DNA from: Pogonophryne albipinna
Lineage: Eukaryota > Chordata > Actinopteri > Perciformes > Artedidraconidae
Direction: 5' to 3'
DNA: 64,000 nt
Assembly: GCA_028583405.1 (NCBI GenBank)
Contig: JAPTMU010000120.1
Coordinates: forward strand, 186,001 to 250,000
The position numbers and the translations under genes are program-made. How positions within the stretch are numbered: position 1 is the first letter of the stretch; each line of letters opens with the position of its first letter. The notes under the pieces are model-generated. The model searched no databases, was not told the origin of the DNA, and saw only the letters and a list, made by a program, of their open reading frames with translations. Below, one piece after another: positions 1 through 64,000 of the stretch.

Positions 1-60
1 ACTTCTACTTTTACTCAAGTACAAGATCTGAGTACTTCTACTTTTACTCAAATACAAGAA
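1..60. repeat. Fragment of a hAT-like element rich in TACTTTTACT motifs
   Basis: The first 60 bases contain two near-copies of 'acttctacttttactcaa'. The same motif runs through the internal ends of the hAT-like elements at 636-2089, 7867-8527 and 53744-55555. This is probably the inside of a further copy running off the left edge of the window; no terminus is visible. Confidence 0.45.
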
Positions 61-635
61 AAAACACCGCAAGAAAGCAATATTTGGAGTGGAAGTCTCC
101 TTCAAAAGTGAAAGTAAAGATTTAAACTCTGAAGTGTTTGTAGAATCCAAAGGGAAATAAAACCCTGAACAGGACAGAAATACCCTCAGAATATAACCAT
201 TCCTGGCAGCAGCTTCTTCTGGGATTACAGTGAAGGATCCTGAATTATTTAACACGTAAACACATTATAATATAATCCCTCTCGACATACTTCATTTTTA
301 TTTAGACACCTAATTTTCATATCATGAGTTGAGAAAGTGAAACTAAGCATTTTAAATCAGCAGTTTTTATAATAAAATCCGCAAAAATCTTCAGTTCCTT
401 TTACTCTAATGGTGAAAGCAGTTCCCAAAGCCAGCAGACAGTGAATGGAATATAAAATAAGGAACTGGATATGTTTGAATATGAGTTTGTATATACATAC
501 ATACTATAATATATACTTGGAAACAACCCATAATGTGCACCAGTGTTTTTGAACATTGGCCACACAAAGATGAATGATTGGCAGGATAACATTAAAGAAG
601 ACTTTTGAGTAACGCCTCCTTAACCTAATTAACAA
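61..635. other. Stretch without recognised feature
   Basis: AT-rich sequence with no convincing ORF, RNA gene or repeat terminus. The last 8 bases (628-635, attaacaa) are the left TSD of the following hAT-like element. Confidence 0.5.
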
Positions 636-2089
636 CAGTGGTGGAAAGTAACTATGTACAATTACTCATTGTACTAAATATTTGTACTTTACTCAAGTAT
701 TTCCATTGAATGCTACTTTCTACTTCTACGTCTTCACTTCATTTCAATCAGGAGAGACTTCATTTTGTTTAAAGAACATTTATTGACACGTGTCATTTGA
801 TAAATGTTAAGTCTTTGGCGATTGGACCCCGATCCTGAAATGGTATATCTAAAGGGGGAAATGCAGCCGTGAGCATATAGGGAACCCCCCGGGGTCTAGA
901 CACTGGTGATGATGCTGAAGATCTGGATTTGATGAGGAGATGGGATGAAGAGGAGGTGTGATGAGGTCTTTGGATTAGCTCTCTTGGCACTGGATATGAT
1001 GAAAGGAGGTGGATAGGGAGGAGGTGTGATGAGGTCTTTGGATTAGCTCTCCTGGCACTGGATGTGATGAAAGGAGGTGGATGGGGAGGAGGCGGGGGGC
1101 AGCATGACAACCTGAAATCACAGCTGACTGCAGGAGAGAGGAGAACCATTTTAAAGTATGGCTGCAGCACGGTGATTGGCTGCTGGAGATTGAGGTGAAA
1201 TGTAATACGTCAATAAGAGAACGCCTGTGATGAGCTGATTATAAGCAGCTGCGGAATGACTGCATACCCAGTCTTCCTGAAAGAACTTGCGCTGAGCTTC
1301 ATTTCAGAGGCAAATATAGTACTTTTTAGTCAAATAGATTTATTTAACCCTCACAGTTACTGTATATAAACACACTGCTGATATGGTATAATGCAGTACT
1401 GTAGTAATATACACAGTGTATATTGTATGAGTTTGTACACTCTACAATACCAATATATACACAAAAAAATACATCAAAAATATCCATTCTGCATAAAGAA
1501 TACCTATACTTTTCATACTTGAAGTACATTTAGCTGATAATACTTCTGTACTTTGTATAATTCTGAAATGTATCATTGTGCAGAATGAGCACTTTTACCT
1601 TTTTGTACTTTAAGTACAATTTGATGCAAATACTTTCATACTTTTACTTAAAGGTGGGGTAGGTAAGTTTGAGAAACCGGCTTGAGTGCGCTAGAATTTG
1701 AAAATACACAACCGGAAAAAATCTGCCACTTCCTTACAGAGCCCCTCCTCCAACACACACAAACGCGCACATGACCAATGAGGGCACGAGATAAGTGTGT
1801 GCACAGATGGAAGGCTGACAGGCAGGTAGGCCATCCAATCATTTTGGCTAAAATGATTGGTCGTGCTTTTCACAGCACTACGGCTTCCACAGATGACATT
1901 TTTTTATGGATTTTTTGTCAAAGCACTTCAGATATTCATTGCTATCGGGATGTTAAGACCATTCCATGGAATATAACAAAAAGTGTATCTCGAGCCGGTT
2001 TCTCAAACTTTCCTACCCCACCTTTAAGTAACATTTTGCATTCAGGGCTGTTACAGGTAGTACTTTAGGTCCATAGTATTTGAACACTG
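636..2089. mobile_element. hAT-like non-autonomous DNA element, 8-bp TSD
   Basis: The element begins CAGTGGTGGAAAGTAACT and ends with the degenerate terminus TTGAACACTG. It is flanked by a perfect 8-bp direct repeat, attaacaa (628-635 and 2090-2097), the TSD length of hAT transposons. The interior has many 'tacttttact'-type motifs and a duplicated stretch of about 70 bp around 940-1090 ('gaggtgtgatgaggtctttg' twice). No transposase frame is visible, so it is non-autonomous. Without its nested MITE (1651-2024) it is about 1.08 kb. Superfamily assignment is an inference from TSD length and CA...TG ends. Confidence 0.85.
1651..2024. mobile_element. MITE with about 36-bp TIRs and TA target site, nested in the hAT-like element
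   Basis: The ends are AAGGTGGGGTAGGTAAGTTT and its near-perfect inverse; about 36 bp per side match with two differences. It is flanked by TA (1649-1650 and 2025-2026). Removing it restores the host sequence 'cttttacttaagtaacatt', a motif typical of the surrounding family, so the insertion is certain and younger than its host. The TA site suggests a Tc1/mariner-type mobiliser (inference). No coding capacity. Confidence 0.87.
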
Positions 2090-2097
2090 ATTAACAA

Positions 2098-2409
2098 TAA
2101 GATAAGCCATTCATGAGAATCTTCCTACAGTATAGACCACTGACAAACCCAACGTGACTCTCTATGAAAACACATCAGCTGTAACTAGAGAATGCAATTC
2201 CTGAAGAAATTGCCAGCGGGAATCCTTTATGCTGAAAAGCTGACGCTGAATTGCTATGCTGAAATGTAATGTGTAAGAAGAAAGTGAAGAATTTAGATTG
2301 AAATGATACATGAACGCTGGGGGCTTGAATGTGTGATGAGAGAAGAAAAGAAAGTAAAATGGCTTGGAAAAGCAGCAGAATATTTGAACTGCAAACTATT
2401 GAACTAACT
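2098..2409. other. Stretch without recognised feature
   Basis: No gene, RNA or repeat terminus recognised. It leads into the 147-bp array, and its right part may be a decayed monomer. Confidence 0.4.
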
Positions 2410-3450
2410 TGATGGCGAATGATCTGTCGCCATGGCAACGGTATTTGATGACACCCCATAATAAGCTTAGATATGTTGAAGGCTGCATCGTTAACAAACC
2501 TGAGAAGTTTTGGGCTGTTGGAGCATTTTCACTGAAGTTATGAGAAAACCGTGTTTCATGGCGAGCATTGTGCTGCCATGGCAACGGCATTTGAAGAAAT
2601 CTCAAAGCTGTCCACCAGATGTCTTCACGGCTGGACTGTTAGCACACATGTGAAGTTTTAGCACTTTTTGACAATTTGCATAGGAGTTATACTGTAGCAA
2701 TATCATGTTTTATTGCAAGGGATGCGTTGCCATGGCAACAGCTTTTGAGGAAAACTCACTAATGGCACATAGACATGTTGAGGGCTGGACCATTAACTGT
2801 CATCTGAAGTCTGGTGGTGTTTTGACCATTTTCATATCAGTTACAACATCGTGTTTTTTGGCGAGGGATGCGTTTCCATGGAAACAGCCTATGGTGAGAT
2901 CTCAGATTTGTCGTAGAGCTGTTGAGGCATGGATCGGTGATATACAAGCGAAGTTTGGGGACGATCGGACAGTGTACATTGGAGTTACAGCGACATCGTG
3001 TTTCATGGCGAGGGATGCGTTTCCATGGAAACGGCTTATGATGGCACCCCATAATTGACGTAGAGCTGTTGAGGGCCGGACCATTAACCATTATTTGAAG
3101 TCTGGTGCTGTTTTAGACCATTTGCATAGGTATCACGACAACATCATGTTTTATGGCGAGGGATGCGTTTCCATGGCAACAGCCTATGGTGAGATCTCAG
3201 ATTTGGCGTAGAGCTGTTGAGGCATGGACCGGTGATATACAAGCGAAGTTTGGGGGACGATCGGACCGTGTCCATTGGAGTTACAGCGACATCTTGTTTT
3301 ATGGTGAGGGATGTGTTTCAATGGAAACGGCATATGATGACATCCCATAATTGACGTAGAGCTGTGTTAACCATTATCTGAAGTCTGCTGCTCTGAGCAT
3401 GTCAGTTGGAGTTATGACATCATCGTGTTCCATGACACAGGTGTTTATAT
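2410..3450. repeat. 147-bp tandem array with an X-box-like palindrome in each monomer
   Basis: Seven diverged monomers are registered by a palindromic core at 2426, 2572, 2726, 2872, 3019, 3167 and 3315, with spacings 146, 154, 146, 147, 148 and 148 bp. Cores include GTTGCCATGGCAAC (2726-2739, a perfect palindrome and a match to the RFX X-box consensus) and GTTTCCATGGAAAC (2872, 3019). The segments starting near 2860 and 3155 share long identical flanks ('gtgagatctcagattt', 'gtgatatacaagcgaagttt'), showing a later dimer-scale duplication of about 295 bp. The short open frames across it are side effects of the repeat. Confidence 0.85.
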
Positions 3451-6400
3451 TTGAGCTAACGAGGTGTCCAGAGATCAGAGGTTTCCATGGTGATGTGCAG
3501 TAATCAGTGAGAGGAGAGCATTTGCATTGTTCTGAATGAGAGATAAACCTCTTACATGTGAACGTTTTGTTGAAGAACCGTAACAGATATCGGTGAAATT
3601 TCAAAGCGTGAAGCATGTCAAGGAAGTTGAGCCTCTGAAGTGTACTTTTTGTGTACTTTCGGGTTAATAATGTGGCCTTTTTGGCAGATTAACTAAAGGT
3701 GTGTGGCTGCTGTGGTGGGGAAAGATGAGGCTGAACTTACAATGGGGTTTAATGGAGACATGTTGAACGTGTTTGTCACTTCATGCCCTCAAGAGGCATT
3801 TTGTTTAATTATTTTGCTTAATCTTTTTTTATTTTTCAAGCTACGAGATGTTTTCCTACGTTTCTCATGACAAATTATGTCTCAGGAATGTAGGGTTTGG
3901 GAATTATGGCAGGTTAAAAAGAAAATATGAAGGCAAAATTAAGTCTGTCCTCCACTCTAGCTGTGACATCACGCACTCTAAAATCTGAAGAAACCTCTTT
4001 AACAAGGTCTGAACAATGTTTAATATCTCTAAAGGTACGAATCAGATTTAAAAGTTGTTTTACACGAATAATGTCAGAAAGATGTGTAACATTTTAAAGT
4101 TGGAATGAGGTTACTGAGTGAAAGTATGAAGGAGCAGTTAGCAGTTGAAGAAGGAGCAGTTTGCAGTTGAAGTTGCATGAAGATTGTTAAAGTCTGAAGA
4201 GTTTCTCCATTGACTTCCATGTTAAAAAGTTGATGAATTATGGGATGTATCTCTGGTATTATGAAAATTATAAATAAGAAAAGTAATAGCCATCGATTCC
4301 CGACCGAGCTGAACGTTTTGATGTTTGAACGGAGTTTCTGCGATGTTCAATGCGGGAGAAGAAGAGGCGCAAAATAACCCGGCGGAATAATAAAGAAATG
4401 TGTGCGTAGCATAACAGATAGTTGGAATGCTGTATCAACACTTACGAAGGTGTTACATTTAGTGCAAACTCCGCCCATTCTGCACATGAAGTTTCCACGC
4501 GCTCCCATTAGCGCAGCTGCAACCTACAGACCACGTATACTCAATCCAAACACATGCTGAGTGAATATCTTATTTTTGAGACGTGTATATCAGACAGAGG
4601 CAGAAATGTGTTTTATTTGACTTATCAGGAGACACAACACATCAGATTGTCTCTGCATGTTCGGGCATCATGGATGCAAAAAAGAGGAGAGGTGACATTT
4701 TTGAAAATGGAGAGTAGAGGGAGTTGAAATATATAATAAACTACAGGTGGATATCCTGCAGCAGCAAACCGGAGGATCACCTGCAGACTGAGGTATAGTG
4801 CACGTGGATATGTGTCAATGTTTGTGTGAACAGATCCACAATCTGTGTGTAAATCTGTAATCTGAAAATGTAAAACAAATGCAAAAACAAATTGTCAAAT
4901 CCAGAACTTTAGGCAACAATATTCAATTTTATTGTTATTTAAAAAAAGCAGCAGTGGCACGTTACATCCATTGATGATTCTACGATATGTAAATGTGACA
5001 AAGCTAGTACATTTTGTGTTTTATTGGTATAATATCATGTGCATTTCTGTTTGATTATTACTTCAGTTGGGATCATTTTAGCACAGGGACAATAATCGTA
5101 TAGTGTCAGATGTTTTATTTTAAATTTATTTTACAGATCTTCTTTTGCATTTGTGGAAGGTGTTTTACGATAACACATTAACCCAGGGATTGCTCATCTG
5201 TTCACATCAATACAAAACAAATCTATCTCCATACAGAATCATCTGAATCTGAGCAGAACCATAACAATGTTTTTAAATATTAGAATGAATCATCAAACAT
5301 TTTAATCTGTAAAGAGTGTTGCATTTAAAAAGTTCCTGACTGCAACATGTCAGCCCTTATCTAAATGTCAAAATAGAATAAAAGTGATGAGTTGATGAGG
5401 CGACTGCAACTTTAACTTTTTTCTCCAGATTTAAATACAGTTGTGTCTGTTGGCCCACTGGCTGAGGGGCTAATGATTAGGTGAGGAACGTTTCTTCTCT
5501 GAGAGACTTTTTTGAACGTTTCCATGAAGTCATGATTCAGAGCCTGCAGATTGAACATGTTGACAGATTTCGTGCAGCCGTGGTGTTTGTTTGTTTCAGA
5601 GGAACATCTGAGACTCGGGGAAACATTGTGTGGGTGCACAAAGTCTCACTTCCTGTCAGGGGAATGGTTTTTTCAGCTTGTTGGCGTCAAAAGTTTGTGG
5701 TTTTATGTTGGAATCTTTCATGCAAAGATGGCAGAAACCGGTTTTCAGCCTCTCAAATATGAGGATTTACTGCGCTTCTGTTTTATATGTCATACTAAAG
5801 GAATATCTTTAGCGTTTGGGAGGACAAGACATTTAGAGACACCATCTTCGACTTTGAGAAACTGGATGCATATTTCTCAATATTGTCTGTTGTTTTTTTC
5901 TCAAAGGCTCGAGTTCAAATCACAAAATTGCACAAAGAATATATAAAAATGTTGGCAAATGTTCCTCTTTTTTCGGTTGATGCTTCGTGTTTTGACCTGG
6001 ATGATGGAAAAAGTGGACATATGGTTTGGGAATTTGTCCCTGAATAAGTCCTGAGGTGTAAAGAGCAACATGTCTCACCTGAGGTTTATGGGATGTGTGT
6101 TTCTGTCGAGCTGCTGTCAGAGGAGTTGAACCAGAAATAAAAAGGCGTGTGTTCCCGCTCTGAACTTCACGTTTCTGCCCCGGGGGTTTCATCGGTCCCG
6201 GCTGTTGATCTGGACGTCATCAACATCATCCCATGGCATATTGTACAGTTGCCACGGTAACGGCAGTTTATTTAGCACAGGGTCACTGTGGTCTCCAATA
6301 TATCCGGGATGAAAAATCAAGAGAGATGAAGAGAAGGTTAGAGAGAAGAGGAGAGAGACAGATCCACAGATTGCACAAAGGAGAGGAAGTGTAGTCTGCA

Positions 6401-7128
6401 TATATTAATACAGATACAATATTTACATCACCTTGAAGTCATTATTCATTATCAGTCAAAAACTATAGGGATGTTCCTCTATTAGATTATAAATGCATCA
6501 TGGTTTAAAGAATATACAATAATCCACAACAAAATCATTTTACTGTAAGTGCTTTGACAGACTGTCACACAAGACAAACAGACAGTAAGAAAAACAAATA
6601 CTGTAAGTCCATTCAGAAGAATTTAGACAGTTTGTATACATTTAGACAAATTAATGAATGCATTCAAGAAATACTAACCGCACGTATAAATAAATAAAGA
6701 CATTATTCTGTATTATGGTGGCGATTATTATGGTTATTATGAAGCTTATAAACAAGAACAAAATAATAAATGAATTCAACCATTTAAAATAAAGTATTAC
6801 AAAGTAAAAAAAAGTGTGTTTTCGGCTTTTATAATAAATATGTACATTTGTTTTTTGTAATGATGTACTATCATACAGTACATAGTCTGAATGTATGTAT
6901 GTCAATAATAAGTGATTCAAAGTCCCACGCTCGTCCAACAGAGTAGACTGTCTTTAATACAGAATACAATCAGATACAATATAATGCATACTATAGGTAA
7001 GTGAATAACAATGAGTGTTGACTCTGAGCTCGACTCCCTGTGTGAGGGAGACTTCTGGGGAGACAGAGCTGCAGCTCAGGAGGAGAATCCACCTGTCTCT
7101 CTGCAGGAAGGGGACTCAGGATAAACAC
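3451..7128. other. Long stretch without recognised gene
   Basis: No convincing gene. There is a local direct duplication of about 25 bp at 4115-4165 ('gaaggagcagtt.gcagttgaag' twice). An open frame of 131 codons near 5551-5946 matches no family I recognise, has no splice or promoter context and is probably chance. Much of the rest is AT-rich, unannotatable sequence. Confidence 0.45.
6248..6261. promoter_or_regulatory. Isolated X-box-like motif
   Basis: GTTGCCACGGTAAC fits the RFX X-box consensus GTNRCCNNRGYAAC at every defined position. It lies about 1 kb upstream of the CpG-rich putative exon at 7235-7538. Function is inference; the nearby 147-bp array shows such motifs also occur in repeats here. 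Confidence 0.3.
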
Positions 7129-7232
7129 CCTCCTCCTCCTCCTCCTCCTCCTCCTCCTCCTCCTCCTCCTCCTCCTCTTCCTCTTCCTCTTCCTCTTCCC
7201 CACCATCCCCTTCCTCCCTCCCCCCCCCCCTC
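7129..7232. repeat. (CCT)n/(CTTCCT)n polypyrimidine tract
   Basis: About 48 bases of perfect CCT repeat pass into CTTCCT repeats and then a C-rich run ending near 7232. It directly precedes the CpG-rich putative exon, a common placement for pyrimidine tracts near vertebrate promoters. The proline-rich and arginine-rich open frames here are artefacts. Confidence 0.9.
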
Positions 7233-7234
7233 CT

Positions 7235-7538
7235 CTCTGTTTCCTCGCGGCTCGCTGGGTGTCTGTCGCCTCTCAGATTGAGTTTCCTCGCGGCAGCAGT
7301 CGGGTTTCTCTCCGGGAGATCAGGTATTTTAAACCTCCCTCCCTCGGTGTCTCCTCACTGCGCTTTCTCCCCGCCTCCCTCCCTCCACAGACGGACACTT
7401 TGAGAGGAAGTTTCCCCCCCGCACGGTGCGCGGTGCGCCCGGAGCCCCGGAGACATGAGGCGGCGGTAGGGACACTTTACACCGGGGAGAGGAGCAGCAC
7501 GGAGGGGAAACAGCGGAGAGACCGGGACCGCGGCCAAG
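7235..7538 (+). other. Putative CpG-rich promoter and 5' non-coding exon 1
   Basis: This is the most GC- and CpG-rich stretch of the window (e.g. 'gcacggtgcgcggtgcgccc', 'gggaccgcggccaag'), surrounded by AT-rich DNA. It ends at CCAAG|GTAAGC (donor GT at 7539-7540), a close match to the vertebrate 5' splice consensus. The only ATG near the end (7455) opens a four-codon frame closed by TAG, so the exon is probably 5' UTR. An internal pyrimidine-AG at about 7375-7390 could be an alternative acceptor. If real, the next exon could be 29576-29638 on the same strand, giving an intron of about 22 kb. The start site is not visible. Confidence 0.5.
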
Positions 7539-7544
7539 GTAAGC

Positions 7545-7866
7545 GCTGGTACTTTAAAATACTGCAGTATAGCGTGTACTAATGCTGCATGCACTTCTTA
7601 GAGACACTTTAAAGTGACTTACTGTTGGCAGAGATGCAGCTTTGTGTAGTTTTTCCTGCATCTTTGAAACAATCTGTGAGATACACTTAAAATGCAATGG
7701 AAATTTGTTGGTCCCACTTTTCAAGTAAACATCAATATCTTAGTTAGGGGTGGACAGTAAGTACATTTATTAAAGTATTCTTCCTAAGTAGGCTACATGT
7801 TTGACAATAGGTTTCAATAAAGTGCCTTGTTTAGTTAAACTTCATTATTATTATAAGAGTTATTAC
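7545..7866. other. Putative intron start with a decayed hAT-like fragment
   Basis: Intronic if exon 1 is real. At 7746-7776 'aggggtggacagtaagta' resembles a decayed left end of the same hAT-like family as 7867-8527. Nothing else recognised. Confidence 0.4.
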
Positions 7867-8527
7867 CAGGGGTGGAAAGTAACTGAGTACTTTTACCTTT
7901 TCCATACATTTTGAACTGTAAGCTATCAGACATAAAGCCCACCTTTACCAGCTGCATGGTCTTCTAGAGACACCATGCCTCATGTTGGGTTAAAACAAGT
8001 TCTTTGCAATTCAACTATTTGTACATTTACTCAAGTACTGAACGTAAGGGCAATTTGAGGTATTTGTACTGTATTTTAAAGCCATTTTCCAGTCTTGACA
8101 ACCCCTCAACGCTTTTTACAAATACAAGTCATGTGTCTACTTTTACACCATTATATTTATTGACAGCTTTAGTTACATTGAATATTCAGACTCAAATAAA
8201 TAATCCAGAGTATGAACAAACAATCAAACATGTTATATAATATGTTAGGATATACTTTGTTGATAACTTGGATATTTACAAGCTATGCCATGGTAGTATA
8301 TACAGCAAGAAAAACCCACTTTTACCAGGTGCAACATTAAAGTGATGAACACATAATGTGATTTATTATATTCTGAAATGGGTCATTGTAAGAGCAGCAT
8401 GGTTACCTTTGTTGTTTTTGGTACTTTTTGATGACAGCACTCTTACTTCAGGGAAATGGTGAATGCAGGATTTCTATTGTGACTGATGCTGTTGTATTTC
8501 TACATCATTATACATTTTTCACCACTG
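7867..8527. mobile_element. hAT-like non-autonomous element
   Basis: Starts CAGGGGTGGAAAGTAACT and ends TTTTTCACCACTG, an inverted pair. Flanks are gttattac (7859-7866) and gttataaa (8528-8535), matching 6 of 8, as expected of an old 8-bp TSD. The start and the 'gagtacttttacc' motif link it to the elements at 636 and 53744. No transposase. Confidence 0.75.
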
Positions 8528-8535
8528 GTTATAAA

Positions 8536-9991
8536 GCAAGAACAGTTTTGTGTTGCCAGGTGCTTAAAAACCTCTCTGGCTCTACAGTGAAGTCAATAAG
8601 AAAGTCACGGCTAATGAGTCTCTAATATGGAGTGAAATGAAAGTTGAATAAAGCTTTTTTTTCTATAGCAGGTGTTCACAGGGGTTGAAGTTCTCCTGCT
8701 GTAACGGTCGAAATATACATCTGTTAATTATTGAACAAAGATAAAAAAGACAGTGTAAGCTCTCATCTAATTTACATAACAGAAGGTTGGATTGTGAAAA
8801 GAAACGTGCTGTTGTTTTTCTTGAATGACCTTTCGTGAAGGCTCCTTTTAACTTCCCCAGCATTGTCTCCGGTTAAAATCTTGATAACTCGTGAATACAG
8901 TTTTTTTTTAAAATATTTAAGTAAAGTTGTAAATGGCTAAAGGTTGGTTAGTTTGTTTGTATTGCACATTTCAGACACAAAGGATATCAAAGTAATCTTA
9001 TAAGCAAAACAAATTAAACAGAAAACCATAGACATCATAAGAGAGTGAATATAGTTAATTCTTAACGTTGGAAGTATATTCTAGTGATTGTGAATTAATT
9101 GATCATAACCTCTCTCAGCCTTTTCCCATCATTTTCTGTCGATCATTTGGCTTAAGCAATCGCTGAATGATCAATGTGAGTGTTTGACTGATTCATTGAT
9201 ATTGAGTATTGTTAATTGCAGCCTCGTTCTGCAGCACTTTTGAGGTGACCTCTGGGTTCATTGATGAGCTGCAGTGCCACAGACTGCTGGAGGAGGATAA
9301 ACACCAGCAGGGGGTTTCACAATCTGGCAACCCAATATGAGTTCTACTGAATGGCTAATCTATAAAGCACTTTATGGTTTAATAACCATAAAGACATATC
9401 TATCTACTCAAGGACTCACAGCACTGATTTCTGTTGTTTTTATAACGTAACATAATAATGACAGTTAGCATCTGGTTAGCTCGGTTGCTAATGGGTCAAT
9501 GAGTTCACTCACTGCAAAAGACACACGTGTGCTATGTATTCCAGTTTTGACTCAAATCATTTCTCTTTTTTGTTGTTGCATCTAAAATTGCTCCTTGCTG
9601 TTGGTCAATGGTGCAGAAATGTTTGCACAGTTTGCACAGAACTTCATGTTAATTCAACGTTCTTTAAGGTCAAATGTCCGTATAATAGAATAAGTTATAC
9701 TGAATATCTTAAAGCTGGTATACATGTATAAAGCACTTTATGGTTTAATAACCATTCATATATTTATCTATATCCTAAAGGACTGGCAGTTTATTGGATA
9801 TATTTGTATGTTTGTTACACTCATTAACCATTGATTGATACAGTCATTCATTTGGTCTGTATGTTTACATCTTGTTATAGTTTCAAGCTCTTTTCTGTTT
9901 GACAGTGATGTGGCATGTTGTTTTGAATAAGGGCAAGTTTTTGGTAGAACACATATTTGGTTCCACAAGTTTGTTGTTGCAGTAAAGACTC
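8536..9991. other. Stretch without gene; contains a 29-bp direct repeat
   Basis: No gene recognised. An identical 29-bp block ('tataaagcactttatggttt...') occurs at 9361-9389 and 9727-9755, followed by further weak similarity ('atatctatctac'/'atttatctatatcc'). It is probably a relic of a local duplication or two ends of a decayed element. Confidence 0.5.
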
Positions 9992-11036
9992 AGGTTGCGG
10001 TCGAATAGTCCAAAAATCAGCTCCTATCGTCTATTCCTTGACCTCTGAGTGAAACGTCACGGGGTTAAGGGATAGTGGATAGGAGAATTCAAAAGGACTT
10101 AGGAGAAGAGACTGCGGTACTTTAGAGAATCCGACTGCACTTTCACTATCCGACGTGTTTATGATGCGCCAGCGGACGTCATAAATGTGCGTCTGCTGCT
10201 GTGGGGAAACTATGGAAACTACAGTTTCCTATACAGCGGACTACAACATGGATGTTTAATAAGAACGAGGGACTACTGTAAACTCATCTAGAGACTCTGC
10301 ACCGTGCTCTGATGCTGTTGCTTTATGCTTTATGAACGTGGACAACAGAGAAACATATTCTTCATGACCAAAGTTGGAATTGAAATAAAAAAGGAAAGTG
10401 AAACTTATGCTCGTCACCCTCTCCCTCCGGTCCACATTAATACAAATGATCCCAATACGTATGATTGTATGAACTATGAAAAGATCTTAAACTCAATACA
10501 AATGTATTTATTATAAACGTTAGTCTTTAACATCTATCACTGTGTATATCACCATTCAAACATCTTTTAAAAGTTGAACAAACTCCACACAGCTCAGTGA
10601 AATGTTGACTTTATTTGATCATTTCAGTAAAAACTAACGTTCATATTTCTCTTTTTGATTATAATACTGATGAACGTTCAAAACAAAGCACTTTGGCAAC
10701 TTACCACATACGTTTTAAAAAGCTTAATAAGCACCGTAACTTTCATGATATAATTTCTCCGTCATAATCGATTGTTTCCGTGAACGGCCGACTGTTGAGT
10801 GACGGCAAATGCTGCGGCTGCAAGGCATTGTGGGGCAGCATTTTCTCCTCTCGTTTCGGTTAGGGAGGTCCAGTGGTTCCTAAGCTAAAGGAGGTTATAA
10901 AGGAAGTATGAAACCTCCTTTCCTATCATCTAGAGAATTCGAACTGCACTTATCATGGCTGCCACTGAGGGACTTCCGGGTCATTTCACTCCGTTAGGAA
11001 GGTTCCTAAGCTAAATGGACTATTCGACCGCAACCT
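9992..11036. mobile_element. TIR DNA transposon, non-autonomous
   Basis: Left end AGGTTGCGGTCGAATAGTCC pairs exactly with right end GGACTATTCGACCGCAACCT. Sub-terminal blocks are shared: 'tagagaatccgactgcactt' near 10123 and 'tagagaattcgaactgcact' near 10930. No transposase frame; a 63-codon frame inside (10325-10516) is unrecognised. A clear TSD is not visible, so the superfamily is left open. Confidence 0.75.
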
Positions 11037-11039
11037 CAG

Positions 11040-11547
11040 TGTTCAGAAACCTTCTGTAGCTTGCGAGCTAACAGCTAACTCTATCAGTCAAAAAGTAAAT
11101 CTTCTTTCTATCTTCTCTGCACTTGACTGTGTACTTTCCCTGCTTTGTTGCCAGGATTGTTCATTTTATCATATTCATATTTCTGATGTAATAAGCTTAC
11201 CAGAGCCAACAAAACATCTGAAAGCAAAAGTGTTTAATGGCTATGAACAACAACACTGAAAGAACAGCTAGAGTAAAACTGTCAGTAATAAATAGGGGAA
11301 GGACACAATAAAAGTTAAATTAGGGAGATAATGAGGCACGTTTTAAGACATTTTCAATAGTTGTGAAAAGAATAAAAAAGAGAAAATGAGAAACAAATTA
11401 AATCCCTGCTTACCTGATGCAGAATGGAGCATAGGAGTTACTTAGTTTGATAGTTAACGTGGCAATGAGTTCACACAGTTCATTACAAAAACGACTTTGT
11501 ACCGTGGACTTATGTCTCATAGCCTTCTATAATCAAACCCCTTTTTG
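11040..11547. other. Stretch without recognised feature
   Basis: AT-rich, no gene or repeat end recognised before the TAG array. Confidence 0.5.
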
Positions 11548-11570
11548 TTGTAGTAGTAGTAGTAGTAGGT

Positions 11571-11607
<37 letters not shown>

Positions 11608-11609
11608 GT

Positions 11610-11694
<85 letters not shown>

Positions 11695-11755
11695 GTGTAG
11701 TAGTAGTAGTGTGGTGGTTGTGGTGGTAGTAGTAGTAGTAGTGTAGTAGTGGTAC

Positions 11756-11792
<37 letters not shown>

Positions 11793-11794
11793 GT

Positions 11795-11859
<65 letters not shown>

Positions 11860-11906
11860 TGGTGGTTGTGGTGGTAGTAGTAGTAGTAGTGTAGTAGTAG
11901 TGGTAC

Positions 11907-11961
<55 letters not shown>

Positions 11962-11975
11962 GGTGGTGGTGGTGT

Positions 11976-12014
<39 letters not shown>

Positions 12015-12035
12015 GTGTAGTAGTAGTAGTGGTAC

Positions 12036-12075
<40 letters not shown>

Positions 12076-12121
12076 GGTGGTGGTGGTGTTGGTGGTAGTA
12101 GTAGTAGGTGTAGTAGTAGTG

Positions 12122-12157
<36 letters not shown>

Positions 12158-12240
12158 TAGTAGTGGTACTAGTAGTAGTAGTAGTAGTAGGTGTAGTAGT
12201 AGTAGTAGTAGTAGTAGAAGTAGTAGTAGTAGTAGTAGGT

Positions 12241-12307
<67 letters not shown>

Positions 12308-12359
12308 GTGTAGTAGTAGTAGTGTGGTGGTAGTAGTAGTAGTAGTGTAGTAGTGGTAC

Positions 12360-12396
<37 letters not shown>

Positions 12397-12404
12397 GGTG
12401 GTGT

Positions 12405-12457
<53 letters not shown>

Positions 12458-12504
12458 TGGTGGTTGTGGTGGTAGTAGTAGTAGTAGTGTAGTAGTAGTG
12501 GTAC

Positions 12505-12548
<44 letters not shown>

Positions 12549-12600
12549 TTGGTGGTAGTAGTAGTAGTAGTAGTAGTAGGTGTAGTAGTAGTAGTGGTAC

Positions 12601-12640
<40 letters not shown>

Positions 12641-12686
12641 GGTGGTGGTGGTGTTGGTGGTAGTAGTAGTAGGTGTAGTAGTAGTG

Positions 12687-12725
<39 letters not shown>

Positions 12726-12737
12726 TAGTAGTGGTAC

Positions 12738-12780
<43 letters not shown>

Positions 12781-12853
12781 GGTGGTGGTGGTGGTGTTGG
12801 TGGTAGTAGTAGTGGTAGTAGTAGTAGTGGTAGTAGTAGTAGTAGTAGTTGTG

Positions 12854-12928
<75 letters not shown>

Positions 12929-12976
12929 ATAGTGGTAGGTGTAGTAGTAGTGCTAGTAGTAGTAGTGGTGGTGGTG

Positions 12977-13008
<32 letters not shown>

Positions 13009-13033
13009 GGTAGTAGTATAAGTAGTAGTTGTG

Positions 13034-13064
<31 letters not shown>

Positions 13065-13066
13065 GT

Positions 13067-13134
<68 letters not shown>

Positions 13135-13138
13135 TGTG

Positions 13139-13178
<40 letters not shown>

Positions 13179-13198
13179 TAGTAGAAGTAGTAGTTGTG

Positions 13199-13241
<43 letters not shown>

Positions 13242-13271
13242 TAGTAGAAGTAGTAGTTGTGGTAGTAGTAT

Positions 13272-13347
<76 letters not shown>

Positions 13348-13387
13348 TGTGGTAGTAGTAGTAGTAGTGGTAGTAGTAGAAGTAGTA
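11548..13387. repeat. About 1.8-kb TAG/TGG compound microsatellite with higher-order structure
   Basis: About 1,840 bases of almost uninterrupted TAG triplets, broken by TGG runs and marker words such as GGTGTAG, GTGGTGGTTGTGGTGG and GTGGTACTAG. The marker sequence recurs in the same order at 11859-12175 and 12456-12740, showing block duplications of about 600 bp. Because the unit is 3 bp and both strands lack stops in some frames, it yields long meaningless frames (poly-Val, poly-Ser, and a 408-codon poly-Thr/Leu/Tyr frame on the minus strand). Confidence 0.95.
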
Positions 13388-15124
13388 CCTTTCAAACCTT
13401 ATGATGCCTCACCTTATTTCAATTTAGTCATTCAATTGTGTTGGTAAAAAGATATGTTTTGTCGGAAAACAACTTACTCTGTGCTAAAAAATGGACTCTC
13501 TGATCAGCTGTGTGTTTTTAAATGACTCGTGCTTGAGTTTCCATTACAGGTCTTTCCTTGTTGAGTCAGATTGTTTTGTTTCAGACTGAACTGGAAATGT
13601 TTTTTTCCTACATGTCCAGTTCTCATTTCTGGAGCTTTAGAGCATACTGGGACTTGTTGTATAAAAAGATAATGATATTAATCTTTGCTTCAGATGACTG
13701 TGTGTTAGATTGTCTCATGTTTTTTAGGTTTTTAAACTTCACTTTTAGCTATTTAAAGTGATAATGAGGCTTGTGATGAACTCCCTTGGGCTGCAGCTCA
13801 TTTTTGTCAGATAACTGTTAGTCTAAAGAAATGGAGGTGCATATCATGTGTTTCCTGGAGGCAAAGATGATGTCTTCAAATTGAGTATTACATGAAGTTT
13901 GTTTTTCATTTTCAACCAATTAACAAATCGACCAATGATTTCCCCCAAAAACTCAATGAGTGCTTGGATTTCGTTCAGTGGGAAACATTTCAAATCCCCA
14001 AAACCTCAAGATTAAAGACACAAATTAGAAAGACAGAATAGAAAGCTGTACATACAAAAACCAAATACAATCTGAGAGGCACAAACCAGACAATATTTGG
14101 CATTATCTATAGTTGAATAACTTAAACTAATACATTATTTCCATCCATTTCACTTTATATTCCACCAGTTGACAAATCGACCAATGAATTCACAAAAAAA
14201 ATTAATATGCATAAGGCGCTTTGAAAACTGTAGGGGGGAATTTATTTAGGAAATGAAAAGACAGAATAGATAACTGTGAGCTTCCCAGACGTTTCAGAAC
14301 TTATACTCAACAGATTCCCACATTTCTAGACTTGAATACAGCCACAATAAATGCCAAATTTCCTCTAAAATCATACAGTAATACTGAAAGCCTCCGGTCT
14401 CAGGTGGGGAGGCGTTCTCTTCCAGGAATACCCTGTGACTGAGACGTGATGAAACATATGATTTGAGCCTCTCTCCTCGTCATGTCAGGTGCAAACAAAG
14501 AGGTGGGCGGACCGTCTCGTTTACCTCGAGATGTTTAATTAATGTGTGACAGTTGCACAGCTGCACCTGCTGCCTCTGTCTGTTACTGTACAGCTGGTGC
14601 ATTCTGACCTATCACTTTTTTATTTGCATTTAAAGAGTCTTCATTATTACAGAAGAGCATACACAATGAGATAACATATTGTTTTATGTCCGATATAACT
14701 GTTGCAATGTTGGAGGAGCTTAAGAATGTCATTGCTATTTCGACACTGTAGCTAATGTGCATATGTTAATAAAGCCTTTGAATCTTGAATCTTGAGTCCA
14801 AAAAATAAAATGGCATTATATCAGTTATTATGAGGAGTGATGTCTGTTAAAATATACATCTAAATTGAAAATGGAAAATTACAGTTTTTAAGTATTTTAA
14901 AAGCAGTGAAGAAGCGGACATTTTGAGAGTTTTAGAAGAAAAATGCATTAAAATCAAAGTTTTTTTCTAATCAATGACATATCTCACATTTTAAGATAAA
15001 TACAAAAGTTCTTCCTGGCATTAAGTAAACAGAACATAATGAGATGTTTGCATTATTAAAACAAACACACTTTCAAAAGGATTGATATTGATCAGATCTT
15101 GAGTTGACTTGGGAACCATGAAGT
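13388..15124. other. Stretch without gene; weak retroelement-tail relic
   Basis: No gene recognised. At about 14700-14793 the sequence ends '...aataaagcctttgaatcttgaatcttga', like the simple-repeat 3' tail of fish non-LTR retroelements. A diverged short block ('gacaaatcgaccaatga') occurs near 13920 and 14169. Confidence 0.4.
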
Positions 15125-15187
15125 GGGGGCGTGTGGCGCAGTGGGCTAGTGCGTTGGTGTTCGGATCAGAGGGTCACAGGTTCAAAC

Positions 15188-15801
15188 TAGGGCTGAACGA
15201 TTAATCGATTTTAAATTGAAATCGCAATTTGAAATGATGCGATTATCAAATCGCAAAGCCTGCAATTTTTTTTTCCATTTTTTTTTTTTTTTTTTTTATT
15301 GTGTGTCAGTCATCCACACCAATCAGAAGTGCTGTGCTCCACATGTACCAGCCATTGTTAATCAATCAGAAGTAGCCCATGATAGAAGGTGATAGACAGA
15401 TTGATCCAATCACCTGCCAAGTATTTTTGAAAGTGCCTGCCCTTTCCAAATGGCTTCCAATGGAGCTCTCCTAGATGCTTTGGTGAAACAAAGCATCTGA
15501 GTCAGGTTAGTAATGCTCCATCACATGTTTCTATTACAGGGAGAATCTTAAACTGAAGCTTGACTTTAAAGCAACCCAACGGAAGTTTCATGTAAGTTTA
15601 GTTTTTTCACTCGTAGCTCGGGCTGCAGGGGTGCTAGAGACGGGAGTATGTCGATACGACCTTCCTAGCTGGAATTATGGCCGCATTTTACAATAAACTT
15701 CCGTTGGGTCGCTTAAAAACAAATATCACAATTCGAATCGCAATCGCAATATTTGTCAGAAAAATCGCAATTAGATTTTTTCCCAAAATCGTGCAGCCCT
15801 A
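15188..15801. mobile_element. hAT element with TAGGGCTG termini, inside the SINE
   Basis: Ends TAGGGCTGAACGATTAATCG and AATCGTGCAGCCCTA. A perfect 8-bp TSD gttcaaac lies at 15180-15187 and 15802-15809. The TSD is part of the SINE B box, so the hAT is younger than the SINE and destroyed its internal promoter. Non-autonomous; itself contains a smaller MITE at 15569-15716. Confidence 0.9.
15569..15716. mobile_element. Short MITE nested in the hAT
   Basis: Inverted ends AAGCAACCCAACGGAAGTTT (from about 15569) and AAACTTCCGTTGGGTCGCTT (to about 15715) close a unit of about 148 bp lying inside the TAGGGCTG hAT, making three nested layers at this locus. Flanks are T/A-rich (ttta...aaaa), so the TSD cannot be fixed. 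Confidence 0.72.
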
Positions 15802-15935
15802 GTTCAAACCCCACTGCAGTCAGCATGTCGTTGTGTCCCTGAGACGCTTCACCCCAAATTGCTCCTGTGGGGATTGTCCACAGGATTGAGTATGTAAGTC
15901 GCTTTGGATAAAAGCGTCTAACAAGTGACATGAAA

Positions 15936-17047
15936 TGTATCAAACCTCTTTGGTGGTCATGATCTTTTCTTCTAATTTTTACTGGAGTATTTTTTTCTCC
16001 TGCTGGTTAAATGCATTGAATTTGCTTTAGGAAAATGCAACTTAATGTATGTGTTTATTAGCATTTAGTGGTGGTCTGTGAAGTGTTCTTCCTCTGGTGA
16101 TCTGGACGCATTTATCACTGCAAAGTAACACACAGGTTGAATATTAAGGATACAGAAGTCCTCTTTAGTGGCGATACTTGTCCAAATATGAGAGCCAATC
16201 ATCATGAGCAACATGCCAACATTTGATTTAATTTAATAATATTATTTATTATATTTAACCTAATCCAATTTACATCAAGAACGTTGTGTATTGTAGAAGC
16301 ACAATTTTAAGGAAGGAAAGGTAGAAAGTGATGAAAATAAGAAATGTTGCAACTTAAACTGCATTTTATCCTTGTATTTGTTCTTATTGCCCGTTGATAT
16401 TATCACATTTGATTTGATTTTGGGAAATATATATATATTTTATTTTATTGACACAATTAACATTGCTCTTAAAGTGGTTTTGCTGCTAATGTCTCATGTC
16501 AAAGTATTTTGGTTTTAAAAAACATGCATATTTGGCATAAAGCGACAATAGATGTTGTCATTCTGACTGAAGGAGAGGAGATTCAGTTATCTGATTTAAA
16601 GGCAAATGAAAGCATGTATGATTAAGTTTCTTCTCTTAGACGGCGTTATTGAAAGTCATTCTGGGAAGTGAGTCCACCCACGCGTTATCATAATAAAGAT
16701 AACAGTTAGAATATCAAAAAGGAATTTAAAAGGGAAACCTCTTACGGTCCAAACTAACCCTCCTGTCTCCAGAGAGCACAGCCCTTTTCCTGCTGCTCAT
16801 TTATCTCCACTCTGACAGGAAGTGTGTGTGTGTTTGTTTGTGTGTGTGTGTGTGTGTGTGTTGGATTCATCAGCTATGACCAAAGTCAAAGTTGGGGACA
16901 TCAGACTCCAATCAGCCCTGAGGGTCCCAAGCAGAAAGGGAGGAGACCTCTGACAGAGATGTATTTATTAGTTATCTTGCAGCATAATACAAAATGAGCC
17001 TAAAGTATTCCTGCTGTTACTTCATTTTTTTGTGAAAGTGCAAGTTA
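15936..17047. other. Stretch without gene
   Basis: No gene recognised. It includes a short (TG)n with TTTG interruptions at about 16822-16861. Confidence 0.5.
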
Positions 17048-17300
17048 AGGGGTCCTATTCTGCTCATTTTTAGGTGTATATGTATGTAGTGTCTCTACTG
17101 GGACATGTCTCCATGCTTTAATGTCATAAAGCTCTTTATTTTTCTCATACTGCCTGTGCTGCAGCACCTCTTTTCACCCTCTGTCTGAAACCAGAGCCCA
17201 GTCTGCTCTGATTGGTTAGCTGGCCGGCTTTGTTGTTGTGGTGATGTCACTAGGTTCAGGAAAGCTTTTGCAGACCATTTTAAATGCATTAAAAACCTAT
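17048..17300 (-). mobile_element. Copy of a dispersed fish repeat (pair of 52930-53335)
   Basis: Read on the minus strand, this stretch matches 52960-53330 over about 240 bp with few changes (shared 'accaatcagagcagactgg', 'gaaaagaggtgctgcagcac', 'gcatggagacatgtcccagt'). This copy has a single 'agtagagacactacatac' unit where the other has four tandem 57-bp units. Probably a non-autonomous DNA element; the class is uncertain. Confidence 0.75.
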
Positions 17301-17480
17301 GACACTACACTGACACTACAGGAAATGGAAAACCACAAGAAGTATCATAGGGAATTACATTTGGGACATGTTTTGATTTTGAATAGAAATTACATTGTTT
17401 TCCGTGTAAAGCAAACAAGATTGTTCAAGATGCATTTAAACACAGGGACATTTCCCAGATGAATAGATTCATGTTGTAAT

Positions 17481-18417
17481 CAACCCGCTATCACGGCAAG
17501 ACGTGAACATGTGACGATCTACCATGCTGGGAGATGTGAAGATGTCACGATTTCGTCCCTTCAAACGGGACAGTTACACGGTATTGTTAACATGGCCCAA
17601 CCAGTGGAGATATACCCGGAAATGCCAAGCAAATGCTACCCCGACGGTCGGTTGTTATTGTCAATATTAATATAATAATGATTTATTTTTTAATAGTCAC
17701 ACTCGATTACGCTGATTTTCTTGTTGCCCCAGCTGGTCGACACCTCTTTAAGCAGAAATAAAGGCTACATTAATGTATTAAATCGATCATTAATCCATGT
17801 GTGTGGATGTGGAATTAACGGATGTGACGTTGTGCGATTGCGTTGCCAGGCAACAGCTTCGGTTCATGTTAATTTACAAACTCTAACCGTAGTTATATTT
17901 AAAAACATGTTAGAAGGCCTCACGAAATACTTTAATATACATTATCCGTCATTAACAATACCGAAAACAGACGTAGGCAAGATCCTCAGCTTGGTGATTC
18001 AATGGTTTAGCCGCAATGCACGTTGGGAAATGGTGTTTATGCGATGTGAAATCCGAATAAAAAAAATAATAAAAAATAATACTTTATTCCGAGTGTTCTT
18101 GCTTTTCTCTTTGAAAGTCATCACATAACGGCATTGTAATACACGATTCGGCTGCATTAAATATTACACATCTGCCGTAGTTCTCTATTTATAAAGCCAT
18201 GATGAGAAGACTTCAAGACAAACAGGAAGAACTGCCACCAAAACGTGACGTGGATCATAAATATATCAGCAATTAAACAACATCTTACATTTATTTTCAC
18301 ACAATACGTCTCCTTGCAGTATCAACACTAATTCGGCTGACTTTTATATTTGATCCAATTGATAGATAGGCTGTATTTACACCATAAAGGTGCACAGCTG
18401 ATAGAAAGGGACACCTA
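17481..18417 (+). repeat. Left inverted arm of the foldback element
   Basis: About 937 bp, inverse to 21511-23337 after removing the insertion in that arm. The shared inner boundary is 'gggacaccta'. It differs from the right arm by a roughly 10-bp extra 'gctgatagaa' near 18397 and a roughly 35-bp gap relative to the right arm near 17935. The 135-codon frame at 17721-18128 is unrecognised and not preserved as such in the other arm. Confidence 0.9.
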
Positions 18418-18460
18418 GTGGTTAAAGCACGTTATTGAATTGTATTATTATTATTATTAA

Positions 18461-18667
18461 CTAACAGAATAAGAGACCTGACAGGGTCAGACGTTAGCCT
18501 GGCTGCACAGTCACAGAGGCTGGCTGTGTCAACTGTTCACACTTCACACTTGTAGAAATAAAAAAATGTTATATGACAGATTATCCTGTTAAACAGCAGT
18601 ATAATAAGTGTTGACTCGTGCAGAGAGAGACTCACTTCCAGCTGCCAGCAGCAGAGCTACAGAGAAC

Positions 18668-18669
<2 letters not shown>
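18461..18669 (-). pseudogene. Immunoglobulin heavy-chain V gene fragment (leader exon and truncated V exon)
   Basis: On the minus strand, ATG at 18669-18667 opens a leader exon reading MFSVALLLAAG, ending in a donor GTGAGT at 18635-18630. This matches the hydrophobic VH signal peptide typical of teleosts. About 85 bases on, the V exon (about 18548-18461) reads EQLTQPASVTVQPG, the start of framework 1 in a common fish VH family. It is broken: a TAA where Gln is expected, then a deletion of about 5 bp removing the conserved framework-1 cysteine and shifting the frame. The sequence stops at the beginning of CDR1 ('SYSV') where an ATT microsatellite begins; the acceptor region also looks damaged. 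No framework 2/3, J or RSS is present. Upstream are a TATA box and an octamer. Family recognition is from memory of teleost VH sequences; family number is not assigned. Confidence 0.87.

Positions 18670-18724
<55 letters not shown>
18669..18724. repeat. (ATG/ATC)n microsatellite in the VH 5' UTR
   Basis: About 55 bases of perfect trinucleotide repeat, reading (ATC)n on the minus strand and abutting the leader ATG. Short ATC runs at this place are usual in teleost VH leaders; this one seems expanded. Confidence 0.9.
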
Positions 18725-18725
<1 letters not shown>

Positions 18726-18780
18726 GAAGATGTGAGCTCCTGATCCCCTTTAATCTCCACTGACAGTCTCATGTGAAAGC

Positions 18781-18819
18781 CTTATAACTGTATCACAATG
18801 GAGATTACTGAGTTTGCAT
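18781..18819 (-). promoter_or_regulatory. IGHV-type promoter: octamer plus TATA box
   Basis: On the minus strand, ATGCAAAC (18819-18812) differs at one position from the immunoglobulin octamer ATGCAAAT. About 23 bases downstream is GTTATAAG (18788-18781), a TATA-like box, and the leader ATG follows after about 110 bases of 5' UTR. Octamer-TATA-leader is the standard layout of vertebrate IGHV promoters. This one lies in the loop of the foldback element. Confidence 0.75.
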
Positions 18820-19154
18820 AGAACCAAACACGTTGCATAAGAATATGAGTCGGACTGAAGATAGAAAATGGAGCTTGTTATTGTTACTATTACAAGAATA
18901 CAATCACCTCAGTGTTTAAAGAGTCTAGAATCAACTTTGTATACTTTATTTTTGCAAAAACAGATAATTAACATCTGGAGCTCTTTTAATGTCCTTTTTG
19001 ATTATTGTTACACCAGGTCTTGTCAAAACCTTTATTCTATATTCAATATCCATTACTAAACAAAACAGCACACCTGAAATGTATATTTAAATACTTTATT
19101 AAGGGCAGTGAATTAATTTTTTCTGTATGTTTTTCAAATCAGTGTTATAAGTGT

Positions 19155-21450
19155 CATAGACATTACATTACATTACATTACATTGCATTCAGCTGACGCT
19201 TTTATCCAAAGCGACTTACAATAAGTACATTCGACCAGGAAGACACAACCTTGAAGAAAACAGAATCATATAAGTACATCAGGTTTCATAGAGCCAAACA
19301 TTTCAAGTGCTACTCAACTGGCTATAGATAAGCCAGTCCTTTATTAGTATATAAGTGCTCTGTTAGCAGTTCTTTGTTAGTAATTCTATCGCTCGAGGTG
19401 GAGTCGAAAGAGATGAGTTTTCAGTCTGCGCCGGAAGATGTGCAGGCTTTCTGCTGTCCTGATGTCAATGGGGAGCTCATTCCACCATTTTGGAGCCAGG
19501 ATAGCAAACCCACGTGTTTTTGCTGATGGGAACTTGGGTCCCCCTCGCAGCGAGGGTGCAGCGAGTCGTTTGGCTGATGCAGAGCGTAGTGCACGCGCTG
19601 GGGTGTACAGTTTAACCATGTCCTGGATGTAGGAAGGGCCAGATCCATTCGCAGCATGGTACGCAAGTACCATTGTCTTGAAGTGGATTCTAGCAGTTAC
19701 CGGAAGCCAGTGAAGGGAGCGGAGGAGCGGAGTGGTGTGGGAACATTTTGGAAGGTTGAAGACCAGACGAGCCGCTGCATTCTGGATGAGCTGCAGAGGT
19801 CGGATGGCACATGCAGGTAGACCAGCCAGGAGGGAGTTGCAGTAGTCTAGGCGTGAGGTGACGAGAGCCTGGACCAGAACCTGCGTGGCTTTCTGGGTCA
19901 GCTGGGGACGTATCCTCCTGATGTTGCAAAGCGTGTATCTGCAGCAACGGGTTGTAGCAGCTATGTTTGCAGTGAAGGACAGGTTGTTATCTAGGATCAC
20001 ACCCAGATTCCTTGCAGTCTGAGTCGGGGAAACAACAGAGATGCCGATGTTGATTGTCAGGTCAAGAGTGGGACAATCTTTTCCCGGAAGGAAAAGCAGT
20101 TCAGTCTTGTCAAGGTTGAGCTTGAGGTGATGAGCAGACATCCACTGAGAGATGTCAGCTAGACAAGCAGACATGCGTGCGACGACCTGGGTCTCTGAGC
20201 GGGGAAAGGACAGAATTAATTGGGTGTCGTCAGCGTAGCAGTGGTATGAAAAACCATGCGGGCTAATGACCGATCCGAGCGAGTTTGTGTACAGGGAGAA
20301 GAGGAGGGGACCAAGAACAGAGCCCTGAGGGACCCCTGTAGTTAATTGACAAGGGTCGGACTCGGACCCTCTCCAAGTTACCCTGTAGCTACGGTCTTTG
20401 AGGTATGAGGTGAGGAGGGAAAGTGCAGAGCCTGAAACTCCAAGTTCTTGGAGAGTGCGAAGGAGGATCTGATGGTTCACCGTGTTGAATGCAGCAGACA
20501 GGTCCAACAGGATGATGACAGAGGAGAGGGATGCTGCTTTGGCAGTGTGCAGTTCCTCAGTGACAGCAATGAGAGCAGTTTCTGTGGAGTGACCTGCCTT
20601 GAAACCAGACTGGTGCGGATCCAGAAGGTTGTTCTGATGGAGATAACAGGAGAGTTGTTTAAAGACAGCGCGTTCAAGTGTTTTAGACAGGAACGGGAGT
20701 AGAGAGACAGGCCTGTAGTTTATAACATCAGACGGGTTGAGAGTGGGTTTCTTTAGGAGAGGGTTTACTCTTGCCTCCTTAAGACTATTTGGAAAGTGAC
20801 CAGAAGTTAGAGAAGTGTTGATGAAATGGGTGAGGAACGGTAGAATATCAGGAGTGATAGTCTGAAGGAGGTTTGAAGGGATAGGGTCCAGAGGACAGGT
20901 GGTAGGGCGGGCAGAGGTAATGAGGGTAAGAACCTCACTTGGAGAGAGAGGGGAAAAGGAGGTCAGTGTGTGGGTGAAAGGAGGGTCTGGTGACCCAGCG
21001 GTGAGTAAATGTGAGTCAGAAAAAGAAGAGCGAATATCATCAACCTTTTTTTCAAAATGGTTAACAAAGTCGCTTGACAGAAGTGAGGAGGGGGGAGGGG
21101 CTTTGGGAGGGTCCAAGAGGGTGGAGAAGATGGAAAATAGTTTTTTGGGATTGGAATAGGAAGATTGGATCTTATCTTGAAAGAAAGTGCTTTTTGCCTG
21201 AGAGATCGAAGCAGAGAAAGAGGAGAGGAGAGCCTGATAGGTTAGGAGGTCGTCATGGTGTTTGGATTTCCACCGTTTCCGCTCTGCTGCCCGAAGGACG
21301 GTTCTATTAGCACGCAGTGCGTCATTTAGCCAGGGAGCAGGAGGGGACTGACGAGCCTGCCGAGATGTGAGAGGACAGAGAGAGTCCAGAGAGAGTCCAG
21401 AGAGGATGAGAGAGTAGAGAGGAGAGTTTCTGCAGCAGAGTTTGGAGACA
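19155..21450 (-). mobile_element. 5'-truncated L2/Maui-like LINE
   Basis: The 3' end, at low coordinates, is a TGTAA-type simple repeat (minus strand) after a tail containing GTAAGTCGCTTTGGATAAAA. Inward lie the C-terminal region and reverse transcriptase. The element stops near 21450 before any endonuclease domain, as common after incomplete reverse transcription. It lies in the loop of the foldback element, so it inserted after or within that unit. A related shorter copy lies at 54045-55272. Confidence 0.88.
19386..21359 (-). CDS. LINE reverse transcriptase, 5'-truncated but open frame
   Basis: Open for 657 codons on the minus strand with no stop; the true start is missing because the element is 5'-truncated. 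Order: a linker with 'APWLNDALR' and 'AAERKRWK', then reverse transcriptase with motif A 'LDLSAAFNTVNH', '[14 protein letters not shown]', and the catalytic box YADD followed by TQL, then '[14 protein letters not shown]' and a conserved C-terminal segment ending '[16 protein letters not shown]'. This order fits CR1/L2-clade elements. The enzyme would prime reverse transcription from nicked target DNA, but the endonuclease is absent, so this copy cannot act alone. Where many relatives have FDTVDH, this has FNTVNH, a possible weakening of motif A. Confidence 0.88.
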   Translation of the reverse strand, partial: QARQSPPAPWLNDALRANRTVLRAAERKRWKSKHHDDLLTYQALLSSFSASISQAKSTFFQDKIQSSYSNPKKLFSIFSTLLDPPKAPPPSSLLSSDFVNHFEKKVDDIRSSFSDSHLLTAGSPDPPFTHTLTSFSPLSPSEVLTLITSARPTTCPLDPIPSNLLQTITPDILPFLTHFINTSLTSGHFPNSLKEARVNPLLKKPTLNPSDVINYRPVSLLPFLSKTLERAVFKQLSCYLHQNNLLDPHQSGFKAGHSTETALIAVTEELHTAKAASLSSVIILLDLSAAFNTVNHQILLRTLQELGVSGSALSLLTSYLKDRSYRVTWRGSESDPCQLTTGVPQGSVLGPLLFSLYTNSLGSVISPHGFSYHCYADDTQLILSFPRSETQVVARMSACLADISQWMSAHHLKLNLDKTELLFLPGKDCPTLDLTINIGISVVSPTQTARNLGVILDNNLSFTANIAATTRCCRYTLCNIRRIRPQLTQKATQVLVQALVTSRLDYCNSLLAGLPACAIRPLQLIQNAAARLVFNLPKCSHTTPLLRSLHWLPVTARIHFKTMVLAYHAANGSGPSYIQDMVKLYTPARALRSASAKRLAAPSLRGGPKFPSAKTRGFAILAPKWWNELPIDIRTAESLHIFRRRLKTHLFRLHLER

Positions 21451-21510
21451 GTGTTACATTGCTATTATTATCCTTAAAATATATGTAAAACAAAACCACT
21501 TATGATCTTT

Positions 21511-23337
21511 TAGGTGTCCCTTTGTGCACCGTTATGGTGTAAATACAGCCTATCTACCAATTGGATCAAATGTGACCTGCTCCATCGAAATCAGTCACAT
21601 TGACCCGAAGACACATTTTGAGTTGTATACACTGTTGGAAAGAGGATATTCCTAGCTTTCTAATGATATCAGGATTGTTTTTGTACTCCAAATATTAAGC
21701 GAAATATGTCACATTATATAATGACTGTCACCGAGTCATCATTTTGAGAAAAAGGCCTTCAAAGTTTTCTCTTCTCTGGTATCCATCAATCTGATTGATT
21801 ATTAGCGGAGCAAATGACCAAAATACTACGGAGGGAAGATATTTTCGTTTGGAGGGGAAGCTCGCGAGTGTGTGTGTGTGTTTGTGTAATTTTGCGTTTG
21901 TGAGTATTGTGTTTGTTTCCCGGGGAAAACACTCACGAGAAACACCGGCTGTTGTTATGCCTGCAGTGACGTTAAGTTACTCCGTTCTCCGCTTGTAATT
22001 ATGCCGAAGCTTCAAAGTTGTATTTATCCTCTGAATTTGCCGAAACAAGTTTGATATTCTGAAAGCCAAGACTTTGTTTAATTGAAATCAGATGAAAACA
22101 AACTGTAACGGACCCTGCCGTGTTATCTATGATTACTATACTCTTACATTCATAATGTCAGCCGGAGGGAGGGGGGCGGCGCTGCGGAAGAGCAGATTGC
22201 GAGTGAGAGGTGCCTGTCTTCGTCCCTTTACAAGCTTCAAAAATGTATTTATCGTGTGATTTTGGAAATAAAAGTTTCATATTCTGAAAGCCAAGACTTT
22301 GTTTGTTTAAAATCAAACAAAACACCCGAACCCCGAAAAAATAGTTTTTTACGTAAATCCACGTTTATTTTGAAATGAGCCGTTGCGACTTCCGACTGAT
22401 TTCGATAGAGCGGGTCACAAATATAAAAGTCAGCCGAATTAGTGTTGATACTGCAAGGAGACGTATTGTGTGAAAATAAATGTAAGATGTTGTTTAATTG
22501 CTGATATATTTATGATCCACGTCACGTTTTCAGTTTTGGCGGCAGGTCCTCCTGTTTGTCTAGAAGTCTTCTCATCAGGGCTCTATAAATACAGAACTAC
22601 GGCAGATATGTAACATTTAATGCAGCCGAACCGTGTATTACAATACCGTTATGTGATGACTTTCAAAGAGAAAAGCAAGCACAATCGGAATAAAGTATTA
22701 TTAAAAAATGTTTTTGGGTATTTCACATCGCATAAACACCATTTCCCAACGTGCATTGCGGCTAAACCATCCAATCACCGAGCTGAGGATCTTGCTTATG
22801 TCTGTTTCCGGTATTGTTAATGACGGATGTATTTTGTTATACACACATTCCTTCACATTTCAATTTTAATTTACATTAAAGTATTTTGTGGGGCCTTTTA
22901 AAATGTTTTTAAATATAACTATGGTTGTAGTTGAAGAGTTTGGAAATTAACATGAACCGAAGCTGTTGCCTGGCAACTCAATCGCACAACGTCACGTCCG
23001 TTAATTCCACATCCACACGCATGGATTAACATCGATTTAATACATTAATGTAGCCTTTGTTTCTGCTTAAAGAGGTGTCGACCAGCTGGGGCAACAACAA
23101 CATCAGCGTAATCGAGTGTGACTATTAAAAAATAAATCATTATTATATTAATATTGACAATAACAACCGACCGTCGGGGTAGCATTTGCTTGGCATTTCC
23201 GGGTATATCTCCACTGGTTGGGCCATGTTAACAATACCGTGTAACTGTCACGTTTGAAGGGACGAAATCGTGACATCTTCACGTCTCCCAGCATGGTACA
23301 TCGTCACATGTTCACGTCTTGCCGTGATACTGGGTTG
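21511..23337 (-). repeat. Right inverted arm of the foldback element, interrupted
   Basis: Inverse copy of 17481-18417, split by an 847-bp element at 21572-22418. The uninterrupted left arm gives the empty site: '...ggatcaaatataaaag...' read on this strand. Confidence 0.9.
21572..22418. mobile_element. 847-bp TIR element with 4-bp TSD inside the right arm
   Basis: Ends GTGACCTGCTCCATCGAAAT and its inverse ATTTCGATAGAGCGGGTCAC (about 25 bp paired). The flanks AAAT (21568-21571 and 22419-22422) occur once at the empty site in the left arm, giving a 4-bp TSD. Inside, a block of about 85 bp is repeated directly near 22005-22090 and 22228-22310 (shared 'attctgaaagccaagacttt'). No coding capacity. 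Superfamily not determined. Confidence 0.85.
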
Positions 23338-23345
23338 GTTGTAAT

Positions 23346-25107
23346 TGTCACTGTTTTAAACAATGTTTTAGCAATACTGTATGTCATCAGGTCATGTGAA
23401 CTCTTTTCATTTGTGCGTTATTCTCAATTTACATATTCAAATCTCAGAAATGTTTTGTTTTTTCTCACAATATTATCCACCAACCCCTGATCTGTACCTT
23501 TTAACATTTCTCAAGAATTCTCGGCTTACACTATTTCATAGGGATCTACTGATAAAACAGACTCAGTCCCGTCTCTTTTCCAAAGTCCTGATGAATCCTC
23601 CTTCCCCTCCTCTGTAACCTCTTGACATTTCTCTCTGAGTTTAAAGAGGAGTTAGTTGAAAAAGACCTGATTTTTTTTCTTGACTATTCGACCGTGCTTT
23701 CCACTCTTTCTCCTCTCTTGTGTTTCTCCCCTCGCCCACGCTGTTTTTCTGAGGCGTTCCCGCTGCGTCTCTCACCTGCTGGGCACAAACAGCTGATCTT
23801 TACTCTCGGCAGGGAGTTCCCAGCATGCACTGCGCCTTCTCACGCTGTGATCATGTGACGTGGTACAGAGCAGCGAGGATAGGTGGAGGCTGGCTTTTTG
23901 GAATTGAGATTTTTACCTTTTTATTCTTTAATCCAAAAAAAGCAGGGGGCCTTTACCCGCTGTGATTAATCTTCAGAGAGATAGAAGTTTGCAGTGAGCA
24001 GATACAGGTGGCTGGGTTTCAGTCTGTTGGTTTGTATTTGGTCATTTAAGGTTAGGTTTGGTCTAGGGCTTTGATCAGTTCAATATTTTTAAAATGTCCT
24101 ACATTCATAAGATGATACAATACAACAACTTACACTTCATGCAACACATCCAATAAACCCTATATCAAATATATATATGAAATAAATAGAATGATATACA
24201 AAAAGAATGGTAAATTAGATTGTATTATGTGTTGAATTGAGTTTTAATACTTTAATACATGTATGCTGTAAATTAGGCTGTGCGATATTAGGAAATAAAT
24301 GAAATTAATATTTTAAAACAACAAAGTTCCTGTTTTTGGTCAACGTTAAGTTTCAATTAAGTTGGATTTACATTATTAAAATCTGTCTGTTTGTATTATA
24401 CATTTCTTTACTGACATTCATCATCAAACTAGTTCATACGCTGAGTTTTAAGAGTGTATGCAAACACCATTCATGTTTAGCCTGAAATGTAATTTAAAGA
24501 TTTGTAAATATTTCCTCGCAACAGACTCTCTTCCAAAGTCAAACCTGATTCAATCCAAACACATGCTTATACAGTAAGCTGCAGAACATTTACATTTTGC
24601 TTAACTTTTTTTCTGTCCATTTTGATGAACTTACAGCCAATCGTCGCCTCAGCTCTGAAGGGCATTTGAGCCTCTTGAAGCTAATAGTTTTGGTTTTATG
24701 ATATTTGATGAATGCAAGAGCTGAATTGCAAAGAAGTTTTGTAGTAAGCAAAACTAAAATGATGAAGTCAGGCAAGTTATGAACAGCGGGAAACATTTGC
24801 AACACCTTTTTAACGCTGAAAGTCCAGTCACTCCTTGTCGTTAAATACAAATAAATAAAAATCTTTATACATTTTTCACGCTCCCCCGTGACGCATTGGC
24901 AGGTTAATGTAATGCATCGCTTCAGCCTCTCACATTTCTGTGAGATGAGGGGTTCAAAAGGGTGAAGGATGTCGTCTGGAGGACAAACTGAAGTCAGACG
25001 GAGAGAGGCTTTGGTGTCCTTCTGCCTGATCTGAATACATGATTCACAGAGAATGAGAGAAAAGTATGCAGCAGATTAAATAGAAGGAGAAGATGGGAGA
25101 CTGGAAG
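23346..25107. other. Stretch without recognised gene
   Basis: AT-rich with several short open frames (e.g. 23622-23858, 24590-24850 minus) that match nothing I recognise and lack splice context. No repeat termini seen. Confidence 0.45.
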
Positions 25108-25493
25108 AGGGGAATTAGTTGAGTGGAGGGAAGGAGGGAAGGAGGGAAGGAGGCATGTAAAACTGGATGAAGTGTTGAAAGGACGTAAAGGAGGTATTAA
25201 TGGATGAAGGTAGGAAGGGTCTAAGGATCGTAGGGAAGGGGGGATGAATGGATGTATGAAGGGATAATTGGCCGAAGGAATGTAGGGAGGCAAGGGATTT
25301 AGGGAAGGAGGAATGAAAGGATGAATGGATGTAGGAAGGGTCAAAGGGTTGTAAGGAAGGGTTGAAGAGATGGGAGGAATGAATGGATTAAAGGATGTAG
25401 GAAAGGATGAAGGGTCGAAGGGACGTAATGAAGGAAGGAAGGAGGGTTGAAGGGATGTAGGGAAGGAGGAATGAATGGACCAAGGGTCTAAGG

Positions 25494-26040
25494 CAGCGTT
25501 TCTCAAAGTGTGGGGCGCGCCCCACTGGTGGGGCGCAGAGATGTGATAGGTGGGTCGCGAATGGACGCGATGAACCGGAGATTTTATTTTTTTATTTAAA
25601 AAAAATAATGTTTTGGACCTCAGGACGGAATCGAACCTGGGTCCTCGCGGGCGGTAGTGGATTATTACAGCCGGAGTCTCGCAACGGCGGTGGACTTTCA
25701 TAGCACCGCGGGAAACGGGAAAAGTCCCGAATCTCCTGATGGCCAATCCGAGCCTGCTCACACACACACACAACTCAAACCAAAGTCATTTGCAGACATA
25801 TGTAAAAAATCTCTCATACACACATGTGAAACGCTCTCACACACAGACACAACAGCGTTGCAGTCAGGAAGAAAAGCAATGTGGAGCGGCACCTCACCAC
25901 TTCATAAGGAGTTTAACCGTGACACTTTTCGAAATCCCGTTTGTGTCCCCCCATTTTACAAATAGGCCTATGTTTATTATTATCTTTTAACGCAAGCCAT
26001 CATCGCCACGGAGGAGCACACAGCCTCTGTGAGCGAGCGT

Positions 26041-26114
<74 letters not shown>

Positions 26115-26707
26115 ACACCTTTATCTATTTAATATAGCCTAGTTGTACAAAATAAGTAAGAAATCATTCCAATGTGTACTATAGGACAGTAAACAGTTTA
26201 AAAGGGGAGTGATTAGTAAAATATGCATACATAAAAAGAAAGAATGCTAACTAGGTAACACAAGATAAGAATAAACAAGTTTAAATGATTTGTTATTGGT
26301 TGTGATGATATTCTAAAGATGTTTGGATTATTGAAAAGTATACAGCTCCCTTTCATATTTTAAACATTTAAAAAAAAATGCTACATTTTCTTTTCACTGC
26401 AAACGGGTCCCACAGACCCAAACAGCACACAAAGGTTAAAGGTAAGCATATAATAATGTTAAAATGTGCTAAATATATACACTGCAAAAAAAACTGAAAA
26501 AGAGGAGTAAAAGTAGCTCACGACTTGTTTTATTTTTTGAAAGTAGCTCTCATCCTAAAAAAGGTTGGAGACTCCTGTTATAGAACGATACATTTGACCA
26601 TTTTAAGCTTGGCCTACCATTTGATTGGAGTGGCGAGGAACAGGTGGGGCTTGAAAAGGCCCACCTGTTCAAAGTAGGGAATGACAGAAAAAGTTTGAGA
26701 ACCACTG
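25494..26707. mobile_element. hAT element with CAGCGTTTCTCAAAGT terminus
   Basis: Starts CAGCGTTTCTCAAAGTGTGG and ends AAAGTTTGAGAACCACTG, flanked by a perfect 8-bp TSD gtctaagg (25486-25493 and 26708-26715). The termini resemble Charlie/Buster-type hATs. Internal (GA)n at about 26047-26114. Only broken coding traces inside. Confidence 0.9.
26047..26114. repeat. (GA)n microsatellite
   Basis: About 66 bases of perfect GA repeat inside the hAT at 25494-26707. Confidence 0.97.
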
Positions 26708-26996
26708 GTCTAAGGGATGAAACGATGAAGGGTCGAATGAATGTAGGGAAGGAGGGAGGGATGTAGGGAAGGAGGGAGGGATGAGTAGATTAAGTGATGT
26801 AGGGAATATAGGGGTGTGTGTGTGTTCGCTATATATTTTAATATTCACCAATCACAAAGCTTTATGCCGCCTCACAGGACACTGAGCTCACAAAAGCATA
26901 GTTTGCTTATTAAAAACATCTCCTGCTGCATTATGGGTATGCAGTCGCCATGGAGACCTAATGTCATGAGCTTCATCACTAGGAAGCCCATTAGAG

Positions 26997-27793
26997 CAGT
27001 GTTTCTCAAAGTGTGGTCCGCACTCTCGCGGGAATATCTCGCAATGAGCGAGATTAACTTTCACTTTCAATTGCATGATATAGCCCAGCGCCCCACCTTC
27101 GTCACACATGTTGCCACTTGTTTGTAACCTTTTCAGGCGATTTGTAATCTGTTCTAGAAAAACGATGTGTTTCTTTTAGATTTCAAGAAGCATCAACAAT
27201 GGATGTATTTTATGAACATGTGTCCATGCTGGAAGTAGATTTAGATGTGTTAGGATTTAGATAGAGATTATATATATCTATTATGCATCCAATGAAGCAT
27301 TGCATGAGGTCTGTTGATGATCAGACGCTGTTGTTGGGGCTGCATAAACGTTTACAAAAAAAGCCCAAACGTGAAAAAAGTGCTTAGACCTCGGAGTTAA
27401 ACTTGGGCCTACGACCATAGTTTTACTGTATTTTGTTTTGAAAATCTACAGCGGAGGTTTGTGTCGTACTACATGCGGTGTGTTTTGCATTTCTCTCAGT
27501 AGCCAACGATCTGTGAGTCTGTTGGCTCGTACATAAACTCTGTAATGAATGTTGTCTACATTTCACAAGAGTTGTAAAACCTGAGAGCATTTAAAATCGC
27601 ATTTCAACTAAATGCTTATTTAATCTGTAGTTGTATTTGTATTGTTGATTTAATGTGTGAACGAGGCGATATAGAGAAGGTTAAGTTGTTATATACTGTT
27701 GGAGTGGTGAGCAGGCCTATTGTTTTTGGATATTTGGGGAGTTAGGTGGTCCGTGATGTGAGTGTGGGCCTTGGTATGAAGAAGTTAGAGAAA
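26997..27793. mobile_element. hAT element, right terminus clipped
   Basis: Starts CAGTGTTTCTCAAAGTGTGG, related to the neighbour at 25494. Perfect 8-bp flanks cattagag (26989-26996 and 27794-27801). The right end '...agttagagaaa' lacks the expected CACTG, so the last five bases seem lost. Non-autonomous. Confidence 0.82.
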
Positions 27794-27801
27794 CATTAGA
27801 G

Positions 27802-28806
27802 GACCCCCTGCTGAGTTAATAGTTCATTCAAAATCCTGCCTTTTTGTTTTGCAGTTTTCTTAATAATCTGCATTTTTAAAGTAACTCTCTTGTTTCATAA
27901 TCACCTGTCGATCAAACAGCTCTGTGAGATTTGAAACTTCAGGCACTTGAAGAGTTGCTCCACTGATGTTTACACATTAATATCATCACCACCATCACTC
28001 TTCTGTAATATATAAATAGTTTGATAATGTTTTTAGTGTCAGAGCGTTGTCAAATCTGAAGTGTTTTCATTATTATCTCTACATGGGCTACCAGTTTTAC
28101 AGTGTTTCAGACCAGCGGGTGTGGAGTTTGATTTATGTGGATGTATTATACCCAGTTGCATTATGAGACATAGTAATCCAAAAGTAACTAGAATGCCTTT
28201 TAGGTACAGTGCTCATGATTTGTGTGTAAAATGCTGCTTGGATTGGGTTATCTTTTATATAATATTCACTCCACATACACCAATTAAAAACATAATAAGA
28301 AATGGGGAGATTTCTTAATTATGTAGTGTATTATTGTGTTTAAGGTTACTATATATTTAGAGTTTTGTTATAAAATGTCTAAAATGTGCTTAATTTCATT
28401 AACCAAACCATTCCTTTGTCATTTGGAGAGATTACAAACTTGTAGGGGAAAACACGTGTTAGACCAATCAGTAAAATATCCTCACACAGCAGGAAGTAAA
28501 CATACAGTAAATAACCAGTGGCATGAATTAAAATGTACAAAGGATAACCCCCTGCTACCCACTCTGTTCTCACTGCAGGGAGAGGAGTGGGGGGGGGGGG
28601 ATTGTTGTGGGTGGACGTGATTAATGCCTTTGTGTTTAGCATGTTGCGTAATCATCAATAATAATTGCATGTAACAAACACTGTTTTATTCATTATAGAT
28701 AAGATAGAAAATAACCAGACTCCACATTTCCATTTTTTACAGCATTTATTCATTTATTAGTAGCTTCCCTAAGTGGTGGTAGGTCTCACTTTAAAATCAA
28801 ATATAG
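27802..28806. other. Stretch without gene
   Basis: No gene recognised. Includes a 10-base G run near 28591. Confidence 0.45.
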
Positions 28807-29431
28807 AGTGGTGCAGGAATGTCTTATTTCTGTAGTGGACCCTGGCTCCCTCCACAAAAAAGCCAATGGGACTTTCTCCATGTGATTTTGGATTATTGCA
28901 GGAAATAATCTCTGTGGTTAACAAACGTCTTCGATATTTACAGGTTTAGTTCAGCAGGATAATCTCCATTAACACCACTTTATGATTTCTGAAGTAAAAA
29001 GCTATCGCTAGGCTATAAAAGAACTACAGCATGGTCACATGACTTCACGTCACCACCGCTAAGCTAAAGTCGGCTAACGAAGGGCTATAAAGGAACTACA
29101 GCACGGTCACATGACTTCACCACCGCTAAGCTAAAGATCGCTAATGTTGGGCTATGAAGGAACTACAGCACGGTCACATGACTTCACGTCACCACCGCTA
29201 AGCTAAAGGCGGCTAATGTTGTGCTATAAAGGAATTACAGCACGGTCACATGACTTCACGTCACCACCGCTAAGCTAAAGGAGGCTAATATTGAGTGTGA
29301 AGACGTTTAGACATATTTTATGTCCACATAACCACAGAGCTTATTCTAACCAAAATGCATTGAATAGAGAGAACAGGAAGTTCTAAAATACTGACTAATT
29401 TTCGGGTTTTAGGACTCATTCCTGCACCACT
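28807..29431. mobile_element. MITE with AGTGGTGCAGGAATG termini and an internal tandem array
   Basis: Ends AGTGGTGCAGGAATG and CATTCCTGCACCACT are inverse over 15 bp. A related sub-terminal block ('acaaaaaagc.aatggga.ttctccat') reappears at about 46945, in a second copy of this family at 46885-47130. A four-copy tandem repeat fills the centre. TSD not clear. Confidence 0.75.
29009..29292. repeat. Four tandem copies of a 66-73-bp unit
   Basis: Each unit carries 'ggctataaaggaactacagc', 'acggtcacatgacttcac' and 'caccaccgctaagctaaag'. Unit starts near 29011, 29083, 29149 and 29222. The second unit lacks a few bases ('gtcac'). It lies wholly inside the MITE. Confidence 0.92.
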
Positions 29432-29575
29432 ATTAAGCATCACTATTAATAACTATTAAGCATCATCATAGCAGTATATTTAAGGCTCCAGTGATTACAT
29501 TTACTGCAGACATCTGTTTCCTCCCCCTCTTCTCTTCTCTCCTCCCCTCTCTTCTCTTCTCTCCTCTCCCCTCAG

Positions 29576-29638
29576 GGAGCTTCGCTGGATCCTCCTCCTT
29601 CAGAGAGCTTTACTCCTCTGGAAGTTATGGCTGAAATG
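29576..29638 (+). CDS. Putative first coding exon (Met-Ala-Glu-Met start)
   Basis: A pyrimidine tract of about 55 bases (29519-29573) ends in CAG, followed by a 63-base exon and the donor GTACGT at 29639. ATG at 29627 is in a fair initiation context (G at -3 and +4) and gives four codons, Met-Ala-Glu-Met, ending in phase 0 at the donor. The whole exon is also open in that frame upstream of the ATG (21 codons), so an internal coding exon is possible. The CpG-rich exon at 7235-7538 on the same strand is the natural upstream partner. The gene cannot be identified from this; no later exon is recognised in the remaining 34 kb. Confidence 0.55.
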
Positions 29639-29918
29639 GTACGTAGGCTCAGACAAACGCTTAAAAACAATCCAGCGGGGGATGAATAACAGGCAGGAAG
29701 AGTGTTGATGCTGCTTTGGTTTTCAGGTATCACCTCAAGCTTTGGGATTAGGAAGAATATGAAGCTGGAAAGAGGACTGTTTTTATGAAGAGGACATGTA
29801 ATATATGATGAATTTACGTTGAATATAACAGGTCAGGGATCAGTAGGATTACCTTGTGTTGTTTGTAGAAAGAAATGTAGAAAGTCATCATAAAGGGATG
29901 TCTGTTTCTGCAAAGTAA
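29639..29918. other. Putative intron 2 start
   Basis: Begins at the donor GTACGTAGG. No other feature before the Harbinger-like element. Confidence 0.4.
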
Positions 29919-30022
29919 AGGCCGCTACACACCAACCTGAGACCAAAGAACGCGTACCGAAGGCGTCCCGACTTTTACGTCCGCTACGTCGCCTGCGTCG
30001 GCTACGCCGCCCGCCTACGAAC

Positions 30023-31164
30023 TAGGGCTGTACCCGAATATTCGACTATTCGAATATTCGTTCGTTGGCCAACTATTCGGGATTCAATTTCATTACTCGG
30101 ATATTCGTTTTTTTTTTTTTTTTCCCAAATCAATTTTTTTTTCCTAAATATATATATATATATATATCAATAAAGGCGAATTGCCATATTCATATACTAT
30201 ATTCATACTTTTGAATTGCGCTGTTAAAATGCGGAAATATATACAATCTCAGCCTGTGCTCCTGACATCGCGTTCACTCACAGTCACAAACGCAAACGGC
30301 ACGCTTCACCTCGCTTCACCTCGTTTCACACACCTGAACACAAAATGCCGAAGACTTCAGCTTGTGGGACCATTTTAAATTGGATGACGGTAAGAAGAAG
30401 GCAGTGTGCCAAATATGCGACAATAAACTGGCCGACCACGGTGGCACAACAACTCTGAAATGTCACCTGGATGCTGTAAGTACTAGCCTAGCTTAGCTTA
30501 GCTGTCAAGTTGCAATGATGAAGCTGCTTTATCCGCCGTTTAAACAGTAACGTTACACATGATAAAATCGTGCACTTACTTTGCTTGGAAAATAGTTGCA
30601 AGCAAGCAACCAAATTGTTTTTTTATATTAGTTTTTCAATTTTATCCGAATAGTGAAAATAATAGGAGCAATGTGGGAACATCTGGGGCTAAGGCAATTT
30701 ATTTTTCGTTCTTCATTTATTTAAATACTGTTTACTGTATCGGTAACAAGTATTACACTGTTAGGCCTACTGTTACGGCTATGTTATTAAAAGTATTGTT
30801 GTTTTAACAGAAATATGTGTTTTGTATCTTCAGGTTGTAAAACCTTATAGACGGAATTTGGAACCAGATTTGGTCCCCGGGCGCTCCACTGCGGCTGGGT
30901 TAAATGCAGAGGACACATTTAGTTTTAATTTATGCGAGTACTGAGACAATAAATAAATATATATCGTAATAGTATGCTCTTTCTGCGCTTCTGCTTAACA
31001 GCGTGTTGTCAGGTGTCTCGGATTCGGAGCGTGTTATGAAACCTTTTGGAAAAAAAAATGTTATTAAAAAAACAAAAAAACTCTCCGCACCGAATATTCG
31101 AATATTCGCTGCTGATTACTACCGAATATCCGGAGCCCGAAAAATGGTATTCGGGACAGCCCTA
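30023..31164 (+). mobile_element. hAT element with TAGGGCTG termini and a BED-finger exon
   Basis: Ends TAGGGCTGTACCCGAATATT and CATTCGGGACAGCCCTA-type, with sub-terminal ATTCGAATATTCG palindromes at both sides. Perfect 8-bp TSD ctacgaac (30015-30022 and 31165-31172). It inserted into the Harbinger-like element. It keeps a first transposase exon but little else. Confidence 0.88.
30341..30475 (+). pseudogene. BED-type zinc-finger exon of hAT transposase
   Basis: In the frame of TGG at 30365, the text reads 'WDHFKLDDGKKKAVCQIC', then 'DNKLADHGGTTTLKCHLDA'. This is the start of a BED finger: an aromatic residue, the Cys-x2-Cys pair, and the first His before the exon ends. GCT|GTAAGT at 30473-30481 looks like a genuine donor, and a pyrimidine-AG near 30834 could be the matching acceptor. 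The catalytic domain is not seen, so this is a remnant of a DNA-binding exon from a longer transposase. Confidence 0.68.
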
Positions 31165-31453
31165 CTACGAACACACCGCAAAGACAGTCAACGAGTGGCA
31201 ATAACTGTTCTTACCAGCAGGCAGCGGTAGTGTGTATTCGTCATTCAAAAGAGGCAACAGCCAATCAGAGTGATTTATTTGTCCGACTTTCTTTGGCCGA
31301 TGCAACATGTTGAATCGGCCGCGGGAGGTGTGAAAATGTGCCGTAAAGCAACGACGGTGCGGGACACACCAACCTGAGTAGGGCGCCGCGAATGCCCGAC
31401 TGCCTCTGACGGCCTCTGACTCCCAAAATCGGGTAGATGTGTCAGGGCCTTAA

Positions 31454-31898
31454 TACCTAAAAAAGTGATAAGCACACAAATCCAGTACATTTTATATTCC
31501 TTTATGACTGAATACATGAGTTTCCATTCTCCCAACGTGTATATATGCAACACATCCTCATTCAATAGTTCACATGATATCTTACGAAGAGTTATTTTGT
31601 TATTTTTGTGCATTTTTCTCTGAGTTACCAGAAAAACAACCCCTGCTGAATTGATTGCCTTAGGAAAAGATTCAGGTGCGTCATAATTATGTCAACTGAT
31701 TTCTGCTCACATATTAGCGTAGAAGTCCGATGTTTGCCCATGCAAACTGTATCTCTCTTTATAAGGAATACATTTTGTACCTTGGAGATAATTATAGAAA
31801 ATGACAAGAACTCTCGAGCCTTTGGAGTCGGTCTATCCCTCGGTACACAGGTTTTATTTATAGGAACATAACTTTAGTTAAATATTATCTAGAGGCAA
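31454..31898. other. Stretch without recognised feature
   Basis: No gene or repeat terminus recognised; ends with the left TSD (ggcaa) of the next solo LTR. Confidence 0.45.
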
Positions 31899-32282
31899 TG
31901 TGAAGCTGACCGTTGAGCGGCCCGACCAAGCAAGGAGGCAGAGAATTCAAATATAACCCGGTGTGGGCATTTATTCTTTGCTGTGGTACAGGATACACAG
32001 CCTCAATATTGCTGCCCAGATGAACACAGTCACCAGCCACAAGGATCTCACCCACACTACCAGCCTTCACCAAACAGGAAACACAGAGCCTAAATACACA
32101 CCCACTAATCAGCAATTAGACACAGGTGAGGGGGGGGGGAGGAGACAACACAGGGCACCAGGTGAACATAATCAGGAGTAACAGAAAGAACGGGAGGGGG
32201 AACACTTTTCAAAATAAAAGACATGTGCAATATACAAGGCCCGAAGCCGTTAGTCCACAGTGACGAAGTTACATTCGTCACA
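31899..32282 (-). mobile_element. Solo LTR, probably Gypsy-type
   Basis: On the minus strand it starts TGTGACGAATGTAACTTC and ends GGTCAGCTTCACA, i.e. TG...CA. A perfect 5-bp TSD ggcaa lies at 31894-31898 and 32283-32287. An AATAAA signal is present on the minus strand (31975-31970). No internal retroviral-type coding region, so it is a recombined solo LTR. A related, rearranged copy lies on the plus strand at 61960-62794. Gypsy assignment is inference from TSD length and LTR style. Confidence 0.87.
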
Positions 32283-32287
32283 GGCAA

Positions 32288-34277
32288 GCTTTAAACTGAA
32301 TTATCAATTAAATAATCTCTTCAGTATTAGTCGCCTTAAAACAATGCCTTTAATGATTAGGAGAGGATTAATAGAGGATTTTACATTTTTCTACATTCCT
32401 CATTTGTTTGGTAAAATACTGACGTGTTCTTTAAGCAAGAAAATCCTCAGTAATTTCTTGTGTCTCTAAAAATGTATAATTCCAATTTTCAATCCCTGGC
32501 AACTTTCTCAACGTTTTGTTTCAAGTGATATGGACACCTTATACGTAGGGTAAGGAGAGTTTAAAAGCTGCTTAAAACAAAGACAAAATACTGCAAAAAT
32601 ATACCAAAATGAAACTGGATTGAGGACTTTTAATACTCTTTTTTTCCAATTTAAAAACATGTATTTTCTGCTGATTGATTTTCACTCAAGTTCTGATGTT
32701 TTATGACTGACAGTTAAATAAAAACATGTCAGAGAAGTCTGCAAAGAGCTTTTAAAGGAAGTGGTTCCCCTGTTATTGGCTCTGCAGGCACCTGTATTAA
32801 TAAAGCCTCAGTGTGCTTTCACAAAGCCTTGACTTGCACCCGGAAACACTCAAACACTGGAAGGTATAATGAGTAATTCATGATTTATATCTGCCTCTCT
32901 GCAAAGAAAGAATTAAAGCAGCAGGTTATGGTCGACGTGGAGTTTCTGAATGGAAAAAGTAAACTATTTTTGTCCTTTTGTGTTAGTTATTGAGCCATAA
33001 AGACAATCCCACTTGTGTTAAATCAGAATTCACTGAGCCTGAGTTTACAGCAGCAGGTTGTCATGGTATTAATAACACATTATCCACCTTGTGATTGTCC
33101 CTGCAGCTCTGAGTGTGTTTTCTCTCACTGTTCATCTCGCAGTCTTTAAAATCCGTGTCATTTATCTCTTCAGTTGCATTGATTGTCCCCCCGTCGCTAC
33201 GCCTGCCGCTGATTGGACACTTTTTCCCTCTGTCTCGTCTCCCCACTGTTCTCAGCAGCAGCTCTTTTTCAACATGTTGACTCGGAGTTGCTGCCAATTT
33301 CATCCTCAATTTGTCTGCTTTGCGGTTTTATGGCATGTTTTTTTTAGCTGGAAATGCTGCCATGGGATGTGCGATAACACAGCTTTGTTATTGACGATGT
33401 TTTTATTTTTGAATTTCACTCATTTAGACCGGACCCAAGTGGCATGCTAATTTCTGTGAGGCAGAAAACAATGTGACTGCTAAGAGATAAGAAGTTGGAA
33501 ATATAAATCGGAACCAGATCACTTTATCTATCCAGGGAGAAATTGGGCTTTCTGACAACAGAAGAGGATTAGGTCAACATGTGAGATTCGTTTTGAGATC
33601 TGACCCAAACTTTTTTTTTTAAATGTAGTTCTTAGAAAAAAGACTGAACTCAGGAAAAATTCTGCATTTTTTAAATTAAAGTCAAAATGAGTAAAAAGTC
33701 AGAATGTTGAGAAAAAGTAAAAAATCTGAAGTTACAAAAACAAAGTGACTTCTAAGAGATAAGAAGCGGGACCTAGAAATCAGACATCAGTTTTAAATGA
33801 CGTTATTCATCCCAGCAGAAATAAGGGGTTCTCATTAGGATTAGGTCAACATGTTATATTTATGCTGAGGTTTCTAGAAAATAACTCAAATCAGGATTCT
33901 TACATTTAAGTCAATATTCGGAGAAAAAATGTAGAATTGTGAAAAAAAGTGTCTGATGTTTTAGTCAGACACACTTTTTACCAGATCTCCAAAATGTGTC
34001 ACATATGTCCCTATACCCTCTCCTGTAAACGTTAAAGTATGCAATGCAGAAAAATCATTTTAAACACAACTCCAAAAATGTAACTTATAAAAAAAAAGGC
34101 CAATACGTCTTGTATAAACTGTCGGCTGATTACATTCATACAAAAACATAAACTCTATTAACTATTTTGTTTTTTAATGCAAAGACATTAACTTGTTTTT
34201 GGTCCCTTTATCTGTAAAATAAGGTATAAAGTAGAACATTTCCCTTTAAAATTATAGCAGTGAGTTAAGAAAATACT
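32288..34277. other. Stretch without gene; contains an ancient direct duplication
   Basis: No gene recognised. Blocks near 33463-33660 and 33735-33905 align as a diverged direct repeat with an offset of about 270 bp (shared 'aagagataagaag', 'ggattaggtcaacatgt'). A 119-codon frame at 33091-33450 has no recognised similarity. Confidence 0.5.
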
Positions 34278-34885
34278 TGTTACAGTCACTGTTTAGATCG
34301 TGGAAAGAGGTAGGACCCAAAATGCAGACTACAAAAAGATAAGATCTATAAACAAAAGCAAGCTTTATTATTAAAAAAGCCGATCAACAAAAAACATGGC
34401 AAGGATAATCCATAGGTCACACGAGGAAGATAACATACCCAAAAAACGATCGTGATCAACATGAAGGGAGAAAGGGAAAAACGAACAATGTACCAACACT
34501 GAACACAGGAAGAGACTAAATACAGGGAGGGGTAATCACGAGACGAGAAACAGCCGGGCAGGGGAGGAGAAACACAAGGGCAACAGGTGAACACAATCAG
34601 ACAACGAGACACACCAGGGAAACTAACGACAGGAGGAGAAACACAAGGGCAACAGGTGAACACAATCAGACAACGAGACACACCAGGGAAACTAACGACA
34701 GGAGGAGAAACACAAGGGCAACAGGTGAACACAATCAGACAACTAGACACACCAGGGAAACTAACGACAGGGAGGAAAACACAGGGAGAAGGACCAGACA
34801 ATATACCAAGAGGAAAATATGAGACAGGGGGAACAGAACAGCAAAATAACCCCACAACTAGACACACAAAACTCAAACCCTGACA
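34278..34885 (-). mobile_element. Solo LTR with an internal 69-bp triplication
   Basis: On the minus strand it begins TGTCAGGGTTTGAGTTTTGT and ends ACAGTGACTGTAACA (TG...CA). A perfect 5-bp TSD atact lies at 34273-34277 and 34886-34890. It differs in sequence from the LTR at 31899. A 69-bp unit is tandemly triplicated at 34563-34769. The 220-codon minus-strand frame covering it is a by-product of the repeat. Confidence 0.88.
34563..34769. repeat. Three tandem 69-bp copies inside the LTR
   Basis: Units start at 34563, 34632 and 34701 and are almost identical ('ggaggagaaacacaagggca' each time). 69 is divisible by 3, so the frame repeats as 23 residues, which explains the apparent repeat protein on both strands. 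Confidence 0.95.
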
Positions 34886-34890
34886 ATACT

Positions 34891-35988
<1,098 letters not shown>

Positions 35989-37028
35989 GGCCTGTACTAC
36001 GAAGCTGGTTCAACCCAACCTGGATATGTTTGAGTTAGCCGGTTGGCCTAATCCAAAACATACGCGCTCTCGCTAAACGGTACTACGACGCAGGTTATCA
36101 AGTGGGTCGCTCAAGCCAGCCGTGTCCTATCTAGTTAGGTGCGCGTTCACATGAAAGGGGTGGTATTTGGAGCATTTGACCAATCACAAACATGGGGAAG
36201 CATACTGACAGCGCAGCGTCATACTTCCTGAATGAAAAGTCAACTATAATACTAGTCAAATATGAAGAAGTTAAACTTTAAACATCCTTGACTTAAACAC
36301 TTTATCCAGGATCAAAGCCACAGAGCTGCACCTGCAAGGTGAATAGAGCTGGTAACAGAAAAAGTGTTTGAATGCGTACATTAACAGGTTTTTGATATCA
36401 CTGCCCCGTCTAAGACACGATCTGACTTTAATTACATTTGACTCGAGTGTTTCGTCAACTTAATGTGTTGCTTAAAATAATACTTCTGCATACAGTATGT
36501 GACACTGTGAGTGTTGCACGGCCAGATACGGCTCAGCTGACTCAGATAAGGAGATATATGATACATTATGAAGTGATATGCCGCGGACTGTACGTAATGT
36601 TACTCTGATCCGGTTACTTATGTTGTGGCAGATATTTAAGTAAGCTTTCTTAACGCTAATGTTATAATAGTCAGATTACTCTGAAGATGGGAGGTGATAT
36701 TCTATTAATGTTCACGTTCACACAGTCGGTGATTTTTGCCGGCCGTCTTTCCTGCAACGGCAGCTTTTCTGTATTTCCTTTCTCCTGTAATATGACTTGA
36801 TCGCTTTAAACTCCGCACACTGAGCTCTGATTGGTCAGCAGGCAGTGCTTTCACTGAGTTGAGCTCTTAGCCTGCAACCTAACCTGCTCCGGAGCAGGTA
36901 AGCCGCTCAGCATAAGTTACCATGGAGATCTAGCCTGCTAAAAAGAGAACCAGCTTCGTAGGACCGGAAACCCCGAGTTTTCCCTGAACTTAGCCGCTAA
37001 GCGAAAATCCTGCTTCGTAGTACAGGCC
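35989..37028. mobile_element. TIR DNA element with GGCCTGTACTACGAAGC ends
   Basis: Left GGCCTGTACTACGAAGCTGG and right CCTGCTTCGTAGTACAGGCC are inverse. Flanks TCTGA at 35984-35988 and 37029-37033 give a 5-bp TSD (a shorter TSD inside this is possible). A second, inner copy of the terminal motif occurs on the right ('gaaccagcttcgtaggaccgg', 36945-36965) and another on the left ('ggtactacgacgcaggtt', 36079-36096). Non-autonomous; no transposase. Confidence 0.82.
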
Positions 37029-37033
37029 TCTGA

Positions 37034-39600
37034 TGTTTTGTTGTTGTTTTTTTTCTTTCCGTTAACTGTCAAGTAGGAACTAACACATTTTTGTAGTAAG
37101 TTTTTGTGTTTCTCTTATTTTCCTACGATACTGTTATGAAGGACAGACCATCTATTTCTATTTGTTTTTAATTTCTTTTAGAAAGGGGCAGGTAATAAAA
37201 GATTATTTTCTTCTCCCGCTCCTTTTCGGCTACGGTGTGTTTATAGAGACATGTTTTGTAAACAGTTGTTATCCATCAAGTTGTGCATACCATGAACGAA
37301 AAGAAAAAAAATGAAATGAGTAAAGAATTAGTAGATATACAAATATAATTTTCCCACGGTGCTGCAGATGCGCAGTAACTTGATACAATAACAGAAAAGC
37401 ATACCTTTCTGCTGCCCATGGGGAGTACTAGTATTTTTTGTGAGTCTTCCTGCATTTATAAAAGCAGGAATATACTTTAGTAAAATAAGAAGAGTCCCCA
37501 TTTACCAGGTAGTACAAACTGCACACAAACTCACATATTAGCAGAACAAGGAGTCATTTCTTATGAGCTTATCTCAATTTAGCCACACGCTACCAAGAAT
37601 GTCAGTGCTTATGCATAACAGCGAGACATGAGGCATGGATTCCACATTCACACGATGGAGAATGAGAAACAGCAAGAGCGAAGAAAAGCATCCCGATAAT
37701 GAGCGAAGGTCCTTAAAGAAGCCCATTAGCCCTAATAAGCTGCAGTTTCTACCAACCCTGGGGAGAAGCTGCAGGTGCTCACACCAGCACACACACATTT
37801 CTGAACTACTCTCATCCATTTGTATTGAACACACACACTCTCTCACACACACATTTGTGCCTCTAGGAGACGGTAGTTTGGTCCCTGGGGTCCATGGGGA
37901 CAGTTATTGATCAGGGAACGATGGTTGCAGTTTGATCTCTCAGCCAGGAGCACTCATTACTCCACTGCTGCTCTTATTCAAGCTAATGCAAGCAGAGGAA
38001 GTGAGGAGGAGGAGGAGGAGGAGGAGGAGGAGGAGGAGGACTAGGACTAATTTGCAGCCACATGCATCACATCTCAGTCAGCCCATCTCAGAGCTACTCC
38101 TCTGGGAATCAATGCACATATTTTAGACCACTTTGGTTCCTCTTTCCTGCATCTTATTGACAGCTTATTACACAGCTTAGTTGAATACTCGATTCTGATT
38201 GGTCAATTCGGACTTTTCAGAGGTTGTTAATACTCGATAACACACCGCTGCTAAGTAGGATCAAGGGAGAGAAGGAAAGATGTTAAAAGACGTCAGAGAA
38301 ATCCACAGAAAAGACAGACAGGAAGTTAATATTAATGCTCGGGCATTGTTTAAGGACATGTTAGTGGAAAAGAAACTGTGAACAGACTTTGACAGTTACT
38401 TGGAGTGATCAATGTTTTCGGGTGTTCTTTTTTTCAATAATGACTGCCTCGCTTAACGTTATCCCTTAGATCCACTTAGGTTTTTGTTTTTAACCACAGA
38501 CCTTATTTCTGGCTAGCAACCAAAAACAAATGCAGAAAACCATTGACCGCAGGAAGTGCTCAAATACTGACACATTTCAGGGTTTAAAGACAAGCTGTTG
38601 ACCAATCGGAGTCAAGTCTTCAACTAGTTCATGTAATAAAGAAGCACATTATAACTTATTCCACTACAGTAGTTTCAAGCTCTGTTCTGAGTTTCTCTTT
38701 TTAACAAAAAATACATCTGTTCCCTTTAGTTCAGTTTGAAGCTACTGTCATTTCACAAACCAACCAGATGTCTTCCCATTTAAATCCATCGGAAACAAGG
38801 ATTTCCTTTTTAGGTTCATTGACAGTATTTGAACACAACGGCAAACTAAATGCAAGTGATTGAGATCTGTCTTTCTGTTTGAATAAAGAACTTTGTTTTG
38901 TTCGGCTTATTTGTGTGCTCCAGTAGATAAGATCCTTCCATATGTAAGACGTCTTGAATCGGTTTAATTTGAGTTTTGTTTAATCCTTTTATTTCCCTTG
39001 AGTCTTGAATTTCTGCATTTAAATGGGGCCTTTGTTGTTTCTGTTATCTTTGTTTTAAAGCTTGAAATGTATGTAAATTGAGTATTTTGAATCCTCATGT
39101 TCAACAATACGACTGATGCTTGATTGTTTACAGAATCGCGGACAGATTGAAGATGACACTCTCGGATGAATGTGGTAATCATGTAGAAAACATGTGATTT
39201 CCTAAGTGTTTCAATAGCAAAGATAATGGGCTGTAAAACCATCGCTGCGAGTCTTTGAGCCAGAACTTTGGGAAATGTGTTTCAATCTAACGTACATTAT
39301 GCAATCATTTCCTTCAATCTGAGCAATTGGCTGATTTCCTTTTATTGAAACTAATCATAACCGTGGTTCCTCTGCAGTTGTACTTTCCGTCTCGCTGTTT
39401 TCTGCCCCATCCTAGAGTGACATTTGGGCGTCTGCTTAATAGCTTTCCAGGCGTCAATAGTACATACTAAACAGCCGTTGAATTGACACTTGATGATTGC
39501 TATCATTTAATGATCTTGCTCTGCCCTTTAGCTCACAGAATAGATTTCTTCAAGACGGTTGCAGCAGAAAAAAAACCCATTTCACAACAAAAAATAGTAC
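37034..39600. other. Stretch without recognised gene
   Basis: No exon could be confirmed. A (GGA)n microsatellite lies at 38003-38041. Some high-complexity, repeat-free parts (e.g. 37640-37790, 39360-39545) could be conserved non-coding sequence; that is only an impression. A fragment near 38500-38580 weakly resembles the right part of the MITE at 28807-29431. Confidence 0.4.
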
Positions 39601-40093
39601 GGTAACACTTTATTTTAAGGTACACATATTCACCATCAACATAGTCGTTAATTAACATGCATATTAGCAGTGTATTTGCTCTGTATTAGTCATTATAAAC
39701 CACTTATTAATGCCTTATTCTACATGACCACATTCTGCAAGTACTAGGCCATTAGTTAAGAGTTTGTCCTCAATAACCCTCTAATTAGTGCTTATTTATT
39801 GTAAGTAAGGACGTTGTTGTACATGAGTTTTGGTCTTAATATGCTCAATATGGGCCTAATAAGGCATTCTCTCATAGTAACACCTAACACATATGGTACT
39901 TATGTAACAAGACATGAAACTACAAGTGTTAATTGTGTCAAAATAACTCAAAATGTGGTGTTTCTAACTCAGAATATGTTCCCTGTTTTAAAGTGAAGTC
40001 TTGTTCATAACCAATAAGCTATAGTTTGACTCTAACATGTTAATGAACAACTAGTTGATGGTGAATATGTGTACCTTAATCTAAAGTGTTACC
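39601..40093. mobile_element. MITE with GGTAACACTTTA termini
   Basis: Left GGTAACACTTTATTTTAAGG and right CCTTAATCTAAAGTGTTACC are inverse; the inversion continues inward through 'gtacacatattcaccatcaa', about 45 bp in all. Flanks (aaaatagta/aaaagtaaa) give only an imperfect 9-bp match, so the TSD is uncertain. Confidence 0.8.
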
Positions 40094-40226
40094 AAAAGTA
40101 AATATGGAATGGGAAACGCCAACAACAGAAACACTGACAGTAACAGGAGCGACACTGCTAACACAAAAAAGCACATTTAGTCCCGTTTCACCCTACCATG
40201 CTCTGAAATAGAAAAGATAAACAGCA

Positions 40227-40345
40227 CTCGGTTGGATTTCCCAGGAGCTTTTACAGCTGCAGAGGGTTGAGGTGTGACATTTGTGTAATGGAGACCAAGT
40301 ATTGGTTTTGTGGCTTTGTGGAGCGCAATGAAAGGTGCAGATCTG
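40227..40345 (+). repeat. Segment duplicated at 45148-45262
   Basis: About 115 bp shared in the same orientation with 45148-45262 at moderate identity: 'tggatttccca.gagc.ttta', 'ggtgtgacatttgtgt', 'ggagaccaagt', 'ggtttgtggc.ttgtggag'. No TIR or TSD was found, so its nature is unknown. Confidence 0.6.
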
Positions 40346-40430
40346 AGAAATGAAGGAACCTTCTTTTAAGCGGGTGTTCCTTTCAGCTCACTGAATATCA
40401 TCCAGCTCATTACACGGCTACTGACTAAAG

Positions 40431-41968
40431 CAGGGGTCTCCAACCTTTCTTCATCTGAGAGCTACTTTGAAAAAATGAAAGTGGCCAAGAGCTACTTGCA
40501 TCACATCGCTTACATTTATTCACATAGTGAATTAAGCTTTTGTACACGTACGGAATTGTAATACCTAAAGCTTATCACAAATCTTAACTTCACATCAAGG
40601 TCCAAGAAAACGAAAATGTCTCACATATTATTATGGCCCACATAGTAAGTACATCCCTGAACATTCACATACATGTCCTTAATCACCACCTGACAAGCAT
40701 TTCACTCTTTTTCACAGTCAGTGAGATGACTGGTGCTGCATGGAGTCCACCATAGAGGTGTATGCTGGAGTGTACCCACTTAGGTCCACTCTAATAGTCA
40801 TTTAAATGTTGATCAGTCAGTCTTGTTCTGTATTTAGATTTCATGTCAGAAAAAGCTGCTTCACAAAGGTGTGTAGAACCAAATAAAGCAGACATGTTCA
40901 GTGCTGCTTGGTGGATGTTCTTATAGTTTTTTATAGTTTTTCTGGGTCTACAAGGCTACAGAAAAAAACATTATTTTGGAGATTTATAACCGCCACCTCC
41001 ATGGGATTGACACTGAACAGTGCAGCCATCTTTTTCTTCTTCGTCTTGACATGAAATTATAAACTATAATAAATCAATTGCATAGCTCTAGCCTCCCTAT
41101 ATCTGTGTGAAATTGTTCCATCCTCAAAAACAAAAAACTAATGCTTCTGCAGTCTAGCTGCAGCTTCTAGCTACGGTCTGCTGTTAAAAAAAGGACACTG
41201 AATGTCCAGAATGTGGCATCACACACATGACTTGAGTCTGAACACAGCAGACAACAGGAGTATTTACAACCGCATTATAAAAACTAAAATAGTGCATGTG
41301 GGTGCACACTTACATTCTCTGTCTTACTGTTACATGAATCCCATGAATGTATGAGACTAAGTTAGCTTCATCATCTCAATCAGTGATTAAGTGAATAATA
41401 AAGTCACTAAAATCGGGTCACTATCAGCCTGTCACTCATTATTTTCAGGAGGGGGCGGGGTTTGGAGGAACAGAGGAGACGGTGATCGCGGAAGCTTTTT
41501 CCTTCTGCCTTCACAAACTTTACACAAGTATTTATCAACTGAAAATAGCAAGAGGACATTCATACTCTGCAATCCAAGACTTGATTAAATCCACCAAAAA
41601 CCTGACATGACGATAACGAGTGTTTTTCAAAAACACAAATCCCTCCCTGTGTGTCTCTGAGCCGCAGCGACACGGCCTGATTCAGAGCGGGTCATTCTGC
41701 TGTTGGTTCTGGACTGGTGTTGGTGGAGAAAGCAGACTGGTCCGTGTGTGGTGTCGCTGTGCCGCTGTCACGTCTGTTCCTTGATCTCTGCGTCACCGAC
41801 CAATTTGATATTCGTGTGACAGAAAAAATTCTAAAATAAAAAATCGTTATTGTCCAGCCGCGGCCGAAAAATCAAGAAGCAACCTTCGCTCGATAATCGA
41901 GCGGCGAGCTACTGAAAAGCTGCCCGCGAGCTACCGGTAGCTCGCGATCAACGTGTTGGAGAGCCCTG
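40431..41968 (-). mobile_element. hAT element (CAGGGGTCTCCAA terminus) with decayed transposase end
   Basis: Starts CAGGGGTCTCCAACCTTTCT and ends GTGTTGGAGAGCCCTG, with perfect 8-bp TSD gactaaag (40423-40430 and 41969-41976). Termini and sub-terminal 'gagctac' motifs are typical of Charlie-like hATs. The minus strand keeps part of the transposase C terminus (40735-40930). Confidence 0.9.
40735..40930 (-). pseudogene. hAT transposase C-terminal dimerisation-region relic
   Basis: On the minus strand: 'LFGSTHLCEAAFSDMKSKYR', then 'TRLTDQHLNDY' and a stop. This is the pattern (STYLCE-FS-MK-KYRTRLTDEHL) of the dimerisation segment of Charlie/ZBED-type hAT transposases. No intact catalytic part is found upstream, so it is a dead fragment. 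Confidence 0.78.
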
Positions 41969-42017
41969 GACTAAAGAGATCCATAATTTGACTCGCCACA
42001 GGAGATGTCTGGAGCCC

Positions 42018-42096
42018 TTCTTCTTCTTCTTCTTCTTCTTCTTCTTCTTCTTCTTCTTCTTCTTCTTCTTCTTCTTCTTCTTCTTCTTCTTCTTCT
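42018..42096. repeat. (CTT)n microsatellite
   Basis: About 78 bases of perfect CTT repeat, just beyond the hAT at 40431-41968. Confidence 0.97.
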
Positions 42097-43139
42097 TTTG
42101 TGCTAATTAATTACACAAATTGAGCTTTTTAATTTAAGGGTTTCATTTGTTCCACCAATGTCTTTTAACAGTCTTTTGATAAACATTCTTTGCTGTATGT
42201 TGTAAGAAATTAAAATCAATGTTGATATGGCGTAATTTAAATTAAATACAGGGTTTTAATTTAAAGATGTTTTATTCTGAAAAACCGGAAGTTCACACTA
42301 ACTTTTAACTTAAAACTTCTATTCTGAAAAGTCTTCATTTCCGGTTAGCATTAGCATGTGGCTAACATTTTCAAACAGTGAATTCAAGGTGTAATGACAT
42401 GTGGTGTTGTACACTAGACACACTGTCTTTAACTCTCACTTATTGACGCTACAAAACGTTTATTAGGGAATGTTTAAATGACCACAGACATTAGAATGAT
42501 GTAATTTAGCAACAGAAAATGGCAGGATTTTCATTGGACACGCCCCCGTCGACGCCGGCCAATAGGAGAAGACTACAGTTGATAACTCGTGATGGACAGG
42601 AAGAATCGATCTCTTTCACCCCAGCTGACCCCACCGGACAGGCAACAGCTGAATGGGGAGAGCGCCTCCAAGCAGAGTCTCATTTGTATATCATCGCAAT
42701 ATTTTGTTTAATTAAATGCTGTTAACTTTTATAAGCTTCCTTGGACTCTTTTCAGTTTATCCTGGTCTCTGGGTTTTAATAAATCCTAACAATGTCCACA
42801 TTAAGCTAGTAGGAATGTAACGATAGATTGCGAGATGGATGAATCTAAATGAAGATATGCGAAAAAATCCCTTAAATTATTATTTGTCTTTATATTCATT
42901 TTTGTAAAAATAAATACGAGAAAAGAAAATCTGCCTTTGTTTCTACTTTTGTGATTTAATACTGTATACAGATACGTTGACAAACCGTGAGTTTATCGGA
43001 AACCTATTTTGTTTTAATGATTGTAGATGAAGACACATATAGATATCAAAATCCTGCACACAATGTGTATTAATCCCCGGCTGAAATAGTCCCCAAAATG
43101 CACTATACCGTATATAACATTCAAACTCAAATTCCTTTA
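42097..43139. other. Stretch without recognised gene
   Basis: A 68-codon frame at 42519-42725 with a CpG-rich start ('cccgtcgacgccggccaata') is noted but unrecognised. Otherwise AT-rich. Confidence 0.4.
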
Positions 43140-43745
43140 TATGTCTGTCTTCTTCTGCTGTTCCCTTTAGTGTTTACTTCCTGTCTTTCTTATTCTGTTG
43201 TTCCCTTTAGTGTTTACTTCCTGTCTGTCTTCTTCTGCTGTTCCCTTTAGTGTTTACTTCCTGTCTGTCTTCTTCTGCTGTTCCCTTTAGTGTTTACTTC
43301 CTGTCTCTCTTCTTCTGTTTTTCCCTTTAGTGTTTACTTCCTGTCTGTCTTCTTCTGCTGTTCCCTTTAGTGTGTACTTCCTGTCTTTCTTCTTCTGTTG
43401 TTCCCTTTAGTGTTTACTTCCTGTCTGTCTTCTTCTGCTGTTCCCTTTAGTGTTTACTTCCTGTCTGTCTTCTTCTGCTGTTCCCTTTAGTGTTTACTTC
43501 ATGTCTGTCTTCTTCTGCTGTTCCCTTTAGTGTTTACTTCCTGTCTCTCTTCTTCTGTTGTTCCCTTTAGTGTTTACTTCCTGTCTGTCTTCTTCTGCTG
43601 TTCCCTTTAGTGTTTACTTCCTGTCTGTCTTCTTCTGCTGTTCCCTTTAGTGTTTACTTCCTGTCTCTCTTCTTTTGCTGTTCCCTTTAGTGTTTACTTT
43701 CTGTCTCTCTTCTTCTGTTGTTCCCTTTAATGTTTACTTTATGTC
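43140..43745. repeat. 40-bp minisatellite, about 15 copies, each acceptor-like
   Basis: The unit is 40 bp in strict register and contains 'cttcttctgctgttcccttt' followed by AG, a good copy of a pyrimidine tract and 3' splice site, then 'tgtttacttcctg'. Copies differ by 0-3 bases. The same array resumes at 44093-44118 and 44800-44835, so it was longer and was split by two insertions. Confidence 0.95.
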
Positions 43746-44092
43746 TTCCGAGTCACTTGCTTCAGAAGCGAGGCAAGAATCCTTCCTGGCATTTGGAAAA
43801 GGAAGAGTGGAATAGGTGAGCAGGTGTGCGACTGTGCGTCATATGAGAGGCCCCGCCTTACATTTTCCGCCACAGATTTGGGAAAATTGGTCCGTGCGCA
43901 AAGCATTGTGGGGATTTTAAGACCACAGAGTCTACACATGTGCAGCCTCGAAATTTCTCCAAACGAAGTACGCCGGGCTCGGTAGAATTCCAAGTATGCT
44001 GGACATTGGAACAGTGCTTCGGCGGCACTCGATGACGTAGTATGCTTGAAATAGTGGCTCTGGAGCAGCTTTACTCGACATTGAGAAACACC
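43746..44092. mobile_element. Insertion of unknown type within the 40-bp array
   Basis: Non-array sequence of about 347 bp between two parts of the array. It is more GC-rich, with the short frames on both strands unrecognised. No clear termini, so it may be an insertion or a rearrangement. Confidence 0.45.
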
Positions 44093-44118
44093 CCCTGTCT
44101 GTCTTCTTCTGCTGTTCC

Positions 44119-44799
44119 TTGTGAGTGCTCGATTTGCAAGCGCAAGATGGTCCGCCATATTTTACAGCAGTTGCATACGGCAACCCAAATAGGACATTTG
44201 ACACAGTGGCGTTTCGCAAAGCAGAAAGAAAAAAACCTCAAAAAACCCAACAACATTAATCTGAACGAGAGAGATAAGTTATTGTTATTACAACGTGACT
44301 TCACTATTATTTAACAACTCCTTTGAGTGTGTTAAGTACATTCTTAGAATAAGTGAGAAATGGATTTAACTTCTGTTAAATAAAATTACATACAATATTT
44401 TCCATAAAAAAGTTGATTCAAGAACAAATCTCTGTTATTGGATCAGTATTTTTCTTATATGACAAGTATTGCTAAATTTGAAAGGTCTTTACCAGCTTTG
44501 GAGTTATATATATATATTATAGCACCTTCTGGCACCTCCTCGCTCATTTGCAGAGAGGGTGGGGTGAAATTCACCTTCAGAGATGTATTCTCTCAAATTG
44601 TTGTAAAACACAAAAGTCTTCATTTTGTCAGATGTATAGATATTTGAGACGTTTATGACTCGCGCATGCGCAATGCAAATCGGGCAGCCGTCTAGACGTC
44701 AAGTGTCCTATTTGGGTTGCCGTATGTAGCTGTCCAATATGGCGGACCATCTCACGCTTGCGCAATGCAAATCGGGCAGAGATGCAAATCGGGCAGTCA
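44119..44799. mobile_element. TIR element with about 70-bp inverted ends within the 40-bp array
   Basis: The left end (about 44119-44205) and the right end (about 44697-44799) are inverse: 'gtgctcgatttgcaagcgca' against 'tgcgcaatgcaaatcgggcag', then 'atggtccgccatat' and 'gcatacggcaacccaaatag' each with its inverse. The right end carries a doubled 'gatgcaaatcgggcag'. The array word 'ttccctttag' resumes after it. No coding. Confidence 0.78.
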
Positions 44800-44835
44800 C
44801 ATTCCCTTTAGTGTTTTCTTCTGTCTTTCTTCTCT

Positions 44836-45850
44836 GACGTCCAGCTCTCTGTCTTTTAACTTCTCTCCTTCTCTTGTTGTCTTCTTTTTACTGACGACAG
44901 TTTAGCCATCATGAATCAAATGTTTCGTGCTCTACACAAATATCAAAGCAAATAATCAAAAGGTAATCCAGGGTGTTTTCTGATGGATGAAAACGTACAG
45001 TATCTGTTTTTTTTCCGGCTGACTATAAATGAAAAAGGCTTGTTTCTGCAGATTCATATGAGAACACATAGTTCAACTCATAAACACATCCTTTTTCCAT
45101 CAATGCAACAGTCAGAGTTATATCAGTTCTTGTTGCCACACTCCTGGCTTGGATTTCCCATGAGCCTTTATGGCTGCAGAGGTGTGACATTTGTGTGCTG
45201 GAGACCAAGTGTGTGGTTTGTGGCCTTTGTGGAGAGAGATGTGATTGCAGATTTGTTTCTTATCTGCTGAGAGATAGTCCGGAGGTCTCCAGCTCACAAA
45301 CAAAAGGAGGAAAGGCTTTATCACTCTGACCGTTATTATTGAAGCCTCTTTTCATTGGTGTGCTGTGTGCCTCTGCATCATTAGAAAAATAAAGGAGAGA
45401 CGCCAGAGTCGGCGATTATCTGAGGAACGAGGTGCCGATAACTATTATTGTGTATATGTTATGAATGCTTTGCACTGAGAGCTGGAAGGCCACGGCTCGA
45501 TAATCTCATTACCTCCGCTCTCCTGAGGGCCACCTGAACACTGACTGTGTACACACTGAATCTGAGGGGTTTTATCATGGTTTGCAGAGTGACACACACA
45601 GTAGAGAAGTAGAAATAAGTATTTTATGTACTGGTATTAAAAATACATCCTAAAGAAAATAAAATACAGGTTTCATGAGAAGGCAGTATTGCAACTTTAT
45701 TTGAAAGTTTCATTGTCTTTAATTTAAGGGAACAAAAAAAGAAAAATTGAGTTATAATAAAACAATGCATTTTTGTAGCTTTTTATCTGTGTTTTCAAAG
45801 TGAAAGACACAATAGAACATTTGAAAGAAGTATTTTAAGTACAGGTGTTA
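44836..45850. other. Stretch without recognised gene
   Basis: Holds the second copy of the 40227-40345 duplicate (about 45148-45262). The 45380-45560 stretch is repeat-free and of high complexity, a weak candidate for conserved non-coding DNA. Confidence 0.4.
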
Positions 45851-46299
45851 AAGGTCCCCTATTATACTGTTTTTCATCAATATATTACAGGTCTCAGATA
45901 TATACAGAACCTGTCTCTGATTGGCTGAAACACCAAACAGATCATTGCAGCATTACCCATAATCCCCTCTGTTTCAGCCCTGTTTCCAAAGTGCTGATTC
46001 TCTGTCTGTTACTTTAGATGAAAATAAGGAGCCCCTCCCCACGCCCCTCTGAGAGACATTTGGTTACAAAGAACACAATGGTGCTCTAGGAGGAGATTCA
46101 GGTGATAAGGTGTGGGGGGGGGGGGGGGGGGGTTACCTTGGTGGCTGATTGGCTAACGGTTACACAAGCCAAAACATCGTTATGACATCATAAAGTGGCC
46201 AAAATCTGATCAGCTCATTTTCAGACAGGTTTTTATAGAAATGGATCAGGACAAAAAGAGAGAGAATCTTTGTTCCTGAAACTTTCAGAGTCTCTTTCC

Positions 46300-48078
46300 A
46301 CAGAGGGGACACATGTTGATGTAGAAGAGACATGAAGAAGAGGGGACACATGTTGATGTAGAAGAGACATGAAGAAGAGGGGACACATGTTGATGTAGAA
46401 GAGACATGAATAAGAGGGGACACATGTTGATGTAGAAGAGACATGAAGAAGAGGGGACACATGTTGATGTAGAAGAGACATGAAGAAGAGCAGTGGCGTT
46501 TTCTCCTGGAGGCCAAGGGAAGCCAGGCTTCCCCTGTTTTTTCGGATTGTAGTTATCATTTTAATAAATAAATAAAAACACTTCGTTTAGTTTCGGAAAT
46601 TCTTTGCTGTGTGTTGCTGCCGGCCCGTCTCTCCCCCATTCTCATTGAGTATTTTAAAAAGAGTGAAACAGCGCCCCTCCAGATGTTATGGTGAAACAGT
46701 AGATTGCACTCTCTGTTGCGAGAGGAGGCCAGCCGAAATTGGCTTCCCTTGGTGAAAAAAAATGGAGGGATTGACCAATCAGACATGACATCACGTCATG
46801 CCCCTGCCAACCTGTGATTAGTCAGGGCCATGCCAAGGGAAGCCAGAGGCGGCTTGCCTCACAATCCAATCAAATCGCATCAACTTAGTGTTGCAGTAAC
46901 GCGTCCTAAAACCCGGAAGGAAACTGCGCTCGGATTCTCTCGACAAAAAAGCAATGGGATTTCTCCATAGGATTTGGGAAAATAGCTCGAAATAAGGTCA
47001 GTGGAAAACAAACTTGTTAGATAAATGCAAGTTGTGTTCAGTCGGATAATATCCACATGTCTACCCTACTTTTATAATTTTCGAATCATAAATCTAATCG
47101 ATAGAAGATAGATAGTGTCACTGCACCACTCTCACCGCCGTTAGAAAGTAGCAAGCAACTGAAGCAAGTGCAATTATGGAGGGGAGTGTTTCATCAAAAA
47201 TAATTGTACTAAACTTCCGCTACAGCAGCAACTAAAATACAATCTGATGACAGGCCGATGCCCAAACTGGAGCTGTGTACAGCGAGGAAAAAAGGAGCAA
47301 ATCGAACGTAAAACGTTAAAGGACTCCTGATTTAGTTTGTGAATGAATGCTTATTAGAGTTTGGGCTGGAGAGTGCGTGCGAACCTGTCGGTTAGATAAC
47401 AGGCGTGTGTAAGTCCTGCATCTGTATACAAGTGTGTAAAATGATACCGGGTAACTCATCTGGTTACGTTATTACATTGACCACCACACCCCCGACCCAA
47501 AAGAAAGGAGGTATTATTGGCACCCCCTAATTTTTTCCCCACGCCACGCTACTGAAGAAGAGGGGACACATGTTGATGTAGAAGAGACATGAAGAAGAGG
47601 GGACACATGTTGATGTAGAAGAGACATGAAGAAGAGGGGACACATGTTGATGTAGAAGAGACATGGAGAAGAGGGGACACATGTTGATGTAGAAGAGACA
47701 TGAAGAAGAGGGGACACATGTTGATGTGGAAGAGACATGAAGAAGAGGGGACACATGTTGATGTAGAAGAGACATGAAGAAGTGGGGACACATGTTGATG
47801 TAGAAGAGACATGAAGAAGAGGGGACACATGTTGATGTGGAAGAGACATGAAGAAGAGGGGACACATGTTGATGTAGAAGAGACATGAAGAAGAGGGGAC
47901 ACATGTTGATGTAGAAGAGACATGAAGAAGAGGGGACACATGTTGATGTAGAAGAGACATGAAGAAGAGGGGACACATGTTGATGTGGAAGAGACATGAA
48001 GAAGAGGGGACACATGTTGATGTGGAAGAGACATGAAGAAGAGGGGACACATGTTGATGTGGAAGAGACATGAAGAAG
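46300..48078. repeat. 37-bp tandem array, open in three frames, split by a hAT
   Basis: The unit begins 'gaagaggggacacatgttga' and is 37 bp; about 5 copies lie left of the hAT (46300-46490) and 14 right of it (47555-48078). As 37 is not a multiple of 3 and the unit has no stop on the minus strand, all three minus frames stay open (up to 187 codons) and encode the same 37-residue periodic peptide in rotated phase. There is no promoter or homology, so these are not real genes. Confidence 0.95.
46491..47554. mobile_element. hAT-like element inside the 37-bp array
   Basis: Starts CAGTGGCGTTTTCTCCTGGA and ends CCCCACGCCACGCTACTG. Flanks aagaagag (46483-46490 and 47555-47562) form an 8-bp repeat, although the array makes this less decisive. 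Between about 46885 and 47130 there is a copy of the AGTGGTGCAGGAATG MITE family (left AGTGTTGCAGTAA, right TCACTGCACCACT). Confidence 0.75.
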
Positions 48079-48105
48079 TGGATTTTGCATAACAGGTGGC
48101 CTTTA

Positions 48106-48923
48106 AGACATTATATAAAAAATACCCAAGAAATGGGTTTGATTGAATGTTTTAGAGTTTCTTTCTTGGTTTTTTTCTCTGTTCTTTTTCTATAAAAAGT
48201 CATTATTATAATTGTTTTTAATATACAATATACTTTTGCTTGAATATAAAAACTAAAACACAATAAATATTGAAGTGAACAAATCACAAGTATGAGAAAA
48301 GAGTATTTCAAATTATTTTGCAAGTTCGAATTCAGAGACAACAGGAACAAAGTTGATTAATACATAATGTATTTATCCCAAATGGGATAATTGTTTTGTT
48401 TCAGCAGACTGTGCTTAGCAAAAATAAACATACACAATGTATAGATACATATCAACAGTAAAACAATATTTATCTATAGGGAGTCAGAATACAACATATA
48501 CAGAATCAGTAAGAATACCAAACCAACTTATAAAAACATTGGATACCATCTACATGTATTATACAAATATGCAAGTTGCAGTTTTTAAGATGTAATTTAA
48601 ATGCAACGAGGTACAGTATTAATTCCCAGCCTGTTCAGGGAAATTGAAAGTCTACTTTAATGGATGATCTTCACCTCCTCTCAATCAGAATATATTTCCT
48701 CCAGCTGCTGCAGGACTTCTTTAATAAGTGCTGAAGGTTTGAAGCTTCCAGTTTAATATCAGCTGCGAGCTTCAGGGTTACAGAGGTCCTCACTTTTTAT
48801 TGGAAGATATGAAGCTGAAGCACCAAATCACAGCCTTTGACTCTGAATGTGGAATTTCATATCTCACTCAGTTTTTAACCTACATCACAATAAGCTAGCT
48901 GTTCCTAAAAATAGAGCCTAATT
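48106..48923. other. Stretch without recognised gene
   Basis: AT-rich; nothing recognised. Confidence 0.45.
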
Positions 48924-49671
48924 AGCAGTGGCGAGCCGTGACTTTTATACCTAGGCCTAGGGCTGCTCAATTAATCGCATTTTAATCGCGATTACGATTA
49001 TGGCTTGCAACGATTACGAAAACAACGTTATCGAAATAAAACAATTATTTTTTTATTATTATTATTACTTTTTTTTATTTCTTTTTTTTGTTGTTGTTGG
49101 TTTTTCAGTTGAATTAAACTTAAAGTTGAGGGTAATCAACTGTTAAAAACATACTGTTCAAATTGTTTTTCTCCAATAAATGGATGTTTTCAAAGTCAAT
49201 GAATAATCGCATTTAATAATCGCAATTACATTTATTGACCCAAATAATCGAGATTATGATTTTTGCCATAATCGAGCAGCCCTAGCTAGGCCCTCTGCCC
49301 CCATTTAGAGGGAAGATATGATTGGTCAATTGTACTGTCATTTGACATTACTCTCTCGTTGAGTTACTATAGCTGGCCCTCTGTGAATTCACCAATCAGC
49401 TCCTGTCTTCAGAGTGACTCGCAGAGACCAGCTTCTTTCATCTAACCCTTCACATTCAAACAGAAACTGAAACCGAATCTGCACTCGAAGGATTTATTTC
49501 TTTGGAAATGTTATTTTAAATACAATTAAATCAAGTTATTTTGGTAAAACTAATGAAAAATATAACTAAAAAAATATTGGAAAAGAAAACGTTTAAAAAA
49601 TATATATTTTCAAATATTATTTTTTTGGAATATCTTCGGCCGTCAGAAGGCCCTGACGGCTCACCACTGCT
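48924..49671. mobile_element. MITE with AGCAGTGGCGAGCCGT termini, containing a hAT
   Basis: Left AGCAGTGGCGAGCCGTGAC and right TGACGGCTCACCACTGCT are inverse. Flanks AATT (48920-48923 and 49672-49675) give a 4-bp TSD. A TAGGGCTG hAT (48958-49284) lies inside. Confidence 0.8.
48958..49284. mobile_element. Short TAGGGCTG hAT nested in the MITE
   Basis: Ends TAGGGCTGCTCAATTAATCG and ATAATCGAGCAGCCCTA. Flanks cctaggcc (48950-48957) and gctaggcc (49285-49292) match 7 of 8. Same terminal family as 15188-15801 and 30023-31164. Confidence 0.85.
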
Positions 49672-49675
49672 AATT

Positions 49676-51681
49676 CGTTTTTTTGTTGGAATTAAAAGTT
49701 TGCAGGATAGAAAATGAAGACATGGTTCATTCAAATATAATATATGCTAGTTCTAAATCAAAGTAACCCAACTTAAATCCATGTTGTAGGTAAGGCAAGT
49801 TCGTTCATATAGCAGATTACAACAAGGACATTGAAATGACAGCCAATAAAGCCCGACTGCCAGAGACTTTCTGATGCAAGGCTGACTTTTCCTCTTTCCC
49901 TGACAGCCTCGTCATGAGGAGCTGACAGAGATCCTCATGACGAAATGTCTCCGAGACAAAATCTCTTGAGAAGCTTTTCTAAGTGAAACCTTTCCAACAG
50001 CGGCCTAAACCCTTCTGACCTCTCTCCTATTCACCCACACCTCTCTCTCCACTTTCCCCTTTTCACCATCATCCTCAAAATAATTTTCTTCCAACCTCTG
50101 TAGTGGGAGATGGAAGCTTGCCTATGAATTTCTTTTAAATTGCTTTTGCAAATGTGACGGTAATCTTGTTCTTCCAACCTTTATGTGTCCAGCATTGTGA
50201 GGCATTTAAAAGGAGGATGAAGCTTTTACACAGATGTCAGCTATGGGTCACTTTTCTCATGAATGTGAACAGTAGAGCTGCACAATTAATCAATTTGGCC
50301 AAATTTGTTTTAAATACCATTTTGTATTAAGTATTTTGGAGCTGCAGTGATTTCCAAACCTAGAAATGGTATACTACAGACTTACCTAAACAAATTAGTT
50401 TCATACAGATATTAATTTATTACAACTTCAACAGTAAAGACAATTATGATTAAAAAAACGATCAATCCCTCCAATAACGTGAATCATATCGCAATTGCAA
50501 TAATGTTTCAAATTGAACGTACAGCCCTCTGTCCGGTAAAGGGTTAGCAAAGAAAATATATAGAAAAGTAGCTTTTTTCTGTAGAAACAACAAATCTAAT
50601 GTCAGTAGTTGTTGACATTGTTGTTTATTCAGAACATTAATGAAACTACAGAGTGTCTCGGACAAAGCACACATGACATATGTTGCCCCCAAGCCCTCGA
50701 ACAGTTGCCGTAACCCTGTCTAAATGTTTTATAACTCAGCTGAGGTCTGCCGTGTTTTTAGAGTGTCTCAGAGGACATTGTAGAGTTGGGTTCATTTTTC
50801 TAAAAGTGATTGAAGTAGTTTCACTCCTGTCCAATCACTTTGTTGTAAGAGTGTCTGATTGTGAAGATACAGAAATCGTACGACACTCGCCTACTTTTCC
50901 AAACTCTGATGTTGGTAAGAGCTGATAGATATCCCGACAAGCACTCAGTTTGAAGCACTATGAGAGCTTTACTGTATCAACTGATGGATAGAGGACGATG
51001 GAGTTGCTTTTTTCTGTTAGCGGACAAATAAAGGAAAAAGATGCAAAAATAAAAGCCCTAACCCTTTAAAAAGTGCTTCCAGTCCTGCAGGCAGATTCAG
51101 GAGCTTCTGGTTCTGTGTTTGTTGGCTCTGGGTTTCCTGCAGTGGCACACTTGGCTCGGCACTGTTTGGCGCTGAAATTGTTTGTCTTTTCATGGTTAAA
51201 ACAAGTTGGTGTTGAAAGCTGAAATGAAGGGCTTTCAACTGAATCGTCACCTGCACTTTTAATTATTTCATTCACCGTTGAAATGCATTTTTTTTACACC
51301 CAGCAATATAGGATGGATATTAGAACGTTAATGATAACATATTACACTTTCCAACAACAACTTTAAGGAGAGTGGCTAAACTTAAAACACATTTTACAAA
51401 ATAATACTTGTGATGCACCAGATTGCACATTCTTTCAAGAAATAGGAATCAATTAATGTTATTTTGGGTTGATTAGCTGATCAGTTAGTAGTAGTAACTT
51501 TTGCGCGTAGGCGTGTCGCTTTACGGCATGAAGTGACGATTTAAAAAAAAAAGTTTGCGGTGGGTGTAAATAGCCGAATAGATGCCGTATATCTATTTTC
51601 ACCCGGGTGCAAATAGACACTCCGATAACTTTATTGTTTCAGCGTTATGAAGCGTTGCGGAAGACAGTTTTTAAACAGTGT
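49676..51681. other. Stretch without gene; holds a decayed TAGGGCTG-type element
   Basis: At 50274-50528 'tagagctgcacaattaatca' and 'cgtacagccct' look like the ends of a decayed member of the TAGGGCTG hAT family, without a TSD. Near 49790-49830 'ggcaagttcgttcatatagc' resembles a retroelement 3' tail. A 79-codon minus frame at 51017-51256 is unrecognised. Confidence 0.45.
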
Positions 51682-51689
51682 GTAGCTCA

Positions 51690-52752
51690 TAGGGGTGTAA
51701 CGGTTCACAAACATTTCGGTTCGGTACGTACCTCGGTTTTTAGGTCACGGTTCGGTTCGGTACGTTTTCGGTACAGCAGAAAAAATTATCACAAAACATA
51801 TATTTTTTTCCTTATTGTTAAACTGTGAATAATGTATTCACTCAAATAAATACAAAATATAATAAAATAAACATTAAGGTGCAGCATTTCGATGAACTGA
51901 AATAATCTGTATTTGAACTTTACTGTACTAGTACTCACAAAACATAAACTATTAGTTTTGGGGTTTTAATTATTATTAAACTATGAATATTCACTCAAAT
52001 AAATATAAAATATAATAAAATAAACATTAAGGTGCAGCTTTTCGATGAACTGAAATAATCTGTATTAGAACTGTACTAGTACCTAAGCAGCCAGTTTGAC
52101 ATTATGACTTGCTTGTCATTGTATTTTCATGTTGTTTTAAAGAAAGATGAACTTGTCCACATTGCTTGCCGAAAGGGCAGATCTGCTGGCACTAACAATG
52201 TCTCCTGCTGTGGAGAACACCCTCTCGCTAAGGACAGAGGTAGCAGATACAGCCAGGTAGCGCTTTGCTAACATGGCAACATAAGGATATTTGGCGTTTG
52301 TAATAGCTTTGGCTCGGTCTGAACTTGTTGCGAGTGGTGGAGGCTTAAATGCTAGCGGGAGTTGGGTTTGCACTTCAGTCTTTTGGTACCGGTGATATTC
52401 ACGTTCGGGTGATGCCTTTTCAAATGAGTGTGCAAGTTTGATGTATTGCCAGCCGCGTAACCAATTTTAGTTGAACAATGCCGACAAACAGCTTTGGTTC
52501 GGTCCACCTGTCTTTGTCCGTCATCCTTGTACGTAACTGCGAAACCAAAATGTTCATTGAACACAATGGGAGCAAATTACTCTGAATGCTGCGACGCAGC
52601 ACCTGAGATTACTTCCAAGAAGTTGTTCACGTTCTCAATTTTTTACGTTTAACGTTATATTCGTTCGGTTACACTTCGGTACACACGTGTACCGAACCGA
52701 AGGGCCCGTACCGAATAATTTCGGTACGGGTACGTGTACCGTTACACCCCTA
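51690..52752 (-). mobile_element. hAT deletion derivative with TAGGGGTGTAACGG termini
   Basis: Starts TAGGGGTGTAACGGTTCAC and ends GTACCGTTACACCCCTA, with perfect 8-bp TSD gtagctca (51682-51689 and 52753-52760). Sub-terminal 'cggttcggtacg' and 'cggtacgggtacg' repeats are probable transposase-binding sites. The minus strand retains both ends of a transposase gene (52137-52564) with its middle deleted. Confidence 0.92.
52137..52564 (-). pseudogene. hAT transposase remnant: BED finger joined to the dimerisation domain
   Basis: The first part (52564-52352) has a BED finger: 'AVCRHCSTKIGYAAGNTSNL' followed by 'HTHLKRHHP', i.e. Cys-x2-Cys and the His cluster. The second part (52373-52137), in another frame, runs 'QLPLAFKPPPLATSSDRAKA', then 'KYPYVAMLAKRYLAVSATSV' and 'LSERVFSTAGDIVSASRSAL', the signature of the hAT C-terminal dimerisation domain. 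The catalytic core (several hundred residues in intact ZBED-type transposases) is missing between 'DRAKAITNA' and 'KYPYV', and a frameshift lies after 'NITGTK'. It cannot transpose, but the DNA-binding and dimerisation modules lie side by side. Confidence 0.85.
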
Positions 52753-52779
52753 GTAGCTCATTATGGTTAATGTTTTCCC

Positions 52780-53335
52780 TTTCCTGTAGTGTGTTTATAT
52801 ACTGAAGGTTTGTGTGCATGTCAATGGTCTGCAAAGGCTAAATAGTGACATCACTCTGTTACACTCTGGCTTTTATTGGCTAGCGCTTCATTCAACACAT
52901 TGTACGTGATAGGCTAAGGGGCGGGATATCTTTAAGCGGTTGACCAATCACAACAGAGCTGGCCAGCTGACCAATCAGAGCAGACTGGACTCTGGTTTCA
53001 GACAGAGGGTGAAAAGAGGTGCTGCAGCACAGGCAGTATGAGAAAAATAAAGAGCTTTTTGAACATTAAAGCATGGAGACATGTCCCAGTAGAGACACTA
53101 CATACTGATATACACCTGAACATCAGCAGGAGAGGACTCTTTAAAGTAGAGACACTACATACTGATATACACCTGAACATCAGCAGGAGAGGACTCTTTA
53201 AAGTAGAGACACTACATACTGATATACACCTGAACATCAGCAGGAGAGGACTCTTTAAAGTAGAGACACTACATACTGATATACACCTGAAAATAAGGAA
53301 AATAGGGCTCCTTCAAATTAGGTTTGTTTGGAGTC
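52780..53335 (+). mobile_element. Dispersed fish repeat with a fourfold 57-bp internal amplification
   Basis: Same family as 17048-17300 (inverted), sharing 'accaatcagagcagactgg', 'tgctgcagcacaggcagtat' and 'aaaataaagagctttt'. From about 53089 to 53292 a 57-bp unit starting 'agtagagacactacatactg' is present four times, against one at the other locus. The 102-codon open frame over it arises because 57 is divisible by 3. The left boundary is uncertain. Confidence 0.78.
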
Positions 53336-53743
53336 GTTTAGCATAATATTCAACATGCACTTAAATCCTTTCCCTCCAATCAGACTTATTTATGTTGCTA
53401 TCATCTGCTTTGCATTTAGTAGCAAACAAACAACTTTCAATAAGAGGAAGAATGAAAAAAAGGATAACGATCCCCTCAGACAAAATGTTGTTCCTCTTTC
53501 CTCTCCCTCATTACTTCTTTATGAAAACACTGGCTTGCCTCAGACGACATGTCAGTGCCACTGGCGGCGTTTCAACTCTCTGAAAGCTCGAATTTATAAC
53601 AAGACGCTCCTGGCTGTCCTCTCTGAGTCTAATGTGCATTTGTGTATTTGTGTATGAGATCCCATCTGTCATTTACAAATCCCACACTGTGAGAGCAACA
53701 AACCTCAACACACCTTGTAAAGGAGCATCTGTTGTCTTATGAA
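53336..53743. other. Stretch without recognised feature
   Basis: Nothing recognised; ends with the left TSD cttatgaa (53736-53743). Confidence 0.45.
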
Positions 53744-54044
53744 CAGAGGTTGGAAGTAGTGGAGCACAAATACTTCGTGACTGTACTTAAGTACATTTTT
53801 CTGGTATCAGTACTTTACTGCACTACTTATTTTTCTGACGACTTTTTACTTTGACTTCTTACATGTTTAACACAAACACCTGTACTTTCTACTTCTTACA
53901 TTTTCCAAACAGGCTGGTTCATTTAGTTTGAATCTGTGTTTGGTGGCGTGATCATTATTATTTAGAGTCATTGCGTGCCTATTGATTAGAACACGATCCG
54001 TGTATCCATCATTTCCTGGTCTTCTCTAAAGAAGAGGGACCAAT

Positions 54045-55272
54045 TACATTACATTACATTGCATTTAGCTGACGCTTTTATCCAAAGCGACTTACAATAA
54101 GTGCGTTCGACCAACAAGATACAAACTTGAAGAAAACAGAATCATATAAGTACATCAGGTTTCATAGAGCCAAACATTTCAAGTGCTACTCAACTGGCTT
54201 TAGATAAGCCAGTCCTTTATTAGTATATAAGTGCTTTGTTAATAGTTCTATTGCTCGAAGTGGAGTCGAAAGAGATGAGTTTTCAGTCTGCGCCGGAAGG
54301 TGTGTAAGCTTTCTGCTGTCCTGATGTCAATGGGGAGCTCATTCCACCATTTTGGAGCCGGATAGCAAACCCACGTGTTTTTGCTGATGGGAACTTGGGT
54401 CCCCTTGGCAGCGAGGGTGCAGCGAGCTGTTTGGTTGATGCAGAGCGTAGTGCACGTGCTGGGGTGTACGGTTTAACCATGTCCTGGATGTAGGAAGGGC
54501 CAGATCCATTCGCAGCATGGTACACAAGTACCAGTGTCTTGAAGTGGATTCTAGCAGTTACCGGAAGCCAGTGGAGGGAGCGGAGGAGCGGCGTGGTGTG
54601 GGAACATTTAGGAAGGTTGAAGACCAGACGAGCCGCTGCATTCTGGATGAGCTGCAGAGGTCGGATGGCACATGCAGGTAGACCAGCCAGGAGGGAGTTG
54701 CAGTAGTCTAGGCGTGAGATGACGAGAGCCTGGACCAGAACCTGCGTCGCTTTCTGGGTCAGCTGGGGATGTATCCTCCTGATGTTGTAAAGCGTGTATC
54801 TGCAGCAGCGGGTTGTAGCAGCTATGTTTGCAGTGAAGGACAGGTTGTTATCTAGGATCACACCCAGATTCCTTGCAGTCTGAGTCGGGGAAACAACAGA
54901 GCTGCCGATGTTTATTGTTAGGTCAAGAGTGGGACAATCTTTTCCCGGAAGGAAAAGCAGTTCAGTCTTGTCAAGGTTGAGCTTGAGGTGATGAGCAGAC
55001 ATCCACAGAGAGATGTCAGCTAGACAAGCAGAGATGCGTGCGACGACCTGGGTCTCTGAGCGGGGAAAGGACAGAATTAATTGGGTGTCGTCAGCGTAGC
55101 AGTGGTATGAAAAACCATGCAGGCTAATGACAGATCCGAGCGAGTTTGTGTACAGGGAGAAGAGGAGGGGACCAAGAACAGAGCCCTGAGGGACCCCTGT
55201 AGTTAATTAACAAGGGTCGGACTCGGACCCTCTCTAAGTTACCCTGTAGGTGCGGTCTTTGAGGTATGAGGT
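54045..55272 (-). mobile_element. Second 5'-truncated L2-like LINE
   Basis: Minus-strand copy of the same LINE as 19155-21450, starting within the reverse transcriptase and ending with the same tail (54071-54095) and a TGTAA repeat. A 7-bp TSD gaccaat lies at 54038-54044 and 55273-55279. It inserted inside the hAT-like element. Confidence 0.92.
54283..55260 (-). pseudogene. Broken LINE reverse-transcriptase C-terminal part
   Basis: The longest open part (54283-55002, 239 codons) matches the C-terminal half of the frame at 19386-21359 ('[20 protein letters not shown]', '[20 protein letters not shown]'). Defects relative to that copy: a TAA in place of a Gln codon just before 'LTTGVPQGS' (about 55208), and a single-base deletion near 54360 that shifts the C terminus after 'TRGFAI'. 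Non-functional. Confidence 0.88.
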
Positions 55273-55563
55273 GACCAATGAAAACGTTGTCATGTTGCCG
55301 TTGTTCAGCATGGACACATTCATTAGCTAACAATGACATTATTGTTCTATTAATATAAAGGGAGGTCAGGTACTCTTTAAAACAGCTGCTAGTTATGGGT
55401 ACTTTTTACTGAAGTACATTGCGAAGCCCATACTTCCTTACTTTTACTTGAGTAAAGAAGTTTAGTCAGTACTTCTACTTTTACCAGAGTGTTTTTAAAC
55501 ACGAGTATCTGTACTTCTACTCGAGTAAAGGATGTGTGTGCTTTTGCCATCTCTGCTTATGAA

Positions 55564-56028
55564 CACCTTTTAAACAGACACAATTTGACAGAGAGAGCCT
55601 TTAGTTAATTAATTGTCATGCTGCTGTTTCTTCTTGGAGAAATAAGGGTTCAGCTACTGAAGTATTACCCAGGGAGAGAGAGAGTGACGGGGCAGATAGA
55701 AAGAAGAAGAAGAAGAAGAAGAAGAAGAAGAAGAAGAAGGATGGCCTATTACGCTCCATTTAGACTGCTCAATTTGGAGGAGCTCCGATGTGTGTTAGCC
55801 TCTTTCCACCGTCTCATCATCAGAGACATGAGCAGAGTGTAAAGAAGAGAGGGAGGTATGACAACATTCATCCTGATGAGTCAGGGAGGCGAGGAGGGAG
55901 AGGCTGACAGGCGAAGTCATGTCAGCGTGGATAATAATATGATTAACCAGTGTGAAGAGAAAGCTGTTGAGTGTAGTTTTTTTAACCAATATGGCAAAGT
56001 GAATATTCTGATTTACCTTCAGCACTTG
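55564..56028. other. Stretch with a (GAA)n microsatellite
   Basis: (GAA)n at 55701-55741. Otherwise no gene recognised. Confidence 0.5.
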
Positions 56029-56932
56029 AAAGGTCCCCCATTATACTGTTTTTCATCAATATATTACAGGTCTCAGATATATACAGAACATGTCTCTGAA
56101 GTGTTGGCTCCAAACACCAAACAGATCATTGCAGCATTACCCATAATCCCCTCTGTTTCAGCCCTGTTTCGAAAGTGCTGATTCTCTGTCCACGCCCCTC
56201 TGATTTCCTCTTCACACCGCAGCGGCGCCGCCTCTTAGCTCCAGAATCCGGTTCGTTTCCAGCTCCAAAAAATTGTCGGTCTAGCAAGCAAGATTCCGGA
56301 CCTAAGAGGTGGCGCCGCTTACGTCTCTCTTACGTCGAGGCGGGGGCTGGGGCATGGGTGGGATCAACCTCCTGAAGACCGCAAAGAAGTCTTGAATTTC
56401 GCATGCGATGTTTGTAAAGGTCCAAGTAAAGTCGTCCCATGCCTTCCATTTTGTTTCGTAAGAGCATAACCAAAGCGAAGGGTTAGGGTTAGGGTTGTTG
56501 TGAGGGATTTCCGCGCGGTTTGGCTTTTATGAAGCAGGCACGTAAATGGTTACGTCATGAAGCAAACGATGAGGCAATGACGCAGTACCACCCCGGCTCT
56601 GTGTGGTGTGAACAAAGCGGGAGCAGAAAAGGGAAACCGGAGCTGAACCAGAAAAGCTCTAGCACGGAGCTAGAATGGGAAAAGCGCTGGTGTGAAAGCC
56701 GCATGAGAGATATTTGGTTACAAAGAACACAATGGTGCTCTCGGAGGAGATTCAGGTGATAAGGTGGGGGGGGGGGGGTTACCTTGGTTGGTGATTGGCT
56801 AACGGTTACACAAGCCACAACATCGTTATGACATCATAAAGTGGCCAAAATCTGATCAGCTCATTTTCAGACAGGTTTTTATAGAAATGGATCAGGACAA
56901 ACAGAGAGAGAATCTTTTTTCCTGAAACTTTC
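56029..56932 (+). mobile_element. Second copy of the AAAGGTCCCC element, with a GC-rich insertion, right end lost
   Basis: Matches the left part of 45851-46285: 'attatactgtttttcatcaa', 'cagatcattgcagcattacc', then 'ttggttacaaagaacacaat' and 'aaaatctgatcagctcattt'. Relative to that copy about 500 bp (about 56203-56703) is extra, CpG-rich, with an inner inverted pair 'cggcgccgcctcttag'/'ctaagaggtggcgccg' and CTTCACACC-like ends, probably another TIR element. Similarity stops at about 56932, before any 37-bp array. Confidence 0.72.
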
Positions 56933-57301
56933 CCAAAATAACCAAAATCTGACACGGTGTGAGGTGTATTTTCTAGCTGTTCTGTCGTCATTTCCTGCAA
57001 TCTTCTTCATGCAGTCAGTCAGAATGAATGAATGAATGGGCGTTTCTTTGACTATTTATAGGCAAATATGGGCGTTACGTGAAGCCCGCAAAAGCTGCAC
57101 CGCATTTCGAGTCGATTGTGATTTATAAAGGGAAACCGGCGTAGGATGTGCCGTACGCACTTTCCTCGCCGGTACGCAATATTCGGTGAATTGGAAAATG
57201 GCGGAAAATGTATGTACCTATTTTTCGGATTTCTACTACGTAAGCAACCTTCCCACGTGAATCCTACGCACGGCGTTATAAATGAGGCCCCAGAACTGTT
57301 A
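56933..57301. mobile_element. Fragment ending in TTATAAATGAGGCCCC
   Basis: The terminus 'gttataaatgaggcccc' (to 57291) recurs at 58696-58712 ('ctttataaatgaggcccc'), both in the same orientation. 'tacgca'/'tgcgta' motifs repeat inward in both. These look like right ends of two copies of one dispersed element; the left ends were not found. Confidence 0.5.
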
Positions 57302-57828
57302 AAGGTCACCTATTATGCAAAATCCACTTCTTCATGTCTCTTCTACATCAACATGTGTCCCCTCTTCTTCATGTCTCTTCTACATCAACATGTGTCCCCT
57401 CTTCTTCATGTCTCTTCTACATCAACATGTGTCCCCTCTTCTTCATGTCTCTTCTACATCAACATGTGTCCCCACTTCTTCATGTCTCTTCTACATCAAC
57501 ATGTGTCCCCTCTTCTTCATGTCTCTTCTACATCAACATGTGTCCCCTCTTCTTCATGTCTCTTCTACATCAACATGTGTCCCCTCTTCTTCATGTCTCC
57601 TCTACATCAACATGTGTCCCCTCTTCTTCATGTCTCTTCTACATCAACATGTGTCCCCTCTTCTTCATGTCTCTTCTACATCAACATGTGTCCCCTCTTC
57701 TTCATGTCTCCTCTACATCAACATGTGTCCCCTCTTCTTCATGTCTCTTCTACATCAACATGTGTCCCCTCTTCTTCATGTCTCTTCTACATCAACATGT
57801 GTCCCCTCTGTGGAAAGAGACTCTGGAG
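57302..57828 (-). mobile_element. Inverted copy of the 37-bp-array end of the AAAGGTCCCC element
   Basis: Begins AAGGTCACCTATTATGCAAA after TA (57300-57301), the inverse of the right end at 48103, then about 13 copies of the 37-bp unit in inverse orientation (57330-57808), then 'ctctgtggaaagagactctg', the inverse of 46284-46303. Homology then stops. All three plus-strand frames are open (up to 230 codons) for the same reason as at 47555-48078. Confidence 0.87.
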
Positions 57829-59649
57829 GTCGAGATAATTCATATTGTTTGGTGGATGCCGTTTGAACCAGAGTAGCAGCATGGAGGTCGGATCGTCACC
57901 AGAATAAATAAATAAGTGGTCCGAAAAAGGTTAATGACAAAAACAATACACAGCCTTCCTCAGGCAGTGTGTTTGTACCGGGGACAGGAGACACCGCCTT
58001 GATGAGAAACTGAAATGATCGGGGAATCCCTCCGGAGTGGAGTCATGACGACTGGATCTGAATTATGTTTTTGTATTTGGTGGTTTGTGTCCCAGCTGTC
58101 GATCAGCTGTCGATCAGCTGTGCGCAGCGTCTCCACTGCAGCCTGTGCGTCTCAACCCCCCCCCCCCCCCCCGCAGCAACTCTATATCCACCAGTTAAAG
58201 GAAATACAACTAATGTGTTGTGTTATATTAGATGTACAATTTACCACATGGTGTTCTTAGTTTCCATACCTCCTGTGTTTTACGAGCGACTTATCAAGTC
58301 TTGGCAAACGGCATGAAACACGATTAATCATGATAGTATATAAAACCATGCTCGTACAACCTAGAAATGCAAAACGGCGTCAGTTTAGACGTAATTCTGT
58401 CCTCCTGCTTACCGCATCATTTTGAGATCGGCTTTAATCAATGTTTGAAAATGAATTCTTCATATATGATAAATGAGAGGTAACATTTTATTTATGGTAT
58501 TATTTCCACATATTTCTCTCCATTCTTCCTTCTGCCAACGGTGTCGCAGTTTCTCGTCTCTCCCGTTTTTGTGCTTAGTGCGTACGAATGGGTTAGAGTT
58601 TGCGTGGAGGACCGCACGTGTTCCCGCCAAGTTAGTATTTTATAAATCGCAAACATTGCGTAGAAACTGGCGTACGCCATTTTTTGAGCGTATATCCCTT
58701 TATAAATGAGGCCCCTGATCCCAATGCTTACAGTAACTTTGACTGAGTCTTTGTGACATTAAACATTTGGAAACAGTTTCAGCTTTGTTGTTGCTCTTAA
58801 AGAGGGGTGTCAAACATACAAACCACCAGAGGGTTAAATCCGGCCTGCGGGATGACTTTGAAAAGTGTCAAATTTACGGAGAAGACATTAAGTGCAATTT
58901 TCAAAACTTTCATTTATTTTGTACACTGAAAAAACGGAATCGTTGACTTTAATGAAATGCATTATGTCAACAGATTTCACGTAACTGTATTAGGTTAGTT
59001 GTATAATAACAATAATATTTGGGTTTAAACTTAATGTTTCTTTCTGATAGGCTAATACAGGAGTTCAATGTGTCAAAGGTTTTACAGACATCTTTTTCGC
59101 TGTAGTACAATATATGCTTTTGGGGCTGCAAAGAAAAAAAAGGTGATGGTTACGTATCCTGTTTCTATTACACATACATGATGTTGATGCTTCATCGCCT
59201 GCAGTGTTCAATTAAGGACTTAATGCGTATCTCAACAATCACTGGTTCAAAACCTTGTAACTCAATTTGAGCTTGGTTTTTTGTCAAATATTAACAATAC
59301 ATAGTGATAGCATTGATTCTCGATGTATTCTATGACTGAAAAATGTTCTGCCTGACTGATAGCAGGCTTGCATTTTAATAACTAACCTCAGGAAGTGTCA
59401 CAGAGGTCATACAGGAAGTGGATTTAAGTGTCAGGGTTAATGGGGTTCAGTTCCCTTTCGCTTCTCATCAGGTTCATCGTGTCTCTGTGTCACTTTACTG
59501 TTCCTCCTTTTTCCGTGATCTGCCTCGCTCACATTGTGTTAGTATTTCCAGGTTGATACAGCGCATTGTAACTTGAATGGTTAAGGTAAAGCAAATGAAA
59601 CATGTGGTTGATTAAAAGGAGAACTGTTCATTCATTAATATCAGGGAAA
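57829..59649. other. Stretch without gene; element fragments
   Basis: Poly-C run at about 58156-58172. The terminus 'tttataaatgaggcccc' ends at 58712. At 58800-58860, 'aggggtgtcaaacatacaaa' and 'atccggcctgcggga' look like the start of a decayed hAT of the CAGGGGTGTCAAA type. No genes. Confidence 0.45.
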
Positions 59650-60290
59650 AGTCACAATCAAATCAAATCAAATCAAGTTTTATTTATATAGCACATTTAT
59701 AAACGATTTTTGGTCGAGCCAAAGTGCTGTACATATAATAAAAATAGCCTACAGTAGAGACACTTTACAGCAAATACAACAGCACAGATTGTTCAGAATA
59801 TCAGTATGAGAAAAACGACACCCTCTATCCTTAGACCCTCACATCGTACAAGGAAAAACTTCCAGAGAAAACCCACAGTTTAAAGGGAAACATGGGAGAA
59901 ACCTCAGGGAGAGCAACAGAGGAGGGATCCCTCTCCCAGGACGGACAGACGTGCAATAGATGCCGTGTGTAAATCGAAGAGAATACATTTTACAGCATAT
60001 AGACCGAATGTTAGGAAATGCATGTGTCTGTAATAAGAAGATGAATCCACGAGGATGTCAGCTACAATCCTGTGGAAGCCATCAGGGAAGCAGCATGACG
60101 AGACCCAAGGCAGGACCGCAGAGACAGGTTCAGCCACGACCCGAAGTCCACGACTTAATCCAGAACTCAGGATAGAGGATCCAAGACACAGGACCACAGC
60201 AAGAGGATCAGCCTCGACTCCGGATCCCGCCGTAGATATAGATACAAAACAAGAAAAAATGTGGCTGGATTAATCGGAACAAGAGAATAC
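59650..60290 (-). mobile_element. 3' part of a non-LTR retroelement
   Basis: The low-coordinate end has an (AATCA)n tail followed by 'gttttatttatatagcacat', then 'ccaaagtgctgtacat', 'ccctctatccttagaccctc' and 'gaaaaacttccagagaaaac', a combination common at the 3' end of fish non-LTR elements. The remainder has no open reverse transcriptase; the upper limit is uncertain. Confidence 0.6.
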
Positions 60291-61959
60291 ACGGACACAG
60301 ACAGACAGACGGAAGAACAAGCACTCCCTTAGAATAGGTTGAGGGCAAAGGAGATAGATTCAGAGTTCCTGAGCTAAATTTATAAAAATGATTGCGTAGT
60401 AGTTTCACACAGACCAGGAATTTGCTTTGGTGTATAATGATGGATACATAAACACAGTAAGAAGATTTAAGATGTAAAAAAGGAATATATTTACTACTTT
60501 AAAAAGTCCTAATTACCACTAGTAGAACATTCAATAAGATTACGACAAATGACTGAGCAATACAACAAGTGCAGTATGTCAATAAAGAGAGGTGCCATTT
60601 TAAAAGTGGTAGCAATGTGCAGTAATGTTCACAATGTTTAAATGTTGTATTCAATATTCCTTTTTTCAATGCAATCTTTAACTGCTGAACAAAGTCAACA
60701 TCCGCTTTAAATGTGGAAAATCTCAGAAGCCAGTTTAATATTGAACAAACTGAGATAGCAGTAAAACAAAAAGGCCATGTTTCTTTAAAAGTGTCAATGC
60801 AACTTATACAAAGATGCTGTTCAGAGCAATCGTACCAGCAAATAAACGGTGAAACTTAATCATAAAAACAATAATGAATTATTATTGTACAAAAAGTCAA
60901 TGTCTTTCAGCTTCTTTCTTCTTCACTGAACCAAGAAATCACGCCTGATTTTAATATTTCCTGCCCTCTCATGTAGCAGCAAAAAGGAAATGAAACTGAC
61001 GTCATTTCTAATGTTCTGCAGCCAGAAAGCATTGAATATCTTTCACTGCACTTCTTCTTAAAATAATGTAATATTTATGAGCTTCAGAGGCACGTCAGAT
61101 GATTTCCATTCTCCAACCCTTCCTTTGTGATCCACCTCATGTCTTATACAATAGGTTCTGATGTTAGTAAACTGCAGGCTCATACTTACAATAACTTTTA
61201 AAATGTTCAGACTAGATTAGACCTGGACAAATCTGAATCAGGTGTCTTTTATTTAACGGGGAAATTAACATGAATACAACAGCAGGATATAGATAACGTA
61301 AAGAGAACACAAATCAATAACAAAGTATGCACACGTTTTTATTATTATTAAAGAACACAATGAGTTAAAAAAACATATAGCAGATAAGTAGAACATGGTT
61401 AAGAAGGTAGCATTTATATATTTCCATTGACCATAAAAACGTAAGTGGAATTTGCAGTTTGTAAATAAATGAAAAAATAAGGCAAGAATTGAACAAATAC
61501 GATCTTAATGCATTTTGCTCCAGATCAGTTTGTTGGACAGATTGTGGGGTCTGCAGGAGATGCTGGAGAGTGGCAGACGGAGACCAGCGCCCCCCCTCAG
61601 ATAAATCCCTCTCTGAGCCTCTGAGGAGTCACATGGTGTTCAGCCAGGCTTCATCACGCTGACATATCTCCAGGCTTAGATTTTCGTCAAAAGAGAACAA
61701 GCTTAAATTGTTGAAACTGTCGAGACTAAATTTGAGTCTATGGTGTCTCAACATAAAGTGATAAGGACATACGGCTGAGATCAAAGTTAGTTGTCAAAGG
61801 GTTTTCAATGTATTCATTGTCAAGGGGATTGGTATTCAATCAGAGTAGATCAATGTTTAGGTCGATTCAAAATTGCATACTTAAACATTTGTGAGAAATC
61901 TCGGGATAAAATGCGTAGACCGCCCAGTCATCCATATGAAAACATGAGGTGTTCCAGTT
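60291..61959. other. Stretch without recognised gene
   Basis: AT-rich, no gene or clear repeat terminus recognised. Confidence 0.45.
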
Positions 61960-62794
61960 TGTAGTAACCAGGTTACGACGGCTTCGGGCCTTGTAATATT
62001 GCACATGTGGGTTTGCACTTTATGAAACAACTTCCTTTTGCACAGTAACAATGTCACTCAGCACTTTAGTGAACAGTTTGCACTTTATTAGCGTGATTTG
62101 CACAGTACAGTTTGGCATTGCATATTTGCACATATTTATATAAATTATACTATTTATTGATGTAGTATTTATTAAATGATTAAACCGTATTAATTGGAAT
62201 GTCGTCTGGCAGATGCTGGTCGGGTCCTCGGCTCCGCCTGAAAAGAGAGGGGAGTTATAGCGAGAGCGCCAAAAGTGTTTATGATTGTGTAAGATTGACA
62301 GCGGTTGAGATTAATCATTGTGTGCAAATAATATGTTTGAGCGTGTATATGTCATGATGTTAAGTTGCATTAAGTGTTCCCCTTCCCGTCTTGTCTGTTA
62401 CTGGTGATTGTGGTCACCTGGTGCCCTGTGTTCTCTCCTCCCCCCCCACCTGTGTCTTGTTGGTTGATTAGTCTGTGGGTATTTAGGCTCTGTGTTTCCT
62501 GTTTGTGTGTGGGAGATCCTGGTGGCTGGTGGCTGGTGGCTGGTGGCTGGTGGCTGGTGGCTGGTGACTGGTGGCTGGTGACTAGTGACTGGTGACTAGT
62601 GGCTGGTGGCTGGTGACTAGTGGCTGGTGACTAGTGACTAGTGGCTGGTGACTGGTGACTGTGTTCACATGAGACAGTAAGATTGAGGCTGTGTCATGTA
62701 CCACACGGAGTAATAAATGCCCACACCGGGTTATATTTGAACTCTCTGCCTCTGCCTCCTTGCTTGGTCGGGCCGCTCAACGGTCAGTCTCACA
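61960..62794 (+). mobile_element. Rearranged LTR related to 31899-32282, plus strand
   Basis: Shares 'cggcttcgggccttgta' (61978 on), 'tcacctggtgccctgtgtt', 'tatttaggctctgtgtttcc', 'taaatgcccacaccgggtta' and the end 'cggtcagtctcaca' with the minus-strand LTR. It differs by about 350 extra bases (about 62010-62360) and by a 7-bp VNTR. No clear TSD, and the 5' boundary is approximate. Confidence 0.75.
62514..62662. repeat. 7-bp VNTR (TGGCTGG/TGACTAG) inside the LTR
   Basis: About 20 heptamer units of 'tggctgg', 'tgactgg' and 'tgactag'. The sister LTR at 31899-32282 has only about two at the same place, so this is a local expansion. Confidence 0.92.
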
Positions 62795-63888
<1,094 letters not shown>

Positions 63889-64000
63889 GTTTGTCACGGC
63901 TCATGAAGCACAAAGGGAGCATGAGCATATGCTGCTCATGTCTGTCAGGGAAAGCATCAACACGGCTCCTACTCTCCTCTCCTCATAACACCTCTGCATA

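Follow-up and report, generated by a model that had tools for sequence, protein, structure and literature searches.

A foldback-like DNA transposon has very probably captured the front end of an immunoglobulin heavy-chain variable gene (IGHV) on a single occasion, in the manner of a Pack-type element, and the loaded transposon has then spread, partly as the passenger of a larger repeat. As read from the genome assembly, the transposon has distributed this IGHV front end over roughly a dozen sites, none of them in the antibody gene clusters identified. One copy is contained in the 64-kb stretch of DNA that was analysed (the window), where a transposon with long inverted-repeat arms (17481-23337) has the VH piece in its loop.

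The VH piece and its carrier in the window

On the minus strand of 18460-18820 there are, in this order, an octamer-like site, a TATA-like site, a leader exon with its donor, an intron and a V exon. The original prediction had placed the octamer, TATA, leader with donor and framework 1 (FR1) in this sequence between two transposon arms, and each of these could be located, the arms at 17481-18417 and 21511-23337. The features are as follows.

17473-17480, plus strand: left target-site duplication, GTTGTAAT, which occurs twice in all on the plus strand of the window, once per element end
17481-18417, plus strand: left arm (long terminal inverted repeat), with outer end CAACCCGCTATCACGGCAAG
18418-18459: arm-proximal spacer, with (TAA)n at the VH junction, common to other VH copies
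18460-18548, minus strand: V exon of a truncated IGHV, from FR1 to the start of CDR1, identified by tblastn, protein search and alignment of the copies
18549-18635, minus strand: leader intron, with donor GTGAGT at 18630-18635 and a damaged acceptor (CAAG)
18636-18669, minus strand: leader exon, MFSVALLLAAG, including the ATG start
18668-18725: ATG/CAT microsatellite of 19 units adjoining the start codon, so long in no other of the 13 aligned copies
18780-18787, minus strand: TATA-like site, TTATAAGG
18813-18819, minus strand: octamer-like site, ATGCAAA, 7 of 8 bases
18820-18901, minus strand: upstream part confined to VH-bearing copies, the likely upper limit of the captured segment
18902-19159: part of the transposon loop common to non-VH copies
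19160-21451, minus strand: later LINE insertion, 5' truncated, with an RVT_1 domain (E 8.6e-38); ends approximate
21452-21510: remaining transposon loop
21511-23337, minus strand: right arm, split by the insert at 21572-22417
21572-22417: dispersed element of about 846 bp with its own terminal inverted repeats, inside the right arm
23338-23345, plus strand: right target-site duplication, GTTGTAAT

When the 846-bp insert (which has copies at 94-95% identity in L019 and L030) is removed, the left and right arms are identical at 872 of 922 aligned positions. An exact 8-mer match like that flanking the arms arose by chance in 179 of 200,000 simulations in which both ends were free over 7 offsets. 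Exact 8-bp target-site duplications were present in five of the six two-ended elements examined, namely the window element and four elements that lack VH (TGTGTAGG, GTCTATGC, GCTATAAT and GATGATGC). The exception is L010, a VH copy that keeps both ends and in which 3 of the 8 bases agree; L010 and the window are the only VH-bearing copies with both ends. The element termini are mostly CAACCCGGTATCACGGCAAG or differ from it by 1-2 bases, the arms are about 0.94 kb long, and the non-VH loops measure about 0.5-0.9 kb in L028, L036 and L040 and less than 0.1 kb in L032. The arm search returned 4327 first-look candidates, of which the best 40 were scored, and the copy number of the arms is therefore likely to be large. 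For an open reading frame in the arm (17697-18128) there was no homologue at E<=0.01 among 30 candidates. Neither the arm pattern nor a degenerate FR1 pattern had a match in viral_contigs, and the arm pattern had none in genome_contigs.

The identity of the captured piece is clear from its V exon, which reads on the minus strand as KCEQLTQPASVTVQPG, a stop, RLTL and then, past a 5-bp deletion, CQVSYSVS. It is an incomplete exon that stops in CDR1 at 18460. A tblastn probe placed FR1 here with E 1.1e-8, the next best place in the window having a value of 0.78, and judged by sequence the FR1 match is more than chance. When the leader and FR1 were used in a protein search, 357 of 360 candidates had E<=0.01; the 120 matches listed are nearly all fish proteins, many of them named IGHV, and the best is an IGHV of Takifugu flavidus (1.4e-17). 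The window is vertebrate DNA, and the proteins related to the VH piece come from fish.

The VH piece in this window is a broken copy. It had been called a pseudogene on account of a nonsense codon and the loss of the FR1 Cys, and the first of these grounds holds, with a TAA at 18494-18496 on the minus strand. The Cys, however, is not lost: its codon, TGT, is kept at 18481-18483 and is followed by CQVSYSVS, but is out of frame because of the 5-bp deletion just upstream. The acceptor reads CAAG as against CAGG in 12 of 12 sister copies. In the window copy it is CAT before the ATG that has expanded, in place of the CTG run of the leader.

A constant-domain motif, YHCKVTH, at 16113 was attributed to chance, its frame containing many stops. 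Weak Pfam matches, PF25244 among them, fell below the cut-off, and scans of the window for tRNAs and, at the gathering threshold, with Rfam found nothing. A 1.8-kb trinucleotide array (GTA and variants) occupies 11550-13387, and a 37-bp minisatellite forms three arrays, at 46302-46490, 47553-48078 and 57327-57809, the third inverted. There is also an inverted repeat pair, 17045-17236 and 52950-53144, 92% identical, whose first member is just outside the transposon and whose second adjoins a 57-bp tandem array.

Dispersal of the captured segment

The host genome (1.07 Gb) was searched with the VH piece, giving 39 candidates, all 39 of which were scored, and 12 copies besides that in the window were retrieved. 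The 13 places, of which 11 span the whole query (that on C713 with a gap) and 2 are partial, are distributed over contigs C859, C2 (three), C12, C17 (two), C1, C19, C3, C299, C5 and C713. The original prediction had proposed a hunt for further foldback copies with the same fragment, and beside each of these 12 there is indeed an arm. In all 13 it stands next to the 3' end of VH, within 34-45 bp in 12 copies and at 154 bp in L010. After ...TATTCTGTTAGT the V exon breaks off identically in 12 of the 13, and TAA repeats and spacer follow; L019, the sole copy without a readable common junction, is damaged there. Since other copies of the element carry VH with the same 3' breakpoint, the suggestion of IGHV capture followed by spread is supported, and the opposite arrangement, in which arms never carry VH and breakpoints differ, is not what we observed. 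For the same reason, a junction common to all copies but the damaged one, the acquisition most likely happened once.

The limits of the captured segment may be approximated by comparison with elements that lack VH. VH was present at 3 of 30 arm loci (the window, C5 and C2:5.96 Mb), all among the 13 places already known, and its absence from arm loci was judged on the 30 listed, with 1.5 kb of flank each; L047 is the other arm of the window element. One type of non-VH loop carries the sequence of 18902-19159 plus 21452-21510, and the arm-proximal spacer at 18418-18459 also occurs in non-VH loops, as far as the AT-rich tract. Because the sequence from 18902 onward matches non-VH loops, the captured segment would extend over 18460-18901 at most. 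The 13 matches to the promoter and leader (18630-18901) fall at 11 places, each a VH copy (11 candidates, 11 scored), and the octamer-like ATGCAAA is found in 11 of the 13 copies, L019 and L020 being partial. It had also been suggested that the element might spread IGHV promoters or donor sequences. The promoter is carried along, whereas no evidence was found for a role in gene conversion as a donor.

The 11 longer copies are mutually 95.5-100% identical over 18735-18901 plus 18461-18629, gaps ignored. L019 and L020 reach only 67-76% because there the comparison falls mostly on unrelated DNA. The TAA stop is common to the window, L009 and L020, and the 5-bp deletion to the window and L009; L020 does not have the deletion, although its flank is that of L009. 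Only the window copy has the acceptor change and the long CAT run.

These relationships bear on the means by which the VH elements multiplied. Six of the 13 copies (L012-L017) have a common flank, belonging to a larger repeat that shares about 4-8 kb at 94-99%, and they therefore appear to represent one insertion carried by that repeat. A 1.2-kb part of it was found at 97-100% identity at >=8 places (best 40 of 4319 candidates), two of which, C7:18.58 Mb and C17:7.20 Mb, have no VH copy among the matches listed. Together with the left flank common to L009 and L020 and the lack of a matching target-site duplication in L010, this pattern might suggest that transposition of their own had no part in the multiplication of the VH elements, and that segmental duplication, or carriage by larger repeats, accounts for all of it. 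We consider that quite unlikely. An exact 8-bp duplication of its own and flanks unlike those of the others set the window copy apart, at least four different outer flanks can be distinguished (the window; L009/L020; L010; L012-L017), and L011, L018 and L019, in which the outer left end is missing, are at further places. The larger dispersed repeat (for example L014:252-8001) carries a truncated VH-foldback as a passenger on several chromosomes.

Germline relatives, coding potential and other origins

A germline IGHV query extending from the promoter to V, for which the best 40 of 45 candidates were scored and which covers the subgroup of that query, matched germline genes at >=26 places plus one divergent gene (69%), with clusters at C14 8.46-8.99 Mb, C20 18.84-18.87 Mb and C2 23.83 Mb. 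None of the 13 VH copies falls inside these clusters. The same query matches all 13 mobile copies, 12 of them over the V exon, at 90% in the window copy and at up to 99% in others. A short leader match is found in addition in five of the 12, and in L011 the match takes in leader, intron and V exon at 79%. Conversely, the VH-piece query matched germline DNA in its V-exon part only, save for one short leader match on C20. When the mobile copies are compared with five germline genes, mean identity is 95.6% for the V exon, 88% for the leader core, 51% for the intron and 57% for the promoter, and none of the germline genes matched has a promoter or intron closely similar to those of the mobile copies. 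With lenient scoring, L010 and a germline gene could be aligned from octamer to CDR1 at 73%, so that homology outside the V exon is likely but distant. The donor was probably a gene of another IGHV subgroup, one that is missing from or changed in the assembly or lies beyond the searches made. Conversion and selection among germline genes are candidate explanations for the high FR1 similarity. The FR1 of mobile copies matches germline L021, L022, L023 and L054 at up to 99%, and most of the matches begin at about the acceptor. An IGH origin of the loop itself (18902-19159 and 21452-21510) was rejected, as loops without VH contain this sequence too, and a single sharp border is common to the related pieces in L022 and L023. 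A repeat of >=223 bp from foldback loops is present in IGH clusters (L022:4118-4340 and L023:4995-5217), and in one case it precedes an IGHV leader by about 160 bp.

Splicing in silico showed that 7 of the 13 copies (L010-L016) keep the ATG, the donor, a CAG acceptor and an FR1 frame that is open to a stop at the junction; they also keep ATGCAAA and TTATAAGG. Their product would be a leader ending in AAGS, then VKCEQLTQPASVTVQPGQRLTI(T/S)CQVSYSVS and a stop. In L009 the frame ends at the TAA, in L017 it is shifted after the start, and in silico splicing of the window, L018, L019 and L020 gave no open product. One might take the seven copies for working mini-genes encoding a short secreted VH peptide, or for gene-conversion donors, a reading to which we attach little weight. 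Among seven mobile copies the V exon has a mean identity of 97.8%, the intron 97.5%, the promoter 97.4%, the leader core 91.1% and the sequence further upstream 89.4%. The V exon being no more conserved than the intron or promoter, there is no sign of selection on the peptide, and the CTG runs in the leader differ in length among copies. By CTG expansion the run of Leu in the leader ranges from 5 to 21 in L010-L016, and from 8 to 21 in L012-L016. That the intact copies would provide B-cell-responsive octamer promoters, scattered over several chromosomes, with a spliced secreted VH mini-peptide and perhaps exchange of FR1 with germline IGHV, is likewise unlikely.

Two further origins were considered for the VH piece. 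Fish IGH loci contain many pseudogenes and repeats, and an ordinary decayed IGHV pseudogene in such a locus, around which transposons had inserted, might be imagined. This is highly improbable, since VH lies inside the arms and not outside them and the same breakpoint is met at other places. The germline IGHV matches listed in our comparison with the host IGH genes are on C14, C20 and C2, with none on C859, the 589-kb contig to which the window belongs, where the only match is the VH piece itself; this gives no sign that the window is part of an IGH locus. No second V exon was found in the 64 kb, no recombination signal sequence (RSS) was found at the VH piece, and two weak RSS-like matches, at 37355 and 62430, are far away. 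Nor did a six-frame Pfam scan of 54 of the 64 kb detect an Ig domain, only transposon domains being above the cut-off; the scan spared the VH stretch, the main repeat arrays, 9,993-11,549 and the final 1.2 kb, and took in the LINE as its own ORF only. No neighbouring V, D, J or C segment is thus indicated, as no other V exon or Ig domain was found in the scanned window.

The LINE, which we take to be L2-like, immediately precedes VH and has the same orientation; LINE and VH together are bounded by an apparent duplication, ATTG(C)TATTATTAT, that is rare at random (3 to 15 of 5000; 12 of 20227 positions), while the flanks of the LINE by itself gave no clear duplication in that test (604-666 of 5000). 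An L2-like 3' transduction that put VH and LINE into the loop as one block can nevertheless be dismissed with near certainty, because in all seven other VH copies that cover the insertion site (L010 and L012-L017) the loop runs on there without the LINE, the window junctions fit insertion of the LINE alone, with the duplication read as AGACA, and the block duplication is a false positive in AT-rich DNA. The continuity of the loop in these seven copies also marks the LINE as a later arrival. A second copy of the window LINE, 95% identical and with a clean GACCAAT target duplication, is present at 54043-55274.

A capture model and its relation to known systems

These considerations lead us back to capture by the transposon. 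We propose that a non-autonomous foldback-like element, with termini close to CAACCCGGTATCACGGCAAG, took up in its loop about 440 bp of an IGHV gene, running from upstream DNA through octamer, TATA, leader exon and intron into the V exon up to CDR1, and that the point at which the V end met the loop fell within an AT-rich TTATTA/TAATAA tract. The acquisition may have occurred by template switching during gap repair after excision, a route that the AT-rich TTATTA tract at the junction would suit; equally open is the route proposed for Pack-CACTA, in which two neighbouring copies fuse. The loaded element, presumably mobilised by a transposase supplied from elsewhere, would then have moved to other chromosomes, and one lineage would have multiplied further inside the larger repeat. 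In the window the order of events would have been capture, insertion at GTTGTAAT and, later, arrival of the LINE and of the 846-bp element in the right arm. The stop and the 5-bp deletion would have been gained by the window copy or its recent ancestors, and the acceptor change, the LINE and the second insert by the window copy itself.

If any copy is transcribed in B cells, such elements would offer a route by which lineage-specific promoters are moved around a vertebrate genome. With a common junction, copies at dispersed places and a germline family of several genes to compare, the time of capture, the donor and the activity of the promoter are directly testable. Among the open-licence papers listed, none reports the capture of a fish immunoglobulin V gene by a transposon in its title or the start of its abstract, which is weak evidence of novelty, and the VH peptide strings had no match in literature text.

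Helitrons are not known to have terminal inverted repeats or target-site duplications. A fish gene captured and moved by a DNA transposon is known from the texim genes, which were mobilised by a Helitron in platyfish and other fish (PMC4021074). The present case differs from it in the gene concerned, in having inverted repeats and a target-site duplication, and in that the cargo is a truncated V gene rather than a gene. No transposase was linked to the arms here, in which respect they differ from hAT elements. The target-site duplications of hAT elements generally follow the pattern nTnnnnAn, which 4 of the 5 found here miss, only GTTGTAAT fitting it. A length of 8 bp does suit hAT, for which the available excerpt gives 8 bp as usual (PMC12730594). 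At 52128-52507, on the minus strand, the window contains an internally deleted hAT transposase remnant, with a BED finger and a dimerisation domain.

Galileo and Foldback of Drosophila, in the P superfamily, have very long terminal inverted repeats and a short middle (PMC2775673). The window element resembles them in its long arms and short loop and, as far as that partial description goes, Galileo is structurally the closest to it. The target-site duplication of Galileo is 7 bp long (PMC2775673) as against 8 bp here, no P transposase or THAP domain was seen here, and gene capture does not figure in those parts of the Galileo descriptions.

In plants, Pack-CACTA elements capture sequence by fusion of neighbouring elements, according to the available portions of two reports (PMC13317346, PMC8616336). 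The Pack-TYPE elements outlined there (Pack-MULE, Pack-CACTA) are non-autonomous, with terminal inverted repeats, and hold a host gene fragment that has been amplified between their ends. What we have described is similar: terminal inverted repeats with a target-site duplication, a host gene fragment in 13 copies, 12 of them with the same junction, and sister elements free of cargo. The host, however, is a vertebrate, the cargo is an antigen-receptor front end together with its promoter, and the arms are of foldback length. Pack-type capture, which those portions describe in plants, would thus be met here in a fish, with the regulated front end of an antigen-receptor gene as its cargo.
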